From assembly GCF_028748185.1 (NCBI RefSeq), contig NZ_CP118164.1, positions 3,559,814 to 3,623,813 on the forward strand: a DNA stretch of 64,000 nucleotides, in the 5' to 3' direction. The notes under the pieces are model-generated. The model was given only the letters and a program-made list of their open reading frames with translations, had not been told where the DNA came from and searched no databases. The position numbers and the translations under genes are program-made. The DNA is from Bremerella sp. P1 (GTDB lineage Bacteria > Planctomycetota > Planctomycetia > Pirellulales > Pirellulaceae). Below, in pieces: positions 1 to 64,000 of the stretch. How positions within the stretch are numbered: position 1 is the stretch's first letter; each line of letters opens with the position of its first letter.

Positions 1-1283
1 TGGATGTCGAGATGCCGCGAACGATCAATCAGCTTCGCCTGGCCGCCGCTGCGGCCGTCGATGGATCTTGGCGAGCGGCGACGATAGATACGAAAAGTGG
101 AATCCGTTCGTACTTCGCAGGTATCGGTCCGGTTGCTGTCTTCGGCCCGAATAACTTTCCGCTGGCATTCAGTGGTGCTTCTGGCGGTGACTTTGCTGCG
201 GCCATCGCTGCTGGTAATCCTGTCATCGTGAAGGCCAACCCGGCTCAGCCAGGGACCACCCGCGAGCTTGTGAAGCTTGCTCAGCAAGCCGCCGACGAAT
301 CCGGACTTCCGGCAGCTGCGGTGCAGTTGATCTATCACATGGCCAACGAAGATGGCTTGAAGTTCGTGGCCGACCCTCGGCTCGGGGCGATCGGCTTCAC
401 GGGCAGCAAGACCGCTGGGCTGAAGTTGAAGGAAGCTGCCGATAAGGTTGGAAAGCCAATTTACCTGGAAATGTCGAGCGTGAATCCGGTCGTGATCCTG
501 CCAGGGGCATTGACAGAACGCGGCGATGCTCTCGTCGGCGAATTCCAAACGAGCTGTCTGATGGCAGCCGGTCAGTTCTGCACTAATCCCGGACTGGTCA
601 TTTTGTTGGAAGATGACCACTCGACCAAGTTCGTTGAAGCCGTGAAGACAGGCTTTGCCCAGGCTCCGAGCGGCACGCTTCTGACCAAAGGTGTTGAAGC
701 AGGGCTGACTCAAAACCTGAAGGTCCTGATCGACGCCGGGGCGGATGTTGAAGCGAGTGGAAGTGGCGAAGGTTCATCGCAGGGATATACCTGTCCGAAC
801 ACGTTGCTTTCGACCAGCGCCGAGAAGTTCTTGTCCAACGCGGAAACGTTCCAAACCGAGGCCTTCGGAAACTGCTCCCTGTTCGTCAAGGCAAAGAACC
901 TGGCGGAAGTCTGCGAGGTGATCGACTCATTGGAAGGCAATCTGACCGGGACGATCTACTCGGATACGGACGGTAGCGATGATCCTGCCTATGATCAAGT
1001 CGCTCATCATTTGCGTCCGAAGGTCGGTCGTTTGATCAACGATAAGATGCCGACCGGGGTAGCCGTCAGTGCCGCCATGAATCACGGTGGTCCCTTCCCG
1101 GCGACTGGGCATCCAGGCTTCACTGCTGTAGGTATCCCGGCTTCGATTCATCGTTTCGCGGCCCTGCAGTGCTTCGACAATGTCCGAGCCAATCGCCTTC
1201 CGCGGGAACTCCAAGACGAGAACCCTACCGGCAAGACTTGGCGTTTTGTGGACGGAACGTGGACGCAAGATAGCATCGGCTAA
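1..1283 (+). CDS. NADP-type aldehyde dehydrogenase (alpha-ketoglutaric semialdehyde dehydrogenase-like), 5' truncated
   Basis: The frame is open from base 3, so the true start lies outside the window; the first ATG at 12 is internal. About 426 C-terminal residues remain of a family usually near 520. The NAD(P)-binding part contains FGPNNFPLAFS and FTGSKTAG, and the catalytic cysteine lies in GQFCTNPG. That form of the motif is typical of 2,5-dioxovalerate (alpha-ketoglutaric semialdehyde) dehydrogenases, which oxidise the semialdehyde to 2-oxoglutarate in sugar-acid or hydroxyproline breakdown. The general family is secure; the substrate is inferred from that motif only. Any neighbouring catabolic genes would be upstream of the window. 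Confidence 0.85.
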   Translation, partial: DVEMPRTINQLRLAAAAAVDGSWRAATIDTKSGIRSYFAGIGPVAVFGPNNFPLAFSGASGGDFAAAIAAGNPVIVKANPAQPGTTRELVKLAQQAADESGLPAAAVQLIYHMANEDGLKFVADPRLGAIGFTGSKTAGLKLKEAADKVGKPIYLEMSSVNPVVILPGALTERGDALVGEFQTSCLMAAGQFCTNPGLVILLEDDHSTKFVEAVKTGFAQAPSGTLLTKGVEAGLTQNLKVLIDAGADVEASGSGEGSSQGYTCPNTLLSTSAEKFLSNAETFQTEAFGNCSLFVKAKNLAEVCEVIDSLEGNLTGTIYSDTDGSDDPAYDQVAHHLRPKVGRLINDKMPTGVAVSAAMNHGGPFPATGHPGFTAVGIPASIHRFAALQCFDNVRANRLPRELQDENPTGKTWRFVDGTWTQDSIG

Positions 1284-1425
1284 GGCCATTGGTGCCTAGC
1301 GACGAAATTCCATCGCACTTCTTGGTGATTGCTGGAGTCGCGCTAAGGGATGCGTTATGATTGCGGTCAGCTGATTCGATGATGCTCCATCCCTTGTGCA
1401 ATGTCTGCAAGTGAGAATACCACCC

Positions 1426-2436
1426 ATGAATGACGCATTGTTGCTGTTTGCCCAACTCGACAACGAAGGCGGATCCATGTGGTACGTCTACGCTTTGGCG
1501 ACGTTCATGCTGATCGTTTTCGGCATTGTGATTCTCATTGTCTTGCTGAACTACGGCCAACTCTGGTTTCAAGCGTACATGTCGAGTGCCGACGTTTCGC
1601 TATGGAGCCTCGTGGGCATGAGCTTGCGTCAGGTGAACAGCCGGCTGATCGTTAAAGCCAAGATTATGGCGAAGCAATCGGGCCTCGATATCGACCGCCG
1701 CAGTGGAATCAGTACCAAACGGCTGGAGGCCCACTACCTGGCCGGCGGTAATGTGATGCACGTGATTCACGCTATCATTGCGGCACAGCGCGCCGGGATC
1801 GACCTGGACTTTGATCGCGCCGCCGCCATTGACTTGGCCGGGCGTGATGTGGTGGACGCTGTGAAGACGAGCGTGCTCCCCAAGGTGATTGAGTGCCCTG
1901 ATCCTCGCCGTAGTGGTAAGAGCACGCTTAGCGCGATCGCCAAGAATGGTGTCGAGCTTCGCGTTCGTGCCAAGGTGACGGTGCGAACTTCGCTCGAACA
2001 GTTGATCGGTGGTGCCACAGAAGAAACCGTGATCGCGCGTGTTGGCGAGAGTATTATTTCCGCGATTGGTTCGTCGGAACATCATACCCATGTGCTCGAG
2101 AATCCTGATGTGATTACCCGGGCAGTGCTCGCACGTGGTCTCGATGCTCATACGGCATACGAAATCGTTTCGATCGACATCGCCGATATCGACGTCGGCG
2201 AAAACGTCGGGGCTCGTCTGCAAAACGACCAGGCCGAAGCGGACACGCGTGTGGCTCGGGCTAAAGCTGAGCAGCGGCGTGCCGAGGCAATTGCATCGGA
2301 ACAGGAAAACAAGGCCAAGGTCGCGATGAACCGCGCGAAGCTTGTCTTTGCAGAAGCCGAGGTTCCCAAGGCCATGGCCGAGGCATTCCGCAGCGGTAAG
2401 ATGCACACCCAGGCAGAGAACGGTCAGGCTGGCTAA
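1426..2436 (+). CDS. floA: Flotillin-like protein FloA (SPFH/UPF0365 family)
   Basis: This 336-residue protein is close to the roughly 330 of Bacillus FloA. One N-terminal membrane segment (about residues 10-35) is followed by [18 protein letters not shown], an SPFH-like domain (about 60-230) and an Ala/Glu-rich coiled-coil stretch with many Arg and Lys (about 260-320), as in flotillins that scaffold membrane microdomains. The frame also opens with a GTG at 1396, but the ATG at 1426 places the membrane helix at the usual distance from the N-terminus. A PH-domain membrane protein follows after 46 bp, so the two may be co-transcribed. Confidence 0.9.
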
Positions 2437-2482
2437 GAATAAGAATTTTGGTTTCGCCAGCCGCCAGGTTGGGGTCGCATTT

Positions 2483-2989
2483 ATGAAACAAGCCATCGCA
2501 GGGCTTTCATTAAGTTCAGAACGCGAGTCGACAGCACTCATTGTCTGGCCGTCTGTTTCTGCGACCTCGATGGGGCAGTTTCTCGGTCGCTTGTACGAGA
2601 AGAAGGCAGGCGTTTCGTTCTTTACCGTTGGCAACCTTTTCGTGTTGCTCTCGATCCCCATCGCGATTCCGCTCTATCTGTGGAATGTTCTCCCGGTGGT
2701 AGGAACGCGGTATCGAGTTACGAATCGTCATGTGAATGTCGAGCGCGGCGTTCAAGGCGTCATGGAGCGGCAAATCGCGCTGGATCAGTTCGATCAAATC
2801 GAAGTGCGGCAAATGCCCGGCCAGGCCTGGTTTCGATCCGCCGATCTTGTCTTCTTCAAGGGGGAAGAGGAAGTCTTCTCACTGCCTGGAGTTCCCTACC
2901 CGGAAGGCTTTCGAACCGCGTGTCTTAAGGCCTCTATGACCTACCGCGGCTTTCAGGAGATCCACTCGCGTCAGGCGAGTGGTGCTTGA
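2483..2989 (+). CDS. Bacterial PH-domain (bPH_2/DUF304) membrane protein
   Basis: The 168-residue protein has a hydrophobic segment around residues 52-73. It is followed by GTRYRVTNRHVNVERG, the hallmark start of the bPH_2 fold, then strands including LDQFDQIEVRQMPGQAW and a short C-terminal tail. The frame extends upstream to 2342 inside floA, but the ATG at 2483 begins just after the floA stop and gives a normal length. The function of such proteins is largely unknown; many sit at the membrane. The last 19 bp overlap the end of the convergent pcp gene. Domain call confident, role unknown. Confidence 0.75.
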   Translation: MKQAIAGLSLSSERESTALIVWPSVSATSMGQFLGRLYEKKAGVSFFTVGNLFVLLSIPIAIPLYLWNVLPVVGTRYRVTNRHVNVERGVQGVMERQIALDQFDQIEVRQMPGQAWFRSADLVFFKGEEEVFSLPGVPYPEGFRTACLKASMTYRGFQEIHSRQASGA

Positions 2990-3582
2990 TTAACGTCAAG
3001 ATGCCCCTCGATCAGACGTACCAACCGGGCCAGCATTCGCGATCCACGGCGTATTTGGTTTTCGGCGTTGGTGTCTTCCATGTCGATTAGTGGGACATGG
3101 ACGAACAGGCTACGGTCAGACAGCCCGCGTTGACGATAGATTTCCGTCGACCAATAGTAGGTCGCATTGCAGAGATAGGTCCCGGCGTGAAAGCTCACGG
3201 AGGTAGGAAGGTCGTGCTCTCGTAAGTCCTGGCACCAAGTATCCAGTGGTAATTGACTGGTAAATGCGGTCGGGCCGAGGGGACTTAGTGGTGAAGTCGG
3301 TGTCGTGGGATCGGACTTCAGGTTGAGCGCCACCATCTCGAGCTGATATTCATCGATCCTTGGTGACTGCCCCAGGTGCAGGGCAAAGTCGAACGAATCA
3401 GCATGCAGGTCACCCAGTCGTGGTTCGGCCAGTTCATAGTCGACTGGCAGTATTTCGGTCGTGAACACGACTCGCTCCGAGCCGGGACTATCCTCAGCCC
3501 AATGGCTAAGGATCTGCATCGATGCGTTGGTCGGGTACTGCAGGAAGGGCTCGAAGGCCGTTATCAGAATCCGATGCTTCAT
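2971..3582 (-). CDS. pcp: Pyroglutamyl-peptidase I (peptidase family C15)
   Basis: This cytosolic cysteine peptidase removes N-terminal pyroglutamate from peptides. It is 203 residues long, close to the usual 210-220. It shows the family start ILITAFEPF and the three catalytic landmarks: Glu in QLEMVALN, Cys in AGTYLCNATYYW and His in HVPLID. A TTG lies one codon upstream; the ATG at 3582 was chosen. The gene begins 8 bp after the hemH stop, so the two are probably one transcript. Its 3' end overlaps the convergent PH-domain gene by 19 bp. Confidence 0.85.
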   Translation of the reverse strand: MKHRILITAFEPFLQYPTNASMQILSHWAEDSPGSERVVFTTEILPVDYELAEPRLGDLHADSFDFALHLGQSPRIDEYQLEMVALNLKSDPTTPTSPLSPLGPTAFTSQLPLDTWCQDLREHDLPTSVSFHAGTYLCNATYYWSTEIYRQRGLSDRSLFVHVPLIDMEDTNAENQIRRGSRMLARLVRLIEGHLDVNQAPLA

Positions 3583-3590
3583 CAAAAGGC

Positions 3591-4637
3591 TTACTCAGTA
3601 GGTTGAACAGGAGACGGTCGACGCGGCTCGTATTTGCAGCAGTCGATCGGGCAGACATCGTGGGATGGGCCAAACTTGCCGATCGCCTCCTTTTCGTCAG
3701 TGATGCCAAGGCGTTCTTCGATCAGCTTGCGGATCATGCCAACGAACTTGGGATGGGTCCCGGCAGTCTTGGCGCGGGCCATCGCAATGCCAACTTCCTC
3801 GGCAAGTGTGGCTGCTTCGTCATCCAAATCATAGATAACTTCCATGTGATCGGAAACAAAGCCGACCGGAACGACCACAACTTGGCGTGCCGACTTTTGA
3901 TCCGCGATCTCTTGAATAACGTCACATACGTCTGGTTCCAGCCATGGTTGTTGCGGAGGGCCACTGCGACTTTGATAAACGAGCGACCAGTCTTCGACTC
4001 CGACCGCTTCGGAAATCAGTCGCGAGCTTTCATGCAACTGCTTCTCATAGGCGCAATTAACCGCCATGGCGCTGGGAATGCTGTGCGCTGTGAACAGTAC
4101 TTTTCGCTGGTCCGAGCCATCCTCAGGAAGTTCGCTGATGGCATCACGAACTCGATCTGCCATCGTCTCGACAAAGTCCGGATGATTATAGAAAGTCCGG
4201 ATCTTGTCGAGCGTCATCTCTTCTTCCAGGCTCAGCTCTTTGAGTGCTCGCTGGATATCTTCGCGATACTGGCGGCAGCCTGAGTAGGAGCTGAAGATCG
4301 AGGTCACGAAGACCAGCACGTTGCGGTGTCCGTCAGCGTGCATCTGCTTCAAGGTATCTGGCAACAGCGGATACCAGTTGCGATTTCCCCAGTAAATAGG
4401 AAGTGCAATGTCGTGGGCTGCCAGTTCTGACTTCAGGGCTTCGATCAACGCTCGATTCTGATCGTTGATGGGGCTTTTGCCGCCGAAGTGATAATAGTGC
4501 TCCGCGACTTCCAGCATTCGCTCGCGGGGGACATTGCGACCGCGAAGCACGTTTTCGAGGAAAGGAATGACATCGTCCGGCTTCTCGGGGCCGCCGAAGG
4601 AGAGGACGAGTACGGCGTCGTAAGGTAAGTTTGTCAT
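3591..4637 (-). CDS. hemH: Ferrochelatase
   Basis: HemH inserts ferrous iron into a porphyrin to finish haem synthesis. The 348 residues include the family signatures LSFGGPEKPDDV, HFGGKSPIN, the active-site His in TAHSIPSAM, and PVGFVSDHMEVIYDLDDEA with the conserved acidic ridge. The extreme C-terminus has CPIDCCKY. Some ferrochelatases bind a [2Fe-2S] cluster through C-terminal cysteines, but whether this motif does so is not known from sequence. Whether the substrate is protoporphyrin or coproporphyrin cannot be decided here. pcp follows 8 bp downstream; hemC lies 40 kb away. Confidence 0.93.
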   Translation of the reverse strand: MTNLPYDAVLVLSFGGPEKPDDVIPFLENVLRGRNVPRERMLEVAEHYYHFGGKSPINDQNRALIEALKSELAAHDIALPIYWGNRNWYPLLPDTLKQMHADGHRNVLVFVTSIFSSYSGCRQYREDIQRALKELSLEEEMTLDKIRTFYNHPDFVETMADRVRDAISELPEDGSDQRKVLFTAHSIPSAMAVNCAYEKQLHESSRLISEAVGVEDWSLVYQSRSGPPQQPWLEPDVCDVIQEIADQKSARQVVVVPVGFVSDHMEVIYDLDDEAATLAEEVGIAMARAKTAGTHPKFVGMIRKLIEERLGITDEKEAIGKFGPSHDVCPIDCCKYEPRRPSPVQPTE

Positions 4638-4788
4638 GTTGCTTGGCTATTAGCGTACGTGGCGGTAGATGAAAGAAAGCCTACCCGCAATCGTAGCGAG
4701 TGTTCAACTCACCCAGGGAAGTGTTGGGAAGCCAGCTGCGTGTTGAAGGCTCTTGCTTCACGCCACGGCATGGCTTGGGTACGTCCAC

Positions 4789-4826
4789 AAAAAAAGCCTT
4801 CCGTCGAAAAGACGAAAGGCTTTAAA
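4789..4826 (-). terminator. Rho-independent terminator of the tRNA-Glu transcript
   Basis: On the minus strand a 12-bp stem (arms AAGCCTTTCGTC and GACGGAAGGCTT, one G-T pair), a 5-nt loop and a run of seven T lie immediately after the tRNA 3' end. Confidence 0.85.
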
Positions 4827-4827
4827 G

Positions 4828-4900
4828 TGACCCCTACGGGACTCGAACCCGTGTTACCGGCGTGAAAGGCCGGTGTCCTAGACCACTAGACGAAGGGGCC
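4828..4900 (-). tRNA. tRNA-Glu (anticodon TTC)
   Basis: A 73-nt cloverleaf can be folded by eye. The acceptor stem is GGCCCCT with AGGGGTC (one G-T pair), with discriminator A. The anticodon stem is CCGGC with GCCGG around loop CTTTCAC, giving anticodon TTC. The T arm contains GGTTCGAGTCC. The 3' CCA is not encoded. A promoter lies directly upstream and a strong terminator directly downstream, so it appears to be a single-gene transcript. Confidence 0.96.
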
Positions 4901-4917
4901 GTTTGTTGAAGGGCTTA

Positions 4918-4947
4918 AATATACCCAATGACGCACGATGTCTTCAA
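4918..4947 (-). promoter_or_regulatory. Candidate sigma-70-type promoter of tRNA-Glu
   Basis: On the minus strand a -35 TTGAAG and a -10 TATATT (5 of 6) are separated by 18 bp. They end 17 bp before the mature tRNA 5' end, a normal geometry for a tRNA gene. Confidence 0.55.
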
Positions 4948-5100
4948 GGGGGTATGCCGCCGAGAAGTGAAAAACCTTTCAGGGCTAACCGAAAAGCTTC
5001 GAAACAGACAACCGCAGCAGAATACGGTATGAATTCGCGGACTTAATTGACGCTTGTTGTTTCAATGAGATAGGCGTTTTCGAGATTAATATCCGAACGA

Positions 5101-5307
5101 CTATTCAGAATTTGTCGACGCATCGGTGGCCGACTGTCCGCTCTCATTGCGTTTGATCGCATCGTAAACTTCGCGGCGGTGTACAGGTACTTCCTTCGGG
5201 GCCTCGACCCCAAGTCGAACCTTATCGCCACGGATTTCAACAACGACAATGGTGATGTCGTTATTGATCACAATGCTCTCGTTTTTCTTCCTCGATAATA
5301 CCAGCAT
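5101..5307 (-). CDS. csrA: Carbon storage regulator CsrA (first copy)
   Basis: This 68-residue RNA-binding protein begins MLVLSRKKNESIVI and contains IRGDKVRLGVEAP and VPVHRREVYDAI, the typical CsrA core with the second RNA-contact Arg. CsrA dimers bind GGA motifs, often over a Shine-Dalgarno, to block translation. The ATG at 5307 has a well placed GGAGA upstream; the longer in-frame extension to 5325 is rejected. Unlike the second copy at 31.8 kb it is not next to fliW or flagellin, so it may act on other targets. It is divergent from the complex I operon. Confidence 0.93.
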   Translation of the reverse strand: MLVLSRKKNESIVINNDITIVVVEIRGDKVRLGVEAPKEVPVHRREVYDAIKRNESGQSATDASTNSE

Positions 5308-5820
5308 TTTATGCTCTCCACGCAACCGCCAAGGGGGAATACTCTTTCATGATTTTGGCGGCACTGCCTTGTCGAATGCTTGAACCTTCTTGTAGCCTTC
5401 GGTAGACTTGAGCAGAAATCAAAAGGTTCGAGTCAAATCGACCTAATACAGCGACATCCTCGAAAATCTCCCAAACGCAACAAGAACAGCCTGTTGTGCG
5501 CGAGGAAACTCTCACTTCACTCTACGCGCTAAATTAGCCGCGTCAAGCAAGCAAATCTCGGACTTTAGTGAATTCTGGAGCCAGTCGCGAGGAATGTGCC
5601 GAAAAAACGGGAGTATTTGCCTTGGCTACCAAGGTTATCTAAGGTCCCTGATATTCGCGTAGATTGCCCCGCTAATTGGCCACTTGGTCTCACTTTGTCA
5701 GGAGGGGGAGAGTCGTTAATATGAGGTCGCTCACCGTTAACGCAAACTGAGGTCCTGTAAGGGAAAGCGACGCCGCTTTCGAGCTAATGATAGCCAACCG
5801 AATTCGTGCAAAGGGAAGGC
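5308..5820. other. Divergent intergenic region between csrA and the nuo operon
   Basis: About 510 bp contain no convincing gene; a 68-codon minus frame here has no family features. The csrA ribosome-binding site lies at the left end. A purine-rich AAGGGAAGG lies just before the nuoI ATG at 5821 and can serve as its ribosome-binding site. The right half holds the candidate nuo promoter listed separately. No terminator or stable hairpin was seen. Confidence 0.6.
5695..5722 (+). promoter_or_regulatory. Candidate promoter of the nuo operon
   Basis: TTGTCA (5 of 6 to the -35 consensus) and TAATAT (4 of 6 to the -10 consensus) are separated by 16 bp. They lie about 100 bp upstream of the nuoI start, implying a leader of about 90 nt. 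Supported by pattern only. Confidence 0.35.
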
Positions 5821-6357
5821 ATGCTTAGTTGGTGGAAAAATCTGATTCGCGCAATCACAACGGTCATTCAGGGCCTTTTAGTGACGCTCCGGGTTTGGAA
5901 GTCGACTTACGATCCAAGCCGAAAAACATTTACGGAGCACTTCGAATATCCGGAACTTCCCGCCCAAGTGGCCCCCCGCTATCGAGGGTTTCATCGCTTC
6001 GATGTCACGACCTGCATTGGTTGTGATCAATGTGCCAAGGCTTGCCCGGTCGACTGCATCTACATCGGCAAAGAACGTGTCGAGAACGGCAAGGGTTTCA
6101 AGCTGACGCATTTCACCATCGATTACACCAAGTGCATGTTCTGTGCTTTGTGTGTCGAGCCCTGCCCTGTCGACTGTATCTTCATGGGGGGAACACTCGA
6201 CCTGAGTTCTTACAGCCGCGATGGTGCCTTTGTCGATTACTCTCGCCTGCCGATTGATGTTGCCTGGGGCCGAGCGACGTTGAATCCAACGGCTGTCGCC
6301 GAATCCAAAGCCGTGCTTCGTCCCGTGCATGGCGGACCGTCCGAGCAATCGGACTAG
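5821..6357 (+). CDS. nuoI: NADH-quinone oxidoreductase subunit I (two 4Fe-4S ferredoxin subunit)
   Basis: NuoI carries clusters N6a and N6b, which pass electrons from the peripheral arm to NuoB. The 178 residues contain two ferredoxin motifs, [15 protein letters not shown] and [15 protein letters not shown], separated by the usual linker, after an amphipathic N-terminal helix. An in-frame GTG lies five codons upstream; the ATG at 5821 follows AAGGGAAGG. In most bacteria nuoI sits between nuoH and nuoJ. Here it leads the operon, ahead of nuoA. Confidence 0.93.
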
Positions 6358-6447
6358 TTGCATAGTTTTCGTGTGGCCCCTTAAATGAGGTCATGCCAGC
6401 AATGCTGGGTCGTATCGTAGGTCACGCTTCCAAGTCATCTATCGCCC

Positions 6448-7077
6448 ATGAGCTTATCAACCACGATTGTTGCCTATCTGATCCTGTTCACCGTAGCAGG
6501 CTTCGGTTTCGTGTTGATCAACCTGTTGTTGGGAAGCATCCTGCGGCCGAAGAATCCGCACGAGGAAAAGCTAGAGATTTACGAGTGCGGCGAACCAACC
6601 ATCGGTTCTAGCTTCGTGCAGTTCGATCTGCGTTTCTACGTGGTCGCGTTGCTGTTCATTATCTTCGACGTGGAAGTGGCGTTCTTTTTTCCTTGGGCCG
6701 TTGTCTTTGGGAAGTCGACTCAACTGGCCAAGCCGGAAACGCCTGCGATTGTTGAGATGGAAGATGGTACACGTGTGATCGGCCCTGGTTACGCAGGCCT
6801 GATGATCGAGCTCGGATTGCCGGTCGGTGATGAGCAGCTGTTAGCATCGAAGGACGTTGCCCAAAGTAACGCCGAGGCCCAGTCTGCCGCGTCGAAATTA
6901 GTTTGGACCTGCGTAGCGGACATCATGGTCTTTTTCGCAGTCCTCATGGTTGGGTTTGCGTACGTTTGGAAACGTGGTGATCTCGATTGGGTGCGATCGA
7001 TGGCTGGGCATGCGCACACGCGCACCAAATCTAAATCAAGCTGGCGAGACTCGACTCAAGTGGCAACAACGCCGTGA
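6448..7077 (+). CDS. nuoA: NADH-quinone oxidoreductase subunit A, with a large inserted loop
   Basis: NuoA is a three-helix membrane subunit at the junction of the two arms of complex I. The family core is clear: YECGEPTIGSSFVQFDLRFYVVALLFIIFDVEVAFFFPWA. The protein is 209 residues rather than about 120-150. Some 60 residues after the second helix (about 90-150), rich in Glu, Ala and Gly, separate it from the third helix (about 152-172), and a basic tail follows. The gene lies 90 bp after nuoI. nuoB would normally follow but does not. Confidence 0.9.
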   Translation: MSLSTTIVAYLILFTVAGFGFVLINLLLGSILRPKNPHEEKLEIYECGEPTIGSSFVQFDLRFYVVALLFIIFDVEVAFFFPWAVVFGKSTQLAKPETPAIVEMEDGTRVIGPGYAGLMIELGLPVGDEQLLASKDVAQSNAEAQSAASKLVWTCVADIMVFFAVLMVGFAYVWKRGDLDWVRSMAGHAHTRTKSKSSWRDSTQVATTP

Positions 7078-7102
7078 TAGTTCCGGAAAGTAGTACGCAA
7101 GC

Positions 7103-7633
7103 ATGATCGACGAAACCTTCATCGAGAAACTCAAGCAGCGTTTCGGAGAGAAGATTTCTGGTGCGAATCTTGAAAATGTCGATCCTTGGATCGAAGTCTC
7201 ACCTGCTGGGTTGGTAGAAGTGTGCCGTTACCTCAAGGAGGAGCCTGCGATCGCGTTCGACTACCTGAATTCGATTTGCGTGGTCGACTATTGTGAGACA
7301 GACCCGAAGAAAGCTGCCAAGGCAAAGTGGCAACCTCACCTAGAAGTCGTTTATCACGTTTCCAGTATTCGCCATAAGACGACCGGCGTTATCAAAGTGA
7401 TGCTTCCAAGGTGGAAGGATGACGTCGAAGGCAATATTCCGGAACTCCCTTCGGTTGCCAGCATTTGGAGAACTGCCGATTGGCACGAGCGCGAGGCTTA
7501 CGACCTGTCCGGCGTGCTGTTTGTCGGGCATCACAATCTGAGGAGGATCTTGTGCCCGGAAGATTGGGTCGGACATCCTCTCCGCAAAGACTACGAAATG
7601 CCGCTCGAGTATCACGGAATCCGTGGACGCTAG
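7103..7633 (+). CDS. nuoC: NADH-quinone oxidoreductase subunit C
   Basis: NuoC is a peripheral-arm subunit without cofactors that packs against NuoD. The 176 residues end with the family signature [29 protein letters not shown] followed by GHPLRKDY. It is separate from nuoD (19 bp gap), not fused as in Escherichia coli. The preceding gene is nuoA, so nuoB is skipped in the usual A-B-C-D order. Confidence 0.93.
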
Positions 7634-7652
7634 TTCGTTGAAAGCCCGTTGA

Positions 7653-8858
7653 ATGTCCAACGCGAATCATTCCGAAATCATTGAACTCGATGTTCGCACT
7701 GACGAGATGTTGGTGAACATGGGGCCGCAGCATCCGAGCACCCACGGTGTTCTGCGGCTCGTGTTGCGAACCGATGGCGAGGTTGTTTCGGAAGCCGTAC
7801 CACACATCGGGTACTTGCACCGATGTGCCGAGAAGATCGGCGAGAATCTCACGCCGCGGCAATTTGTTCCCTATACCGATCGGATGGATTACCTGGCCGG
7901 TATGAACATGAATCTCGGTTGGTCGCTGGCAGTTGAGAAACTGCTGAACTACGACTTGCCTGAGAAAGTTCGGCACACGCGCGTGATGATCGCGGAACTG
8001 AACCGGATTGCTAGTCACTTGGTAGGCATGGGGACGTACGGATTAGACCTTGGAACGTTTAGTCCGTTTCTCTATGCGTTTCGCGAACGAGAGAAGATTC
8101 TCGATCTGTTGGAATGGGTCTGCGGAGCGCGGCTTACCTATAGCTATATCACGCCAGGAGGCGTGACGGCGGACTTGCCGTCGGATTGGATTGATAAGTG
8201 CAGCCAGTTTCTGGATCAATTCGAGCCCCAGATTCCTGACTATCACACGCTGCTGACCACCAATGCCATCTTCATCAAGCGAACCACAGGCATTGGAATC
8301 ATGTCGGCCGATATGGCAATTGCGTACGGTTGCTCGGGGCCTGTGCTACGAGGTTCCGGCGTCGATCACGACCTGCGTCGGGATGGTGAGCCTCGCTACA
8401 CATCGATGTATGAGGGATACGAATTCGAGGTGATCGTCGAGAAAAGTGGCAGCTATCCCAAAGACCAGGTTTATCCGACGGTTCCAGATGAGGCCGTGCT
8501 GGGTGATTGTTGGCACCGTTTCTACGTGCGGATGCTTGAGGTGATTCAAGCTATCAAACTGATCCGGCAGGGAATGGACTTTTATCGTAAGGCGAGCGGC
8601 GACTGGGGTACGCCCATCAAGCTGGCGACCAAATTGCCCCAAGGCGAGGCCTATCTCGAGACGGAATGTCCTCGGGGGCAGATGGGTTTTTATGTTGTCT
8701 CCGACGGTGGCGACTCGATTCCTCGCCGAGCCAGGGCTCGCAGCAGCTGTTTCAGTAATCTTTCCGTGGTGGAAGAGCTTTGTCGTGGCGGGTTGATCGC
8801 CGACATCCCGGCAATTGTTGGATCGCTAGATATTGTCATGGGGGAAATCGATCGCTGA
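7653..8858 (+). CDS. nuoD: NADH-quinone oxidoreductase subunit D (49 kDa, quinone site)
   Basis: NuoD forms much of the quinone-binding cavity with NuoB. The 401 residues begin the core with NMGPQHPSTHGVLRL, continue with VPHIGYLHRCAEKI and NRIASHLVGMGTYGLDLG, and end IVMGEIDR, all family signatures. The length is typical. It lies directly after nuoC. A gap of about 135 bp separates it from the most likely nuoH start. Confidence 0.95.
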   Translation: MSNANHSEIIELDVRTDEMLVNMGPQHPSTHGVLRLVLRTDGEVVSEAVPHIGYLHRCAEKIGENLTPRQFVPYTDRMDYLAGMNMNLGWSLAVEKLLNYDLPEKVRHTRVMIAELNRIASHLVGMGTYGLDLGTFSPFLYAFREREKILDLLEWVCGARLTYSYITPGGVTADLPSDWIDKCSQFLDQFEPQIPDYHTLLTTNAIFIKRTTGIGIMSADMAIAYGCSGPVLRGSGVDHDLRRDGEPRYTSMYEGYEFEVIVEKSGSYPKDQVYPTVPDEAVLGDCWHRFYVRMLEVIQAIKLIRQGMDFYRKASGDWGTPIKLATKLPQGEAYLETECPRGQMGFYVVSDGGDSIPRRARARSSCFSNLSVVEELCRGGLIADIPAIVGSLDIVMGEIDR

Positions 8859-8993
8859 TTCGCCGGCGACTCGCTGAGAAAGTTCGAGATTGACGGCTAA
8901 GTAGTTTTCGCCGGGGGCCTGGACCGGTATCATGAGGAACCGGGAAAAGACAGTGTTTTGCCCCGATTTTTTACGCACAAGGAAAGCGCGCAC

Positions 8994-10223
8994 GTGGGAG
9001 AGTTCTTCGCAGGTTGGTTTCCTGCAGGATGGGAATTCCTGGGGTACACGGTCGCCGCGCTGATTCAAGCTTTCTTGCTGGTCAATGTGATCGCTCTTGG
9101 TGCGTTCGTATTCATCTGGGCTGAACGAAAAGTCTCTGGCCGTATTCAAGATCGCCTGGGACCAACTCGCACTGGCGGAGCATTTGGGTGGCTTCAATCG
9201 CTGGCCGACGGGATCAAGCTTCTCTCAAAGGAAGACTTGATGCCGAAGGATGCTGATCCCATCCTCTTCAAGCTCGCTCCCTACGTGGCGTTCGCTGCCA
9301 GTTTTTCTGCGTTCATGGCCCTCCCCTTCGCTTCCGGCTGGGTGGCTTTGCATCTGAATATTGGCCTGTTTTTCCTGATCGCTGTTCTAGGCTTAGAAGT
9401 CTTCGGCGTGATCTTGGCAGGCTATTCATCCGGTTCGAAGTGGTCACTGTTTGGTGCCATGCGACAGGCAGCCCAGGTCGTTAGTTATGAAGTGCCGCTG
9501 GGAATCTGTGTGATCGTTCCCTTGATGATCTGTGGAACAATGGACCTGGTGGCCATCGGTGATCAGCAGCGTGGCTTGTTTACCAATTGGCTCATCTTCC
9601 ACGATCCTTTCATCTTCGTCGTCTTCTGGGTTTACTTCACCTGTGCCGTTGCGAGCGTGAATCGAGCCCCGTTTGACTTGGCCGAAGCTGAAAGTGAACT
9701 CGTTGCCGGTTTTCTCACCGAGTATTCCGGTATGCGGTGGAGCCTGTTCTTCATGGCCGAGTATGGCTCGATGATCCTGGTTTCGGCTTTGGCCGCCATC
9801 CTGTTCTTCGGTGGGTGGAACGGCCCGATTCCCATCTTCAGTGCCTTGATGGATTGGTTCCCTGACTACCTCGGCAATTGCTGGTGGTTTAGCTCGATCG
9901 CCAATATGTTTGGTGTTCTCTGCCTTTTATTAAAAGCATCTATCGGCGTGATTGCCATGATGTGGGTGCGTTGGACGTTTCCTCGCCTGCGTGTCGATCA
10001 GGTGATCACGATGTGTCTGAAGTACTGCGTTCCGATCGCGGCCGTCTGCTTATTGGGCGTGATGTTCTGGACTGCACTGGGCGTTCCTTTCTTCAACGAT
10101 CTATTACCGGCTCAAGAGCGGTCACTGGTTCGCGAAGGCTGGTTTAAAACCGGCGAGAAGCAAGCCGATGCACTCCTTGAGTCGCTTTCGGCTTCCACCG
10201 ACGAGGAAGGAGACGTTGAATGA
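8994..10223 (+). CDS. nuoH: NADH-quinone oxidoreductase subunit H
   Basis: NuoH is the eight-helix membrane subunit at the quinone entrance. The protein shows WAERKVSGRIQDRLGPTRTG, GWLQSLADGIKLLSKED and NRAPFDLAEAESELVAGF, all diagnostic. The frame opens with a TTG at 8958. The GTG at 8994 is preceded by AAGGAAAG at normal spacing and is preferred, giving 409 residues. A C-terminal extension of about 40 residues beyond the last helix is Glu- and Ser-rich. The stop overlaps the nuoJ start by 4 bp (ATGA). Confidence 0.92.
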   Translation: MGEFFAGWFPAGWEFLGYTVAALIQAFLLVNVIALGAFVFIWAERKVSGRIQDRLGPTRTGGAFGWLQSLADGIKLLSKEDLMPKDADPILFKLAPYVAFAASFSAFMALPFASGWVALHLNIGLFFLIAVLGLEVFGVILAGYSSGSKWSLFGAMRQAAQVVSYEVPLGICVIVPLMICGTMDLVAIGDQQRGLFTNWLIFHDPFIFVVFWVYFTCAVASVNRAPFDLAEAESELVAGFLTEYSGMRWSLFFMAEYGSMILVSALAAILFFGGWNGPIPIFSALMDWFPDYLGNCWWFSSIANMFGVLCLLLKASIGVIAMMWVRWTFPRLRVDQVITMCLKYCVPIAAVCLLGVMFWTALGVPFFNDLLPAQERSLVREGWFKTGEKQADALLESLSASTDEEGDVE

Positions 10224-10942
10224 CTCCCCTTCTCGCAGCGACCAGTGAAGTGGCGATCAACTGGCACACGGTGATGTTCTATGTCATTTCGTTGTGTGCT
10301 TGCGGATTTGCCGTAATCGTGGCGATGACGAACAACATCGTGCGTATGGCATTCGCGTTGATTGTCAGCCTGGCGGCAACCAGCGGTTTGCTGTTTCTCG
10401 CGGGAGCCTATTTCGTCGGCGCTATGCAGTTGATGATCTACGTGGGCGGAACGGTCGTGCTGTTGATATTCGGCGTGATGCTCACCGCGCAAAAGGCGTT
10501 CATCACAATGCGGACCCAAGCAGGCGACTGGATCCTGGGCTTGCTCGTTGGCGGGACCTTGTTGGCCGTTTTAGTGCAACTGGTTTTTCTGATTCCACAG
10601 TGGCAAAGCTCAGATTATCAGTCCGTCGCCGATAAGCAGTTGCTGGCTTTCGCAGAGGAGCTTAAGAGTCAGCAAGATCGCGGAGAAGAGATTACCCCAG
10701 AGCAGCGGCGCAAACTGGAACTGTTGGCAGCGAAGGCCAGCGAAGGAATGCCGCAGCGAACCGGAGAGATTGGTTTGGCCCTGGTCGGCGTGCGGGCGGA
10801 CAAGATTGAAAGTGAAGAAACCGGATTGGCGGGTTACCTGCTTCCCTTTGAAATCATTTCGGTGCATTTGTTGGTGGTGTTGGTCGGGGCAGCGTACTTG
10901 GCCAGAGCGAAACGGCATCATCACGGAGGCGACCACCTATGA
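10220..10942 (+). CDS. nuoJ: NADH-quinone oxidoreductase subunit J, with a charged insert
   Basis: NuoJ is a membrane subunit with a helix that rearranges during turnover. Helices include NIVRMAFALIVSLAATSGLLF and GAMQLMIYVGGTVVLLIFGVML, typical of the family. Between the fourth and last helices lies a soluble insert of about 70 residues (roughly 130-195), rich in Glu, Gln, Arg and Lys. This makes the protein 240 residues instead of about 165-185. The gene overlaps nuoH and nuoK by 4 bp at each end, indicating translational coupling. Confidence 0.9.
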   Translation: MTPLLAATSEVAINWHTVMFYVISLCACGFAVIVAMTNNIVRMAFALIVSLAATSGLLFLAGAYFVGAMQLMIYVGGTVVLLIFGVMLTAQKAFITMRTQAGDWILGLLVGGTLLAVLVQLVFLIPQWQSSDYQSVADKQLLAFAEELKSQQDRGEEITPEQRRKLELLAAKASEGMPQRTGEIGLALVGVRADKIESEETGLAGYLLPFEIISVHLLVVLVGAAYLARAKRHHHGGDHL

Positions 10943-11274
10943 GCTTTCTGAGCGAACCGATCGGATTATCGCACTACCTGGCGGTCGGAGCATTTCTGTT
11001 CGTCACCGGCATCGTGTGTATGGCCACCAAGCGGAATGCCTTGGGCATTTTGATGGGCATTGAACTGGTGCTCAACGGAGCGATCGTCAACTTCGTGGGC
11101 TTTGCGAGTCCTTACTTTCGTGATGAGAACCTGGGGTTGGATGGACATCTAATCGCGCTGTTTGTCATCGTGTTGGCGGCAGCAGAAGCGGCGGTTGCTT
11201 TGGCGATTGCCCTGAACTTTTACAACAACCATGCGACCATCGATGTCGATCGTGCAGATGAACTGAAAGGTTGA
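10939..11274 (+). CDS. nuoK: NADH-quinone oxidoreductase subunit K
   Basis: This three-helix, MrpC-like subunit of the proton-pumping arm is 111 residues, close to the usual 100. It shows GIVCMATKRNALGILMGIEL with the conserved Glu of the second helix, then NGAIVNFVGF, and VIVLAAAEAAVALAIAL with the conserved Glu of the third helix. It overlaps nuoJ by 4 bp and its TGA shares one base with the nuoL ATG. Confidence 0.94.
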   Translation: MSFLSEPIGLSHYLAVGAFLFVTGIVCMATKRNALGILMGIELVLNGAIVNFVGFASPYFRDENLGLDGHLIALFVIVLAAAEAAVALAIALNFYNNHATIDVDRADELKG

Positions 11275-13679
11275 TGGAAGTTTTCCTGCCGTACCTCCCG
11301 AGCTTGCTGGCGACCGCGGTTTTGCTACCGTTGGTGTCGTTCTGCGTGATCCTCCTGGCCGGTAGGTGGCTGGGTGATCGCGGGAAGCCTGCAGGATGGA
11401 TTGCGACCAGCGCGATTCTCGCCTCGACGATCCTGTCATTCTTCTCCGCTGGTGTCTGGTTCGCTGTTCACCAGACGCCTGTCCCGCACGCGATGGGTGA
11501 CCTGCATCATGTTGCCGAGCATCACGCCCCACCGGTAATTACGAGCAACGGCTACACGCTCGCGAGTTTCGCCGGAGCCGATGTTAGTATCAATTACTAC
11601 ATCGATGCGCTGACGATCCTCATGTTTTGCATGGTGACATTCATTGCTACCTGCATTCATTTCTACTCGACCGGCTACATGCACGAAGAACTGCATGACG
11701 TAGTGGATAACGAAGCGCTACTGGCGGATGGCGAGTCTCTGCATCGGCCTGGTCGGTACGCTCGATTCTTTCAGGCGTTTTCCCTGTTCTGCTTTAGCAT
11801 GCTGGGGCTGGTGATTTCCGGAAACTTCCTGATGACGTTTGTCTTCTGGGAATTGGTCGGGCTCTGCTCCTGGTTTCTGATCGGTTTCTACGTCGAACGC
11901 CAGTCCGCATCGACCGCTGCCAATAAAGCCTTCATAGTCAATCGAGTCGGCGACTTTGGTATGCTGATCGGGCTGATGGCTTTGTGGGCGAGCTTAGGAA
12001 CGCTCAATTTCGGCGATGTGCCTGATTCGAGTGATGGCGTGTTTTCGCAGATGCGGAGCGAAGTACACCACTACGCACTCGAGGTGCCTGATGGCATGGT
12101 CCGCCTGGCGGCTGCGGATCGAATCAACGAGATCGCACTGACCTCAAGTAAACCGCTAAGCCAAGAGCAATTGACGGCGAAGGTCGATGCGTCGATTGAA
12201 ACATGGCGCGATGGTGCGGCTGATGGCGACACGACGAAGTACGGCTATACGCTGCTCATGGTAGCCGGCCTCGGAATCTTCTGTGGGTGCGTTGGCAAGA
12301 GTGCTCAGTTCCCGCTGCATGTCTGGCTGCCTGATGCTATGGAAGGTCCGACGCCTGTGTCCGCTCTGGTGCACTCGGCCACGATGGTCGCAGCAGGCGT
12401 GTTCTTGGTTGCCCGGTCGTATCCGATCTTCTTGCCAGAAGTCTTGCTGGTGATTGCCTGCGTTGGCTGCATTACGTTATTCCTCGGAGCGACGATTGCC
12501 TTGGTCGCGACCGACATCAAACGGGTGCTTGCCTATTCGACGGTCAGTCAGTTGGGCTACATGATGTTGGCGCTGGGGGTCGGTGGTTGGGCCGCTGGCG
12601 TGATGCATTTGATAACTCATGCCTGTTTCAAAAGCTTGCTGTTTCTGTGCTCAGGCTCGGTGATTCATGCAGTGCAAACCAACGAAATGCCCCGCATGGG
12701 CGGACTCATTCGCAAGATGCCGTGGACTGGGTATACGATGCTCGTCGGCTGCCTGGCGATCTCCGGCATCGGAATCCCTTCGATCATAGGGCTGCCGATC
12801 GGTCTGAGTGGCTTCTACTCGAAGGACGCCATCCTGGAACAGGTCTTTTCCTTTCGGTATCTCAATCCCGTTTGGGGGTCGTTCTTCTTTGCGACCGCTT
12901 GCGGTGGAGCATGTTTGACAGCGTTTTATATGTTCCGAATGTGGTACTTGACGTTTCTCGGTGAGCCACGTTCTGACCACAAACACCAGCACGCGCACGA
13001 ATCGCCTAAAACGATGGTGGTACCGCTCGTCTTGCTGGCGATTCTAGCAGTGGTTGTCGCCTGGCCGATCTATGATTGGGTCGGTCTGCCGACGCTTTCC
13101 CGCACGATCGAACAGGCACGGCCAGCAGGTATCTGGCAAGACATGGTTGGCAGCCACTGGGATGTCACGATGCCGGAAGAGTCCAAAGGTCACGTCGCCG
13201 CAGTGAAAGGGCCGGTTGGCGTTTTGGCATTCGGAGCAGCGATCAGCGGCATCTTGTTGGCATCGGTGTTTTATCTGTGGAAGACCTTGGACCCAGCGGA
13301 CGTGCGGCGTTCGTTCGATCCGCTGTATCGTGTCCTAGTGAATAAGTGGTACTTCGATGAAGTCTATCAGGCGGTCTTCGTTCGCGGGACGTTGGCGGTG
13401 GCGGCCTGTGTGGCATGGTTTGATCGACAGGTGATCGACCGACTGATCGATGGTTCAGCGTGGCTGGCAGTGGGCTTTGCCCGGCTTTCCGATAACTGGA
13501 TCGACCGCCGTGGTGTCGATGGTTTCGTGAACTGGTTCTCGCGACAGACCTATCGACTGGGCAGCAGCTTGCGGATGCTACAGACAGGAAGTTTGCGTCA
13601 GTATGTCATGCTGATCGTTGTCAGTACCGTAGCGTTGTTTTTGATTCTGAGTTTTTGGACCTATTCCCTGGCTCGGTAG
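11274..13679 (+). CDS. nuoL: NADH-quinone oxidoreductase subunit L (antiporter-like)
   Basis: NuoL is the distal proton-channel subunit. The 801 residues exceed the usual 610-650. Family signatures are FVFWELVGLCSWFLIGF, VWLPDAMEGPTPVSALVHSATMV, VATDIKRVLAYSTVSQLGYM and the HACFKSLLFL helix. A soluble insert of about 80 residues (about 245-325, with EVHHYALEVPDGMV) sits inside the membrane core, and a His-rich loop (HKHQHAHE) lies near residue 565. The ATG at 11274 is used; a TTG one codon earlier also opens the frame. It is translationally coupled to nuoK. Confidence 0.94.
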   Translation: MEVFLPYLPSLLATAVLLPLVSFCVILLAGRWLGDRGKPAGWIATSAILASTILSFFSAGVWFAVHQTPVPHAMGDLHHVAEHHAPPVITSNGYTLASFAGADVSINYYIDALTILMFCMVTFIATCIHFYSTGYMHEELHDVVDNEALLADGESLHRPGRYARFFQAFSLFCFSMLGLVISGNFLMTFVFWELVGLCSWFLIGFYVERQSASTAANKAFIVNRVGDFGMLIGLMALWASLGTLNFGDVPDSSDGVFSQMRSEVHHYALEVPDGMVRLAAADRINEIALTSSKPLSQEQLTAKVDASIETWRDGAADGDTTKYGYTLLMVAGLGIFCGCVGKSAQFPLHVWLPDAMEGPTPVSALVHSATMVAAGVFLVARSYPIFLPEVLLVIACVGCITLFLGATIALVATDIKRVLAYSTVSQLGYMMLALGVGGWAAGVMHLITHACFKSLLFLCSGSVIHAVQTNEMPRMGGLIRKMPWTGYTMLVGCLAISGIGIPSIIGLPIGLSGFYSKDAILEQVFSFRYLNPVWGSFFFATACGGACLTAFYMFRMWYLTFLGEPRSDHKHQHAHESPKTMVVPLVLLAILAVVVAWPIYDWVGLPTLSRTIEQARPAGIWQDMVGSHWDVTMPEESKGHVAAVKGPVGVLAFGAAISGILLASVFYLWKTLDPADVRRSFDPLYRVLVNKWYFDEVYQAVFVRGTLAVAACVAWFDRQVIDRLIDGSAWLAVGFARLSDNWIDRRGVDGFVNWFSRQTYRLGSSLRMLQTGSLRQYVMLIVVSTVALFLILSFWTYSLAR

Positions 13680-13709
13680 CAGCTAATGTTTTGCCCTTGA
13701 GGCACACGT

Positions 13710-15470
13710 ATGGATAACCTGACAAATTTCATGGTGACGTCGCTGATCTTCACGCCCGTGGTGGGTGCGATCGTCTTGTTGTTTTTCCCCTCGGAAAACA
13801 AGTCGCTGCTGCGCTGGTTTACGTTGCTCGTTACGGTGCTCGTCTTGCTGCCGACGCTCTGGATTGCGCTGCCATGGAGTGAGGCCCTTAGTTTTGAGAT
13901 CAATGAAGCCGGGGTTCAAAACGTCGTTCAAACTTCGTGGATTCCATCGTTCGATATTCAATTCTTTCTGGGCATCGATGGGATTAGTTTTCCGCTGCTG
14001 ATGCTCACGGCGTTGATTTCCTTCCTGGCGATGGGTGCTAGTTGGACGATCGACAAATACGTGAAGAGCTACTGCGTGCTTTACCTGTTATTGTTGGCTG
14101 GCATGATGGGGGTGTTCCTGTCGCTCGACTTTTTCTTGTTCTACATCTTCTGGGAAGTCATGCTGCTGCCGATGTACTTCTTGATCGGTGTGTGGGGCGG
14201 ACCACGTAAAGAATACGCGGCGATCAAGTTCTTCTTGTACACGCTATTTGGTAGTGTGTTGATGCTGATCGCGCTCTTGATGCTGTACTTCAATAGCGAT
14301 CTGCGACAGCTCTCGGCAGATCAACTTGCCACCGCGCATATCGCTGCCTGGGATGAAGCTGGCCAACTACTATCGGCTGAGGATTACAAAACCAAGATTG
14401 ATGCCAGCGAGTATCCGGTACACACATTCAATATTCTGGCTCTCCAGCAACTCGGTCAGCACACCGACGTATTCGACCAGGTGCTCATGTTCGGTAAGTC
14501 GATTCAGTGGTGGGCGTTTGTCCTGCTGTTTATTGGCTTCATCATCAAAGTCCCCAGTGTGCCACTGCATACCTGGTTGCCGGATGCCCACGTCGAAGCT
14601 CCTACCCCCATCTCGATGATCTTGGCTGGCGTGCTGCTGAAGATGGGGGGCTACGGCATCGTGCGGATCTGCTATCCCATCTGCCCAGATGCGGGTTACG
14701 ATCTGGTTTGGGTCGTATGTTCGATCGGGGTGATCAGCATGGTCTACGGGGCTTTTGCGGCTCTGGCCCAATCGGACTTCAAGCGAATGGTTGCCTACAG
14801 TTCGGTGAGCCATATGGGTTATGTCGTGCTGGGGCTGGGTGTGTGGAGTGCCACGGCTGGAGCCGTCTTTGACCCGGTCTCGTGGAGCATGGGCGTTAAA
14901 GGCGCATTGTTCCAGATGATCGGTCATGGAATCAGTTCAGCCGGGATGTTCTTCATGGTCGGTGTGATTTATGACCGCGTCCATCATCGTGATTTGAATC
15001 AGTTCGGAGGCTTATACGGCAAGATGCCTGTTTATACCGCGATGGCAATGCTCTTGTTTTTCGCTGGGCTAGGGTTGCCGGGTCTCTGTGGCTTTATTGG
15101 CGAAGTCTTCGTTGTCCTTTCGGTTTGGAAACTGAGCGCCACATTGGCGGCGATTTCGGCAGCGGTTGTCATCCTGACGGCGGCGTACATCCTGTGGGCG
15201 ATCCAGCGCGTTTATCTGGGGCCCGAATACCGAGGCCCGCACCAGGAAGAGCTATCGGAGATCAATCTGCGAGAAATGGCCATTGCCCTGCCCCTTTGTG
15301 TCCTTGCGGTTGTCCTAGGGATCTTTCCGGCGACGATGTTCCGATACATGGATGCCACGGTGGATCAACAGGTATCCGACTTGGTCGAGTGGACCGAGGA
15401 CGTGAAGCTTCCCAAGCTTCGAGCCGAACGAGAAGAAGCTGATAAAGACGTTGCCGCGAACGCTCCCTAA
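13710..15470 (+). CDS. nuoM: NADH-quinone oxidoreductase subunit M (antiporter-like)
   Basis: NuoM is the middle antiporter-like subunit. The 586 residues show FFLFYIFWEVMLLPMYFLIG with the conserved Glu, HTWLPDAHVEAPTPISMIL, FKRMVAYSSVSHMGYV and LPGLCGFIGE. An extra hydrophilic segment of about 65 residues (about 195-260, SADQLATAHIAAWDEA onward) lies between helices where the family normally has a short loop. It ends with a charged tail rich in Glu, Arg and Ala. Confidence 0.95.
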   Translation: MDNLTNFMVTSLIFTPVVGAIVLLFFPSENKSLLRWFTLLVTVLVLLPTLWIALPWSEALSFEINEAGVQNVVQTSWIPSFDIQFFLGIDGISFPLLMLTALISFLAMGASWTIDKYVKSYCVLYLLLLAGMMGVFLSLDFFLFYIFWEVMLLPMYFLIGVWGGPRKEYAAIKFFLYTLFGSVLMLIALLMLYFNSDLRQLSADQLATAHIAAWDEAGQLLSAEDYKTKIDASEYPVHTFNILALQQLGQHTDVFDQVLMFGKSIQWWAFVLLFIGFIIKVPSVPLHTWLPDAHVEAPTPISMILAGVLLKMGGYGIVRICYPICPDAGYDLVWVVCSIGVISMVYGAFAALAQSDFKRMVAYSSVSHMGYVVLGLGVWSATAGAVFDPVSWSMGVKGALFQMIGHGISSAGMFFMVGVIYDRVHHRDLNQFGGLYGKMPVYTAMAMLLFFAGLGLPGLCGFIGEVFVVLSVWKLSATLAAISAAVVILTAAYILWAIQRVYLGPEYRGPHQEELSEINLREMAIALPLCVLAVVLGIFPATMFRYMDATVDQQVSDLVEWTEDVKLPKLRAEREEADKDVAANAP

Positions 15471-15487
15471 GTAGAATCACAGCCTGC

Positions 15488-17173
15488 ATGTTCTTCACCC
15501 TTGTGAATCACCTGACGTCCGATACCTTTGCCAGCCTCCCCGGGTTTGGGGTAGAGCTGGTATTGTGCGTGACGATTGTTGTGATTCTCTTGGCTCGCAT
15601 GTTCCCGTTTTCTGAGCGAATCGACTCGACCTGGTTCGCTCTGCTAGGAACGCTGGTTGCCCTTTGTGTGTTGTCGCCGCTGGCCCCTTGGGACATTTCG
15701 CAAAGTCCGGCTCGCATGGTCAGCATCGGTGAGATGCCGCGGGTAGAAATCTTCACCGGCATGCTTGTTCACGATGGATTCACGGTTGTCATCAAGACAT
15801 TCTTACTGGTCTTCCTGCTGCTCTTCTTTGTTCTCGTAAAGCTGACCCGGGCACATCGCAAGCCCGATAGCCCTGACTTCTCGACGCTTGTCTTAGGTTC
15901 GGCCCTGGGGATGTGCCTGATGGTGTCGGCCAACCATATGTTGATGATCTTCCTTGCGATCGAGATGGCTTCGGTTCCTTCGTATGCCATGGTGGCGATC
16001 CATCGTCACGATCGAAAAGGATCGGAGGCCGCGCTGAAGTATGCCGTGTACGGGGCAGGCACCGCTGGGGTGATGTTATATGGAATCAGTCTACTGGCCG
16101 GCATGCTGAATTCGGCGCATGTGCCAACGATGGCGTTGCACCTCGCGCAAATGGCAGCCGCCGGAATCACGCCGGCTGAGAGCGTGATCCTGGTGATGGC
16201 CATGCTGATGATTCTGGTGGGTGTGGCGTTCAAACTGTCGGCCGTTCCGTTTCATCAGTGGTGTCCCGATGTGTTTGAAGGGGCGACCGCCGAAGTTGGC
16301 GCGTTCCTTTCGGTGGCATCGAAAGCTGCCGCCTTGGCACTTTTGGTTCGCTTGTCAGTCGGACTGACGTGCTTGGAAAGTGCTCCCCTTGAGTTGATTT
16401 CATGGGGCGATGGAAGTGAGTTGAACGTTCCTGACTCTGCCGAGTTAGTTGGCCTGGCATTGGGTTCTGTGCAAAACTTAGTCGCTTGGGTGATTGCCGT
16501 GATGGCGGCGGTAACTTGTACGTTTGGAAATCTAGCAGCCTTCGCTCAGACAAACATCAAGCGGCTCTTGGCTTATTCCACAATTGCGCACGCAGGCTAC
16601 ATGATGATGGCTGTGCCTGCCGTGCTCGCTCTCGTCTCAATCGATACCTACGTGGCCGGCCAGTGTGTTGGCTATCTGGCACTTTATATTGCCGTTTATC
16701 TATTGATGAATCTCGGAGCGTTCGCCGTCGTGGCCATGGTCCGTGATGTCACCGGAAGTGAAGAGATTCGCGACTATGCCGGGATGATTCATCGCAGCAA
16801 GTCGTTCACGATTTGCCTGACGGTGATGCTGGTCAGTCTCGTCGGTCTTCCGCCGCTGGCCGGTTTTATTGGCAAGTTTGCAGTCTTTGCCGGACTAGCT
16901 CGCGGATACCTGGCAAGTGGCGAAACGTACCTGGTCGCTTTGCTTGTGATTGGTTGCGTCAACACGGCGATCAGCTTGTTCTACTATCTTCGGATCGTGA
17001 AAACGATGACGATCGACTCGGCCGAAGCGGACACGGCACCGTTGCGAAGTTCGCCGAGTATTCTGCAGGCAGGCTATCTGTGGTTGTTAGCGGTGCCTGT
17101 CATGGTGTTGATTGTCGGTTGGGATTTTCTGAACGTTTGGATTCAGCAGGCCGTTCTCGGTTTGATCTCGTGA
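15488..17173 (+). CDS. nuoN: NADH-quinone oxidoreductase subunit N (antiporter-like)
   Basis: NuoN is the proximal antiporter-like subunit and the last nuo gene. The 561 residues show LMIFLAIEMASVPSYAMV, KYAVYGAGTAGVMLYG, FKLSAVPFHQWCPDVFEGA, NIKRLLAYSTIAHAGYMM and GLPPLAGFIGKFAVF. The length is somewhat above the usual 480-500. A start ATG lies 18 bp after the nuoM stop. A small helical protein gene follows 22 bp later and may belong to the same transcript. Confidence 0.94.
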   Translation: MFFTLVNHLTSDTFASLPGFGVELVLCVTIVVILLARMFPFSERIDSTWFALLGTLVALCVLSPLAPWDISQSPARMVSIGEMPRVEIFTGMLVHDGFTVVIKTFLLVFLLLFFVLVKLTRAHRKPDSPDFSTLVLGSALGMCLMVSANHMLMIFLAIEMASVPSYAMVAIHRHDRKGSEAALKYAVYGAGTAGVMLYGISLLAGMLNSAHVPTMALHLAQMAAAGITPAESVILVMAMLMILVGVAFKLSAVPFHQWCPDVFEGATAEVGAFLSVASKAAALALLVRLSVGLTCLESAPLELISWGDGSELNVPDSAELVGLALGSVQNLVAWVIAVMAAVTCTFGNLAAFAQTNIKRLLAYSTIAHAGYMMMAVPAVLALVSIDTYVAGQCVGYLALYIAVYLLMNLGAFAVVAMVRDVTGSEEIRDYAGMIHRSKSFTICLTVMLVSLVGLPPLAGFIGKFAVFAGLARGYLASGETYLVALLVIGCVNTAISLFYYLRIVKTMTIDSAEADTAPLRSSPSILQAGYLWLLAVPVMVLIVGWDFLNVWIQQAVLGLIS

Positions 17174-17195
17174 TGCTGAAGGTGTATTGCTGCTA

Positions 17196-17636
17196 ATGTT
17201 ACCTGCCAAACAATTTGAATTGCTGAACCAGGTCGCCGCTTTGCATCATCGTTCATTGCCGACCTATTTGACGTATGCGCGTCCCTGGGTAAGGAGCGGT
17301 AGCGAAGCGAACGCGGCCATCATCGAAGATATCGCAGCCGACCATCACGACCTGGTCCAGCGAATTCTGCGAGTTCTTGAAGCGGATGACCGGCCCGTGA
17401 TGCTGGGCGATTTTCCGATGAACTATACCGACCTGAACGATCTTTCTCTCGACTTTATTCTGCAGGAACTAATGCATTACGAGCGTCGCCTGCTGAAGAC
17501 TTTGGAAGAGATTGCCAGCTGGATGGATCGAGATCAGTCGTCGTATCTCTTGGTGAATATGGCGATTGGGATGGCTATGGGGCATCTGGAGAACCTGGCC
17601 GAGGCAAACGGCGATTCGCCTGCGATGAAAGCGTAA
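17196..17636 (+). CDS. Unrecognised small helical protein at the end of the nuo operon
   Basis: The 146-residue protein (from the ATG at 17196; a TTG three codons earlier is also possible) is predicted mostly helical by composition and has no signal peptide. It contains repeated acidic/His pairs: EDIAADHHDL, QELMHYERRLL and GHLENL. Such ExxH-like spacing resembles ferritin-like or haemerythrin-like bundles, but no diagnostic signature is complete, so this is only a suggestion. It begins 22 bp after nuoN on the same strand, which hints at a link to respiration. Confidence 0.55.
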   Translation: MLPAKQFELLNQVAALHHRSLPTYLTYARPWVRSGSEANAAIIEDIAADHHDLVQRILRVLEADDRPVMLGDFPMNYTDLNDLSLDFILQELMHYERRLLKTLEEIASWMDRDQSSYLLVNMAIGMAMGHLENLAEANGDSPAMKA

Positions 17637-17718
17637 CGGTCGTTTCGTCGCAGCTTCGTCCGCGTTACCATGGACCGTTTCTTATTCGCTGTTTTAAGCT
17701 GAGAGAAGAGTAACCAAC

Positions 17719-18501
17719 GTGGAATGGATTGACACGCACGCCCATTTGTTCGACGAAGGGCTCCTGCCGCAAATTGAGGACGTATTGTCTCGAGCCCAAG
17801 AGGCGGGCGTGGGGACGATTGTGGCCATCGGTACCACTCTGGAAGATAGCCGGATCTGCGTCGAGCTGGCCGAGCGATTTCCACAGGTCTACGCTTCGGT
17901 GGGGATTCATCCCAATCATAGTGCCGAGGCCAAAGATGGCGATCTCGATCAGGTTGAGCAGTTGATTTCTCATCCCAAGGTGGTCGCCGTTGGAGAGACA
18001 GGCCTCGATCGATACTGGGACTTCGCCCCGATCGAACTTCAGAAAGAGTACCTGCAGTGGCATGTGGAAAAGTCGAGGGCGTACAAGAAGCCGCTCGTGA
18101 TTCACATGCGAGATTGTGAAGATGACATCATCGAGTGGTTAGAGTCCTCGAAGAAAGAGGGGCCGCTTTCCGGAATTCTGCATTCGTATACTGGCAACGC
18201 CCAGTTGGCCGAACTAGGTGTCGCGTGTGGCATGCATATTAGCTTTGCAGGAATGCTGACGTTCAAGAGGAACCAGGAGCTTCGCGACGTGGCGAAAACG
18301 ATTCCAGTCGATCGTTTACTCGTAGAAACCGACTGTCCTTACCTGAGCCCTGAGCCATGCCGTAAACAGAGGCCCAATGAGCCGGCACTCGTTGTTCACA
18401 CGGGAACATGTCTGGCGAATGAGCGGGGTGTTGAACCCTCGGAGATGGCAAGTATCACGACGGCAAACGCGCGAAAGCTGTTCGGCATCGCGGAATCGTA
18501 A
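17719..18501 (+). CDS. tatD: TatD-family metal-dependent deoxyribonuclease
   Basis: This cytosolic TIM-barrel hydrolase has 260 residues, the family norm. Metal ligands are visible in order: DTHAHL at the N-terminus, GETGLDRYW, VIHMRD, a His in ILHSYTG, and ETDCPYLSPEP. TatD proteins have 3'-5' exonuclease activity linked to DNA repair and fragment turnover; the exact role in this organism is not known. The start is a GTG at 17719, 82 bp after the preceding gene. Confidence 0.9.
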   Translation: MEWIDTHAHLFDEGLLPQIEDVLSRAQEAGVGTIVAIGTTLEDSRICVELAERFPQVYASVGIHPNHSAEAKDGDLDQVEQLISHPKVVAVGETGLDRYWDFAPIELQKEYLQWHVEKSRAYKKPLVIHMRDCEDDIIEWLESSKKEGPLSGILHSYTGNAQLAELGVACGMHISFAGMLTFKRNQELRDVAKTIPVDRLLVETDCPYLSPEPCRKQRPNEPALVVHTGTCLANERGVEPSEMASITTANARKLFGIAES

Positions 18502-18525
18502 AGTTGCCGCTACGACTGCCTGCGG

Positions 18526-18553
18526 TTGAGAGAGCCTGCGACTGCGTTAGAAT
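18526..18553 (+). promoter_or_regulatory. Candidate promoter of the redoxin gene
   Basis: TTGAGA (5 of 6) and TAGAAT (5 of 6) with 16 bp between them end about 50 bp before the ATG at 18605. Confidence 0.5.
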
Positions 18554-18604
18554 ACGGAATCGACTCACGACTTTTTGCTTCCCCTACCCTAGGACAACTT
18601 TCCG

Positions 18605-19198
18605 ATGGTTAAGACCGCCAGTACCATGCTTCCGCTGGGAACGCCTGCTCCCGATTTTTCCCTTCTGAACGTCGACTCGAAGACGGTCTCGCTTGCTGAC
18701 TTTGCAGATGCCAAGGCATTGGTCGTGATCTTCATGTGCAATCACTGTCCATTCGTGAAACATTTGGCAGATGCTTTGGCCGACTTTGGTCGTGAATGCC
18801 AGGCGAAGGGTGTTGCCGTAGTGGCGATCAGTTCCAACGACGTTGCCAACTACCCGGACGATTCCCCAGAACAGATGGTTCACGAAGCCGAAAACCGCGG
18901 CTACACGTTTCCTTACCTGTATGACGAAGATCAGAGTGTTGCCAAAGCCTACAAAGCGGCCTGCACGCCGGACTTCTATGTCTTTGACGGCGAGATGAAG
19001 CTTGCTTATCGCGGGCAGTTCGACGCCAGCCGTCCAGGTAACGACATCGCTGTCTCTGGCGACGATCTTCGCAAGGCGGTTGATGCCGTAGCCGCAGGCA
19101 ATCCTGTGCCGGAACCACACATGCCCAGCATCGGCTGCAACATCAAATGGATCGCCGGGAAGGAACCGGAATACTTCAATCCCGCCGGTGCGGCTTAG
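18605..19198 (+). CDS. Thioredoxin-fold redoxin (AhpC/TSA-like)
   Basis: The 197-residue protein has the redoxin start GTPAPDFSLLNVDSK and the active site MCNHCPFVKHL, a CxxC pair where thioredoxins have CGPC. It then has VVAISSNDVANYPDDSPE, a conserved TPDFYVFD and a C-terminal segment with PSIGCNIKW. This architecture is a common thioredoxin-family protein of bacteria, presumed to reduce disulfides or peroxides. There is no signal peptide, so it is probably cytosolic. It has its own candidate promoter and is convergent with the carboxylate-amine ligase 13 bp away. Confidence 0.82.
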   Translation: MVKTASTMLPLGTPAPDFSLLNVDSKTVSLADFADAKALVVIFMCNHCPFVKHLADALADFGRECQAKGVAVVAISSNDVANYPDDSPEQMVHEAENRGYTFPYLYDEDQSVAKAYKAACTPDFYVFDGEMKLAYRGQFDASRPGNDIAVSGDDLRKAVDAVAAGNPVPEPHMPSIGCNIKWIAGKEPEYFNPAGAA

Positions 19199-19211
19199 TG
19201 GACCGATTCGG

Positions 19212-20360
19212 TCAAACGGTTGATTCTTCGGAACCAGCGGCCTTGGATAGTCTTGCTCCTTCAGACAGGATGCGGACCATCTCGGCCGCTGATCCTGTTT
19301 CTTGTAACAACTTCCGCTGCTGCGCTGCCCAGCTAGGGCGATTTGCGATGACGTTGCAGTGTTCAAGCTGGTCGGCACATTGAAGCCGTTTGGCGACCGG
19401 TGCCAGGTTGGTCACCAGACGCTTGGTCATCTCAGGCACCGTTTCGACATCGAACGTGAACGAGTTAACCAAGCGGGCCGCAGTGCCAAAGCGGGCCGCA
19501 CGCCACTTGTTCTGTCGAACCATCATTGGGTGACAATCGTGTTGGTAGGCTCCTTCGTCGATCTGTCGCGAAAGATACACGATCAGGCACTGGGTCATGG
19601 CGGTCAGAGCCAGCACATCTTCCAGGCTGCCCGGCATGTCACAGATGCGAACTTCAACCGTTCCAAAGTTATGGTGAGGGCGAACGTCCCACCAGATTTC
19701 CCGGATGGTATTGATAAAGCCAGTATCGACCATGTGATTCACGATCCATACGTATTCACTCCAGTTACGCATCAGGGTCGGAATGCCAGCGGTGGGCAAT
19801 CCTTCCATGATCTTACTGCGATGAGATGACAGGCCTGTGTCGCGTCCTTCCCAGTAAGGGCTCGAACTGGAAAGGGCCAACAGCAGAGGAAGGTATTGCA
19901 TGATGCGATCACAGAGCATGACCGCTTTGTCGCCAGATTCGACCCCGACATGCACATGCAAACCTTGGGTGACCAGGCGTCTGGCCATCTCTTGCAGAAG
20001 CTCCAGCAAGTCCAGGTAACGCTGGTTGGGTGTGACTTGTTGATCCTTCCATCGCGAGAAGGGATGCGTGGCAGCCCACCAAAGTTTCAGCCCCAACTTG
20101 TCGAGAACCGTCTCGATGCGCTTGATCTTGTCGGAAAGATCCTGTTCGGCTTCGCCAACGGTGTGGCATATGCCTGTGTTGATCTCCAGGCAGCACTGCA
20201 TCAGTTCGGGCTTGTACTGCCCTTTTTCCTCTTCCGGCAATTGATCGAGGATCGTCTGAACGGCGGACGATAGGTGCATCGTCTTGCTATCGACCAGACC
20301 TAATTCCAACTCAACACCAAGGGTCGGGTAATTGTTGGCGCGAAACTCAATTTTCGACAT
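19212..20360 (-). CDS. YbdK-type carboxylate-amine ligase (GCS2 family)
   Basis: The 382-residue protein belongs to the glutamate-cysteine ligase 2 superfamily: TLGVELELGLVD at the N-terminus, CCLEINTGIC, LHVHVGVESGDKAV, and a C-terminal NKWRAARFGTAARLV. E. coli YbdK has weak glutamate-cysteine ligase activity; the natural substrate of most members is not known. The ATG at 20360 fits the family start; a second ATG at 20369 is three codons earlier and the frame opens further out. It starts 10 bp after the amidohydrolase stop, suggesting one transcript. Confidence 0.82.
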   Translation of the reverse strand: MSKIEFRANNYPTLGVELELGLVDSKTMHLSSAVQTILDQLPEEEKGQYKPELMQCCLEINTGICHTVGEAEQDLSDKIKRIETVLDKLGLKLWWAATHPFSRWKDQQVTPNQRYLDLLELLQEMARRLVTQGLHVHVGVESGDKAVMLCDRIMQYLPLLLALSSSSPYWEGRDTGLSSHRSKIMEGLPTAGIPTLMRNWSEYVWIVNHMVDTGFINTIREIWWDVRPHHNFGTVEVRICDMPGSLEDVLALTAMTQCLIVYLSRQIDEGAYQHDCHPMMVRQNKWRAARFGTAARLVNSFTFDVETVPEMTKRLVTNLAPVAKRLQCADQLEHCNVIANRPSWAAQQRKLLQETGSAAEMVRILSEGARLSKAAGSEESTV

Positions 20361-20370
20361 GTGGGGCATC

Positions 20371-21639
20371 CTAGTCTGAAGCCGAATCGGGAGAAGAAGT
20401 CGTCCGAGACTGTAGCAGTCGGGTATTGAATCGCGAGCCAGGCTCGAAGCAGGCAATCACGCTGCGAGCAAGTAAGTTGGCTCCCAGGGGCAAAACACGT
20501 TCATCGATATCGAACTTTGTGCTGTGCAGAAGCGGCCAGTTACTTGAACCTGGGATGGCACAACCGAGCCGAAGCATGGCTCCCGGCACATGGTCCAGGT
20601 AGAACGCGAAGTCTTCCCCTCCCATGCTGGCGCGCGGGACATCGTAGATCGCAGGCATGCCTAGTAGCTCGACACAGTTCTCTCTTAGCAAGTCGATCAC
20701 GTTGCCATCATTTCGAACCGCAGGCGTTCCCAGGTCGAAGCTGACCTCAATTTCCGTTTGGGTGGCCATCGCAATACCGTCGGCAATCCGGTGGATGTGG
20801 CGGATCGTCTCGGTGCGTGTCTGAGCCTGCAGGGTTCGCATGGTGCCCTGCAGTTCGACTGTTTCAGGGATGACGTTGGCACTCGTTCCGCCATGAATCT
20901 GTCCAAAGCTGACGACAACCGCTTCGTGTGTTTGCGTGACGCGAGGTAACGCCAGATAGAGCGTGTTGATCAGTTGAGCCGCAGCGGCAATTGGATCGTT
21001 GGCTTCGTAGGGCCGGGCTCCGTGGCCACTAGAGCCATGGATAGTGATGCGAATCTCTTCGCAATTGGCGGTAAGCTCACCTTTGCGAAATCCGACTTTG
21101 CCAAAGGGAAGGCCAGGCTCCATGTGCGTCGCGAAGATGGCCGAAACATCTTCGAGAGCTCCGGCCTTGATCATCGCTTTCGCGCCCACGCAGGTTTCTT
21201 CCGCAGGCTGAAAGATAAAGCGAGCCCTGACCGGCCAGGGCAGTTCGTTGTTCTTCGCTAACGCTTGGATCGCCTCTGCCGCCCCGAGGACCAGCGTGGT
21301 GTGGGCGTCGTGACCGCAGGCATGCATGACGCCGTCGACCTGGCTGCAATAGTCGACCTTTTTGCAGTCATGAATACGGAGGGCGTCGATGTCACCCCGT
21401 AGTGCGATGGCGGTAGAACCTTCGCCTTCAAAGGTGTCGAGATCAGCGATAACACCACGACCTTCGGGTCCCATGCGGACCGATAGACCTAGGTCGCCCA
21501 GGATTTGATAGAGAGAGAGGCTAGTCTGGAATTCTTCGCCAGAAACTTCGGGAAAGCGATGCAAGTTACGGCGAAATTGAACGAGGTGATCGCTATTCTG
21601 GTCGATCTCCGCACTCAGTCGCGATTGCCAAGCTGTCAT
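20371..21639 (-). CDS. M20-family amidohydrolase (IAA-amino acid hydrolase/hippurate hydrolase type)
   Basis: This metal-dependent peptidase/amidase has 422 residues. It shows RRNLHRFPEVSGEEFQT, LRGDIDALRI, the metal site MHACGHDAHTTLVLGAA, FQPAEET, a conserved His in THMEPGLPFG, and SMGGEDFAFYLDHVPG near the end, as in M20D enzymes that cleave N-acyl amino acids. The exact substrate cannot be read. It lies between the MqnD-family gene (114 bp upstream) and the carboxylate-amine ligase (10 bp downstream) on the same strand. Confidence 0.88.
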   Translation of the reverse strand: MTAWQSRLSAEIDQNSDHLVQFRRNLHRFPEVSGEEFQTSLSLYQILGDLGLSVRMGPEGRGVIADLDTFEGEGSTAIALRGDIDALRIHDCKKVDYCSQVDGVMHACGHDAHTTLVLGAAEAIQALAKNNELPWPVRARFIFQPAEETCVGAKAMIKAGALEDVSAIFATHMEPGLPFGKVGFRKGELTANCEEIRITIHGSSGHGARPYEANDPIAAAAQLINTLYLALPRVTQTHEAVVVSFGQIHGGTSANVIPETVELQGTMRTLQAQTRTETIRHIHRIADGIAMATQTEIEVSFDLGTPAVRNDGNVIDLLRENCVELLGMPAIYDVPRASMGGEDFAFYLDHVPGAMLRLGCAIPGSSNWPLLHSTKFDIDERVLPLGANLLARSVIACFEPGSRFNTRLLQSRTTSSPDSASD

Positions 21640-21752
21640 GCTGCGGGAACTTTCCTGTCAAGTCAGTGAATCTCGGTACTCCAATATTAACATGCAATTG
21701 GAGTACCGATCACCATCAATTTGGAAAGGAATTCCGCGCTGACCTTGGCCGA

Positions 21753-22616
21753 CTAGCCGTCAACAAATTCCGGCGTGATCAATTCAGGAATGGCTCCTAC
21801 TTCGTAGCCTTCCTTCAAGAAGCGAGTCACCGACTCGCGGCCACGCTCGCCGAAGTCGATCGTCCAGTCATTGACGTACATCCCGACGAACTTGTCGGCG
21901 AGTTGATTGTCGAGGCCACGACCGAATTGCAACGCGTAATCGAGCGCTGGCTGACGATGTTCCAGGCCGTAGACGATGCTCTCTTTCAGCAGACGAGTAA
22001 CTTCCCGAATGGTCTCATCGCCCAGGTCCTTGCGAATGCCGTTGGCGCCTAACGGAAGTGGAAGGCCATCGGTACGATCGTGCCACCACACGCCCAGGTC
22101 GACAAGCAATTGCAAGTCTTGGCGTTGGTAGGTGAGCTGACCTTCATGAATGATCAGACCGGCATCAACTTGCTTGCCTTGGTACTCGCCGGCCGCGGTG
22201 ACTTCGATGATTTCGTCGAAAGGGACCACGACGTGCTCAAATTCCTGTCCCAGATACATCCGCAATCCAAGGAAGGCCGATGTCAGCGTACCGGGGACGG
22301 CAATCGTCTTGGTCTTCAACTCATCTTGCGTGAACTTCTGCTTGGCGATCACCATGGGGCCGTAGTTGTCCCCCATGCTTGCACCGCACGAACAGATCGC
22401 ATACTTGTCATGCAAGTGAGCGTACGCATGGATGCTGATCGCGGTCAATTCCAACTCGCCAGAAAAGGCGCGCCGGTTGAGCGTTTCAATATCGACCAAT
22501 TCGTGCTCGAACCGATAGTTGCCGGTATCGATCTTGTCGCAGGCCAAAGCGTAGAACATGAAGGCATCGTCCGGGTCAGGACTGTGCCCAACGCGGATCA
22601 GTTTTTTCTCGGCCAA
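21753..22616 (-). CDS. mqnD: MqnA/MqnD-family enzyme, probably 1,4-dihydroxy-6-naphthoate synthase
   Basis: MqnD converts cyclic de-hypoxanthine futalosine to 1,4-dihydroxy-6-naphthoate in the futalosine route to menaquinone. The 287 residues start RVGHSPDPDDAFMFYALA, matching the SPCPND-type opening of MqnD, and include SIHAYAHL, SMGDNYGPMV and LIIHEGQLTYQ with the expected catalytic His. The start appears to be TTG at 22616, because no in-frame ATG or GTG lies upstream before a stop. The only Shine-Dalgarno-like CAGGGA is in the 3' arm of the leader hairpin. MqnA is the main alternative, but the start motif favours MqnD. Confidence 0.78.
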   Translation of the reverse strand: MAEKKLIRVGHSPDPDDAFMFYALACDKIDTGNYRFEHELVDIETLNRRAFSGELELTAISIHAYAHLHDKYAICSCGASMGDNYGPMVIAKQKFTQDELKTKTIAVPGTLTSAFLGLRMYLGQEFEHVVVPFDEIIEVTAAGEYQGKQVDAGLIIHEGQLTYQRQDLQLLVDLGVWWHDRTDGLPLPLGANGIRKDLGDETIREVTRLLKESIVYGLEHRQPALDYALQFGRGLDNQLADKFVGMYVNDWTIDFGERGRESVTRFLKEGYEVGAIPELITPEFVDG

Positions 22617-22625
22617 GATACTAGG

Positions 22626-22700
22626 TCCCTGGTTGGGGTGAAGCAGTAAAAATCAAACCATCCATTGTTGCGTGGATTGGTGTTTTCCATCAACCAGGGA
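22626..22700 (-). promoter_or_regulatory. Structured leader with sequestered ribosome-binding site before mqnD
   Basis: A perfect 10-bp inverted repeat, TCCCTGGTTG and CAACCAGGGA, has arms 55 nt apart. On the minus-strand RNA its 3' arm ends 9 nt before the TTG start and contains the only Shine-Dalgarno-like stretch, CAGGGA. Inside lies a second hairpin of seven pairs with a one-base bulge (ACCA-TCC with GGA-T-TGGT). The pairing would hide the ribosome-binding site. No known riboswitch class was recognised. Confidence 0.4.
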
Positions 22701-22762
22701 ACCGGTGCGAATCTGGCCGGATAACACGCCTTTTTGGGCGTAAGTTACGCTCTGTAACGCGA

Positions 22763-23326
22763 TTAGGCGTCAAATGAGATGCCGCCACCAGAGTTGGGGT
22801 AGTAGTCGGCACCACTATCGTAGCCATACGAGCTAGGTGGACGCTGCTCGATCGCCTCGGAATTGGTAATCTCTTCGGGCGTTCCCATCATTTCTTCCGC
22901 ATCGGAAGAGGTGATTTCTCGCTCGCTTTCACTGGGACGCTCAGGAGCCTCGGGCATCTGTTGGCAGAGCTCTTCCCAGGTTTGCCGTTCCTCATTTAGA
23001 ACGTTCAGGACGCCATCGAGACGGTTGTACTCGTCTTTGGCATGTAGATCGGTGAGTTCCTGAAACAGAAAGAAGTAGATCCCGGCAACATTCTGCATCA
23101 ATTCGCTGCCATCATTCTTGATGCTGCACAGAATCTGCGCGACGATTTCTCGACAACGCATCAGGCGTTCCCAGGCCTCTTCCTTCTCTTGCTGTTCGCT
23201 CAGTTGCCGAGCTTGATAGGCAAAACGAATCGCCCCGTTGATCATCATCAACTGAAGCTTTTGGGGAGTTGCCGTGAGGACTTCCGTTTCCAGATAGTTT
23301 TCTGTCGAATCGCTAGCAAAGCTCAT
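22763..23326 (-). CDS. fliS: Flagellar export chaperone FliS
   Basis: FliS binds newly made flagellin in the cytosol and keeps it unpolymerised before export. The first 130 residues fit the family: ENYLETEVLTATPQKLQLMM, GAIRFAYQAR, EIVAQILCSIKNDGSELMQN and IYFFLFQELTDLH. The protein has 188 residues instead of about 130, owing to an acidic Ser/Pro/Gly-rich tail ending in a Tyr- and Gly-rich stretch. The ATG at 23326 is preferred over a TTG three codons earlier. It is the last gene of the flagellar cluster. Confidence 0.88.
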   Translation of the reverse strand: MSFASDSTENYLETEVLTATPQKLQLMMINGAIRFAYQARQLSEQQEKEEAWERLMRCREIVAQILCSIKNDGSELMQNVAGIYFFLFQELTDLHAKDEYNRLDGVLNVLNEERQTWEELCQQMPEAPERPSESEREITSSDAEEMMGTPEEITNSEAIEQRPPSSYGYDSGADYYPNSGGGISFDA

Positions 23327-23428
23327 GGATACCAACTTGGGTCAGTCGAGGGTCGAAGAGTTGGGTCTATCGGTAATATCGACCAGTACGCCGGATGTCT
23401 TGCGAGGAAACATCCACCTACGCGGCAA

Positions 23429-26400
23429 TTACCCTGCGCTACCGTCGGGCGCAATATACTGAATCTGGCTCAGTGCCGTCTGGTTGTTTTGCAGCTTTCC
23501 GATGGTCAGTTCCAGGTTATAAAACTCTTTGAGAAGCTGCTCGGACTTGCGCTCCAATCGATCGGTCATGGCCTTGATACGATCGGTGTTCAGTTCGGCA
23601 CGGGCCTGCAGTGTTTGGGCCCGGCTGACCAGCAACGAACTGCCGGCACCAGCAAATTGTTCCGTTAGATTGAAGACCTTATGAGCGAAACCGGTTGTTT
23701 CTCGAGTAAAGAAAGTCTCGACGGCTTCCGGATCGTCTTCAAATGCAGCTTTGAGTTTGGTCGAGTTGAGGCTTAACTTGCCGGTATCGTTGAACTCGAA
23801 GCCAAGCTGTTCAAGCGACTGGAACTTGCCGTTACCAACCAAGCGGGAAGTGATCAGGTTGCCAAGTTCGGTATCGACTCGCAGCGCTTCGTTCGATCCA
23901 AACAGAATCCCTGTCGAGTTGTCCGATTCATTGAAGAAGGTGTGTGCATCGAGCTTGTCACGCAAGGCATTGTACTGATCGACGAATTCCTGGGCAGCTT
24001 TGACCAGCGGTTCGTCCGAGACCTGTACGTTTACGTTGATGGCCGATTCGGACGGAGCATTGACGGTCAGCGAGACGCCTTCCAACACTTCACTGAATTT
24101 GTTCGTGGAGGACGAAGTCAGGATACCGGCGGCTGCATTACTGGCAGAGCCAAACAACAAGAGGGCATCCTGAGCCTCGACGATCTCATCAAAACGGAAT
24201 TGCGACTGACTCGAGTCGATGACGACTCGTCCTTTGCGCCCCGAAATCGTGCTGGTCAACGACATGCGAATTGGGTTCGTGCCAGAACCCGTATTGAGCG
24301 AACTTGCGGAAAGTCCGATGTCGGCATCGTTGATCTTGTCGATGACATCTTGCAGGGTTTCACCGGCTTCGATGTCGATGGTCGTGACTTCTGATCCTTC
24401 GATGACGGTTCGGGTAACGCCGTCCACTTCCTTTTCGACACCGGAGCCAAGTATTCCGAGACTTGCGGCCGTATTGATGCCACTGCCTTCGGTTACGGTC
24501 AGCGTGCCTGAGCCTGAGGTCTTGTCGATCAGGACGATGCCGTCACCACGATCGTTGATACGGGCTTCGACGTTCAGCGACAGCTCGGCGTTGATCTTAT
24601 CGATCAGGTCTCCGACCGTTTCAATCGAAGTATCGGTCAGGTCGAAGAGTCGCGTATTGCCTTCGCTGTTCTTGATCAGGAACTTGCCTCGCTCGATCCC
24701 TTCACCACCTTTGAGATCGTCGAGCTTGGTGTCTTCGTTGACGAACTGACGCCCGAGGTTGCCTGAGTTTACGGTCAAGCTGGTTGAGTCATGCTCGATA
24801 TTGAGCAGTTCGGCGCTGTTGGTTCCGTCGGCGTTGGCGACAATAAAGTTGCTGGTGAAAGAACCACTTGTTTCAGTCAGCGAAATGCCTGTTCCCGAGG
24901 CATTGACCTTGGCATTGATGGCCAGGCCAGATGCGTTGATCAATTCAATCACATCTTCGATCGTTTCGGCTGAGGACAAGTCGACATTTGCCGAACTGCC
25001 ACTGCGATCGGTAAGTGCGATCGTGCCAAGCGTGCCCAAGCCTTGGCCACCATTGAGCGTGGTTAGCAGGGTCGTTTTCAGGCCCGCCTGAAGTCTGCGA
25101 CTGGTAAGTGTGCCGCCTGAGGCCGTTCCGGTCAGTCCCAGGTCTTCTGCCGTGGAACTATTGTTGATACTGCTGACCGCGAATGTCCCGCCGTTGTCAG
25201 TCGACAGGTCGATCAATTCGATGCTATCGCCATCGTCGCTGATCTGCGCTCGCAGTTTCGAAGGATCGATGGCATTGATGGTGTCGATCAATTCGCCGAG
25301 CGTTTGTGGTTCCGAAGCTTCGCTCGCTTCACCGTTGTCGGTTGTCGCAACGATCGAGGCGTCGATGATCCGGTCGCCGGTAGCACTGGTAGGCTTGGAG
25401 GCAGTGAATGTCGCTGCGAAAGCCGTACTGCCATTGAGGGCCGTCACCACGTCATCCGCCGTCGTCTCGCCTTCCGCGATCCGAACAGTGATTGTTTTGG
25501 CATCTGCGTCGAATTCGACGACTTCATTTCCCTGGGTGACCGAACCATCGGCTACGTAGGAAATCTGATAGCCATCGTATTCGGCGCCTTTCACCTTGGC
25601 GGTCAGGTTGACTTGGCCATTGGCAGCGTCGTCAGGCGTGGTCGCCGAAGATAGCAGCACGCCGCCAGTGGTTACCGCCGTATCGGTAAGGTCCACCAAG
25701 CCGCTTCCATCGCTGCCGCTGCCGTTTGAGGCAGTGAACAAGGCACTTGCCGTCGGGTCACCATTGATGGCGTCAATGACGTTCGTGCCGGTCGAGTTGC
25801 CCGCATCAATCCGAACTGTAAGCGTTTTGTTGTTCGGGTCCGAGTCGTCGTAGGTGACCGTTTCCGCGCCTGCGGTGACACCTGCGTCGTCGACAAAGAC
25901 GATCGTAACGTCATCATAAGTTCCACCGGTACCGGCGGCGGTCAGGGTAATCGCAGCGTTCGGGTCGACCGAGGTTGTTGTGGCGGTGGCGGTACCGGTC
26001 GTGCCGGCGGTAGTTACGGAGTCTTTATTGGGGTCAATAATCCCATCGCCGAGGCCATTGTTCACGGTCTCGGCCGAGAAGTAAGTACTAGCAGTCACGT
26101 CGTTTTCCAACGCCGTGATGATGTCGGCTGCCGTTGTGTTGCCGGCGTCAATTTGAAAGGTCAACGTCTTGGCATTGCCGTCGAAGACGACCGTTTCACT
26201 GCCTTGAGTCACCGATCCATTGTCTTGGAAAATGATTTGGACGCCGTCGTAGGCGCTGCCATTTTGCACCGATGTGAAGCTGAGGCGGGCATCGCCTGAC
26301 TTCGCTGCGGCTGTCGCGAAGTCTTCAGGGGCAGCCGCTTTGCCCAGATCGATTTCGAGCGATGTTCCGTCACGTAAAGAAACCGAAAGATCTGCCGCGC

Positions 26401-27196
26401 TGCGGTTAACACTGATTCCGTTTCCATCGTTCAGTGAGGAAAGCAGCGTGTTGGCATGCAGGCTCAGTAGATCAGCACCCGTGGCCGTGTTCGACGCGGT
26501 GTTGATTCCGTCCAGACCCAGGTCGGCAGCCGTGCTGCTACTTCCGACGGATTGAACAATGAGATTCGAGGTCGTCAGACCAGTATTGTCGGTCAGTTTA
26601 ATGTGATCGCCGTCAACGGTTGCCGTGACCTGAATGTCATCGTTGTTGTTGATCGCATCCAGGACATCGTCGATCGTCTGGGCGTAGCTCAAGTCGACAG
26701 CAGCGTTACTTCCGCTGCGATCGGTGATGCGAATCTTGCCACGCTGGACGCCTTGTCCCCCGTTGAGTTGGTCGAGCGAGAGCCCGTCGTCGAGCCTTGG
26801 ACCGTGGCTGATCTGGATCTTTCCGGCAGACAGCGGCTGATCAAGGGAAGCAACGCCAGAGCTCAACAGTTGTTGCGATTGAGCCGTCCGGATGGGCGTA
26901 AACTGGTAGTTGCCCGTCTTGGGCGTACCGGTAACATTGGCCGAGAGAAACGTTGTATTGCTGCTGGTCGCTTTAGACGTGTTGAAGAGCGAGGTCTTCT
27001 CGAACTTCCTAGCCGTGAACTGAAAGCTCAAGACACTAGCTGTTAGTTCGGCAATCGCTGCTGCTTCGTCATTGATAGCCTCAGTGCGGGTGACCAGCAA
27101 ATCGCGCGGACGGGCTTCGATCGCAAGCAATTGCTTGACCGTTTCCGCGATGGGAATGCCCGTGATTAAACCAGTATTGGCCTGAATGCCTGCCAT
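23429..27196 (-). CDS. fliD: Filament cap protein FliD, greatly enlarged by repeats
   Basis: FliD caps the growing filament and folds flagellin subunits. The N-terminus (SGL-like GIQANTGLITGIPIAETVKQL) and C-terminus (helical, SEQLLKEFYNLELTIGKLQNNQT) are normal for FliD. The protein has 1255 residues rather than 450-700. The middle holds four flagellin-IN-type modules (about 143-228, 254-287 with 632-690, 714-800, 828-916) and three copies of another module of about 95 residues (303-397, 414-512, 526-620). The latter lie inside the second IN module. These same modules occur in FlgL, and the second type also in flagellin. Confidence 0.93.
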   Translation of the reverse strand: MAGIQANTGLITGIPIAETVKQLLAIEARPRDLLVTRTEAINDEAAAIAELTASVLSFQFTARKFEKTSLFNTSKATSSNTTFLSANVTGTPKTGNYQFTPIRTAQSQQLLSSGVASLDQPLSAGKIQISHGPRLDDGLSLDQLNGGQGVQRGKIRITDRSGSNAAVDLSYAQTIDDVLDAINNNDDIQVTATVDGDHIKLTDNTGLTTSNLIVQSVGSSSTAADLGLDGINTASNTATGADLLSLHANTLLSSLNDGNGISVNRSAADLSVSLRDGTSLEIDLGKAAAPEDFATAAAKSGDARLSFTSVQNGSAYDGVQIIFQDNGSVTQGSETVVFDGNAKTLTFQIDAGNTTAADIITALENDVTASTYFSAETVNNGLGDGIIDPNKDSVTTAGTTGTATATTTSVDPNAAITLTAAGTGGTYDDVTIVFVDDAGVTAGAETVTYDDSDPNNKTLTVRIDAGNSTGTNVIDAINGDPTASALFTASNGSGSDGSGLVDLTDTAVTTGGVLLSSATTPDDAANGQVNLTAKVKGAEYDGYQISYVADGSVTQGNEVVEFDADAKTITVRIAEGETTADDVVTALNGSTAFAATFTASKPTSATGDRIIDASIVATTDNGEASEASEPQTLGELIDTINAIDPSKLRAQISDDGDSIELIDLSTDNGGTFAVSSINNSSTAEDLGLTGTASGGTLTSRRLQAGLKTTLLTTLNGGQGLGTLGTIALTDRSGSSANVDLSSAETIEDVIELINASGLAINAKVNASGTGISLTETSGSFTSNFIVANADGTNSAELLNIEHDSTSLTVNSGNLGRQFVNEDTKLDDLKGGEGIERGKFLIKNSEGNTRLFDLTDTSIETVGDLIDKINAELSLNVEARINDRGDGIVLIDKTSGSGTLTVTEGSGINTAASLGILGSGVEKEVDGVTRTVIEGSEVTTIDIEAGETLQDVIDKINDADIGLSASSLNTGSGTNPIRMSLTSTISGRKGRVVIDSSQSQFRFDEIVEAQDALLLFGSASNAAAGILTSSSTNKFSEVLEGVSLTVNAPSESAINVNVQVSDEPLVKAAQEFVDQYNALRDKLDAHTFFNESDNSTGILFGSNEALRVDTELGNLITSRLVGNGKFQSLEQLGFEFNDTGKLSLNSTKLKAAFEDDPEAVETFFTRETTGFAHKVFNLTEQFAGAGSSLLVSRAQTLQARAELNTDRIKAMTDRLERKSEQLLKEFYNLELTIGKLQNNQTALSQIQYIAPDGSAG
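25304..26335 (-). repeat. Three tandem copies of the flagellar A module inserted in FliD
   Basis: Copies at 26006-26290, 25661-25957 and 25337-25621 each follow the pattern LTA-x-G-x-YDxVxIxFxD, VTxGxExVxYD, KTLTVxIxAGxTTAxxVIxAIN, FTA, DGSG, TTGG. The block interrupts a flagellin-IN module between EIDLGKA (ends about 26336) and TLGELIDTINA (begins about 25303), positions that are adjacent in the module's uninterrupted copies. The copies are diverged, not identical. Confidence 0.75.
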
Positions 27197-27342
27197 TTGC
27201 TTCGTGTCGCATGGGTGAGCCGTCGCTCACGCAATAGTTCCGCAGAAATCTACCCCGCGCTAGTCTCCTTTATCGACCATCTGCGGCCATAGGCTGGAGG
27301 AATTTTCCGATTAGGTAGTTTTGATCGATGCGGTCACCAACG

Positions 27343-27374
27343 AAAAACGCCCGGCCAAATGGCCGGGCGTTTTC
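27343..27374 (-). terminator. Rho-independent terminator after flagellin
   Basis: A perfect stem AACGCCCGGCC with GGCCGGGCGTT, loop ATTT and flanking A and T runs lies 25 bp after the fliC stop. The flanking tracts make it potentially active on both strands. It implies that fliD and fliS need read-through or their own promoter. Confidence 0.9.
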
Positions 27375-27398
27375 CTTTTATTGGAGCTGAGTTGCTTC

Positions 27399-30300
27399 TT
27401 AACGGAGCAGACTCAGGACGTTTTGTGGGTTCTGGTTTGCGATACCCAACACCGAGGTACCCGACTGGACCAGAATCTGCGAACGAGTCAGCTTGGCCGA
27501 TTCAGCGGCGAAGTCCGCGTCACGAATCGAGCTTTCTGCTTCGGTCAGGTTGGCCAGCGTGTCGTTCAAGGTGTAGATGTTCGATTCCAGAGTCGTTTTC
27601 TGGAATGCACCCAAGCGACCGCGAAGCTGGGTAACAACCGTGATCGTTTCGTCAACGATCTTGGCAGCAGCACCAACGTCCGAGGTCAGGCTCTTGGAAC
27701 CACCGGAACGCAGCTCGAACAGACGACCGCTCACACCACCCAGGGTCGCCGTGCTGACGCTCTGGATGCCGAGGCGGGCTTGCTGGTTGCTGACCACGTC
27801 TGGGCCCAGTTGGAACAAGGCACCACCACCCGAGATCTGGAAGCTCAGATTCGTGTTGTCACCAACCGTAGCACTCAGCGAGAAGCTCAAGTCGAGCGAC
27901 GAGGTGTTGATCGAAGCCTTCAGACCATCACCGACGGCTTGGATACCGTTGATGCGGACGTCGACGTCGGTACCTTCCGAACGGTCAGCAGCGGCACCGC
28001 TTTCGTTCGTCAGGTGGAACGTTCCGCTGAGTGCTTTCACACTCACGAAGCTGTCCGAACCGTATCGAGTTGCCTGGAAGGTCAAACCAGTGTTTTCAAG
28101 ATCTGAGTTGCCCTGAAGTGCGGCACCTTGGACACTACCACTGTCGACAACACCACCGGTCAGCGTTGCCGTGTCGTCAACGGTAACAACGCCAGCACCG
28201 GTTCCGCCAGCGGTAGCATTGAACAGAGCTGCGATGTCGGCATCGTAGTTTGCATCACCGGAATCAAAGATGTCTTCCAGGTCAGCAGCCGTCGTCACAC
28301 CTTCTTCGATGAAGAACGTCAGCGTCTTCGATGCGGCGTCGTATTCAGCACGTTCGTCTGTACCAGCGGTCACACCACCATCGGCGACGAACTGGATCGT
28401 GACGTCGTCGTAGTCGGCACCACCATTGACGGCCGTCAGCGTCAGCTGAGCGTTTTCGCCATTGACTGCCGTGGTCGTACCGGATGCTTGAGCATCTTCG
28501 AGGTCCGTTCCACTGGTAGCGAAAGTGATGTCTTCGGTGGTGACAGCCAGGACGCCCGAGCCATCGCTTTCACCAACGTTCGTCACGCTGATGCCACGAT
28601 CGGCCAGGTAGGAAGCCGTGTTGGAAGCTTCCGTCGCGTCATCAATGAACTGGCTAGGATCATCAAAGAAGGCGATCAGATCATTTGCGGTGGTCGTGAT
28701 CGTTCCATTTTCGTCGGTGGCCAGGTTGATGATCAACGTGCCTTCCGAGGAAACGCCACCCGTGGTAGCCGTCGGAATGTCGAGATCAGCAATCGTGATC
28801 GCGTCGGACCCGTCGCTCGAACCAAAGTTCGATGCTTCAAAGTACTGGCTCACATAGGCGTCATCGTTGATGGCCGACAGCACGTCTTCCGCAGTGGACA
28901 CACCATCTTCGATGTTGATCGTGATGGTCTTGTTCTCTTTGTCGAGAACAGCGTATTCATTGCCACCACCGGTAACTGAAGCGTTATCGACGAAGCTAAT
29001 CGAATAGCCGTCGAATTCGGTGCCCTTCAGCTTGGCACTGATTTCAAAGCTGCCGTTGGCATCGTCATTTTGGATAACCGAGGTCGAGTAACCTTCGACG
29101 CGAGGATCGGTCGAGGTGTCGATGCTCAGGCCTGTACCTGGGTTGGAAACAAATCGAATGTTTGGATTCGATTCAGGAGCCAGGAACTGCAGAGCGTTGT
29201 TCTGTTCGGCGACACCGCTGTAAGCAACGTCGGTGAACTCAGAGACAACACCATACCCGTTGTTGCCGGCTTGCAATGAAGCGGTGACCTTGTCATTGCC
29301 CGAAGCGTTGTTGATCGCTTCGATAACGTCGTTGGCCGTTGCGATAACATCGCCACCGTCAATGCCACCTGAGGTTGCCGTGCCGTAGGTACCAGTGAAG
29401 GTCACAGCTCCCGCACCCGTACCGTTAGTTTCGACCAAGGCGGCGGTGAACAAGGCAGCGGTAGCGGCGTTGTTGGAGGTTGCGGTCACTGCACCACTAT
29501 CGGCGACAGCGATCGTACCCGAACCATCGCTACCAGTAACGTTGGCAGCAGCCGTGAACAAACCGCCGACCGTGGCGTCACCATTCAATGCAGTGATCAC
29601 TTGGTTCGCGGTCGTCACGCCAGCTTCGATGCCGACCGTGATGATCACGTTATCAGGATCGCTGTTGTCGTAGGCGACCGTTTCACCACCAGCGGTAACG
29701 GTGTCGGTGAAGTTGATCGTGACACCGTCGTTGGCCAGGCCGGTCGTGTCCGAGGTCAAGGTGAACAGCGAGTTGCCACCCGAGTTCGTACCAATAACCA
29801 CGGTTGGGGTGTCAGCGAGCGTGTGCGTATTGTTGATCGCGGCGACGATGTCGGCAGCGGTCGACGCAGCGTTCTTCGTAATCGTCAGCGTTTTGGCGTC
29901 AGCATCGAAGACAGCAGTTTCTTCGCCGGTGTTAGCACCGTCGGCAAAGATAACGCTGACGTCATTGAAGTCGGCGCCCAACTGATCAGCAGTGATCGTA
30001 AAGTCGTTGTCCGTGCCAGCCGTATCGACGGTGACGGATGCGGCTTCGTAATCACGAACGCCGAGAGCAACTTCGATCTGAGCAGCGTTTTCGCCAACCG
30101 GAGCGGTGTAGGTTGCGCTGGTCGTGCTCGAGGTGCCTTTGGTGTATTTGATGCGAACATCACCAGCATCGAAGCCGGCTTCGTTGGCGGTGATCAGGAC
30201 GTCGTTGTTTTCGCCATAGCTCGAAGCGACCAGCGTACCCTTGGTGGCAGCCGTTTCAACGATGGCTTCCACGCCGGTTGCGTCCGACACCAGGTTGACG

Positions 30301-30968
30301 GCCGAAGCGACTTCTTCGATGGTCGAACCCTTGGCGAAGTTGAATGCTTCGGTACCGTTGCCGCCGCCGATTTGCAGCACGAGATCTTCAGCGATGGCTC
30401 CGAAGTTGTAGTTGAGCTGACCGCGGGTCGCTTGCTTGACGACGTTGACCGAGACGCCGATTTCGCTGAACGAACCGAAGTTGGCTTGGTCGACGCGGAG
30501 GCCTTCGATCGACTTGGTATCCACACCGTTGGTGATGAAGTCGAGGTTGCCGTCCAGCAGACGCTTGCCTTGGAACGAAGTGATTTGTGCGATACGGTCG
30601 ATGGCTTCCAGCGACGAGTCGATCTGCAGCTGGTTAGCAGCGATCTGCTCTTCACTCAAGGCACCCGTATTGGCGGCTTCCGAAGTCAAGCCACGGATGT
30701 CATTGAGCAGCTGGCTCACCTGGCCAAGTGCACTGTCTGCGGTTGCGATCAGCTGGTTGGCACGTTCACTATTGGTGATGGCCTTTTCCACGCTGATGAT
30801 GTCGCTACGCAGACCTTCACTGGCGATCAAACCAGCCGGATCGTCTTTACCACGGTTGATCCGGAGACCGGTGCTCAAACGACCCAGAGCGGTTTGCAAG
30901 TCGTTGTTCGAACGCGATAACGTGTTCTGAGCGATGAGTGAGCTGACGTTAGTATTGATTCGGGTCAT
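27399..30968 (-). CDS. fliC: Flagellin with a very large central repeat region
   Basis: The D0/D1 parts are canonical. The N-terminus is MTRINTNVSSLIAQNTLSRS with STGLRINRGKDDPAGL and ANQLIATADSALGQV. The C-terminus has AFQKTTLESNIYTLNDTLANLTEAESSIRDADFA and ends NPQNVLSLLR. The protein has 1189 residues against the usual 270-600. Residues about 190-1000 form the surface-exposed part and hold four copies of the A module (322-395, 401-497, 640-735, 840-938) plus a C-terminal-half copy (742-830). The region is rich in Thr, Gly, Asp and Ala with almost no Cys. It has a strong AGGAGG site 11 bp upstream, its own terminator, and the csrA and fliW genes directly upstream. Confidence 0.96.
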   Translation of the reverse strand: MTRINTNVSSLIAQNTLSRSNNDLQTALGRLSTGLRINRGKDDPAGLIASEGLRSDIISVEKAITNSERANQLIATADSALGQVSQLLNDIRGLTSEAANTGALSEEQIAANQLQIDSSLEAIDRIAQITSFQGKRLLDGNLDFITNGVDTKSIEGLRVDQANFGSFSEIGVSVNVVKQATRGQLNYNFGAIAEDLVLQIGGGNGTEAFNFAKGSTIEEVASAVNLVSDATGVEAIVETAATKGTLVASSYGENNDVLITANEAGFDAGDVRIKYTKGTSSTTSATYTAPVGENAAQIEVALGVRDYEAASVTVDTAGTDNDFTITADQLGADFNDVSVIFADGANTGEETAVFDADAKTLTITKNAASTAADIVAAINNTHTLADTPTVVIGTNSGGNSLFTLTSDTTGLANDGVTINFTDTVTAGGETVAYDNSDPDNVIITVGIEAGVTTANQVITALNGDATVGGLFTAAANVTGSDGSGTIAVADSGAVTATSNNAATAALFTAALVETNGTGAGAVTFTGTYGTATSGGIDGGDVIATANDVIEAINNASGNDKVTASLQAGNNGYGVVSEFTDVAYSGVAEQNNALQFLAPESNPNIRFVSNPGTGLSIDTSTDPRVEGYSTSVIQNDDANGSFEISAKLKGTEFDGYSISFVDNASVTGGGNEYAVLDKENKTITINIEDGVSTAEDVLSAINDDAYVSQYFEASNFGSSDGSDAITIADLDIPTATTGGVSSEGTLIINLATDENGTITTTANDLIAFFDDPSQFIDDATEASNTASYLADRGISVTNVGESDGSGVLAVTTEDITFATSGTDLEDAQASGTTTAVNGENAQLTLTAVNGGADYDDVTIQFVADGGVTAGTDERAEYDAASKTLTFFIEEGVTTAADLEDIFDSGDANYDADIAALFNATAGGTGAGVVTVDDTATLTGGVVDSGSVQGAALQGNSDLENTGLTFQATRYGSDSFVSVKALSGTFHLTNESGAAADRSEGTDVDVRINGIQAVGDGLKASINTSSLDLSFSLSATVGDNTNLSFQISGGGALFQLGPDVVSNQQARLGIQSVSTATLGGVSGRLFELRSGGSKSLTSDVGAAAKIVDETITVVTQLRGRLGAFQKTTLESNIYTLNDTLANLTEAESSIRDADFAAESAKLTRSQILVQSGTSVLGIANQNPQNVLSLLR
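28155..30005 (-). repeat. Four diverged copies of the flagellar A module in flagellin
   Basis: Copies at 29784-30005, 29478-29768, 28764-29051 and 28155-28451 share LTA-G-xxxDxVxIxF, VTxGxE, YD, KTLTI, AGxTTAxxVIxAIN and, in most, DGSG then TxGG. A half copy at about 28479-28745 keeps LATDENGTITTTANDLI and ESDGSGVLAV. Copies 1 and 2 are nearly contiguous; about 140 and 105 unrelated residues separate the others. Confidence 0.75.
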
Positions 30969-31661
30969 TTTGAGACACCCCTCCTAGTTGAGGACTACGT
31001 TTGGTTCCAACCGAGACGGGGAGTCGTGACTCAGCTGGTGCGGCTGCAAAACGCAGCCCCGAAATATGGGAACGAACGATTGTCAATCTCGAGTTTTGGC
31101 CACGGTTGCTTTCTACGAACGTCGTAGCCAGTTTAGGCCTGCCCCCGCTTAACGCTTGTTATCCGAGCTAGCTACGTGGTCGGCGCAGCTTCCGCGAGGA
31201 TTCCTAAACGTCTAAATGGGAAGATCGTCACACTTTGACACTAGCTTGAGATAAAGACATTCTTTTTCATTGACGTATGAGTTGACGGAAGTTGTTTCCC
31301 TTGCTCATTCCGCATCGTCAGATTAGACGTTACGACCGGACCATGAAGTTGGTGGGTTCCGAGAGATAAGCGATTGGCAGAAGCCCATTCGTAGGGGCCA
31401 GATTGGCCGTGTTTTCCAGCGGTTTGCGCATGCGTAGCGTGTAACCGATCGATAGGACAACCTACAGAACGAAAGTCAGGCTACGCGCGAAACTATTTCG
31501 CCGAAAATCCGCTGGGAGAGGAATCTGTGCGGTACCGGCGTGCGGCTTGCCGAAGATTCATGCAGCGCAAGGTGGGATTTGCTGCGCGGACACGTGTTCA
31601 GGGAGAGGGATCAGGAGGTCGCCTGGCTGACGGATAGACGACCTCCGATGCAAGGCCGCAA
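30969..31661 (-). other. Flagellin leader and upstream region
   Basis: About 690 bp hold no convincing gene; a 68-codon plus-strand frame at the right end is the antisense of csrA. Within it are the flagellin ribosome-binding site and hairpin listed separately, a second hairpin GGCTGC/GCAGCC with a 5-nt loop near 31043-31059, and an 8-bp inverted repeat (GGAGGTCG at 31614, CGACCTCC at 31639) shortly after csrA. No convincing sigma-28, sigma-54 or sigma-70 promoter was found for fliC by eye. Confidence 0.5.
30980..30993 (-). promoter_or_regulatory. Flagellin ribosome-binding site in a small hairpin, candidate CsrA site
   Basis: On the RNA strand CCTC-AACTAG-GAGG forms a four-pair stem. The AGGAGG Shine-Dalgarno straddles loop and stem and contains the GGA core that CsrA recognises. 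A second GGA lies 20 nt upstream in GGTTGGAACC. In Bacillus subtilis CsrA blocks flagellin translation at two such sites and FliW relieves it; the neighbouring csrA and fliW make the same control likely here (inference). Confidence 0.5.
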
Positions 31662-31886
31662 TTATTTGCGACCCTTTTTCATCATGGCCGTGTCTTCCGG
31701 CTGCATGCCGGAGGCCTGCATGTTTTCACGCTTGATCGCCTCGTAGACTTCCTGGCGATGCACAGGAATGTCTTGAGGGGCAGCAATGCCCAAGCGAACT
31801 TTATCTCCACGAATGTCCACAATCGTGATGACAATATTGTCGCCGATCATGATGCTTTCGTCACGGTGCCTCGAGAGTACCAGCAT
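31662..31886 (-). CDS. csrA: Carbon storage regulator CsrA (second copy, flagellar)
   Basis: This 74-residue protein has the full CsrA core: MLVLSRHRDESIMIGD, DIRGDKVRLGIAAPQDIPVHRQEVYEAIKREN, followed by a Met- and Lys-rich tail. A strong GGAAGGAG precedes the ATG by 8 bp. It lies between fliW (214 bp upstream) and flagellin on the same strand, the classical arrangement for CsrA control of flagellin translation. The tail and several core residues differ from the first copy at 5.1 kb. Confidence 0.95.
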   Translation of the reverse strand: MLVLSRHRDESIMIGDNIVITIVDIRGDKVRLGIAAPQDIPVHRQEVYEAIKRENMQASGMQPEDTAMMKKGRK

Positions 31887-32100
31887 CTCTGGCTCCTTCC
31901 TACTTTTATTTCAATCAGGGTATTGGGCATTTGGTGCTTGTAAGATTCCGTCCAGCCCCGAATGACTGCACTGAATGCAGTCGCTCGCCAGCAATGATAG
32001 CAGTGCATTGCTATGACTCGACGTGTTGAGTATCGGACACCTAGAGATACGGATTCACTTTTCAATCCGTGGATACTGTTCTGACGGCAAGTCCGGTTGT

Positions 32101-32541
32101 TCACGCGCTGCGACGCAGAGGGATTGTTTCAGTCGCAATGACGTGCCGCAGTGGCTGTTCGTCGGTGGTAATGACCTGACGGCCGATCTGAAGCGAGAGA
32201 TTTACCAGAAGAGGAGCTCGGAGATTGACGGTAACCAAGCTGTCCTCTCGACTTACGACGACCAGCACAAAGGTTTCCATGCCGGCATCGATTTGCAGCG
32301 AACTGGCTTGCTCGGGGCTGATACGCACCTTGTAAGACGGTATGTATCGCCGTGGGCTAACCACTGCGAAGGCGAGTCCTGGATCTTCCAGCGACTGCAA
32401 CCAGCCAACCGACTCGTTGGATTCATCTGCCAGAATGGCCCACTTCGTATGATCGTCGAATCCGATCATACCGTTTGGGAAGGTGATGATCTCATCTTGG
32501 CGGATATCGAGCTGGCCGAAGCGAGTGGTTGTAAATTCCAT
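32101..32541 (-). CDS. fliW: Flagellar assembly factor FliW
   Basis: FliW binds flagellin and, when flagellin has been exported, binds CsrA and removes it from the flagellin mRNA. The 146 residues show the family pattern FPNGMIGFDDHTKWAIL, WLQSLEDPGLAFAVVSP, and VTVNLRAPLLVNLSLQIGRQVI. The frame extends upstream to 32640, but the ATG at 32541 starts the conserved domain. It sits between flgL and csrA. Confidence 0.93.
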   Translation of the reverse strand: MEFTTTRFGQLDIRQDEIITFPNGMIGFDDHTKWAILADESNESVGWLQSLEDPGLAFAVVSPRRYIPSYKVRISPEQASSLQIDAGMETFVLVVVSREDSLVTVNLRAPLLVNLSLQIGRQVITTDEQPLRHVIATETIPLRRSA

Positions 32542-32583
32542 AGCCCCTGGCGTCCTTACACAGTCTTGTCGGCTTAATAGTAG

Positions 32584-32604
32584 AGGGCGCGAGGAAAACG
32601 CCCT
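32584..32604 (-). repeat. Inverted repeat in the flgL-fliW spacer
   Basis: AGGGCG and CGCCCT form a six-pair GC-rich stem around a 9-nt loop in the 117-bp gap after flgL. No T-run follows on the minus strand, so it is not a clear terminator; it may form in the fliW leader. Confidence 0.35.
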
Positions 32605-32658
32605 ATTCTCTCTATCGACCGATTGCCCGGAGGAATCCATAGAATCGTCAAAGTCGGA

Positions 32659-35600
32659 CTAGATAAAATCCAACAAGGTCAATTGATAGAGCTGGCCGGT
32701 CATCTGTAGCGAGGCCTGAAACGAAGCCTGCTTAGCGGTCATTTCCGAAATGGCCTGGACGATATCGACATCGATTTCCAACGACAGATTCGTTTTCAGT
32801 TCCAGGATTTCATCTTCACCACGCGCTTTGAGCACATCCACATGCTGATCACGAGCACCCAGTGCCCCGCGGGTAAAGCTGAGCCGTTCAATGTCTTCTT
32901 CCAGTAGTCCAGCGATTCGCGAGACCTCCTGGACGTTTTTGGCTGCGATCGCGTCCTTCAGTCGCAGCAGCGAATTGAAGATGCCCTTGGTCTCCTGGGG
33001 ATTCACATTGCGACCTTGAAGTACTTCCGGACTTCCGCCATCGGTCGTTCCGACGGTTCCTGTCGCGTTGATGATACCACTACCAGAGTTGTTCAGATCA
33101 TTGGCGAAGTTCAACTTCGCGTCGAAATCGCCTTGTTGGTCGATCGCGGCAATGACCTGGTTGGCCGTCGTCACGCCAGCTTCAATCTGAACGGTCAGTG
33201 TTTTGGTTGCTGAATTGAACACCGCACTCGGGACACCGCCCGACAGAGAGTCTTCAAAGACGATCTGCACGTCGTTCATGCGCGTGCCCGGGATTTTAGC
33301 CACCAGGGAGAACGCCGTATTGAGGTTGTCGGGCGAAGCAAACGAGATGTCGGCCGTCGCTGCGGCTGAATCGGCTACCGGCGTTCCGCCATTGGTCGTT
33401 GCTAGAACACCGGTTTGCGTGATCAGCCCGGTCCCTGCATTGGTTGCATCTTCTGCCGCGTAAAGTTCCGCTGAAAATGTCCCCTCGGCTTGGATCGCGG
33501 CGATTACCGTGTTTGCGGAAGTCAGGGTCGGATCGACATCGATCGTCAGTTTTTGTGTCGCTGCATCGAACGTGACAAGGGCCTGATTGCCGCTGGCGGC
33601 GCTGTTAACAATCTCGACTTGAATATTGTTGTAGCTGGTACCAGGGTTCTGGGCGGTCAGCTTAAAGGCATTATTGACGTCGTCTGGTTCTGCAAATTGA
33701 ACGATTGCCGTGGCTGGCGTAGCATCGGGCGAATCAGAAACGGTTGCTTCGATTTGACCAGGGGGAATCAGCCCCAAATCAACGCCGGCATGACTAAGCA
33801 CGCCTTGTGATACCGTGAGACGGCCAAACCCAGGCGGGTTGTCGTCGATCAATTCGATGCCATTGCCGAACTCAGAGAGCCGTGCAACCAAAGCATTGGG
33901 ACCATCCAGATTGTCTGGATGATTATTGATCAGGTTCAACACGTCCCCGATGGTTTTGGCCGTTGAAAGCTCGATCTCCAGTTCGACGCCGTCATTACGG
34001 GTGATCGTCAAGTCCGTGCCATCGGTACCGGTGACACCCCGACCGAAGTTGAGTTCCGAAAGTCGTGTTTCCGTAGTGAAGCTTCGCAGGCCTAATTGTG
34101 TGGCCGTTTGCCCACCATTTTCTCCGATCGAGAAGTCGCCACCACTTACGCTCGAACGGACATTGATGCCGTTGCCATTAGCGTTGATTTCGGCGACCAG
34201 GCCGGCACCACTTCCATTGAAGACGTTCAACAGGTCCTCAACGGTTTCTACTTCGCTGAAATCGAGGGTCGTAGTGACCGTGCCATTTTGGATTTGGATC
34301 CCTGATTCGCTGTCGAATGTCGTGCCTGATCCGCCGGTCGTTTTGCCAATGACCGAAGTACTGACCACGCCGCTGGCGGTCAGGAATTCGGCCGTTGTAT
34401 CCTTCGCATCAATGCTGGCCGTAAAGTCAGCTGAGAACGCCGCGTTGTTGTTTAGGGCCCGGATCAGGTCGTCCGCAGTGGTCGTGCCAGAGGCGACCTG
34501 GACATAGTAGGCGTCGACATCGCCGCCGGTGTTTCCTGTGTTGCCGATCGTGCCGGCACTTGCCACGTTGACCGTTGCTGCCAGATTGAACGACTCGCCA
34601 TTCCCGTTATCGCTAGTGACGGAAAAGGTTCCATCGGCGGCAATCGCGTTGATAATCGACTGAACTGTCGTTTCGTTGTCGTCGTCGATCTGAATCGTCA
34701 GCCGACGTGTTGTGCCGTCGTCCGAATAGCTCGCGGTCGCGGCGTCGCCTAGATTGTTCGAGGCGTCGATCACGATTTCAACGTTGTTAAACAGATCGCC
34801 GGCTTGATTCGCGATCAGCGTCAGATCGTTGCCGCCACCCACCAGCGGCAGCGAGGCTCTGGCTTTCACGGCCTGGGTGGTAACCGTAGCGGTTGACGAG
34901 GTGCCATCGTTGGCGGCGGTCACGGCACTCGCAGGGTTGAAGCCTTCCCCCGTGTTCGCCTTGCCGACGGCAAAACGACCATCGATGGCAAACGCATTCA
35001 TTAATGTCTGGAGGCTTGTCTCGTCGGTGTCGTCGACCTGGACTGTGATGGTCGGGACACCGTCCACCAATGTAGTTGGGCCAATAACGGCCGAGTCGCC
35101 AATGTCATTGGAAGCATCGATGATGATTTCCACGCCATCCAGGCTGCCGTCGGTCGAATTTGCTGTGAGCAGCAGGTCGTTGTCGGCTCCGTCCAGGTTC
35201 AGCGTTGCTTGAGGACGTAGTAGATCGGAACCCTTGGTAACGATTTCATTGCCACGGGTGATACCGGTACCTGCTTTGAGCAGGTTGTGGTCGACCAACT
35301 GAATCTTGGTGCCGTTGAGCGACTCACCGTTGGCATTGGCTTTGATGATGATGTCGTTGTTCGAGCCAGGGTATTCAATGATCGTATTGGACTTGGTACC
35401 GAGCAGGTTCGAGACCTTCGTGGTCAGCGTGACCCGTGGGTTCAGGTCGGCCCCAACGATCGGATTGGTAAGATTGCCGTCTGTTTTGAGAATGCCCAAT
35501 TGTGCGGCGACGCGGCTTCCGCCCAACTCGCGGATGGTGAGGTTGCCACCGCCGGCGTCGTCGATGTCGACAATCAGGCCGGTATCGCTGATCCGGGCCG

Positions 35601-36396
35601 TCACTTTACGACCCGCAGGCGGGTTCGCCTCGATCAAGCGAACCACGTCGTTAAGCGTGTTCGCCTTGCTGATATCGATGGTAACCGGCGGCGCAAGACC
35701 ATCCGAAATCTGGAAACTTCCCTTCTGAATCCCCTTCCCTCCCCGGAGGTCGGAGAGCTTAGTGGAGCCAGTTACGATGGGGTTCAGGTCGCCGATGCCT
35801 TTGACTTGTTGGCTGATCGCACCAAACGCGTCGTGACCATTAACGGTCGTATCGAAGAGCAAGTCGATGTCGGCAAAACTTTGCAGGCCGGTTGTATTGC
35901 CGAGGTATTCGATCAGGCCGCTATCGAGCGTCTGAAACGGTTTCGTCGTGGTGTTTGACCCTGCGAAGAGATAACGTCCGCGGAACTGCTGATTGGCCAG
36001 GTCCATCAGCTGTTGAATAGCACGCTCGACTTGCTCGCCGGCTGCGGCAAGTTCGGTATCTGAAAAGGTTGTATCAGCGAGCCGAACGGCCAAACCTTTG
36101 ACGTCGTTCAGCGTTGTTTGAACGTTGGCCAGCGCTACGTCGGTTGCCGAAAGGTACGACTGGCTCGTGATCAGGTTGGTTTGGATCTGCGTTTTTTGTT
36201 CCAGCAGCGACTGAAGCGTGACGCCACGGATGGCAGCAGGCGCATCATCACTCAGAGAAAGCACACGACGTCCGGTACTCAACTGCGTTTGCAAGCGCAG
36301 CAAGTCGAGCTGGTCAGCCGACATCTGATTGGTGAGACGCTGCGACAGTAGGTAGTCGCTCGTTCGACCTGTGGGTACCGGGATAATACGTGTCAT
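32659..36396 (-). CDS. flgL: Hook-filament junction protein FlgL, greatly enlarged by repeats
   Basis: The ends match FlgL: N-terminal RTSDYLLSQRLTNQMSADQLDLLRLQTQLSTGRRVLSLSDDAPAA and QQFRGRYLFAGSNT; C-terminal ISEMTAKQASFQASLQMTGQLYQLTLLDFI. The protein has 1245 residues against about 300-500. Between residues 200 and 1125 it has three flagellin-IN-type modules (about 212-303, 697-770, 778-876) and five A modules (345-393 with 627-665, 404-490, 522-612, 909-1002, 1026-1122). The first A copy seems split by the next two. It lies 69 bp after flgK, in the same order as in many flagellar operons. Confidence 0.93.
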   Translation of the reverse strand: MTRIIPVPTGRTSDYLLSQRLTNQMSADQLDLLRLQTQLSTGRRVLSLSDDAPAAIRGVTLQSLLEQKTQIQTNLITSQSYLSATDVALANVQTTLNDVKGLAVRLADTTFSDTELAAAGEQVERAIQQLMDLANQQFRGRYLFAGSNTTTKPFQTLDSGLIEYLGNTTGLQSFADIDLLFDTTVNGHDAFGAISQQVKGIGDLNPIVTGSTKLSDLRGGKGIQKGSFQISDGLAPPVTIDISKANTLNDVVRLIEANPPAGRKVTARISDTGLIVDIDDAGGGNLTIRELGGSRVAAQLGILKTDGNLTNPIVGADLNPRVTLTTKVSNLLGTKSNTIIEYPGSNNDIIIKANANGESLNGTKIQLVDHNLLKAGTGITRGNEIVTKGSDLLRPQATLNLDGADNDLLLTANSTDGSLDGVEIIIDASNDIGDSAVIGPTTLVDGVPTITVQVDDTDETSLQTLMNAFAIDGRFAVGKANTGEGFNPASAVTAANDGTSSTATVTTQAVKARASLPLVGGGNDLTLIANQAGDLFNNVEIVIDASNNLGDAATASYSDDGTTRRLTIQIDDDNETTVQSIINAIAADGTFSVTSDNGNGESFNLAATVNVASAGTIGNTGNTGGDVDAYYVQVASGTTTADDLIRALNNNAAFSADFTASIDAKDTTAEFLTASGVVSTSVIGKTTGGSGTTFDSESGIQIQNGTVTTTLDFSEVETVEDLLNVFNGSGAGLVAEINANGNGINVRSSVSGGDFSIGENGGQTATQLGLRSFTTETRLSELNFGRGVTGTDGTDLTITRNDGVELEIELSTAKTIGDVLNLINNHPDNLDGPNALVARLSEFGNGIELIDDNPPGFGRLTVSQGVLSHAGVDLGLIPPGQIEATVSDSPDATPATAIVQFAEPDDVNNAFKLTAQNPGTSYNNIQVEIVNSAASGNQALVTFDAATQKLTIDVDPTLTSANTVIAAIQAEGTFSAELYAAEDATNAGTGLITQTGVLATTNGGTPVADSAAATADISFASPDNLNTAFSLVAKIPGTRMNDVQIVFEDSLSGGVPSAVFNSATKTLTVQIEAGVTTANQVIAAIDQQGDFDAKLNFANDLNNSGSGIINATGTVGTTDGGSPEVLQGRNVNPQETKGIFNSLLRLKDAIAAKNVQEVSRIAGLLEEDIERLSFTRGALGARDQHVDVLKARGEDEILELKTNLSLEIDVDIVQAISEMTAKQASFQASLQMTGQLYQLTLLDFI
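33031..33672 (-). repeat. Two A modules in the C-terminal half of FlgL
   Basis: Copies at 33391-33672 and 33031-33321 share NAFxLxAxxPGTxxNxxQxxxxxS, FxxATxKLTxxV, TxANxVIAAI and GTGLI or GSGII, then TTxGG. They are the most alike pair in this protein. Confidence 0.7.
34402..35364 (-). repeat. Nested A modules in the middle of FlgL
   Basis: An N-terminal half module (35218-35364, NDIIIKANANGESLNGTKIQLVD) is followed by two complete copies (34927-35187 and 34561-34833). Then comes a C-terminal half (34402-34518) with VQVASGTTTADDLIRALNN. The two halves together would make one complete module, so the inner pair looks inserted into it. Confidence 0.6.
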
Positions 36397-36465
36397 GAAT
36401 ATGTGTCCGTGGCCGCGAGGCTGAGCTGTGGCTCAGTAACAAGGACTCGCAGACCGAGGCCCTCC

Positions 36466-38166
36466 TTACAGGTTGACCAAAACCTCTAATAGTTCATCCA
36501 GCGTTGCAATCATTCGGGATGATGCCTGGAACTGACGTTGAAAAGTGATCATTCGCACCGCTTCTTCGTCTAAGTTCACTCCGCTTACGCCGAGCTTCTG
36601 TCCTTCGAGCGTATCTTTGAATACGCGAAAACCTTCGGTGATTCCCTTCGTGACCGCGGCGGTCTGGGCGACTCCACCGACCAGGTCTTTATAAAATGCC
36701 GTGACAGTCGTCCCACTGAATGAGTCGAGTGCTCGTTCAGAGAATGATGCCAAAGCCACCGCGTTGTCCGTATCTTTGCCGATGCCGGAACTACTAGCCG
36801 CGAACTTGGAAGGATCTCCACTAACCATCTCGTTCACGCCGAGGTCGGTCGCGGACGATCCTGTGAAGAACGTACCCACACCCAGGGCTGCCAATACGCC
36901 GCTGGTATCATCCGCGAAAGCAAACTCGATGTTCGGCTGATCGGCATTGATTTGAAGCTGACCCTCTAGGCTGATGGTTGCCGAGAGTCCATCAATATCG
37001 TCCAGTGCCGCTCGGAGATCTTCGAGTGAAGTGTCTTCGTTGGTGCCGTTGAGTTGGATGAAGATATCGTGCGTTTCGGTAACGCCTGTTTGTCGATTGA
37101 GCAGCTTGACTTGGAACGAACCGTTCTCAGGCGTAAACGGAAGCCCCACCTGGTCGAGGGCATCATCCCATTGCTCGGCACTGACAAAGTGTTCGGATTC
37201 AATGGATTCGTAGCCGGTCAGACCCTGACCACTGCTGAAGACCTTGTTGAACTCAAAGGCGAACGACTTGGCAAAGTTGTCGAGCTGTCCGAGAAAGTCC
37301 CCGAGAATATGATCGCGTGAATTGACCAGGCCGGCTAGTTTGCCGGTGTCGGTTTGTAGGGGAGATTCAAAGTCGACGATCTTGATGTCGACAAAGTTGG
37401 CTCCATCGCGTGGTTCTTCATCGGCGTAAACTTGCCGGGCAATCCCGTCGGTGACCAGGTATTCGCCACCGGCGAAAACAGATACCGAGCCGTTTTCCTG
37501 CTCGACGGCTCGGATGCCTATCAGCTCGGAAAGTTCGGTTAGTTTCCGTTGACGTTGATCGCGGAGACCCACGGCATCACTCTTGGTGATGCCCCCTTCC
37601 ATGGTCGTGATCTTTTTGTTGACTTCGGCGATGTCGGTCAGCAGTCCATTGATGGTCCCGGCCGCGTCGCGGATTCGATCGTTTGTATCCAGTTGTACCT
37701 GGCGAACACGCTGGTACAGTCGAGAAATATCGTCCGCTAGCGTTTGACCACGAAGAATGGTCAAGTTGCGAACGCCCAAGTCTTCCGGCTGGTTGAGGAT
37801 ATCGTTGATCGAACCAAAGAAGTTATTGAGGGAAGTGCTGAGATCGGTATCGCTCAGTTCGCCGATCAGGGCATCCAGTTGGGTAAATGTGTTCTCTTCG
37901 GCCTCTCCCTTGGCCAGATCACTTCGTGAACCACGTAGCCGTTCTTCCAGGAATTGATCGACCTGCTGAACGATCGCCTCGACTCGGACGCCCAGCCCCA
38001 GACGCAAGTTGCCAATCGCCTGCGTCGGCGCAGGCGTATAGATCACGCGCTGGCGAAGGTAGTCCGGCGTGTTGACGTTGGCGATGTTGTTGCCCGTGAC
38101 TTGCAGTCCGACCTGGGCTGCTTGCAGGGCATTGTTCGCTTGTTGTAGTGAGCTAAATAGAGACAT
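36466..38166 (-). CDS. flgK: Hook-filament junction protein FlgK
   Basis: FlgK forms the first junction ring on the hook. The 566 residues have the rod/hook-type N-terminus SLFSSLQQANNALQAAQVG followed by TGNNIANVNTPDYLRQRV. The C-terminus has SGVNLDEEAVRMITFQRQFQASSRMI. The middle contains a FlgK-specific insert around residues 325-455 (SFQVKLLNRQTG to GVLAALGVGTFFTG), loosely like one flagellin-IN module. No A modules were seen, so FlgK alone of the hook-filament proteins here keeps a normal size. Confidence 0.95.
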   Translation of the reverse strand: MSLFSSLQQANNALQAAQVGLQVTGNNIANVNTPDYLRQRVIYTPAPTQAIGNLRLGLGVRVEAIVQQVDQFLEERLRGSRSDLAKGEAEENTFTQLDALIGELSDTDLSTSLNNFFGSINDILNQPEDLGVRNLTILRGQTLADDISRLYQRVRQVQLDTNDRIRDAAGTINGLLTDIAEVNKKITTMEGGITKSDAVGLRDQRQRKLTELSELIGIRAVEQENGSVSVFAGGEYLVTDGIARQVYADEEPRDGANFVDIKIVDFESPLQTDTGKLAGLVNSRDHILGDFLGQLDNFAKSFAFEFNKVFSSGQGLTGYESIESEHFVSAEQWDDALDQVGLPFTPENGSFQVKLLNRQTGVTETHDIFIQLNGTNEDTSLEDLRAALDDIDGLSATISLEGQLQINADQPNIEFAFADDTSGVLAALGVGTFFTGSSATDLGVNEMVSGDPSKFAASSSGIGKDTDNAVALASFSERALDSFSGTTVTAFYKDLVGGVAQTAAVTKGITEGFRVFKDTLEGQKLGVSGVNLDEEAVRMITFQRQFQASSRMIATLDELLEVLVNL

Positions 38167-38204
38167 CCTTGTTTACCTCGTTAGGCGAGCCGCGCTAGCA
38201 CGAC

Positions 38205-38729
38205 CTATGCATCCTGATCCACCAAGGTTCCACCCTGATTCGAGGCATTCTCCGCTTCATATGTCGGTTTAAGTTTCCCTCCGGTCGCAATGATTTGTAG
38301 CAATTGCGAAAGATGTAACACGGTTTGCTGGGCTAGCACGAAGTTTGTCAGCGTTTCGTTTTGAATATGACGCATCGCATCTTTCGCCGTGTGCGCCTTT
38401 GTCGCAAGTTCGCCAGATTGATCCTCGTCCAAAGCTCTCGCTAGCGAGTGCATGCTATCGGACGGCAATCCCTTGCCGCGTGCATCGGCCAGAAGCATCT
38501 GGCGCGAGTCGCGAAGTTGATCGAGCCGTTCAAGTAGTGCCTGTTCGCTAATCATGGTTTGCTCCATGGCTTCCAGGTCGTTCGCGACCATTTGTTCGCG
38601 CTTTCGATGCAGCACGTTCAGCAGGTCGGCCTGGACGTCGGAAAGTTCCTGCAGAAAGGTCGCCGTATCGTTTTCGAGATTCAACGGCGGTGACGATGGT
38701 TCTGCGGTGGAAGGCATTGGCGAATTCAT
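38205..38729 (-). CDS. flgN: FlgN-like flagellar export chaperone
   Basis: FlgN is a cytosolic chaperone for FlgK and FlgL. The 174-residue protein is helical with heptad-like runs: FLQELSDVQADLLNVLHRKREQMVANDLEAM, EQALLERLDQLRDSRQ and NFVLAQQTVLHLSQLLQIIA. Sequence conservation in FlgN is low, so the call rests on the helical pattern, the length and the position directly before flgK. A GTG at 38744 gives a slightly longer form; the ATG at 38729 was chosen. Confidence 0.75.
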   Translation of the reverse strand: MNSPMPSTAEPSSPPLNLENDTATFLQELSDVQADLLNVLHRKREQMVANDLEAMEQTMISEQALLERLDQLRDSRQMLLADARGKGLPSDSMHSLARALDEDQSGELATKAHTAKDAMRHIQNETLTNFVLAQQTVLHLSQLLQIIATGGKLKPTYEAENASNQGGTLVDQDA

Positions 38730-38771
38730 ATCGATCAAAACCACTTACATGAGAGTGGGAGACATTCTGAA

Positions 38772-39197
38772 CTAAATGGAAACGTCCAACTGCGACAGGG
38801 CCGCCGAGCTGGTTTCACTGTCTTGCGACTTATTCTGCTGCTGCAGAGTTTCAATCTGCTGGATTGCCTGCTGAGCTTCGTCTTCGCTGACAAACGAAGA
38901 AAGCTCGGAAGCTTCGTGTCGATTACCCATGTTGGCGGCGAAGAGCTCGAACATTGGCTTGGAGATTTGCTCGGCACTCGCGTCCGAAATCTTCTCGACC
39001 AGCAGTTGATCCAACTGCGACTGAAAGACTTCCTCCGCTCGACCACCATGAAAGTAGGCCGGCTTGCCAAGGGATTCTCGCATGCTCTTGAGCATCTGCC
39101 CGAACATCGATTCGCCGACAAACTGGTCGAACTTCTCACGTAGCTGGCCTTGAGGGGCCGCCGCGCCGGATGCCGATGTTAGTGTGTTGACGTTCAT
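38772..39197 (-). CDS. flgJ: Rod-binding protein FlgJ, N-terminal domain only
   Basis: This 141-residue protein matches the rod-capping part of FlgJ: KFDQFVGESMFGQMLKSMRESLGKPAYFHGGRAEEVFQSQLDQLLVEKIS. The muramidase domain found in enterobacterial FlgJ is absent, as in many phyla, so a separate wall hydrolase must open the peptidoglycan. It has a polar C-terminal tail rich in Gln and Ser. It lies 20 bp after flgI. Confidence 0.85.
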   Translation of the reverse strand: MNVNTLTSASGAAAPQGQLREKFDQFVGESMFGQMLKSMRESLGKPAYFHGGRAEEVFQSQLDQLLVEKISDASAEQISKPMFELFAANMGNRHEASELSSFVSEDEAQQAIQQIETLQQQNKSQDSETSSAALSQLDVSI

Positions 39198-39217
39198 GGG
39201 ATGGGCTATTTCGTTTG

Positions 39218-40354
39218 TTAGTTGACGTAGATCAGTTCGCCGTACACTTTGCCCTGGTGATGCAAAGCTTCGACGATGTCGATGATGTCGGTCGCTGGAA
39301 CTTTCAAGGTTGTCAGGGCGTCTTCCAGGTCTTTCAGACGCGTTGCGTACTGCTTCTGCGTGTCGACCGTGACAAACTTCGATGCTTCCAGGTTGGCCGT
39401 TTCGACCTTGATGCCGTTGTGGTTGATCACCACCGGGCCGATCTCGACATCGCTGCCAATCACGATCAGCCCTTGGTTCTTATTGATCACCACCTTGTTG
39501 TTCAGCAGGCTGTCGACGATCGGAGTCTCCATCAGAATCGAAACGAAGAAGACCGGCTCTTCCTTGTATTGAGGAGGAATCGTGATCTCGATCGTCTTCT
39601 GGTCGAGGGCTCGGGCGATTTGGCCGCTGGTGCCTCGGCTGATGTTCTGTTCCAGGTTGTTCACCCCGAAGACGATCTCCTGAGCCATTCGCCAATCCTT
39701 GTGCCCTTCGTTGATAACCAGGAAGATCTTGCCGTCCTGGGTCACGAATGGGTTGCGAATCGTCTTTTCGATGCGGCAGCCGTTCATGACGTAGCCCCGA
39801 GTGGGAATGTCTTGTTTCGCAAGTTCAACGGGACCACTGGCGAGTGCCCAAACCGTTTTGTCATGCGGGTTGGGGCCTTGCAGTGTCGAGATCGCCAGCG
39901 TGCCACCGGCCAGGCTTTTGGCTCCCAGCGAGCTGACTTCACAGTCGATGAAATCCCCTTCCTCGGCACCCTCAGCAGGGATATTCGCACGGACGAGAAC
40001 CAGGGCCATGTTTTTGATGTTCTTCAGTTCCTCAGGCAGGTACTCACCGCCTGGGCCGCTGCCGGCGTTGTTGCCCATGTGCTTGAGCATCAACGACAAC
40101 GCACGATGCGTAGGAGTCAGATCCGAGTCGCCGGTTCCCTTCAAACCAACCACTAGGCCAACGCCTTGCAGGTAGTTGCCTTCTTGTCCTTTGACGCGGA
40201 CGAAGTCGGACAGCGGTCGATTGATTTGAAATCGCTGCGAATCAATCGAGCTGTACTGCGTACGCGAAACCTGAGCTTCGACCGAAGTACCGGCGAAAAT
40301 CAGGAGAGCGAAAATTGTCAGGCAGGCGATGTGTCGAGTCATTGGATTACTCAT
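39218..40354 (-). CDS. flgI: Flagellar P-ring protein FlgI
   Basis: FlgI forms the bushing in the peptidoglycan layer. The 378-residue precursor has a signal peptide (about 1-28, hydrophobic IACLTIFALLIFAG, likely cleavage after VEA). It also shows NYLQGVGLVVGLKGTGDS, NMALVLVRANIP, GDFIDCEVSSLGAKSLAGGTL and ATDIIDIVEALHHQGKVYGELI, all diagnostic. An ATG four codons into the frame (40342) is an alternative start. It is flanked by flgH and flgJ as in many flagellar operons. Confidence 0.96.
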   Translation of the reverse strand: MSNPMTRHIACLTIFALLIFAGTSVEAQVSRTQYSSIDSQRFQINRPLSDFVRVKGQEGNYLQGVGLVVGLKGTGDSDLTPTHRALSLMLKHMGNNAGSGPGGEYLPEELKNIKNMALVLVRANIPAEGAEEGDFIDCEVSSLGAKSLAGGTLAISTLQGPNPHDKTVWALASGPVELAKQDIPTRGYVMNGCRIEKTIRNPFVTQDGKIFLVINEGHKDWRMAQEIVFGVNNLEQNISRGTSGQIARALDQKTIEITIPPQYKEEPVFFVSILMETPIVDSLLNNKVVINKNQGLIVIGSDVEIGPVVINHNGIKVETANLEASKFVTVDTQKQYATRLKDLEDALTTLKVPATDIIDIVEALHHQGKVYGELIYVN

Positions 40355-40387
40355 GATGACGTTGTGTTTTGGGTGACCAGGCTTGGC

Positions 40388-41089
40388 TTAGAACCAGTGG
40401 ACTTTGTCCCAAAGGGTGAGAAGCCAGCCGCGACGATAGGCGTCGCGAACCGAGCCGTGATCTTCCTTGGTGATCGTCAGGTCGGCCAGGTGCTCACTCA
40501 ACACGGTGTTGTTTGGATTGATGTCTTCGGTGCGACAGACGCCACGCAGGTGATAAACCCAGATCTCGTCGTTGACGGTGATCGTCTTACGGGCTTCTAG
40601 CTTCAGCGTGCCGTTAGGCAGAATCTCTTGGACTTCGGCAGCGATCGTGAACTTCAAGCCCTCGGATGTTTCCATCTCGGCCTCCGACTTCAGACGCTGG
40701 TTGAGCGTACCGGTGATTCTTGGATCGCCATCGGCTTGAACGGCCGGTTTGATCGAATTGATTCCATCCAGGCGAATCCAGTCGGTCAGAATGGCAGCGT
40801 ACTGTCCGCTCTTCTTGCGATCGATTTCGCCGTCGGAGAATGCCTGGGCACGTTCGTCGACACGAATGTGGATCAGGTCGTGAATTTGCACTTCGCGTGG
40901 TGGCGGCAGTTCACGATACATCCAGCTCAGATCTTTGGTGGTGCCGCTGTAAGGCATGCCTTCGGCGATCTGGCCTTCTGGCATATTGCGTTGACCGAGG
41001 CTCGAGATCGGACCACTTTGCTGAGCAAACAGGACATCGCTGATGACCACCATTTGCAACAAGACTAAGGCTACGGTAGCAAGTTTCAT
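40388..41089 (-). CDS. flgH: Flagellar L-ring protein FlgH, without a visible lipobox
   Basis: FlgH forms the outer-membrane ring. The 233-residue precursor has a signal sequence (about 1-22, ATVALVLLQMVVISDVLFAQ) and the core VQIHDLIHIRVDERAQA and GTLKLEARKTITVNDEIWVYHLRGVCRTEDI. Enterobacterial FlgH is a lipoprotein. Here no Cys follows the signal sequence, so standard signal-peptidase I cleavage is expected and ring anchoring may differ. It overlaps flgA by 4 bp. Confidence 0.9.
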   Translation of the reverse strand: MKLATVALVLLQMVVISDVLFAQQSGPISSLGQRNMPEGQIAEGMPYSGTTKDLSWMYRELPPPREVQIHDLIHIRVDERAQAFSDGEIDRKKSGQYAAILTDWIRLDGINSIKPAVQADGDPRITGTLNQRLKSEAEMETSEGLKFTIAAEVQEILPNGTLKLEARKTITVNDEIWVYHLRGVCRTEDINPNNTVLSEHLADLTITKEDHGSVRDAYRRGWLLTLWDKVHWF

Positions 41090-41985
41090 CGGTTGATCTC
41101 CGGTTGCGGCAGCGGCATCAATGGTTTCGCGGTAGGAACCTTCACATGGCCACCCAGAACCAGGGCTTCTCCGGGACCGGTGACTTGAGCTTGAAAGCGT
41201 TCCACTTGGCGAGCACGGCCGTAATGTTTGGGTTCGATGGGTTGAACTTCGACCAGTTCCCGGAGGCCTGCATCGTTTAGTGCGAGCATCTCGCGTCGTA
41301 CTACCACGTTGCCGGCGTGAGCATAAACCGTAACAACGTCGTTGCGGCGAACGATGACCGGTTCGCGAATGTCCTCTGCGGAAACGGGACGATCGGCGGC
41401 GATGGTGCGGGTGGCTTCCTTGCCAACCACGTTGTGCAGTGCCGAAGGGTAGGAGTCGTCTCGACGAATGACGGTCAGCTCTCGCATTTCAACGTCGCTT
41501 GCCTGAATGACTTCACCGCGGCGGACGTTTCGTACGACGTGAGCGACGGTCATGATCTCCATGGGCTGATCTTTAGCGACTCGGCCGCCGAAAGTACGAC
41601 GTGGAACGCGCTTAGCCGTGACGGCGGCGTGCTCAACGGTTTCTTCGACGGATGCCGCTTCCATGCGAACTCGGCTCGATCCGATGACGCTGACGTCGTC
41701 GCTCGAGATTCCGCGAGCCGCCAAGATCGAGCGGATATCGTTGATCGTGAGATAGGTCGAGTGAGTGGTGCCAGGAGCTGGCATCAATTCCATGTCGGTC
41801 AGTTCCGCACGAAGTTCGCGATCTTGAATTTCGATCGCAGCCACATCGCCCAGACGTACCAGCGGTCCGTCGACGATGGCGGATGTCCTCAGCACGACCT
41901 GACCGGACTGAGCCATCGCCGCAACGGAAATGGTCAGAACCATCAGGATAGTGAAGAGGGAACGAATTGAAGTCACAATCGTCAT
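41086..41985 (-). CDS. flgA: FlgA, P-ring assembly chaperone
   Basis: FlgA is a periplasmic chaperone for FlgI. The 299-residue precursor has a signal peptide (about 1-26, FTILMVLTISVAAMA) and an N-terminal part with GPLVRLGDVAAIEI. A SAF domain follows (RRGEVIQASDVEMREL, VGKEATRTIAADRPVSAEDI and VTVYAHAGNVVVRR). A C-terminal segment of about 70 residues beyond the SAF domain is Pro-rich at its end. The stop codon overlaps the flgH start (ATGA). Confidence 0.88.
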   Translation of the reverse strand: MTIVTSIRSLFTILMVLTISVAAMAQSGQVVLRTSAIVDGPLVRLGDVAAIEIQDRELRAELTDMELMPAPGTTHSTYLTINDIRSILAARGISSDDVSVIGSSRVRMEAASVEETVEHAAVTAKRVPRRTFGGRVAKDQPMEIMTVAHVVRNVRRGEVIQASDVEMRELTVIRRDDSYPSALHNVVGKEATRTIAADRPVSAEDIREPVIVRRNDVVTVYAHAGNVVVRREMLALNDAGLRELVEVQPIEPKHYGRARQVERFQAQVTGPGEALVLGGHVKVPTAKPLMPLPQPEINR

Positions 41986-42002
41986 GATTCTAAACGCGGA
42001 TC

Positions 42003-42803
42003 CTATCGACGCAGGTTCGAGATGAGTTGCAGAATTTGATCGCCGGCCTGAATCGTCTGTGAGTTCAGCTCAAAAGATCGCTGCGTCGTAATCAGGTCGA
42101 TCAACTCTTGGACAGGCTCGACGTTCGAGGCTTCCAACATCCCTTTGCGAATTTGACCTAAACCATTGGTTTGAGGATTGCCGGTAATCGGAGCACTGGA
42201 GGCACCCGTTTCGGCGTACAGGTTTTCGCCGAGTTTCAGGAGGCCTTCCGGATTGATGAACGTTGCCAGTTGAATCTGACCGACTTCGTTCAAGGTGCTC
42301 GAACCAGGCTGCTGAACCGAAACGATTCCGTCGGGGCTGACTTCAACTGCCGTGGCGTCTTGAGGAATGACGATCGCAGGCTCGAGTGGTCGACCGATGC
42401 CTGCCGAACCGGTAACGACCTGGCCGTTGGCATTGACCGAGAAGTTTCCGGCTCGGGAGTAATAGATCTCGCCGCTTGGATCGAGAACCTGAAAGAAGCC
42501 TTCGCCTTCGATCAGCATGTCCAAAGGACGGTCGGTGCTGGTGAACGCACCTTGCTTGAAGTCGGTTTGAACGCTGGAAACGCGAACACCAAGACCGACT
42601 TCCGTGCCGGTTGGTGTGAGGTTTCCGGTCGAATCTGGATTGCCGGGCAGCACTTCGTGATCGTAAAACAGATCCTCGAAGTTGGCTCGGTCTTTCTTAA
42701 ACCCGGTGGTGTTCACGTTGGCCAGGTTATTGGCAATCACGTCGAGCTTCGTTTGCATCGACTGCATGCCGGTGGCTGCGGTGTAAAGGGTTTGGACGCT
42801 CAT
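42003..42803 (-). CDS. flgG: Flagellar distal rod protein FlgG
   Basis: FlgG forms the distal rod. The 266 residues match closely: SVQTLYTAATGMQSMQTKLDVIANNLANVNTTGFKKDRANFEDLFY at the N-terminus. The C-terminus has GQIRKGMLEASNVEPVQELIDLITTQRSFELNSQTIQAGDQILQL. A good AAGGAAG site precedes the ATG. It lies 51 bp after flgF and 17 bp before flgA. Confidence 0.97.
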   Translation of the reverse strand: MSVQTLYTAATGMQSMQTKLDVIANNLANVNTTGFKKDRANFEDLFYDHEVLPGNPDSTGNLTPTGTEVGLGVRVSSVQTDFKQGAFTSTDRPLDMLIEGEGFFQVLDPSGEIYYSRAGNFSVNANGQVVTGSAGIGRPLEPAIVIPQDATAVEVSPDGIVSVQQPGSSTLNEVGQIQLATFINPEGLLKLGENLYAETGASSAPITGNPQTNGLGQIRKGMLEASNVEPVQELIDLITTQRSFELNSQTIQAGDQILQLISNLRR

Positions 42804-42854
42804 GGCTTACTTCCTTGTTCGCCTTAAGTTCGCGAGTGTTTTACGCGGGGGATG

Positions 42855-43622
42855 TTAGCTTTGACGGAGGACGCGGCCCAGCAAATTGCCCAGGGCTTCG
42901 TCTTGCGACTTGATCATGTTGATATTGGATTCATAGGCTCGCGTCGTTTCGATCATGGCCATCATTTCCGTGATGGGATTCGCAGCCGATCGTTCCAGCA
43001 TGCCTGGGGCAGCACTACGCTGCTCTTCAGGGATTTGCTCGACAGGACCAAGCGAGCGAAACAGGTTCTTACCGAACTTAACGAGGTCGGCATTCGACTC
43101 AGGCTTGGCGATGCCCAGTTCAATGACTTCGCCGCCGATCACGACTTCGCCTCGTTCGTTGTAGTAGGCTCCGTTATGAACGGCCTTGGCTTCCGGATCG
43201 ACTTGGACGGGATCGCCATCGCTAGACAGGACCGGGTAGCCTTCCTGCGTCGTGAGACGTCCATCCGGAGTGAATACGAAATTGCCGCCGCGGGTCAGCA
43301 TGACCTGATCGCCGTGCTGCACTTGGAAGTAGCCTTCTCCGCGAAGGGCGATGTCGTCGCGGTTGCCGGTCGGGGTAATGGGGCCAGGCTTGAAGTTGGT
43401 CTGCGTATCGCGAACCATCACGCCGCCGCCAATGTTGTTGATGCTGCCGGAACCGGGTGAATCGAGATATTGGTCGATGGCTTCCGAATCGCGAGCTTCG
43501 AGGATCGCAAATTCGTTTTTGAAACCTGGTGTGTCGACGTTGGCCAAGTTATTCGCGATCACTTCCATGCGACGCGATTGAGCTTGGGCTCCTTCTGCCG
43601 AAATATACAGGCCGTAAACCAT
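42855..43622 (-). CDS. flgF: Flagellar proximal rod protein FlgF
   Basis: The 255-residue rod protein is the first gene of the flagellar cluster. The N-terminus (GLYISAEGAQAQSRRMEVIANNLANVDTPGF) and the C-terminus (ERSAANPITEMMAMIETTRAYESNINMIKSQDEALGNLLGRVL) fit FlgF/FlgG. Its position immediately before flgG and its divergence from that copy favour FlgF. The sigma-54 promoter begins about 50 bp upstream. Confidence 0.88.
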   Translation of the reverse strand: MVYGLYISAEGAQAQSRRMEVIANNLANVDTPGFKNEFAILEARDSEAIDQYLDSPGSGSINNIGGGVMVRDTQTNFKPGPITPTGNRDDIALRGEGYFQVQHGDQVMLTRGGNFVFTPDGRLTTQEGYPVLSSDGDPVQVDPEAKAVHNGAYYNERGEVVIGGEVIELGIAKPESNADLVKFGKNLFRSLGPVEQIPEEQRSAAPGMLERSAANPITEMMAMIETTRAYESNINMIKSQDEALGNLLGRVLRQS

Positions 43623-43672
43623 GATGAATCTTTGGTCTGAAACATGCCCCCCCGGACACGCTCTTTCCTAAG

Positions 43673-43688
43673 GCAATGTGCGTGCCAA
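43673..43688 (-). promoter_or_regulatory. Sigma-54 (RpoN) promoter of the flagellar cluster
   Basis: On the minus strand TTGGCACG-CACA-TTGC matches the -24/-12 consensus YTGGCACG-N4-TTGC at every defined base. It lies about 50 bp upstream of the flgF ATG, so a leader of about 40 nt is expected. No activator site was identified. Confidence 0.8.
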
Positions 43689-43799
43689 AGATTCATGGCA
43701 AGGCCAAGAAAGTTTTGTATTTGATCTAAGTCAAGCAGAAGACGGTAGATACCTGTCTGATAGCAACAACCGCCAGCATGGCGGAAAGAAATTCCGAAC

Positions 43800-43827
43800 G
43801 CCCGGCAACCGGAAAAAGCTGCCGGGC
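43800..43827. repeat. Inverted repeat downstream of hemC
   Basis: GCCCGGCA and TGCCGGGC form a perfect 8-bp stem around a 12-nt loop between hemC and the flagellar promoter. No T-run follows, so its role as hemC terminator is uncertain. A second short repeat (CCGCC/GGCGG) lies at 43770-43784. Confidence 0.45.
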
Positions 43828-43860
43828 ATGGTCGGCAAAGATTGCGGAAAGTGGCAAAAC

Positions 43861-44799
43861 CTAGCCGCGTCCGCCTGAGGTTCTCGCGTAGCTGATGATA
43901 CGCTGAGCACCTTGAATAATTAGCTGCGAAGCAACCTGACGTCCAATTTCCACGGCTTTGGTAGGTGGTCCGCAGGCATAGGCAGAAATCTTCTGTACGC
44001 CATCTCCGCTGATGACCACCCCATCGAGATGCAGCAGGTCGCGTTCGATCTCGAGTCGAGCCCAAGCGCCAACCGGTGCCAGACAACCACCGCGCAGTTC
44101 TGCTAGCAAGACGCGTTCGGCTTGCACACAGTGATAACTGTCCGGGTGGTGCAGCACGCCAACGGCTACCTTGGCACGTTGATCGGAATCACGCACTTCG
44201 ATTCCCAGTGCCCCCTGCCCAACCGCAGGCAACATGACACGCTTGTCGATCACGTGCACGATCCGGTCGGCCATTTCCAGGCGGCGAAGTCCAGCTTCGG
44301 CCAAGACGATGGCTTCGTATTCGCCTTCGTCCATCTTGCGGAGACGCGTCTCGACGTTACCACGAATATCGCGAATCTCGAGGTCGGGTCTGGCATGAAG
44401 AAGTTGAGCACGACGACGGACACTACCGGTACCAACAATCGCTCCTTGCGGCAGCGTATTGACATGGAACCCACCACGCGAAACTAGCACGTCGCCGCAA
44501 GCTTCGCGCGAGGGGACGGCTGCTAGAGCGAGACCTGGCGTCGGATCTGTAGGAAGATCCTTCAGGCTATGAACGGCGATATCGACCCGGTTTTCCAGGA
44601 GTGCCGCTTGGATCTCCTTGGTAAACAGACCTTGGCCGCCAATTTCGCCAAGGGGGCCTGTGGTTACGTCACCCTTGGTCGAAACATGAACGACTTCCAC
44701 GGACTGGCCGCTTCTTTTGAGTTCTTCGGCAACCCAATGGGCTTGCCACAGAGCTAACGGGCTGCTGCGCGTACCGATGCGGAGAGGCTCACCATTCAT
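43861..44799 (-). CDS. hemC: Porphobilinogen deaminase (hydroxymethylbilane synthase)
   Basis: HemC joins four porphobilinogens into hydroxymethylbilane. The 312 residues are typical. They show RIGTRSSPLALWQAHWVAEEL, LFTKEIQAALLENRVDIAVHSLKDLPTD, GTGSVRRRAQL, IRGNVETRLRKMDEGEYEAIVLAEAGLRRL and the dipyrromethane cofactor Cys in LRGGCLAPVGAWA. No other haem gene is next to it; hemH is 40 kb away. Confidence 0.96.
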   Translation of the reverse strand: MNGEPLRIGTRSSPLALWQAHWVAEELKRSGQSVEVVHVSTKGDVTTGPLGEIGGQGLFTKEIQAALLENRVDIAVHSLKDLPTDPTPGLALAAVPSREACGDVLVSRGGFHVNTLPQGAIVGTGSVRRRAQLLHARPDLEIRDIRGNVETRLRKMDEGEYEAIVLAEAGLRRLEMADRIVHVIDKRVMLPAVGQGALGIEVRDSDQRAKVAVGVLHHPDSYHCVQAERVLLAELRGGCLAPVGAWARLEIERDLLHLDGVVISGDGVQKISAYACGPPTKAVEIGRQVASQLIIQGAQRIISYARTSGGRG

Positions 44800-45060
44800 A
44801 CGTGCTTTTTCGTTCCATGAATCGAAGGCGGGACGAGATGGAGGTCGCCTGACCCAGTGACAAGATTGGGCTAAGGCGGACGTCTGTTGGTGCTTTCAGA
44901 CTTTTGGCTACTCAGACCGATAGGTCTGATCATGCTCGTCAAGTAATTAGGCTGGCTAAAGATCTGAACAAGTCATTAGCATACAAAACAAATGAGCATT
45001 GGGGGAGTTGGGGTGGTAAGTAAAACTAGATATTCGCCAAAACTGATAATTCGATGCATC

Positions 45061-45080
45061 AAAAACGGCTAGGTTAGCCG
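45061..45080 (-). terminator. Terminator overlapping the stop codon of the DUF502 gene
   Basis: On the minus strand CGGCTA-ACC-TAGCCG is followed by TTTTT. The TAA stop codon (45074-45076) lies at the edge of the loop, so translation would run into the hairpin. Confidence 0.65.
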
Positions 45081-46033
45081 CTTTCCTGCTGTGATTCGTC
45101 GCTCGAGTCCGATTCTTGTTTTTGTTTTAGGCGAGCTTGTATCTGACCTGCCACCGGAGATGCTTGCGTTTGCTGCTGGGGAGGAACGACAACACCACAA
45201 CTAACGATGAACTGAAACGCCTGATCCAGGGTGATATTCAATTCGATCGTTTCGCTCTTCTTGGCGTTGATGGTAAAACCCGTTGCCGGCATCGGTGAGG
45301 TCGGAATGAGAATCGTAACGACTGGTTCACCGGCTTTGTCTTTAATATCAAGCATGCTCTCGCTGGTAACGAAACCAAGCGACCACATCCCCTTGCGTGG
45401 ATACTCAACCGCAACCACGCGGGTGAATTGAATTTCTTGTTCGTTTAATAAAAAGTCTGTGACTTGCTTCACCGAACCATAGACATTTCGAATGATTGGC
45501 AATCGCTGCATCACGTGCCGCTCGGAAGCGTTCCAGATCATCCGGCCTAAGCCCCCTGCCAGGAATTTTCCGGTGAAATAAAGGGCTAGCAACAAGACGG
45601 CCAAAAGGGACGGAATCGTCAGCTCGCGTTTCAGCCAGCGATATTGCACGTACTGTTCATACACGCCATATCCTGATGCAGGCATTGGTTGGTCATGAAC
45701 GTGCTCGTACACGAAGTTGTAGATCTTTTCGGGGACCCACTGCCCGTTGGCTGTCTTGCGATAGATCTTCGAGTCGTACTCGGCCCGCGTTTCTTCTGGA
45801 GCGACATTCGGCAGGTCACGATGAACGTCCTGGATAAACCAAACGATGGTCGTTCGGGCAGTCGTTTCAATCGGAACGAGTATGTAGTTTTGGATCGTGG
45901 AGAAGATCCAAATGAAGATGACGATCGTCAATAGCGGAGGCGCAGCGATCGCCAGGCCGCGGAGAACCGCGCGGCGAAACGTATAGAATCCGCTCACGGT
46001 TTTCGGATCGGTCTTGGTTACTTCATTGGCCAT
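45074..46033 (-). CDS. DUF502-family membrane protein
   Basis: The 319-residue protein has two membrane segments (about 28-54, LAIAAPPLLTIVIFIWIF; about 136-158, LLAVLLLALYFTGKFLAGG). The DUF502 core is GRMIWNASERHVMQRLPIIRNVYGSVKQVTDFLL followed by VVAVEYPRKGMWSLGFVTSE and ILIPTSPMPATGF. A longer-than-usual loop of about 60 residues separates the two helices, and the C-terminus is Gln- and Ser-rich. The family's function is unknown. It stands alone between hemC and comF-like. Confidence 0.85.
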   Translation of the reverse strand: MANEVTKTDPKTVSGFYTFRRAVLRGLAIAAPPLLTIVIFIWIFSTIQNYILVPIETTARTTIVWFIQDVHRDLPNVAPEETRAEYDSKIYRKTANGQWVPEKIYNFVYEHVHDQPMPASGYGVYEQYVQYRWLKRELTIPSLLAVLLLALYFTGKFLAGGLGRMIWNASERHVMQRLPIIRNVYGSVKQVTDFLLNEQEIQFTRVVAVEYPRKGMWSLGFVTSESMLDIKDKAGEPVVTILIPTSPMPATGFTINAKKSETIELNITLDQAFQFIVSCGVVVPPQQQTQASPVAGQIQARLKQKQESDSSDESQQESG

Positions 46034-46236
46034 GGGGGGATACCTTGTCGGCTCGTTTACTAACGAGACATCTTTCAGGACCGGGGAAAGGCCATCCTTG
46101 CTAAGGGAATTCCTGCGCTGATAACGGCACTCGCCCGAATGTCGGGAGGATGTCCTCCTTCTTGCTTCGATCCTTTCTACGCGAAGAAAATAGTCAATCC
46201 CGTTGTATTTTCATGAAATTTGCCGGTATTGTCTGC

Positions 46237-46992
46237 TTAAACGTTAAGGTACTGGGGAGTGGAACGCGCCACGATTGCCACGCGGATTTCCGAAGCCCCT
46301 GCCTTGCGAAGAATGCGGGCAAGCTCAACCAAGGTTGCTCCCGTCGTCATAATGTCGTCGACCAGCACAATCGGACGATCTGGCACGACCACACCCTGAA
46401 CAGCAAACGCATTTCGGACATTTTTCTTTCTGGCGGTGATTGGCAACTCGCTTTGCTTGGCCATCGAACGCTGGCAGGTGACCAGCTTACGGTATGACCA
46501 GCCTGTCTTCCGGGCAAAGGACTTCGCCAAGATTGCGGCCGTATCGGTGCCGCGTCGAATACGCCGTGTCCAATGCATGGGCACCGGCACAATCCACGGC
46601 TGGGCGGCCGGGTGGCTCTCCAGACCACTCGTAAGAAGTTGCCCCAAATCCCAGGCAGAAGCCGTGCCACGGTTACTTTTCGCCGAAAGAACAGCTTCGC
46701 GCAGTAAACCGTCGTAGTTGCCGACCGAGGTAATTTCTTCGAATGGAAGCTTCAGGTGGTGGCAGGCCGGGCAATCTTCCGACGGCAGAGCGTTCTCATG
46801 CGATAGCACTGCTGAGCAGCGGACGCACTTCTTGGCCTTGGCTTGCTCCTGCTCACACGTCGGGCAGAGGACTTTGGGGTTTCGATAGTCAACGACATCG
46901 TCACGGCAAAGACAGCAACAGCCGGGAAGCAAGAGGCCTGACAGAGACCGCCCGAAGCTGCGAACCGTGCTTGAGATGGCCCCCTGAGACAT
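46237..46992 (-). CDS. ComF-family phosphoribosyltransferase-like protein
   Basis: The 251-residue protein has an N-terminal double zinc-binding part (GCCCLCRDD, CPTCEQEQAKAKKCVRC, CPACHHLKLPFE) and a C-terminal PRTase fold with the PRPP loop IVLVDDIMTTGATL. ComF proteins are linked to DNA uptake in naturally competent bacteria, but most members have no proven reaction. The frame continues upstream to a GTG at 47040; neither start has a clear ribosome-binding site, so the ATG at 46992 is tentative. It is divergent from the LptF/G gene. Confidence 0.85.
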   Translation of the reverse strand: MSQGAISSTVRSFGRSLSGLLLPGCCCLCRDDVVDYRNPKVLCPTCEQEQAKAKKCVRCSAVLSHENALPSEDCPACHHLKLPFEEITSVGNYDGLLREAVLSAKSNRGTASAWDLGQLLTSGLESHPAAQPWIVPVPMHWTRRIRRGTDTAAILAKSFARKTGWSYRKLVTCQRSMAKQSELPITARKKNVRNAFAVQGVVVPDRPIVLVDDIMTTGATLVELARILRKAGASEIRVAIVARSTPQYLNV

Positions 46993-47101
46993 GGAATTTT
47001 GAACTCGCAGCGTCGTAAATAAGGACGGGAAGTCGGTCACGGTCAGCTGATTTTATCCGCTTTGCGAGGCCCATCGTCAAACGAAACAGGACATTTCGTC
47101 T

Positions 47102-47129
47102 TTGGAGATTGATCCAAAATCGGTATAAA
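47102..47129 (+). promoter_or_regulatory. Candidate promoter of the LptF/G-type gene
   Basis: TTGGAG and TATAAA (5 of 6) are 16 bp apart, 55 bp before the ATG at 47184. Weak -35; pattern only. Confidence 0.3.
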
Positions 47130-47183
47130 TCCCCTCCATCTATACTTTGCCCGTGCTAGCAATCCGGCCGGAAGGCCCTACCT

Positions 47184-48320
47184 ATGTTGCTGATCGACCG
47201 ATACCTACTGATTCAGTTTCTCAAGTCGTTTCTGATATTCTTTATCAGTTTCACGGGGCTGTTCATCGTGATCGACTCGTTCAACAACCTCGACGAGTTC
47301 CTCAAGTACGGCGATCAAACCGGCAGCACATTTGGCGTTCTGTGGGATTACTACAGCCCTCGCGTGTTTACCTTCTTTGGAATGACCAGCGGGATCCTGA
47401 CCTTGATCTCGGCCATGTTCACGGTGACCTGGATTCAGCGGCACAATGAAATGACGGCCCTGATGGCGGCAGGCATCTCTCAGGCTCGTATCGTGCGGCC
47501 TGTCATTATCGCCGTGATCGTGATCGCCATCTTAGGTGTGCTGAACCGAGAACTGCTGATTCCGCATTACATGGATCGTTTGACGCGCAATGCTCAGGAT
47601 TGGCTCGGCGAATCGAAGAAGACCTTTCAGCCGAAGTTCGATAACCGCACCGGCGTCCTTTTGAATGGTGCCGCGACGGTTGCCAGCGATTCGCGGATTG
47701 AGTCCCCCAATTTTCGGCTGGATCAAAACTACGAAGGAATCGGCAACCAGATCAATGGCGAGAACGCTTTCTACCAAGCCGCCAATGAAAATCATCCCAG
47801 TGGGTTTCTGATTGAGAACCTGTCCAGACCGGCCACGACGGAAGGAGTCGCTTCGGTCGACTTCGAGGGGACACCGCTGGTGCTCATGCCCGCAGATAAC
47901 GACTGGCTCGAGCCCAACCAGTGCTTCCTGGTGACCGAATTGACCTTCGAGCAGCTAACGGCCAGTAGCCAATGGCGCGACTATGCCTCGACGTACGATC
48001 TGATCGCTACGCTCAGCAATCGCAGCCTCGATGTTGGTGCCGACGTCCGTACCGAGATTCATAGCCGCATCGTGCAGCCCTTCCTCGATATCACGCTGCT
48101 CTTTCTAGGGCTGCCGATCGTTCTGCGAAAAGAGAACCGCAACATCTTCATTGCAATCGGCTATTGCCTACTGCTGGTGATGTGCTTTTATGCGGTCACG
48201 TTGGTCTGCAAGGCCATGGGGTCGACCTCGTGGATTCGCCCCACGTCCCTGGCGGCATTCATTCCGCTAATTATCTTCGTACCGATCGCCACAGCCATGG
48301 CGGCACCACTTCGCGATTAG
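47184..48320 (+). CDS. LptF/LptG (YjgP/YjgQ) family permease
   Basis: The 378 residues have the family layout: three helices (about 12-34, 60-83, 103-122), a periplasmic beta-jellyroll-like domain (about 130-290), then three more helices from about 300 to the end. The N-terminus LLIDRYLLIQFLKSFLIFFISFTGLF and the EMTALMAAGIS coupling segment are diagnostic. LptF and LptG move lipopolysaccharide out of the inner membrane with ATPase LptB. Only one permease gene is present here, so the partner and LptB must lie elsewhere. It is convergent with the A2M gene 27 bp away. Confidence 0.88.
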   Translation: MLLIDRYLLIQFLKSFLIFFISFTGLFIVIDSFNNLDEFLKYGDQTGSTFGVLWDYYSPRVFTFFGMTSGILTLISAMFTVTWIQRHNEMTALMAAGISQARIVRPVIIAVIVIAILGVLNRELLIPHYMDRLTRNAQDWLGESKKTFQPKFDNRTGVLLNGAATVASDSRIESPNFRLDQNYEGIGNQINGENAFYQAANENHPSGFLIENLSRPATTEGVASVDFEGTPLVLMPADNDWLEPNQCFLVTELTFEQLTASSQWRDYASTYDLIATLSNRSLDVGADVRTEIHSRIVQPFLDITLLFLGLPIVLRKENRNIFIAIGYCLLLVMCFYAVTLVCKAMGSTSWIRPTSLAAFIPLIIFVPIATAMAAPLRD

Positions 48321-48347
48321 GCGAAGCAGTGCCATCGGCTTGGACGA

Positions 48348-51300
48348 TTAGAACTTGAAGTTCTTGATGCCGCCCTTGACGTCATTGCGGTAGAACCGAT
48401 CGAGGTTCCGGCGTTGTTCTTGTTGAATCATGCCGTTACCCGATTGAATCCCTTCCAGCAATTCCTGCTTGGCATCCATCTGGTTCATCGGAGCCGCTTG
48501 TTGCTGCCCTTGCTGTTGCTGAGAGTACTTGCGGCGATTCATTTCCTCGGCGGTAAGAGCCAAGTCGGTCGTGCCGCGGAAGAACGCATACTCTCCTTTT
48601 TGAGCCTGGGCGATTACCGTGCTGCGTCCACGAATGCCATCCCCGATGAAGATTCCACGAAGGTCCGTGTCACCGGAAACGAATTCGGAGTTACTCGTGC
48701 CGATGACTTTGACATGGACGTCATCGACGTACGTGTCCTTCATCTTGTTCTTCACCGTAACACGAACACGTCCCGATACCTGGTCTTCGTTGACGTCGAG
48801 CTTCAAGGGACTGATCAAGACCAGGCCGCTGGCGTGCAGGTTATCTGCCCGAGCGACGATCAGGTAGGCCCCTTCTTCGTTCAATGGAAGCGGAACGTCC
48901 TTCTGCTTGTCCTGGTAGTCCTTGCCGTCGCCAAGCTCGATGGTCGTTTCATGCAGAGGCTGAATGCCTGCGAGGTTGATCGTCGTGATCTTTTGCAGGT
49001 TTCGTTGCAGCAAGCCAAACTTCATGAGATCAATGCGGTAGACCTTGATTTCGCAGTCTTTCACGTTGCGATAATCGAGTTCCAGGTGCACCTTTTCGTC
49101 CGGCAGGAAGCTCGTTACTTCCTCGAGCGAGATCGCCTGGCGCGTGAAGTAGTTAATGGCCTGAGCCGCATCGACGAAGCGATCTTTCACTTCCGTGTAG
49201 TTGGCAATCGCCTTGGCGGCTTCATTCAGCGAATGATGAATCTGCCCCATGATGTAAATCGCTCGCCAGCGGTTCTGAGCGGCGACACTATTCGAGTTTC
49301 GCTGCGAGGCCGGCACGCTCTGGGCGACCTTGTCGGACATCTCCAGGGCTTGCTTTGGTTCGCTCAGTGCGAAATGACAGAACGCCGTCAGGTACCAATA
49401 GCTGCTCAAGTGGTCGCTCTTGGGATAGCGCTCGGTGTACTTGTCGCACAGTTTGATCGTCTGATCATACTGTTCGAGCTCGGTCATGCCCGAGGCCAAC
49501 GCGAACGCGGCTTCATCCGCCGAAGGATCTTCGGGATGCGTCGTCAGGAACTGCTCGAGCATTTGCAGCGATTTCTTCAGGAAGTGAACCTTCGTGAGTT
49601 TCAGGTTCTTCCCTTCTCGCGACGCCGCCGCCTGGGCTGCGTTGCCGTACACGTCTGTTGCCAAAGCGTATTCAGCAATTGCCGTGTACGATTCCTGGGG
49701 CGAATTCTTCAGCAGGTCTTCCATTACCTTGATACTGCGAATGACTTCCCCTTGATCGACCAGGAAACCAGCCACTTGGCTTTCCACCATGAAATTGGCT
49801 TCGACGGTCGCTCGGAAGACGAGATAACTCCGTTCGTACTCGCCCAGTTCGTTGTAGGCGTCACCCACCTTTAACAGCTTGGCGAAGGAGATTTGTTCGT
49901 TCGGGAACTTCTCGATCAGCAGTTCAAAGAACTTGACCGCTTCGGCCGAATGATCGGCTTGAAGATGAATGTCAAACAGCATCTTGGTCGTTTCGCGGAA
50001 CGGATTGTTGTCGAGCGACCAGTTGCTGAACAGTTCGGTGAGGTTGGCCTCGGCACCAGCGAGATCTCCCTTCTCGAACTTGCGACGTCCCAGTTCGTAC
50101 AGTTCTTGCGGCGTGAGACGGTACTTGTCGCCACTCTCTTCGCCACTGGCGAGAACCTTAAGCGACTTCGACTCTCCTACGGCCAGGCTTTCAGGACGAT
50201 ACACATCTTGGGCCAGCGTAGGACCAGTGTAGTATTCGCCAGGCTGAATGCCGACCAGTTCATAGTTGAGATATCGCGAGCCACGGCTTGGGCCGAGGTA
50301 GAACAAGATGTAGCCTGGATGGATCTCGTAGCGTTCGAAGTTTCCGTTAATAGAACTTGGATCCACGGTCGTCCCAGCTGGAATTGGCTCGGTTACGACC
50401 AGGTATTCCATCTGCTGTTCTTCTTCATCATTTCGCACGTTGCTGCGATAGATGTTGACGCGTACCTGACCTCGTTCGCCGGAAGGCAACTCGGTGAGTT
50501 CATTTCGGAACGACTGGTAGCTACCACTGACCACGCCGAAACCGCGAGGGATTTCTTCGCCGTCGAAACGCAGCGGGGCTGGGTCGTAGTAGCGGCGGAC
50601 ATACCAACGCGAGGTATTCGACTGAAGCTTATCCAGCGGAACATCCGCCGAGAGTTCGCAGCGATAGGTGAACTCAGCACGGCCGGTCAATTGAAAACGC
50701 ACGGTCTCCTGCTTATCGCGTTTCAGGAAGTCGGCAGGAATCTCAACCGTCTGCGTGAGGCTCTTCGCGTCGATCTTCAGGGTCTTAATCTCTTTGTCAT
50801 TGACCAGGATCGCCAGCTGATATTCTTCGGCAGGCAACTCTTGACCAGAGGTCCAGCCGCAAATGGCCATCATGGCTGGGCCGGTCGCTTTGTCCGGATG
50901 CCAACGATGTCCACTACGAGCCTGCAGAACGTCCTTGGCCACCTTGGTCATCTCGGGCGACTTCGGCTGGGTTGCCAGCACGCACAACGCATACAAGGCC
51001 TTCGACTCAACAGCCGAACTGTTCCACCCTGAGATGCCCTGCTGACCGATCTTGTTCTTGACCAGGTCCGTCAACTCACGGGCCGTATCGTTCCGATTCA
51101 TCTCGGCAAAGGTAAGTGCCAGGTAGGCACAGCCTGAAGCGGTCAGCGACTGGCGATTGCGATGCAATTGGTTAGCCAACGAGAAGTCGCCTGCATCGGC
51201 AATCGTCAACGCATGCAGCAGGGTGGCCTTGCTGTCGTAGTCGCCGACTGGCAACTTAGGAATCTCGTTCTTGATTGCATGGACCGTCTTCTGGATCAGG

Positions 51301-54300
51301 TCGGGATCAACCCGATGCCCTGCCTTGCGAGCGGCGGCCAAGGCCCAAAGAGCCCGAGCCGTCGAGTAACGGTTGGTTCCCGACTGCGAGCCGCTCCAGC
51401 TGAAGCCACCATTGTCGTTTTGCATCACGATCAACGATGCGATCGCGGCATCGACTTTCGACTTCACAGTATCGAGCGAAGGGCCGCCTTGGTCGGGGCT
51501 TTGCTTCAGCAAGTTTTCCAAAGCGATGCCAGCGAGGATATCGCTCGTCAGCGTATCGATCGGTGTGACTGCGATGGGGGCACAACGATAAATGGGAATC
51601 ACCGGAGGATCCAGCACGCTGAGTAGGTCAGATCGGACGTTGGGACCGATCACGATATCGAGCATTGGGTTTTCCCAAGGCATTCCTTCGGGATACTTGA
51701 CCACGGCCGTCATATCACTGGTCGCCTGACCGGCGGCAGAGCGGACAATCCGATAGCTGCGGTGGCGAATCGGTACGGACTGACGCTTCACGTCCGCCAT
51801 GTCGCCCGATCGAACTTCCAAGCGGAATTCGGCCACGGCCGGATCGGCACTCTTCACCGACGCCGGATCGAGCTCTAGTGGAATGAGGAGATCCTTCTCC
51901 GTCTCATCCTTGAATTCGATCGTTTTCTTTTGGGTAACTTTCTTCTCACCGATGCTGATTTCGAGGGCGAGTTCAACCTTGGCTGGCTTGCCATTGGTTT
52001 TGAAGACCCGTACCGGAATCTGGATCGTGTCACCACTTTGCAGTGCCATGGGCAACGTCAGGTCAGCAAACAGCGGCTTGGCGACCGTTAGTTCCGCTTC
52101 AGCTTCGCCGGCCAAGGTTTCGACGGTGATGCCTTTGGATAGCAGTTTCCACGTGGTGGAATTAGGAGGAAGCGTGATGTCAACGCTGGCCAGCCCTTTC
52201 TCGTCGGTGACGAGGTTAGGTGCCCAGAAGGCGGTTTCCTGAGGTGGTAGGCCCGGCAAGAGAAGATCGCCATTCTTCTCGGCTTCGTCGATTAACTTCA
52301 TCAAAGCCTTGTTGGCGACTTTGCCGTCTTCCAGCTGAATGGCACGATTCGAGTAGCGACCTCGCGCATCGAGAACCTGCACGCCAAGATTGGCATTCCC
52401 CTTGGAATCGAAGTACCAACTGCGATCTTGGAAGGTCGACATGTCGTCCCAACGCACGTCTTTGGCGGCCCAACCCAGTTGTTGTTCGCCCAGTTGGAAG
52501 TCGTACATCGATTGCTGATCAGCGATAAATTTCTTGCCAGCTTCTTTTTCTCGCCCACTGGCCAATTGCCGCCGTTTCATTTGCGCAAGTTCTGGTACGC
52601 CCTGTGGCATTGCTGGAGCAGCATTCGGCACCGGTTCTCCAGGGCGTCCTGCCATGCCACCGAATCCTCCACTGCCTCCAAAACCACCACCAGCGTAACC
52701 TCCGAAGTTACTATTGGTGCCATAATCATCGGCTTCGGCATCTGCAGGGACACCGAATGGATCAGGTGCGGCACCATCAAAGTCACGCATACCGGATCGA
52801 TTGAAATCGCTCAGTTCGAGACGAATTTCCTCGACCGCTTCCAGACGCTCCTCTTCCGCTAACAGTTGCTCGTCAATCTGTTCGGTCGCTGGCTGGTAGT
52901 GGAAGTCGATGCTGGACGTTGCCCGCATCGCGAAGACGCGTGGATTGCCTTGCCAGAAGTGACTTGGCTTGGGCCAGCTGGGCGGGAACTGATCGAGCAG
53001 GCTCTTTTCGACCAGCGCCAGGCTTAGTTCCGCGGGAAGCGGATTGCCGAGGGCATCGGTTGTCTTGAGCTCGGCTTTCACCGTATCGCCAGGCTGGGCA
53101 TTCTTCGGCAGCTTCAATTGAATTCGCAGATCGCGTTCAACCTGGAAGACACTCTCGGCGGTATGGAACCGGATGGGGGCCTCCGCGTCGTCAGCCTTGA
53201 TGTTCTTCTTCACATCGGTCATCGCGGCAATCGCGAGTTGGAAGTTCGGGGCCAGGAACGTATCGACGTCGAACTTCAGAGCATTCTTGCCAGACTTCAG
53301 TTCCACCAGGCGATAGTCGAGTATCTTGGAACCCTCGAACGTCACCAGGGCCATCGTTGGTTCGCCACGCCAGTGGACATCGATCGAGGCTTTCTCGCCC
53401 GACTTCAGCAGATGCTTGTCGGCCAAGATGTGCAGACGAATCCGATCGTTTTCGTCCGAGATGTTCACCGCGGTCTGGGCTGAGATATCGTGCTTGAAGC
53501 GATCGACGCCGGTGAAACGTAGGACATAGCGTCCCCCTTTCTCCAAGGTCAACGTATGTCGAGCTTCCCCTTTGTCGTTTGACTTCAGCTCATGCTTCGA
53601 GACGAGCACCTCCTGAGCACGGCCAGGCTGATCATCGGCCAGCCGCATTACCGAAAGCGTCAGATCGGTTTCCAGTGGTTCCCCTTCCAGGTCTTTGACG
53701 CTGGCGGAAACATCAAACGATTCGCCGCTCAAGTACGTGTCGCGAACGATTGAGGCATTGATCGTGAAGCCAACAGCCGAGATGAACACGCTCTTCGCCG
53801 TCGAGGCGTTCTCGCTGGGCATTCGGGCCTGAATCTGCACGACCTTGGAATCTCGCAGATCGCGTGTTGGCAATTCGAATTCGACTTGGCCCTTGTTGTT
53901 GGTCTGGGCGTCGATCTGTTTACCATCCAGGAAGTACTGCAGATTGCGTTTGATGACCGGATCGCCGTGGTAGTACTTCGCGGTGATCGTTCCTTTGACG
54001 ACCTCGCCGCGGTAATAGACGTCTTCTTCCGTTTCAATTTCCAGGAAGATGCGTGGCAGCTGGAACTCGGCGACCTGGAAGTTGCCGTAGTAAGCCTCGT
54101 CTTTGTTCTTAACCGACTTCATCACCACTTGGTAAGAACCGACCGGCGACTGACCAGGCAGCAGCAAATGCCCGCCTGCGGAACCAAAGTCGGAAAGCTT
54201 CACCTCCCGATAAAGCAGCGAACGGCCGCGTGGGTCGAGCACTTCCAGTTGGTAGGTGTCTCCCGCAGGAACCGTGTAGCGGTCGTCTTTCACGTGACGA

Positions 54301-56555
54301 ATAATGCCGCGAACGTGCACGAGTTGACCGGGGCGATACGCCGGGCGATCAGTGTAAAGATAACCGCGTCTTTCGAGACCTCGAGCGACATCAAGTCCGC
54401 TGAGGTTCACGATGTTGGCAGCCGAATGCCCCTCGATAACACCCAGTACGCGGATATCGCCTGAGCCGTGAAGCTCATCGCGGCTTGCCCGAAAAACGCC
54501 ATCTTCGCCGGTGGTTGCCTCGGCGAAGACCTCGCTGCCGTTGGACATCAACAGGCGAACATCAGCCCAAGGCTTACCGGTCTTCATATTCTGAGCGTAG
54601 ACAAACACCTCGTCACGCGAGCTTTTAACGATCATGTCCAGATCGCTTTGCAGCACGACGGTTGTGGATTCCTTCGTATCGCCCGTGACGGTGACGGCGA
54701 CGACACCTGCTTCGGCGACCTTATCGCCATCTTTCTCACCCGGCATCGGGATTGGGATCTCGACATTGTGTGTGTCGAGGCGGTACTTCTCGTACTCGGG
54801 CACTTCAAACGTGAAGCTCTCAGCCGGATCGATCAACGCGATGTCGAGGCTTTCGATGCCGCCGGTCGTTTGCATCTTGCGGAAGTAGGTTTCCAGATCG
54901 ATCGGATAGATCTGTACGGTTACCTTTTCGAGGTTCCGTGTCTTCAGCTGAATCGAAGGCTTCTGGTTCGAGCGAAACTTACGAAGCGTCGCGAGTTCCA
55001 ACTGTTCGCCGGTCAGCAAAGTGATACGCTGCTGCGCCTGCGATGCGAAAGGGGTCCCGGCAAGTTCTTTATACAGTTCAATTGCTTCGGCAAGCTTCTC
55101 TAGCTTTTGCTCGGTGGTGAGTGCGATGTTGTACTTCGCTTGGGCTGCAATCTGCGATCCAGGAAACTTACTGGCCAATTGCTCCCAGGCTGAAATCGCT
55201 TCAGACCAGTTTTCTTCTCGATGGAAGCTTTCGCCAATACGGAACTGGATCTGCTGCGAACGCGAATCGACCGGGTACTTCACCAGGAATTCACGCCAGA
55301 GCTTGCGAGCTTCGTCGTAGTTCTCTTCGGCGTAGGCGAACTCGGCCTTCTGGTACTGCGTGTTGATAATCCGCTGCTGGGCTTCGCTCCACTTCGAGTG
55401 GGTGGGGTGCTTCGAAAGGTACTCGCTCCAGGCAGCGATCGCTTCGTCGAATTTATGTTGCTGGGCGTAGATCGAACCAAGTAAGAACCGGGCATCTGCG
55501 TAGGCATCGGTACTGGCGTACTGCTCGATCTTCAGGAACGACTGCAGTGCGTTGACCGCGTCATCACCACGACCGCGACTCGAGAAAGCACGTGCGAGTT
55601 GGAAGTGTGCTTCCGGAACGCTTTCATGTTCGGGGTACTTGGCCAAATACTCTTCCAAGGCTGCGACACCAAGTTCCAAGTCTTGTTCGGAAGGGGGATT
55701 GGGAAAGCTGTAGGTCTCGGCCAAGCGAAATGCTGCTTTCGGGAGCAGTTTGGAATCTTCCCCTTCGTGCAGTGCCAGCAGGTCTTCCCAAGTCTTGCGG
55801 GCTGCGGCGTGTTGGCCTGCCGCGAGATAGAGGTCACCCAGTTCGTAACGAGCGGTCAGTTGGATCGGACGATCGGTGCTCTTGGCAACCAGATTCGCAT
55901 AGACGTTGATCGCATCGCCATGACGCCCGAGGTGCTTCTGACTTCGCGCGATCTGAAGGTTGATTTTGTCGCGTGTTTTCGGCTTTGGTCCGACCTCGAG
56001 GGCCTTTTGATAGAACTGTAACGCCTTGGAGTATTCGTTGTTGTCTTTGGTTTCCTCGCCGCACTCGTAGGCAACGCTGGCAAGGTTGAGGTAGATCTCG
56101 GCGACTTCTTCTTTGCGGTCGAGCGAGAGGAGATAGCGAGCCTGTTCACGATAAGCCACCTCGGCACTGCGATAATCGCCCCGGCGTGCATGGGCTAAAC
56201 CTATGGCAAACTTAGCTTTACGCGACCATTTCGACTCTGGAAACCGCTTTAGCTGTTCTTCGAAGACGCGCACGGCATCTTGATACTTGCCTGCGAAATG
56301 CAGCGCTCGGCCTTTGAGGTAGAGCAACTGCTCTTTGTCGCCCCCATCTTTGGCCAGATCCGCGTCGATCAGCTGGATTGCTTCGTCGTAATTGCGATCC
56401 TGCAAGGCATCACGAATGGCGGTCGGTGCCAGGACGTAAAGCGTTTGGTCAACCTTGGTTACGTCCTCAATGTCCCCTTCTGCGGCTGTCGCGATGATTG
56501 GGAGGCAGAGGGCAAATACGAAACTCCACGCCAGCGGTCGAAATAGCGGCAACAT
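48348..56555 (-). CDS. Giant secreted TPR / alpha-2-macroglobulin-like protein
   Basis: This is the largest gene in the window, 2735 residues from the ATG at 56555. That start gives a clean signal peptide (LFRPLAWSFVFALCLPIIATAAEG); the frame runs 36 codons further out. Numbered on the longer frame: TPR repeats about 70-560, a macroglobulin-like strand region from about 580 (VTVQIYPIDLETY) to 1290, a Gly-rich linker near 1324 (GGYAGGGFGGSGGFGG), the A2M signature region about 1475-1500 (PQETAFWAPNLVTDEKG), an alpha-alpha toroid region about 1695-2000, then a second TPR array about 2185-2505 and a macroglobulin-like tail from about 2535. The thioester CxEQ motif is not visible; YRCAPIAVTPIDTLTSD stands in its place. 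Bacterial A2Ms are thought to trap proteases in the periplasm. Confidence 0.85.
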   Translation of the reverse strand: MLPLFRPLAWSFVFALCLPIIATAAEGDIEDVTKVDQTLYVLAPTAIRDALQDRNYDEAIQLIDADLAKDGGDKEQLLYLKGRALHFAGKYQDAVRVFEEQLKRFPESKWSRKAKFAIGLAHARRGDYRSAEVAYREQARYLLSLDRKEEVAEIYLNLASVAYECGEETKDNNEYSKALQFYQKALEVGPKPKTRDKINLQIARSQKHLGRHGDAINVYANLVAKSTDRPIQLTARYELGDLYLAAGQHAAARKTWEDLLALHEGEDSKLLPKAAFRLAETYSFPNPPSEQDLELGVAALEEYLAKYPEHESVPEAHFQLARAFSSRGRGDDAVNALQSFLKIEQYASTDAYADARFLLGSIYAQQHKFDEAIAAWSEYLSKHPTHSKWSEAQQRIINTQYQKAEFAYAEENYDEARKLWREFLVKYPVDSRSQQIQFRIGESFHREENWSEAISAWEQLASKFPGSQIAAQAKYNIALTTEQKLEKLAEAIELYKELAGTPFASQAQQRITLLTGEQLELATLRKFRSNQKPSIQLKTRNLEKVTVQIYPIDLETYFRKMQTTGGIESLDIALIDPAESFTFEVPEYEKYRLDTHNVEIPIPMPGEKDGDKVAEAGVVAVTVTGDTKESTTVVLQSDLDMIVKSSRDEVFVYAQNMKTGKPWADVRLLMSNGSEVFAEATTGEDGVFRASRDELHGSGDIRVLGVIEGHSAANIVNLSGLDVARGLERRGYLYTDRPAYRPGQLVHVRGIIRHVKDDRYTVPAGDTYQLEVLDPRGRSLLYREVKLSDFGSAGGHLLLPGQSPVGSYQVVMKSVKNKDEAYYGNFQVAEFQLPRIFLEIETEEDVYYRGEVVKGTITAKYYHGDPVIKRNLQYFLDGKQIDAQTNNKGQVEFELPTRDLRDSKVVQIQARMPSENASTAKSVFISAVGFTINASIVRDTYLSGESFDVSASVKDLEGEPLETDLTLSVMRLADDQPGRAQEVLVSKHELKSNDKGEARHTLTLEKGGRYVLRFTGVDRFKHDISAQTAVNISDENDRIRLHILADKHLLKSGEKASIDVHWRGEPTMALVTFEGSKILDYRLVELKSGKNALKFDVDTFLAPNFQLAIAAMTDVKKNIKADDAEAPIRFHTAESVFQVERDLRIQLKLPKNAQPGDTVKAELKTTDALGNPLPAELSLALVEKSLLDQFPPSWPKPSHFWQGNPRVFAMRATSSIDFHYQPATEQIDEQLLAEEERLEAVEEIRLELSDFNRSGMRDFDGAAPDPFGVPADAEADDYGTNSNFGGYAGGGFGGSGGFGGMAGRPGEPVPNAAPAMPQGVPELAQMKRRQLASGREKEAGKKFIADQQSMYDFQLGEQQLGWAAKDVRWDDMSTFQDRSWYFDSKGNANLGVQVLDARGRYSNRAIQLEDGKVANKALMKLIDEAEKNGDLLLPGLPPQETAFWAPNLVTDEKGLASVDITLPPNSTTWKLLSKGITVETLAGEAEAELTVAKPLFADLTLPMALQSGDTIQIPVRVFKTNGKPAKVELALEISIGEKKVTQKKTIEFKDETEKDLLIPLELDPASVKSADPAVAEFRLEVRSGDMADVKRQSVPIRHRSYRIVRSAAGQATSDMTAVVKYPEGMPWENPMLDIVIGPNVRSDLLSVLDPPVIPIYRCAPIAVTPIDTLTSDILAGIALENLLKQSPDQGGPSLDTVKSKVDAAIASLIVMQNDNGGFSWSGSQSGTNRYSTARALWALAAARKAGHRVDPDLIQKTVHAIKNEIPKLPVGDYDSKATLLHALTIADAGDFSLANQLHRNRQSLTASGCAYLALTFAEMNRNDTARELTDLVKNKIGQQGISGWNSSAVESKALYALCVLATQPKSPEMTKVAKDVLQARSGHRWHPDKATGPAMMAICGWTSGQELPAEEYQLAILVNDKEIKTLKIDAKSLTQTVEIPADFLKRDKQETVRFQLTGRAEFTYRCELSADVPLDKLQSNTSRWYVRRYYDPAPLRFDGEEIPRGFGVVSGSYQSFRNELTELPSGERGQVRVNIYRSNVRNDEEEQQMEYLVVTEPIPAGTTVDPSSINGNFERYEIHPGYILFYLGPSRGSRYLNYELVGIQPGEYYTGPTLAQDVYRPESLAVGESKSLKVLASGEESGDKYRLTPQELYELGRRKFEKGDLAGAEANLTELFSNWSLDNNPFRETTKMLFDIHLQADHSAEAVKFFELLIEKFPNEQISFAKLLKVGDAYNELGEYERSYLVFRATVEANFMVESQVAGFLVDQGEVIRSIKVMEDLLKNSPQESYTAIAEYALATDVYGNAAQAAASREGKNLKLTKVHFLKKSLQMLEQFLTTHPEDPSADEAAFALASGMTELEQYDQTIKLCDKYTERYPKSDHLSSYWYLTAFCHFALSEPKQALEMSDKVAQSVPASQRNSNSVAAQNRWRAIYIMGQIHHSLNEAAKAIANYTEVKDRFVDAAQAINYFTRQAISLEEVTSFLPDEKVHLELDYRNVKDCEIKVYRIDLMKFGLLQRNLQKITTINLAGIQPLHETTIELGDGKDYQDKQKDVPLPLNEEGAYLIVARADNLHASGLVLISPLKLDVNEDQVSGRVRVTVKNKMKDTYVDDVHVKVIGTSNSEFVSGDTDLRGIFIGDGIRGRSTVIAQAQKGEYAFFRGTTDLALTAEEMNRRKYSQQQQGQQQAAPMNQMDAKQELLEGIQSGNGMIQQEQRRNLDRFYRNDVKGGIKNFKF

Positions 56556-56872
56556 CAGAGAAGTCCCCGGGGCTAAAGGATAGAAGAGTGTCGCGACTAG
56601 GTTCTTTATCTCAGACATAGACGAATTGGGCCAGGAAATGGTTTTCGTCGTTTTTGATGGCAACGTCGTCGGTTGGTCTACCTCATTTCTAGGTCATAAG
56701 TAGCGAAGTAGCAATGTTTTAATGCAATCTGCAGAGGGGCTTTGCCGCCCCTTTCCATGGCCGGGTCGTCAAGAAAATCGATCTTTTGCCTGCAGCATAA
56801 CGCCGCTAAGATTCACCCCCACTCTGACCAGACGGGGGTCTGGATGCATGGATGCGAATAGGGGTTTGGACC
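56556..56872. other. Divergent region between the A2M-like gene and the DUF900 lipoprotein gene
   Basis: About 317 bp. The left 110 bp could encode an N-terminal extension of the A2M-like protein. The rest contains an inverted repeat AGGGGC-TTTGCC-GCCCCT at 56735-56752 and no convincing promoter. Confidence 0.5.
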
Positions 56873-58702
56873 ATGTCCAATAACGAAAAGCACGCTAAGA
56901 ACTCGCCATCACGTTTTAGCTACTGGGAAACGGTTTCGCTTAGTCTGTTCCTCTTAGCGATTATCTTGGGCTGTGCTCAAGATAAGGGGGAACAAGAGGT
57001 CGCGTCAGGCGACCCGGATGACACTCCATACGTTGAACCGTCCATTCCAGCCGATGCCGCACCGGTCCAAGATCCGGCTCAACCGCCCCAGCAGCAGCCA
57101 TTCAATATAGAGATCGTCGAACCACAGATGGTTCCAGAAGGGACTGCGCCGCAGCCTAAGCCAGATGTTGAGTTCGGATATTCCGATCCAATCGAAACCG
57201 GTCCCCTGCCGCAATATACTCCGCGGAGCCTGTCTCCACAGGCCCCAGGTAGTTCTCCGAAAATTCGTCGAGGTCCTGCCTCGGAGGACGTTCCGTTTCC
57301 GCAGCCCAAATCTCTTCCGATGGAGATGCAGCAGCCGTACGGTATCGAAGCTCCCCTGGAGCAGCCCCGCATGATGGAAGCACCTGGCGAGATGCAGCCC
57401 ATGGTTGCGGAGGCCCAGCCTGAACCGGTGCAGGTGGAAGCCATGCAGATGGAAGCGGAAAGTGAAGATCCATTTGACGTCGTCGAAGTGTTTTACGGGA
57501 CCGACCGCGCGCCGATGATCTGGCCCGGCGGTGTGCTGCCTCATAAGTTCCATGCCCTGCTGCCAGCGATCACGTGCGTCATCTTGGGCATTGCGGTCGC
57601 GCTGCTGCTTACCAAATTCAAGCAGTACGTCATCGCGGGACTGACCATGGTGGTTGCCGTCAGCGGAGCCGTCGTTGTCGGGCAGGAAGGTTGGGTGCAG
57701 TACCACAAATATGACCGCTTCCTCTCCAGTGACTCCGTTGTTTACGGCAAAGAGCAAGGCGACCTGCAGCTGGGTACCTGTAAGGTCAGCATTCCTAAGT
57801 CGCATCAGGCAGGTCAGCTTGAATCTCCTTCGGTCATCCACTTTGAATTCGAGGAGAAGCCTGAAGAGCACGTCATGTTGATGGAAGTGAAATCAAAAGA
57901 GGAGCAGGAATTCTTTGATATGCTCAAACTGCGTGTCGAAGAGTCTCCCAACCGCGACCTGCTGATCTTCATCCACGGCTACAACGTGACTTTTGAAGAT
58001 GCGGCCAGACGAACGGCTCAGATCGCGCATGACTTAGACTTCCAAGGCGCTCCGGTCTTCTTCAGCTGGCCCTCGCAGGGAGAACTGCTCGGTTACGTCA
58101 CTGATCGTGGTAACTCGTTTTGGACAGCTTCCCACCTGAAAGAGTTCTTGCTGAAAGTCCATCAACACAGTGGCGCCCAGTCGGTGCACCTGATCGCCCA
58201 CAGCATGGGGAACCGTGCGTTTGGTGCCGCGGTGGAATCTTTGGCTCAGGACCTTCAGCAGAATCAGAAGATCTTCAATGAAGTCATTCTGGCAGCCCCC
58301 GACGTTGACGCTCGTGTCTTCAAAGAAAAGATCGCGCCCAACCTGACCGGCTTGGCCCAGCACGTGACATTGTACGCTTCTCAGAACGACATGGCCCTGA
58401 TGGCCTCTCGTGCGGTCAATGGCTATCCACGAGCCGGCGATGTTGGTGCGAACATCCTGATTCTCAACGGCATCGACACCATCGATGTTACGAAGATCGA
58501 TACCAGCTTGATGGGGCACGCCTACTACGGTGACAACACGACGGTCATCAGCGATATCTACGCGCTGATGCAAAATGCTCGGATGCCAACGCAGCGCCAG
58601 TGGCTGCGAGATATCTCCAGCCCAGGCGGCATGTATTGGTACTTCGACCCGCAGTACAACAATGCGGTGACTCGAACGCCTTCGAGCCCACCGCTGCGGT
58701 AG
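56873..58702 (+). CDS. DUF900-type alpha/beta-hydrolase lipoprotein
   Basis: The 609-residue protein starts with a lipoprotein signal, SLFLLAIILGC, with the lipidated Cys at residue 34. A Pro- and Gln-rich region (about 40-200) follows, then two membrane helices (about 223-265). The C-terminal hydrolase domain has LLIFIHGYNVTFEDAARRTAQI, FFSWPSQGELLGY and the nucleophile elbow HLIAHSMGNRAF, the DUF900 pattern. A late His in MGHAYYGDN could complete the triad. Substrate unknown. The start is the ATG at 56873; an ATG seven codons earlier is less likely. Confidence 0.8.
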   Translation: MSNNEKHAKNSPSRFSYWETVSLSLFLLAIILGCAQDKGEQEVASGDPDDTPYVEPSIPADAAPVQDPAQPPQQQPFNIEIVEPQMVPEGTAPQPKPDVEFGYSDPIETGPLPQYTPRSLSPQAPGSSPKIRRGPASEDVPFPQPKSLPMEMQQPYGIEAPLEQPRMMEAPGEMQPMVAEAQPEPVQVEAMQMEAESEDPFDVVEVFYGTDRAPMIWPGGVLPHKFHALLPAITCVILGIAVALLLTKFKQYVIAGLTMVVAVSGAVVVGQEGWVQYHKYDRFLSSDSVVYGKEQGDLQLGTCKVSIPKSHQAGQLESPSVIHFEFEEKPEEHVMLMEVKSKEEQEFFDMLKLRVEESPNRDLLIFIHGYNVTFEDAARRTAQIAHDLDFQGAPVFFSWPSQGELLGYVTDRGNSFWTASHLKEFLLKVHQHSGAQSVHLIAHSMGNRAFGAAVESLAQDLQQNQKIFNEVILAAPDVDARVFKEKIAPNLTGLAQHVTLYASQNDMALMASRAVNGYPRAGDVGANILILNGIDTIDVTKIDTSLMGHAYYGDNTTVISDIYALMQNARMPTQRQWLRDISSPGGMYWYFDPQYNNAVTRTPSSPPLR

Positions 58703-58939
58703 CCAGTTGGGTACCGTCGCCACCCGAGACTTCTTGGTCGCTCGTTTCCCCGGTATCTGCTGATAGCCGCCTTGAAGCAAGATCTACGAGGTGAAAAAAT
58801 GTGTATAGAGTTTGACGAAATGCACTGGCGGTTCTCGCCTCACCAAGAGAAACATTATGACCCTTGGGCCTCGGGTTGAACGACAATTCGAACGAAATGC
58901 CAGTCACGACGGATGGCGATCGGTTCGGAGTTTGGGGTG

Positions 58940-60145
58940 ATGAGTACTTCTCTATTGGGTGTGCCTGCCCGTAGATCGATTGCCTTGGTCGTACAAACGG
59001 CGACCGAGTGGAGCCGCGAAGTCTTGCGCGGCGTGGCCGATTATGCCGGCGAACAAGGAGGCTGGGACTGCTTCATCGAGCCGCATGGATTCTGGGATAC
59101 CTTGCAACTGCCGCGTGATTGGAAAGGGCATGGCGTCATTGGACGGTTAACCAACCCGGGTCTCGTGCGAGGAATTGCCCGACGGAAGATCCCGTGCGTA
59201 AACGTATCCTGGACGCGTCAGCACTCTCAGCGTTATCCGAATGTCGTGTCCGATCAGCGTGCCTGTGGTCATATGGCCGCCCAGCATTTCCTCGATCGGG
59301 GCTTCCGCAATATTGCCTATATCGGTCCCGCTCCGCATATGCCGTATGGAACGGTGCTGGAAGATGCCATTCGCGAGAAGGCCGATGCGGACGAGGCCAG
59401 GCTGCACGTCTTTTCCTACGGCAAACAAGAGACGCAGTCGCGCGAGCACGGCATTCGCTCCAACGAGCACCTCTTGCGTAAGTGGTTACTCGAGTTGCCC
59501 AAGCCGGTGGGCGTCATCACCTGGAGTGCCATGATTGGGCGGGCCGTGATGACGCAGTGCGCCAATGCGACAATAGAAGTGCCGGACGATGTAGCGATCT
59601 TGGGTATCGAGGACGATGCACTGATGTCGGCGCTTGCCCCGGTCGAACTATCAAGCCTGGATCAGGCAGGGCGTACGGTCGGTTATCTGGCAGCCGAATT
59701 GTTAGACCGAATGATTCAAGGCGAGCCAGCTCCCGAGCACCCGATCGAGATTCCTCCCCGCGGCGTGTTGGCAAGGAAGTCATCCGATGCGACCGGTTTT
59801 CAAGATGAGGTGGTCGCCGAAGCGATCAAATTCATCCGTGACAACGCCTCTCGACCGATTCGCATTCACGACATCGAAAAGGCAATCAATGTCTCGCGGC
59901 GTGTGCTGGAAAACCGCTTCGAGCGGACCGTCGGCCGATCGCCGGCAATCATCCTTCGTCGTGTTCGCTTGGAACGCGCCGCCGTGCTGCTACGAGATAC
60001 GGAGCTGGCCATCCCAGAGATCGCCTACCAGTGTGGCTTTAATCACACCGAGTCGTTCATCCGCAGTTTCAAACGAACCATGGGAGACGTGCCGAGCCAA
60101 TATCGTCGGCAGAATCGACGTAGCGAGTATCACAAAGAGCGGTAG
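58940..60145 (+). CDS. XylR-like AraC-family transcription regulator
   Basis: The 401-residue regulator has an N-terminal sugar-binding-protein-like sensor domain (about 10-280; ALVVQTATEWSREVLRGVADYA, HFLDRGFRNIAYIG, VAILGIEDD, LSSLDQAGRTVGYLAAELL). It has a C-terminal AraC DNA-binding domain with two helix-turn-helix units (IHDIEKAINVSRRVLENRFERTVGRSP and IPEIAYQCGFNHTESFIRSFKRTMG). E. coli XylR has this layout and senses xylose; planctomycetes carry many such regulators. No sugar genes are adjacent, so the ligand is unknown. The ATG at 58940 is preceded by GGAG; an ATG at 58913 also opens the frame. Confidence 0.9.
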   Translation: MSTSLLGVPARRSIALVVQTATEWSREVLRGVADYAGEQGGWDCFIEPHGFWDTLQLPRDWKGHGVIGRLTNPGLVRGIARRKIPCVNVSWTRQHSQRYPNVVSDQRACGHMAAQHFLDRGFRNIAYIGPAPHMPYGTVLEDAIREKADADEARLHVFSYGKQETQSREHGIRSNEHLLRKWLLELPKPVGVITWSAMIGRAVMTQCANATIEVPDDVAILGIEDDALMSALAPVELSSLDQAGRTVGYLAAELLDRMIQGEPAPEHPIEIPPRGVLARKSSDATGFQDEVVAEAIKFIRDNASRPIRIHDIEKAINVSRRVLENRFERTVGRSPAIILRRVRLERAAVLLRDTELAIPEIAYQCGFNHTESFIRSFKRTMGDVPSQYRRQNRRSEYHKER

Positions 60146-60154
60146 GAATGATCG

Positions 60155-61807
60155 CTAAATGGATTGCGACTCGAGCTTCACCAAGTCGTGCAGTCGCTGG
60201 ACCAGGTCGCTGTCGGCGGTCTTCTCCAGGTTCAGAACTCTGGCACGGCGTTCGAGCCAGAACTTGAGACGTTCCAGTTTGACGATCTCGAGATCCAGGG
60301 CTTCCTGGTCTTGGCGGAGTTCTTTCACCTCGGTGGCAGCTTTCTTCAGCGATGGGTACTGCTCGTGCTCAAGGATGATCGTTCGCAGCGCGTCCGGTTC
60401 TTCGGTCAGCAGAGTAACCGTCTTGGGATGCCACGGGTTGGTAATCTCGGGCCACTTCTTTTCCAGCGAGTCGCGGATCTTTCGCTTGAACCCACTGATT
60501 TCCCCGAGCTTGCGGCGAACGTCCCCGTCTACTTTCCGTTTGGCGCCCTTTTTGTCGCGGATCGCTTCTTCAACCTGTTTGCCTCGGTCGGCGTCGGAAA
60601 ACTCGAATCGTTTGCTGAGGCCCTCAATCACCGCTCGTTCACTGGCGTCGGCACCGGCCATCAGTTGATCGATTGGCGTATGAATCGTGGACAGGTCCTT
60701 CTCCCCTTTGAGCGTCGAGTACTCGCGAAGGAAGAAGTCTGACGTGCGTGTCGGAATATCGATCGTGTCCGCATGCAGTGCGGTGTAAGCGTGTGCTTCC
60801 AAAAACGAAGTGATCCCGTCTTGGTCGAAGTCAGGCTTCTCGATTGATTGGCCTGTTCGCGACACACCACTCAGCGCTTCCCAGAAATAGGAGGAGTATT
60901 CGCGATACTCGGCCTGATCGACATTCGGCGTGCAGCCCGCGGCGACGCGGTCAGGCACCGTCGAAAAGAAGCCACAGCGGAGATGGTCAGCGAGGCCTTT
61001 GTCCGGATCGCCACCCTGGAAAATCAGGTTGCCGAAGCCGCCGCTGTAGCACTGCACCATCACGGCCACAAACGGGACATCGGCCGGCAATTCATCCAGT
61101 TTCTCGGTCCAATCCTTGGCCGTCATCTTGTCCTTGTACCAGAGATGCGTGATGTTGCCGCTGTAGGTTGGTTCGGTGCGATGCTTCTTGGCAGGCTTCT
61201 CTTCTTTTTGGGAGTCGGACTTTTCCTCTTTCGCAACGTCCTTCTTGGCGTCTTCTTTTTCGGCGTCGTCCGACTTTCCCTCTTCCTTTTTCTTCTTGTC
61301 TTTATCTTCCGGCTTGGCTTTCGGCGGTGGTGCGGGTTTGCTGTGGTCCTTGCCGCCGTGTCCAGTGAAGTAGAACAAGACGCGGTCACCCGAGTTTAGG
61401 CGGTGCGACAGGTCAGCCAGTGTCTTCTCGATACTCTCAGGCGTCGCTTCACCGTTGATGCCGGGAATGGTGCTGGAGCGGTAATCGAACTTGATCCCCT
61501 GCCCTGGGCCGACAATCTCAGCCATCAGTCGATGAATCTCTTCGTCGTCGCGATCGACATTTTCGTATTGCAGGTCGACATCAGGATTCGAGCCATCGGC
61601 GAACAAGATCCGGTGCTCGGCTTTCTCGAGTCCCAGTTGCGAAAGGACCCGTTGGAAATACAGAACATTGTTTTCCAGCGAGATCTGGTTTCCGTCCGCA
61701 ACCGGACCACCACCGACCGTCAGGAAACGGTCTTCCGCTGCAAGGGGCGAACTGAATAAAAGAACGCCAGCGAGCAACATACCTGGGCAGAGATATTGGC
61801 GTAGCAT
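60155..61807 (-). CDS. Secreted caspase/legumain-like (clan CD) peptidase
   Basis: The 550-residue precursor has a signal peptide (about 1-24, LLAGVLLFSSPLAAE). The clan CD fold is indicated by RVLFYFTGHGGKDH (catalytic His 150) and VPFVAVMVQCYSGGFG (catalytic Cys 253), as in legumains and caspases. Between them is a Lys/Glu/Pro-rich insert of about 60 residues (153-213). After the catalytic part an acid/helix-rich region (about 400-550) has long charged coiled-coil-like stretches. It is convergent with the XylR-like gene (9 bp gap). Substrate unknown; specificity toward Asn or Asp cannot be read. Confidence 0.75.
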   Translation of the reverse strand: MLRQYLCPGMLLAGVLLFSSPLAAEDRFLTVGGGPVADGNQISLENNVLYFQRVLSQLGLEKAEHRILFADGSNPDVDLQYENVDRDDEEIHRLMAEIVGPGQGIKFDYRSSTIPGINGEATPESIEKTLADLSHRLNSGDRVLFYFTGHGGKDHSKPAPPPKAKPEDKDKKKKEEGKSDDAEKEDAKKDVAKEEKSDSQKEEKPAKKHRTEPTYSGNITHLWYKDKMTAKDWTEKLDELPADVPFVAVMVQCYSGGFGNLIFQGGDPDKGLADHLRCGFFSTVPDRVAAGCTPNVDQAEYREYSSYFWEALSGVSRTGQSIEKPDFDQDGITSFLEAHAYTALHADTIDIPTRTSDFFLREYSTLKGEKDLSTIHTPIDQLMAGADASERAVIEGLSKRFEFSDADRGKQVEEAIRDKKGAKRKVDGDVRRKLGEISGFKRKIRDSLEKKWPEITNPWHPKTVTLLTEEPDALRTIILEHEQYPSLKKAATEVKELRQDQEALDLEIVKLERLKFWLERRARVLNLEKTADSDLVQRLHDLVKLESQSI

Positions 61808-62224
61808 CGGGAAACCTACGAAAAAAGTGCGTGAGTCTCAAACAAACTGAGCGGCACTCCATCGCCGAACGTGGGGTAAGCATCCTGAGAAGATAGGAAG
61901 TCGCGATTTGGTCGTCATCGCAACTCATTGGGGGCATGGGATAAGCTATTCAATATAACGATGCTTGCGCGGTATTGCACGTATCAAAACGGAAGTTTCG
62001 TGGCTCTCGATCGTGTTCAGCGCCGCATTCAGAGCCCTTAATCTCGCTGCTGGTCCGCACAATCGGACCAACCCTTATCCTCCGGTTGCGAGCTAGCAGC
62101 TTGTCCTGTTTTGCCTGATGGCGAAGATAGTCGTAAGGACATGCCCGGTATACTATGAGATTCCCACTAGGCAGCGCGAGTCGCTGGGCAGCCCGTTAAA
62201 TCTACATAAACCAAGCGAAAGCCC
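61808..62224. other. Divergent region between the caspase-like gene and ftsH
   Basis: About 417 bp without a convincing gene. A 6-bp hairpin GGTCCG/CGGACC lies at 62052-62069. A TATACT at 62149-62154, 70 bp before the ftsH ATG, could be a -10 element, but no good -35 sits at the right distance. Confidence 0.4.
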
Positions 62225-64000
62225 ATGGATAACAACGACGATTCTCCCAAACGGCGGGGCGATAAAGGTAATTCTGGCAATCTCTGGTACATCTTGGTGG
62301 CAGGGGCACTCGTGTTCCTGCTTGCTATGTACTTGTTGCAGTCGGGTTCCGAAGAGCTTGCCCAGCCTGACCTGGAGAAACTGATCGCTTCGATCGACGA
62401 TAAGCCCGCCGAAGGCGTCGAGCCTGGCGTAACCGTCAAGCGAAAGGATAGCGACGGCAAAGTTTCCAGTATCCGCTACTCAAATTTGCGAAATGTCGAA
62501 ATCGGTCCCAGCTCGGTCACGGCCGTTGTGGATCGATACAACAACGACAGTAAGGATCCAAGCACCGCGAAGACCGACGGGCAGAAGATTGTGACCTACC
62601 TGGTCCGCAGCGAAAACGCGGCCGGCAAGATCCAAACGATGCTCGATGAAGTGGGTTTCACCGACTACAAGGCGACCGGCCCCCCGAACTTCTTTGAAAT
62701 CTATGGCGGTCCGCTGCTGATGATTGGGCTGGGGATTGCGTTCTGCTACTTCATGATTCGCCGTATCGGCGGGACTGGCAGTGCGATCGCCTTCGGTCGA
62801 AGCCGCGGCAAGCTGCACATGCAGGACGATTTGAACATCAGCTTCGACGACGTTGCCGGCATCGAAGAAGCCGTGGACGAAGTGAAGGAAATCGTCGACT
62901 TCCTCCGCTCGCCCGAAAAGTACCAGGAACTGGGTGGACGCATTCCCAAGGGGGTGCTGCTGGTCGGCCCTCCAGGAACGGGTAAGACGCTGCTGGCCAA
63001 GGCCATCGCCGGCGAAGCAGGCGTCTCGTTCTTCAGCATGAGCGGAAGCGACTTCGTTGAAATGTTCGTCGGTGTCGGTGCGGCCCGTGTGCGTGACTTG
63101 TTCCAACAAGCCGCAGCGAAGAGCCCTTGTATCATCTTCATCGACGAGTTGGATGCCCTGGGTAAGGCCCGCGGCGGCGGCATTGTCGGTGGGCATGACG
63201 AACGCGAACAAACGCTCAATGCCCTGCTGGTCGAGATGGACGGCTTTGAAGCGAATGCCGGGATCATCATCATCGCGGCAACCAACCGTCCCGAAATGTT
63301 AGACCCTGCCCTGCTCCGCCCTGGTCGATTCGATCGCCAGGTGCTGGTCGACCGACCCGACGCAGGCGGACGCGAAGACATCCTCCGCGTCCACGTACGC
63401 AGCGTGAAGCTCGACGATACGGTCAACCTGAAGAGTGTTGCCGCGATCACCACCGGTTTCTCCGGTGCTGACTTGGCCAATCTGGTCAACGAAGCGGCCC
63501 TGCTTGCCGCTCGTAAGGGCAAAGCGGCTGTGGGTATGGAAGAATTCGATGAAGGGGTCGAACGTGTTACCGCTGGTCTCGAGAAGAAGCAGCGTGTGAT
63601 GCACGAAGACGAAAAACTGCGTGTGGCCTATCACGAAAGTGGCCATGCTCTGGTCGCGTACTGTCTTCCCAATACCGACCCGGTGCACAAGGTCTCGATC
63701 ATTCCTCGCGGTTTGGCGGCCCTGGGTTACACGATGCAGCGACCAACCGAAGATCGCTTTCTGATGACGCAAAGTGAACTGGAAAGCCGCATTCAGGTGC
63801 TGCTTGCCGGAACGCTGGCCGAAGAAATGGTCTACGAAGAGATCTCGACGGGTGCCCAAAACGACCTGGAGCGGGCGACCGAAATCGCTCGGAGCATGGT
63901 CACCGACTACGGTATGAGCGGCTTAGGCCGGGTGAACTTCCGTGCCAGCGGACGTTCGGCCTTCATTCCGGAGCAGTCGGAAGAACGAGCCCGGTCGCAC
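62225..64000 (+). CDS. ftsH: ATP-dependent zinc metalloprotease FtsH, 3' truncated
   Basis: FtsH is a hexameric membrane AAA protease that degrades membrane and regulatory proteins. The 592 residues present have two membrane helices (about 20-38 and 163-180), a short periplasmic domain, Walker A GPPGTGKT (about 248), Walker [11 protein letters not shown] (about 302), the second region of homology [19 protein letters not shown], and the zinc site HESGH (about 470, usually HEAGH). The open frame runs off the window end without a stop. The start ATG at 62225 has only a weak ribosome-binding site. Confidence 0.96.

Follow-up and report, generated by a model that had tools for sequence, protein, structure and literature searches.

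Giant flagellins with repeats are described as building thick filaments, and Blastopirellula marina is among those listed in the part of the survey available to us (PMC6248924). In the same part of that paper, copies of the tandem 'DE' regions of Oceanospirillales giant flagellins are reported as vertically inherited (Thomson et al., 2018). According to an excerpt of another study, P. aeruginosa PAO1 depends on a contact network of outer domains when the medium is viscous, and predicted outer domains of a similar kind are also described there for some Planctomycetota (PMC10256154). For the hook-filament junction, quasi-homotypic contacts between the outer domains D2 of FlgL and FlgK have been proposed (PMC6155364, partial text). 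Many bacteria build a functional filament from the core alone, which leaves the purpose of flagellar outer domains in question.

We analyzed a window of 64,000 nt from Bremerella sp. P1 (GCF_028748185.1, NZ_CP118164.1), to which all coordinates below refer. A preliminary description had pointed to a module common to flagellin, FliD, and FlgL and missing from FlgK, and had placed all three genes within 27399–36396; as listed below, fliD falls outside this interval. The genes concerned are:

23429..27196, minus strand: fliD, filament cap protein of 1255 aa with three module and four IN-type copies (ORF)
27399..30968, minus strand: fliC, giant flagellin of 1189 aa with four module copies (ORF)
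32659..36396, minus strand: flgL, hook-filament junction protein of 1245 aa with four module and three IN-type copies (ORF)
36466..38166, minus strand: flgK, the other junction protein, 566 aa, used as internal control (FlgK_D1, 1.1e-49)

FliC was identified as flagellin by Flagellin_N (2.9e-27) and Flagellin_C (9.6e-21), and FliD as the cap protein by FliD_N (4.5e-13) and FliD_C (3.6e-36), all above cut-offs. FlgL matched TIGR02550 (2.4e-51, 175.3 bits vs. a cut-off of 127.2), and its gene adjoins flgK. PF00669 has two matches in the genome, FliC and FlgL.

The starting profile was an HMM of two FliC copies (copies 3 and 4). It recovered the remaining two FliC copies at 28.3 and 34.8 bits and matched three copies in FliD (46.1, 66.0, and 63.7 bits) and two in FlgL (21.4 and 35.2 bits), against 10.0, 8.4, and 5.9 bits for the best of 200 shuffles of FliD, FlgL, and FliC, respectively. 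Iteration converged on 11 full copies of a module of about 101 residues (four in FliC, three in FliD, and four in FlgL) and two partial copies were found besides, all on the minus strand:

29757..30014, minus strand: FliC copy 1, aa 319–404 (HMM, 83.9 bits after iteration)
29463..29777, minus strand: FliC copy 2, aa 398–502 (HMM and allele comparison)
28749..29060, minus strand: FliC copy 3, aa 637–740 (seed copy and HMM)
28509..28712, minus strand: FliC half copy (C-terminal half), about aa 753–820 (weak HMM match, 5.0 bits)
28137..28457, minus strand: FliC copy 4, aa 838–944 (seed copy and HMM)
25988..26296, minus strand: FliD copy 1, aa 301–403 (HMM)
25646..25963, minus strand: FliD copy 2, aa 412–517 (HMM; fold predicted for aa 409–520)
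25316..25624, minus strand: FliD copy 3, aa 525–627 (HMM)
34888..35187, minus strand: FlgL copy 1, aa 404–503 (HMM)
34537..34836, minus strand: FlgL copy 2, aa 521–620 (HMM)
34354..34503, minus strand: FlgL half copy, aa 632–681 (profile positions 45–94 of 101, E 2.1e-5)
33373..33678, minus strand: FlgL copy 3, aa 907–1008 (HMM)
33022..33324, minus strand: FlgL copy 4, aa 1025–1125 (HMM)

The occurrence of a common module in FliC, FliD, and FlgL is thus confirmed. The earlier count was at least 12 copies, against 11 full and two partial ones here; its three in FliD hold, while the approximately five in FlgL become four and a half and the four and a half in flagellin become four and a weak half. 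In the whole genome of the window, all 12 module matches lie inside fliC, fliD, and flgL and none in other genes. The predicted absence from FlgK was also borne out: the top module score of the whole window protein was 0.2 bits, with no copy at threshold, and a weak Flagellin_IN match (E 0.013) was under the cut-off.

The module accounts for the enlargement of these proteins only in part, as FliD and FlgL also hold a second, IN-type module of about 92 residues. This module, overlooked in the preliminary description, was traced with an HMM built from three FliD copies (1, 3, and 4):

26504..26782, minus strand: FliD IN-type copy 1, aa 139–231 (seed)
25133..25399, minus strand: FliD IN-type copy 2, aa 600–688 (HMM)
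24797..25081, minus strand: FliD IN-type copy 3, aa 706–800 (seed)
24452..24730, minus strand: FliD IN-type copy 4, aa 823–915 (seed)
35491..35763, minus strand: FlgL IN-type copy 1, aa 212–302 (HMM, 46.7 bits, E 1.6e-13)
34087..34356, minus strand: FlgL IN-type copy 2, aa 681–770 (HMM, 18.1 bits, E 1.3e-4)
33769..34068, minus strand: FlgL IN-type copy 3, aa 777–876 (HMM, 32.4 bits, E 4.8e-9)

In hhalign, the two modules share a 51-column alignment (E 0.0015, probability 16%). In its second half, made up of a strand pair, a helix with AIN, and a strand, the 101-residue module is similar to the flagellin hook IN motif PF07196, which matches 5 of 99 module copies scanned (best E 0.0097), all below its curated score of 22.7; this motif has 55 positions, about half the module length. 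The only PF07196 match above cut-off in the genome, FliC 198–250, lies outside the modules.

We consider the module to be a structural outer-layer tile, matched between the junction protein FlgL and the filament, in Pirellulales flagella, and give this reading a probability of about 0.6. Sequence and layout are read directly, and the fold is a prediction. The tandem copies occupy the variable middle of FliC, FliD, and FlgL, between the conserved ends, and would form a small, independently folding domain of the outer (D2 and beyond) flagellar layer; its surface exposure is deduced from how the three proteins are known to be built. The role would probably be structural, with a thicker filament and neighboring outer domains in touch.

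In a sample of 147 Pirellulales genomes, the module was present in 90 of 91 genomes with FliD_C and in 5 of 56 without it (Fisher p 1.7e-32, kinship ignored). Among the proteins examined it was found in 35 of 37 FlgL, 46 of 67 FliC, and 33 of 53 FliD, leaving 21 FliC and 20 FliD proteins with no detectable copy, and in none of 40 FlgK; since loci were chosen by flagellin or module matches, these counts are not population frequencies. ORF lengths were measured between stop codons and therefore count some residues upstream of the start codon, and proteins split by frameshifts or with one recognized end were neither joined nor counted. Trees, length comparisons, and counts were made without the duplicate loci L030, L097, L098, L100, and L101, and the protein counts also without a flagellin-like ORF of 260 residues in L069.

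The profile derives from flagellar copies and detects these best. In the five FliD-less genomes with the module, the best copies, weaker ones, are in giant ORFs of 5,658–8,010 aa, and genome G318 has a 10,025-aa ORF with subtilase, P, and PPC domains, scanned in part, where the two stretches read hold 19 copies, 18 of them scoring best as FlgL type. The module is therefore not specific to the flagellum in the order, and one may ask whether it is a generic planctomycete cell-surface repeat, recruited as a bulk or binding domain (ligand, glycan, or calcium) without matched contacts. The confinement of the window-genome matches to three flagellar genes, the sparing of FlgK, and the covariation of FlgL and FliC sizes described below make this somewhat unlikely.

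FlgL is the ring on which flagellin stacks, and FlgK forms the hook side of the junction. FlgL length followed FliC length in phylogenetic contrasts (r 0.53, p 0.0022, 29 operons) and also without genus sisters (r 0.64, p 0.0015, 21 operons), while the contrasts for FlgK vs. FliC (r -0.17 and -0.20) were not significant. FliD length tracked neither FliC (r -0.05) nor FlgL (r 0.00) in 22 operons, so the size matching excludes the cap. Contrasts were run without L038 and without L071, which has a short FlgK; rank correlations were run without eight genus sisters, L038, L073, and L077 (near-duplicates), and the distant L082–L086. As FlgL size has changed along with FliC size, the results suggest that the module tiles the flagellum exterior. 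As FlgL and FliC sizes move together and those of FlgK and FliD do not, FlgL would present an outer layer of the same kind and size as that of the flagellin above it. The common surface layer proposed earlier is hence backed indirectly for FlgL and flagellin, with FliD outside the size link.

AlphaFold2 predicted FliD copy 2 (aa 409–520) as one compact domain (pLDDT 84.4). In the FliC model, run with a different alignment, four strands, a helix, and a strand recur at all four copies; copies 2–4 are well modeled, copy 1 poorly (pLDDT about 51–72), and the arrangement of domains is unreliable (pTM 0.31). The predicted folds of FliD copy 2 and FliC copies 2–4 agree. For the region of the FliC half copy, a strand (744–749), two helices (761–769 and 778–791), and a strand (794–797) were predicted. 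Structure matches were seen only for the whole FliC model, where the VIA rows cover the conserved ends. These folds also bear on whether compositionally biased beta repeats, acidic and rich in Thr, Gly, and Ala, have converged without common descent. The composition-bias terms of the two-copy HMM search are indeed large (FliC 111.0 bits, FliD 78.8, FlgL 17.0), and families such as HMA match 12 of 99 copies weakly. Yet same-composition shuffles stay at or below 10.0 bits vs. up to 66 for real non-FliC copies, all copies keep one register across about 100 residues, and the predicted folds coincide, so that convergence is already disfavored and looks very improbable.

Each copy in the window has its best match in the same gene and position of another species, at an identity of 0.90–0.96, against a best of 0.49 between copies within the window genome. 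This speaks against the recombination among the three genes put forward in the preliminary description. For FliD copy 2, identity is higher with FliC copies 2 and 4 (0.49 and 0.48) than with its FliD neighbors (0.42 and 0.38). In a quick tree (without eight genus or near-duplicate loci and copies filling fewer than 80 columns), FliC copy 2 was nested among FliD copies, and gene labels changed 11 times vs. a shuffled mean of 49.1, a result that near-copies favor. In a careful tree of 17 chosen loci, limited to FliC and FliD copies that fill at least 75 columns, this nesting was absent and a single FliD clade was not rejected (p-AU 0.228). Homogenization of the three genes' copies by ongoing inter-gene recombination (concerted evolution), for which the affinities of FliD copy 2 and the quick-tree nesting could be cited, is scarcely credible and already disfavored given the same-gene, same-position matches, the few label changes, and the careful tree. 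As judged from the sequences, the copies are inherited by gene and position, with no exchange among the three genes seen; they would have multiplied long ago.

Flagellin alone would differ: its module array would pass from one species to another as an allele cassette, set in a core that hardly changes. Compared with locus L089, FliC has a core identity of 1.00, a middle identity of 0.82, and 118 gap positions; compared with L096, which is farther by other genes, the values are 0.98, 0.90, and no gap. FliC copy 2 is missing in the three-module allele of sister species. These alignments show a flagellin mosaic, a core identical between close species with a module array that belongs to another allele. 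The swap may proceed by homologous recombination, and phages, predators, or surfaces may select on the exposed surface.

A resemblance to phage tail proteins had also been suggested. The phage tail sheath beta-sandwich domain (domain II; PF17481, PHROG 279) shows weak profile likeness to the module: at a loose limit of E 1, phrog_279 matches 11 of 99 copies (best 2e-4) and PF17481 three of 99 (best E 9.9e-4). Among 198 genomes PF17481 has four matches in total, including FlgL copy 4 of the sister genome G001 (E 6.8e-4, 22.3 bits), and no module match reaches its curated cut-off of 31.4. With hhalign, the module aligns to Mu-type domain II over 21 columns at E 0.0029 and to the phiKX-type at E 0.01, with probabilities of 4–11%; the Mu-type and phiKX-type families align to each other at E 0.015, and 14 controls gave 0.068–0.91 (six other sheath parts) and 0.21–0.99 (eight reversed-profile runs). 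Nothing was found by tblastn directly against phages or, at E 0.001, by Foldseek against PDB. The suggested resemblance is backed in part, by structure and weak profile signals; these weak, converging signals suggest a distant, unproven kinship with sheath domain II. Excerpts of a review of sheath proteins locate extra domains such as domain II at a distance from the tube and note some likeness between sheath proteins and the conserved core formed by the two ends of flagellin (PMC9230969). If the link is true, the module would be a surface tile common to flagella and phage tails. That one tile, sharing a distant origin with the accessory domain of contractile-tail sheaths in phages, covers the flagellum from junction through filament to cap, must match in number and size between FlgL and flagellin for docking of the first ring, and is traded with giant surface proteins seems to us quite unlikely.

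For the outer-layer tile reading, the significance lies in the same domain being on filament, cap, and FlgL but not FlgK, with FlgL size following that of the filament. The shared domain and the size link lead to a clear prediction, open to test, that the outer layers on the two sides of the junction have to match; natural allele pairs with three or four modules on an identical core exist. By description, the module is like the DE regions, which likewise form a tandem outer region between conserved ends; these are described in flagellins, and the part of that paper at hand does not report them from FliD or FlgL (Thomson et al., 2018, PMC6248924). The D2 domain of FlgL and FlgK is an earlier example of neighboring axial proteins that have an outer domain in common (PMC6155364, partial text). 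In that case FlgL is paired with FlgK, whereas here FlgK has no copy and FlgL is paired with FliC and FliD.

A profile built from two flagellin (FliC) copies alone recovered copies in both FliD and FlgL, which confirmed the earlier proposal that the three proteins have a repeat module in common. The profile matched the two other FliC copies, three in FliD and two in FlgL, and the top score in the shuffle control (200 per protein) was 10.0 bits. After iteration, 11 module copies of about 101 positions each were obtained. In the window's genome, all 12 module matches at E 0.01 lay within fliC, fliD and flgL, the twelfth being a half copy in FlgL. As the preliminary description had stated, no module was found by profile search in the window's FlgK; of the three proteins it had placed within 27399..36396, FliC and FlgL are indeed there, while FliD falls outside. 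FliD (23429-27196) and FlgL (32659-36396) have a second module in common, of IN type and about 92 residues, with four copies in the former and three in the latter; with a profile from three FliD copies, those in FlgL matched at E 1.6e-13, 4.8e-9 and 1.3e-4.

ORFs and family searches outlined a minus-strand flagellar cluster of flgI, flgJ-like, flgN-like, flgK, flgL, fliW, csrA, fliC, fliD and fliS genes. The names fliW, flgJ and flgI are best family matches with scores under the curated cut-offs, and the csrA and flgN-like genes are presumed to be such from sequence and position rather than from a family search. Two of the genes lie between flgL and fliC:

31662-31886, minus strand: csrA (presumed, named from sequence), between flgL and fliC
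32101-32640, minus strand: fliW, between flgL and fliC

CsrA and FliW control flagellin in other bacteria, and the placement of the two genes matches this. In the fliC-fliD intergenic region, a 13-pair inverted repeat with a GC-rich stem and a T-rich tail (27344-27373) is possibly a terminator, a candidate for letting fliC be made apart from fliD. PF00669 matches two proteins of the window's genome, FliC and FlgL. With FliC, 58 named loci were retrieved, mostly from Pirellulales and other planctomycetes, Blastopirellula marina being among the closest. This species has a second 4-module flagellin (L029:9977-13570) outside its flgK-flgL-fliC-fliD cluster; identity to the window's FliC is 0.73 in the middle and 0.84 in the core, vs. 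0.69 and 0.86 for its cluster flagellin. In one sampled genome, G331, the flagellin is present as three separate ORFs (L153:8847-10926, also L072).

Among proteins from the fetched loci, the module was found in 35/37 FlgL, 46/67 FliC and 33/53 FliD, and in none of 40 FlgK. Matches at E 0.001, not sorted by gene, were present in 32 genomes of a set of 40 that contained the window's own. The order was sampled with 147 genomes of at least 90% completeness, at cut-offs of E 1e-4 for the module and E 0.001 for FliD_C. The module was detected in 95 and FliD_C in 91 (90 of these above its curated cut-off): 90 genomes had both, one FliD only (G276, best module copy at 1.9e-4), five the module only and 51 neither (Fisher p 1.7e-32, kinship ignored). 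In the phylum sample, 9 of 195 genomes had the module.

The best copies of the five module-only genomes are in ORFs of 5,658 to 8,010 residues, and additional ORFs, 1,718 to 6,782 residues long, have weaker copies. A 10,025-residue ORF of genome G318 has 19 copies by deep profile within the two stretches read (L148:3128-19999, L149:3-13202), the FlgL-type profile scoring highest at 18 of 19 places, and subtilase, P and PPC domains in its scanned part. In genome G268, a 6,861-residue ORF has two copies, with GEVED and Calx-beta domains in the scanned part. We thus concluded from these giant ORFs that a protein can have the module independently of flagellar export.

For fold prediction, FliD copy 2 (aa 409-520) was used as query with an alignment of 99 copies from all three proteins. 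The model (pLDDT 84.4) has strands at 8-12, 22-28, 38-42 and 49-55, a helix at 62-71 and strands at 79-83 and 98-100. The whole-FliC model, from a 22-flagellin alignment, had a mean pLDDT of 66 and a pTM of 0.31, and its domain arrangement is unusable for this reason. A pattern of four strands followed by one helix and one further strand repeats in it at 323-392, 402-474, 641-714 and 842-920, with pLDDT values mostly of 71-91 for copies 2, 3 and 4 and 51-72 for copy 1. Foldseek gave zero PDB matches at E 0.001; in BFVD it matched five phage proteins (E 2.9e-5 to 9.8e-4, TM 0.52-0.64 by query length), of which three are uncharacterised, one is nameless and one is named for fibronectin III, and a tail sheath protein appears only at E 2.9.

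Kinship of the module with phage tail sheath domain II is plausible, the signals being weak singly and mutually consistent. The tail sheath family phrog_279 was matched by 11 of 99 copies (best 2e-4) and PF17481 by three (best 1e-3); HMA, presumably unrelated, was matched by 12. Across 198 genomes of the class, PF17481 gave four matches at 1e-3, all under the curated cut-off: a 511-residue protein related to annotated phage tail sheath proteins, a 530-residue protein, a 6,898-residue ORF and FlgL copy 4 of genome G001. A PDB profile search ranked sheath chain 8kee second (E 0.019), behind OspA. With hhalign, the module gave E 0.0029 against Mu-type and 0.01 against phiKX-type sheath domain II, at probabilities of 4-11%; six other sheath parts gave 0.068-0.91, eight reversed-profile runs 0.21-0.99, and a comparison of the two sheath families with one another 0.015.

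Each window copy has its top match at the same gene and position in other species (identity 0.90-0.96) and at most 0.49 identity to copies in its own genome. Gene labels switch 11 times on a quickly built tree (109 copies) vs. 49.1 in shuffles, and a more careful tree, built from 73 FliC and FliD copies, is compatible with a single FliD clade (p-AU 0.228), both resting on about 100 columns, too few for deep branching order. The closest pair overall is copy 2 of FliC and of FliD (0.49). Within FlgL, copies 1-2 (0.46) and 3-4 (0.44) pair, which is compatible with local duplication.

Five of eight genus sisters have a 3-module flagellin (1,078-1,081 aa) and three a 4-module one (1,193-1,194 aa); all eight have three FliD copies, and seven have four FlgL copies, the eighth five. 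Compared with loci L089 and L094, the window has an identical FliC core, FlgL and FliD middles at 0.89-0.94, and a FliC middle at 0.82-0.83 with 118 gap positions. Its FliC middle aligns gap-free at 0.90 with L096 and L092, both more distant in FlgK, FlgL and FliD. The drop in FliC identity lies within about residues 280-800, and FliD and FlgL middles have at most two gap positions within the genus. Such a mosaic would be expected if homologous recombination had replaced the central cassette.

Protein lengths were compared by independent contrasts on the FlgK tree, in 29 operons with all three genes and in 21 without genus sisters. FlgL length follows FliC length (r 0.53, p 0.0022 in 29 operons; r 0.64, p 0.0015 in 21). 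By the same contrasts, no such link was seen for FlgK with FliC (r -0.17 and -0.20) or FlgL (-0.18), nor, in 22 operons, for FliD with FliC (-0.05) or FlgL (0.00). The FlgL-FliC link is the best support for a matched outer layer, covering junction and filament and not the cap.

Our literature search found no paper on the sharing of the module, its giant surface proteins or the FlgL-FliC size link. In Campylobacter, with the cap seated on the junction, a FliD outer domain is described as adjoining FlgL. Quasi-homotypic contacts between similar FlgL and FlgK outer domains are proposed in a passage of PMC6155364, and an excerpt of PMC10256154 describes outer-domain contact networks that aid swimming of P. 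aeruginosa PAO1 in viscous media. The Pirellulales tile would form such outer-domain contacts for filament and junction; we infer the module contacts, the filament thickness and a selecting agent behind the cassette exchange. Giant flagellins with repeated outer domains are already known, Blastopirellula being listed in part of PMC6248924, while one module across filament, cap and FlgL without FlgK, its presence in giant surface proteins and the size link of FlgL and FliC appear to be new.
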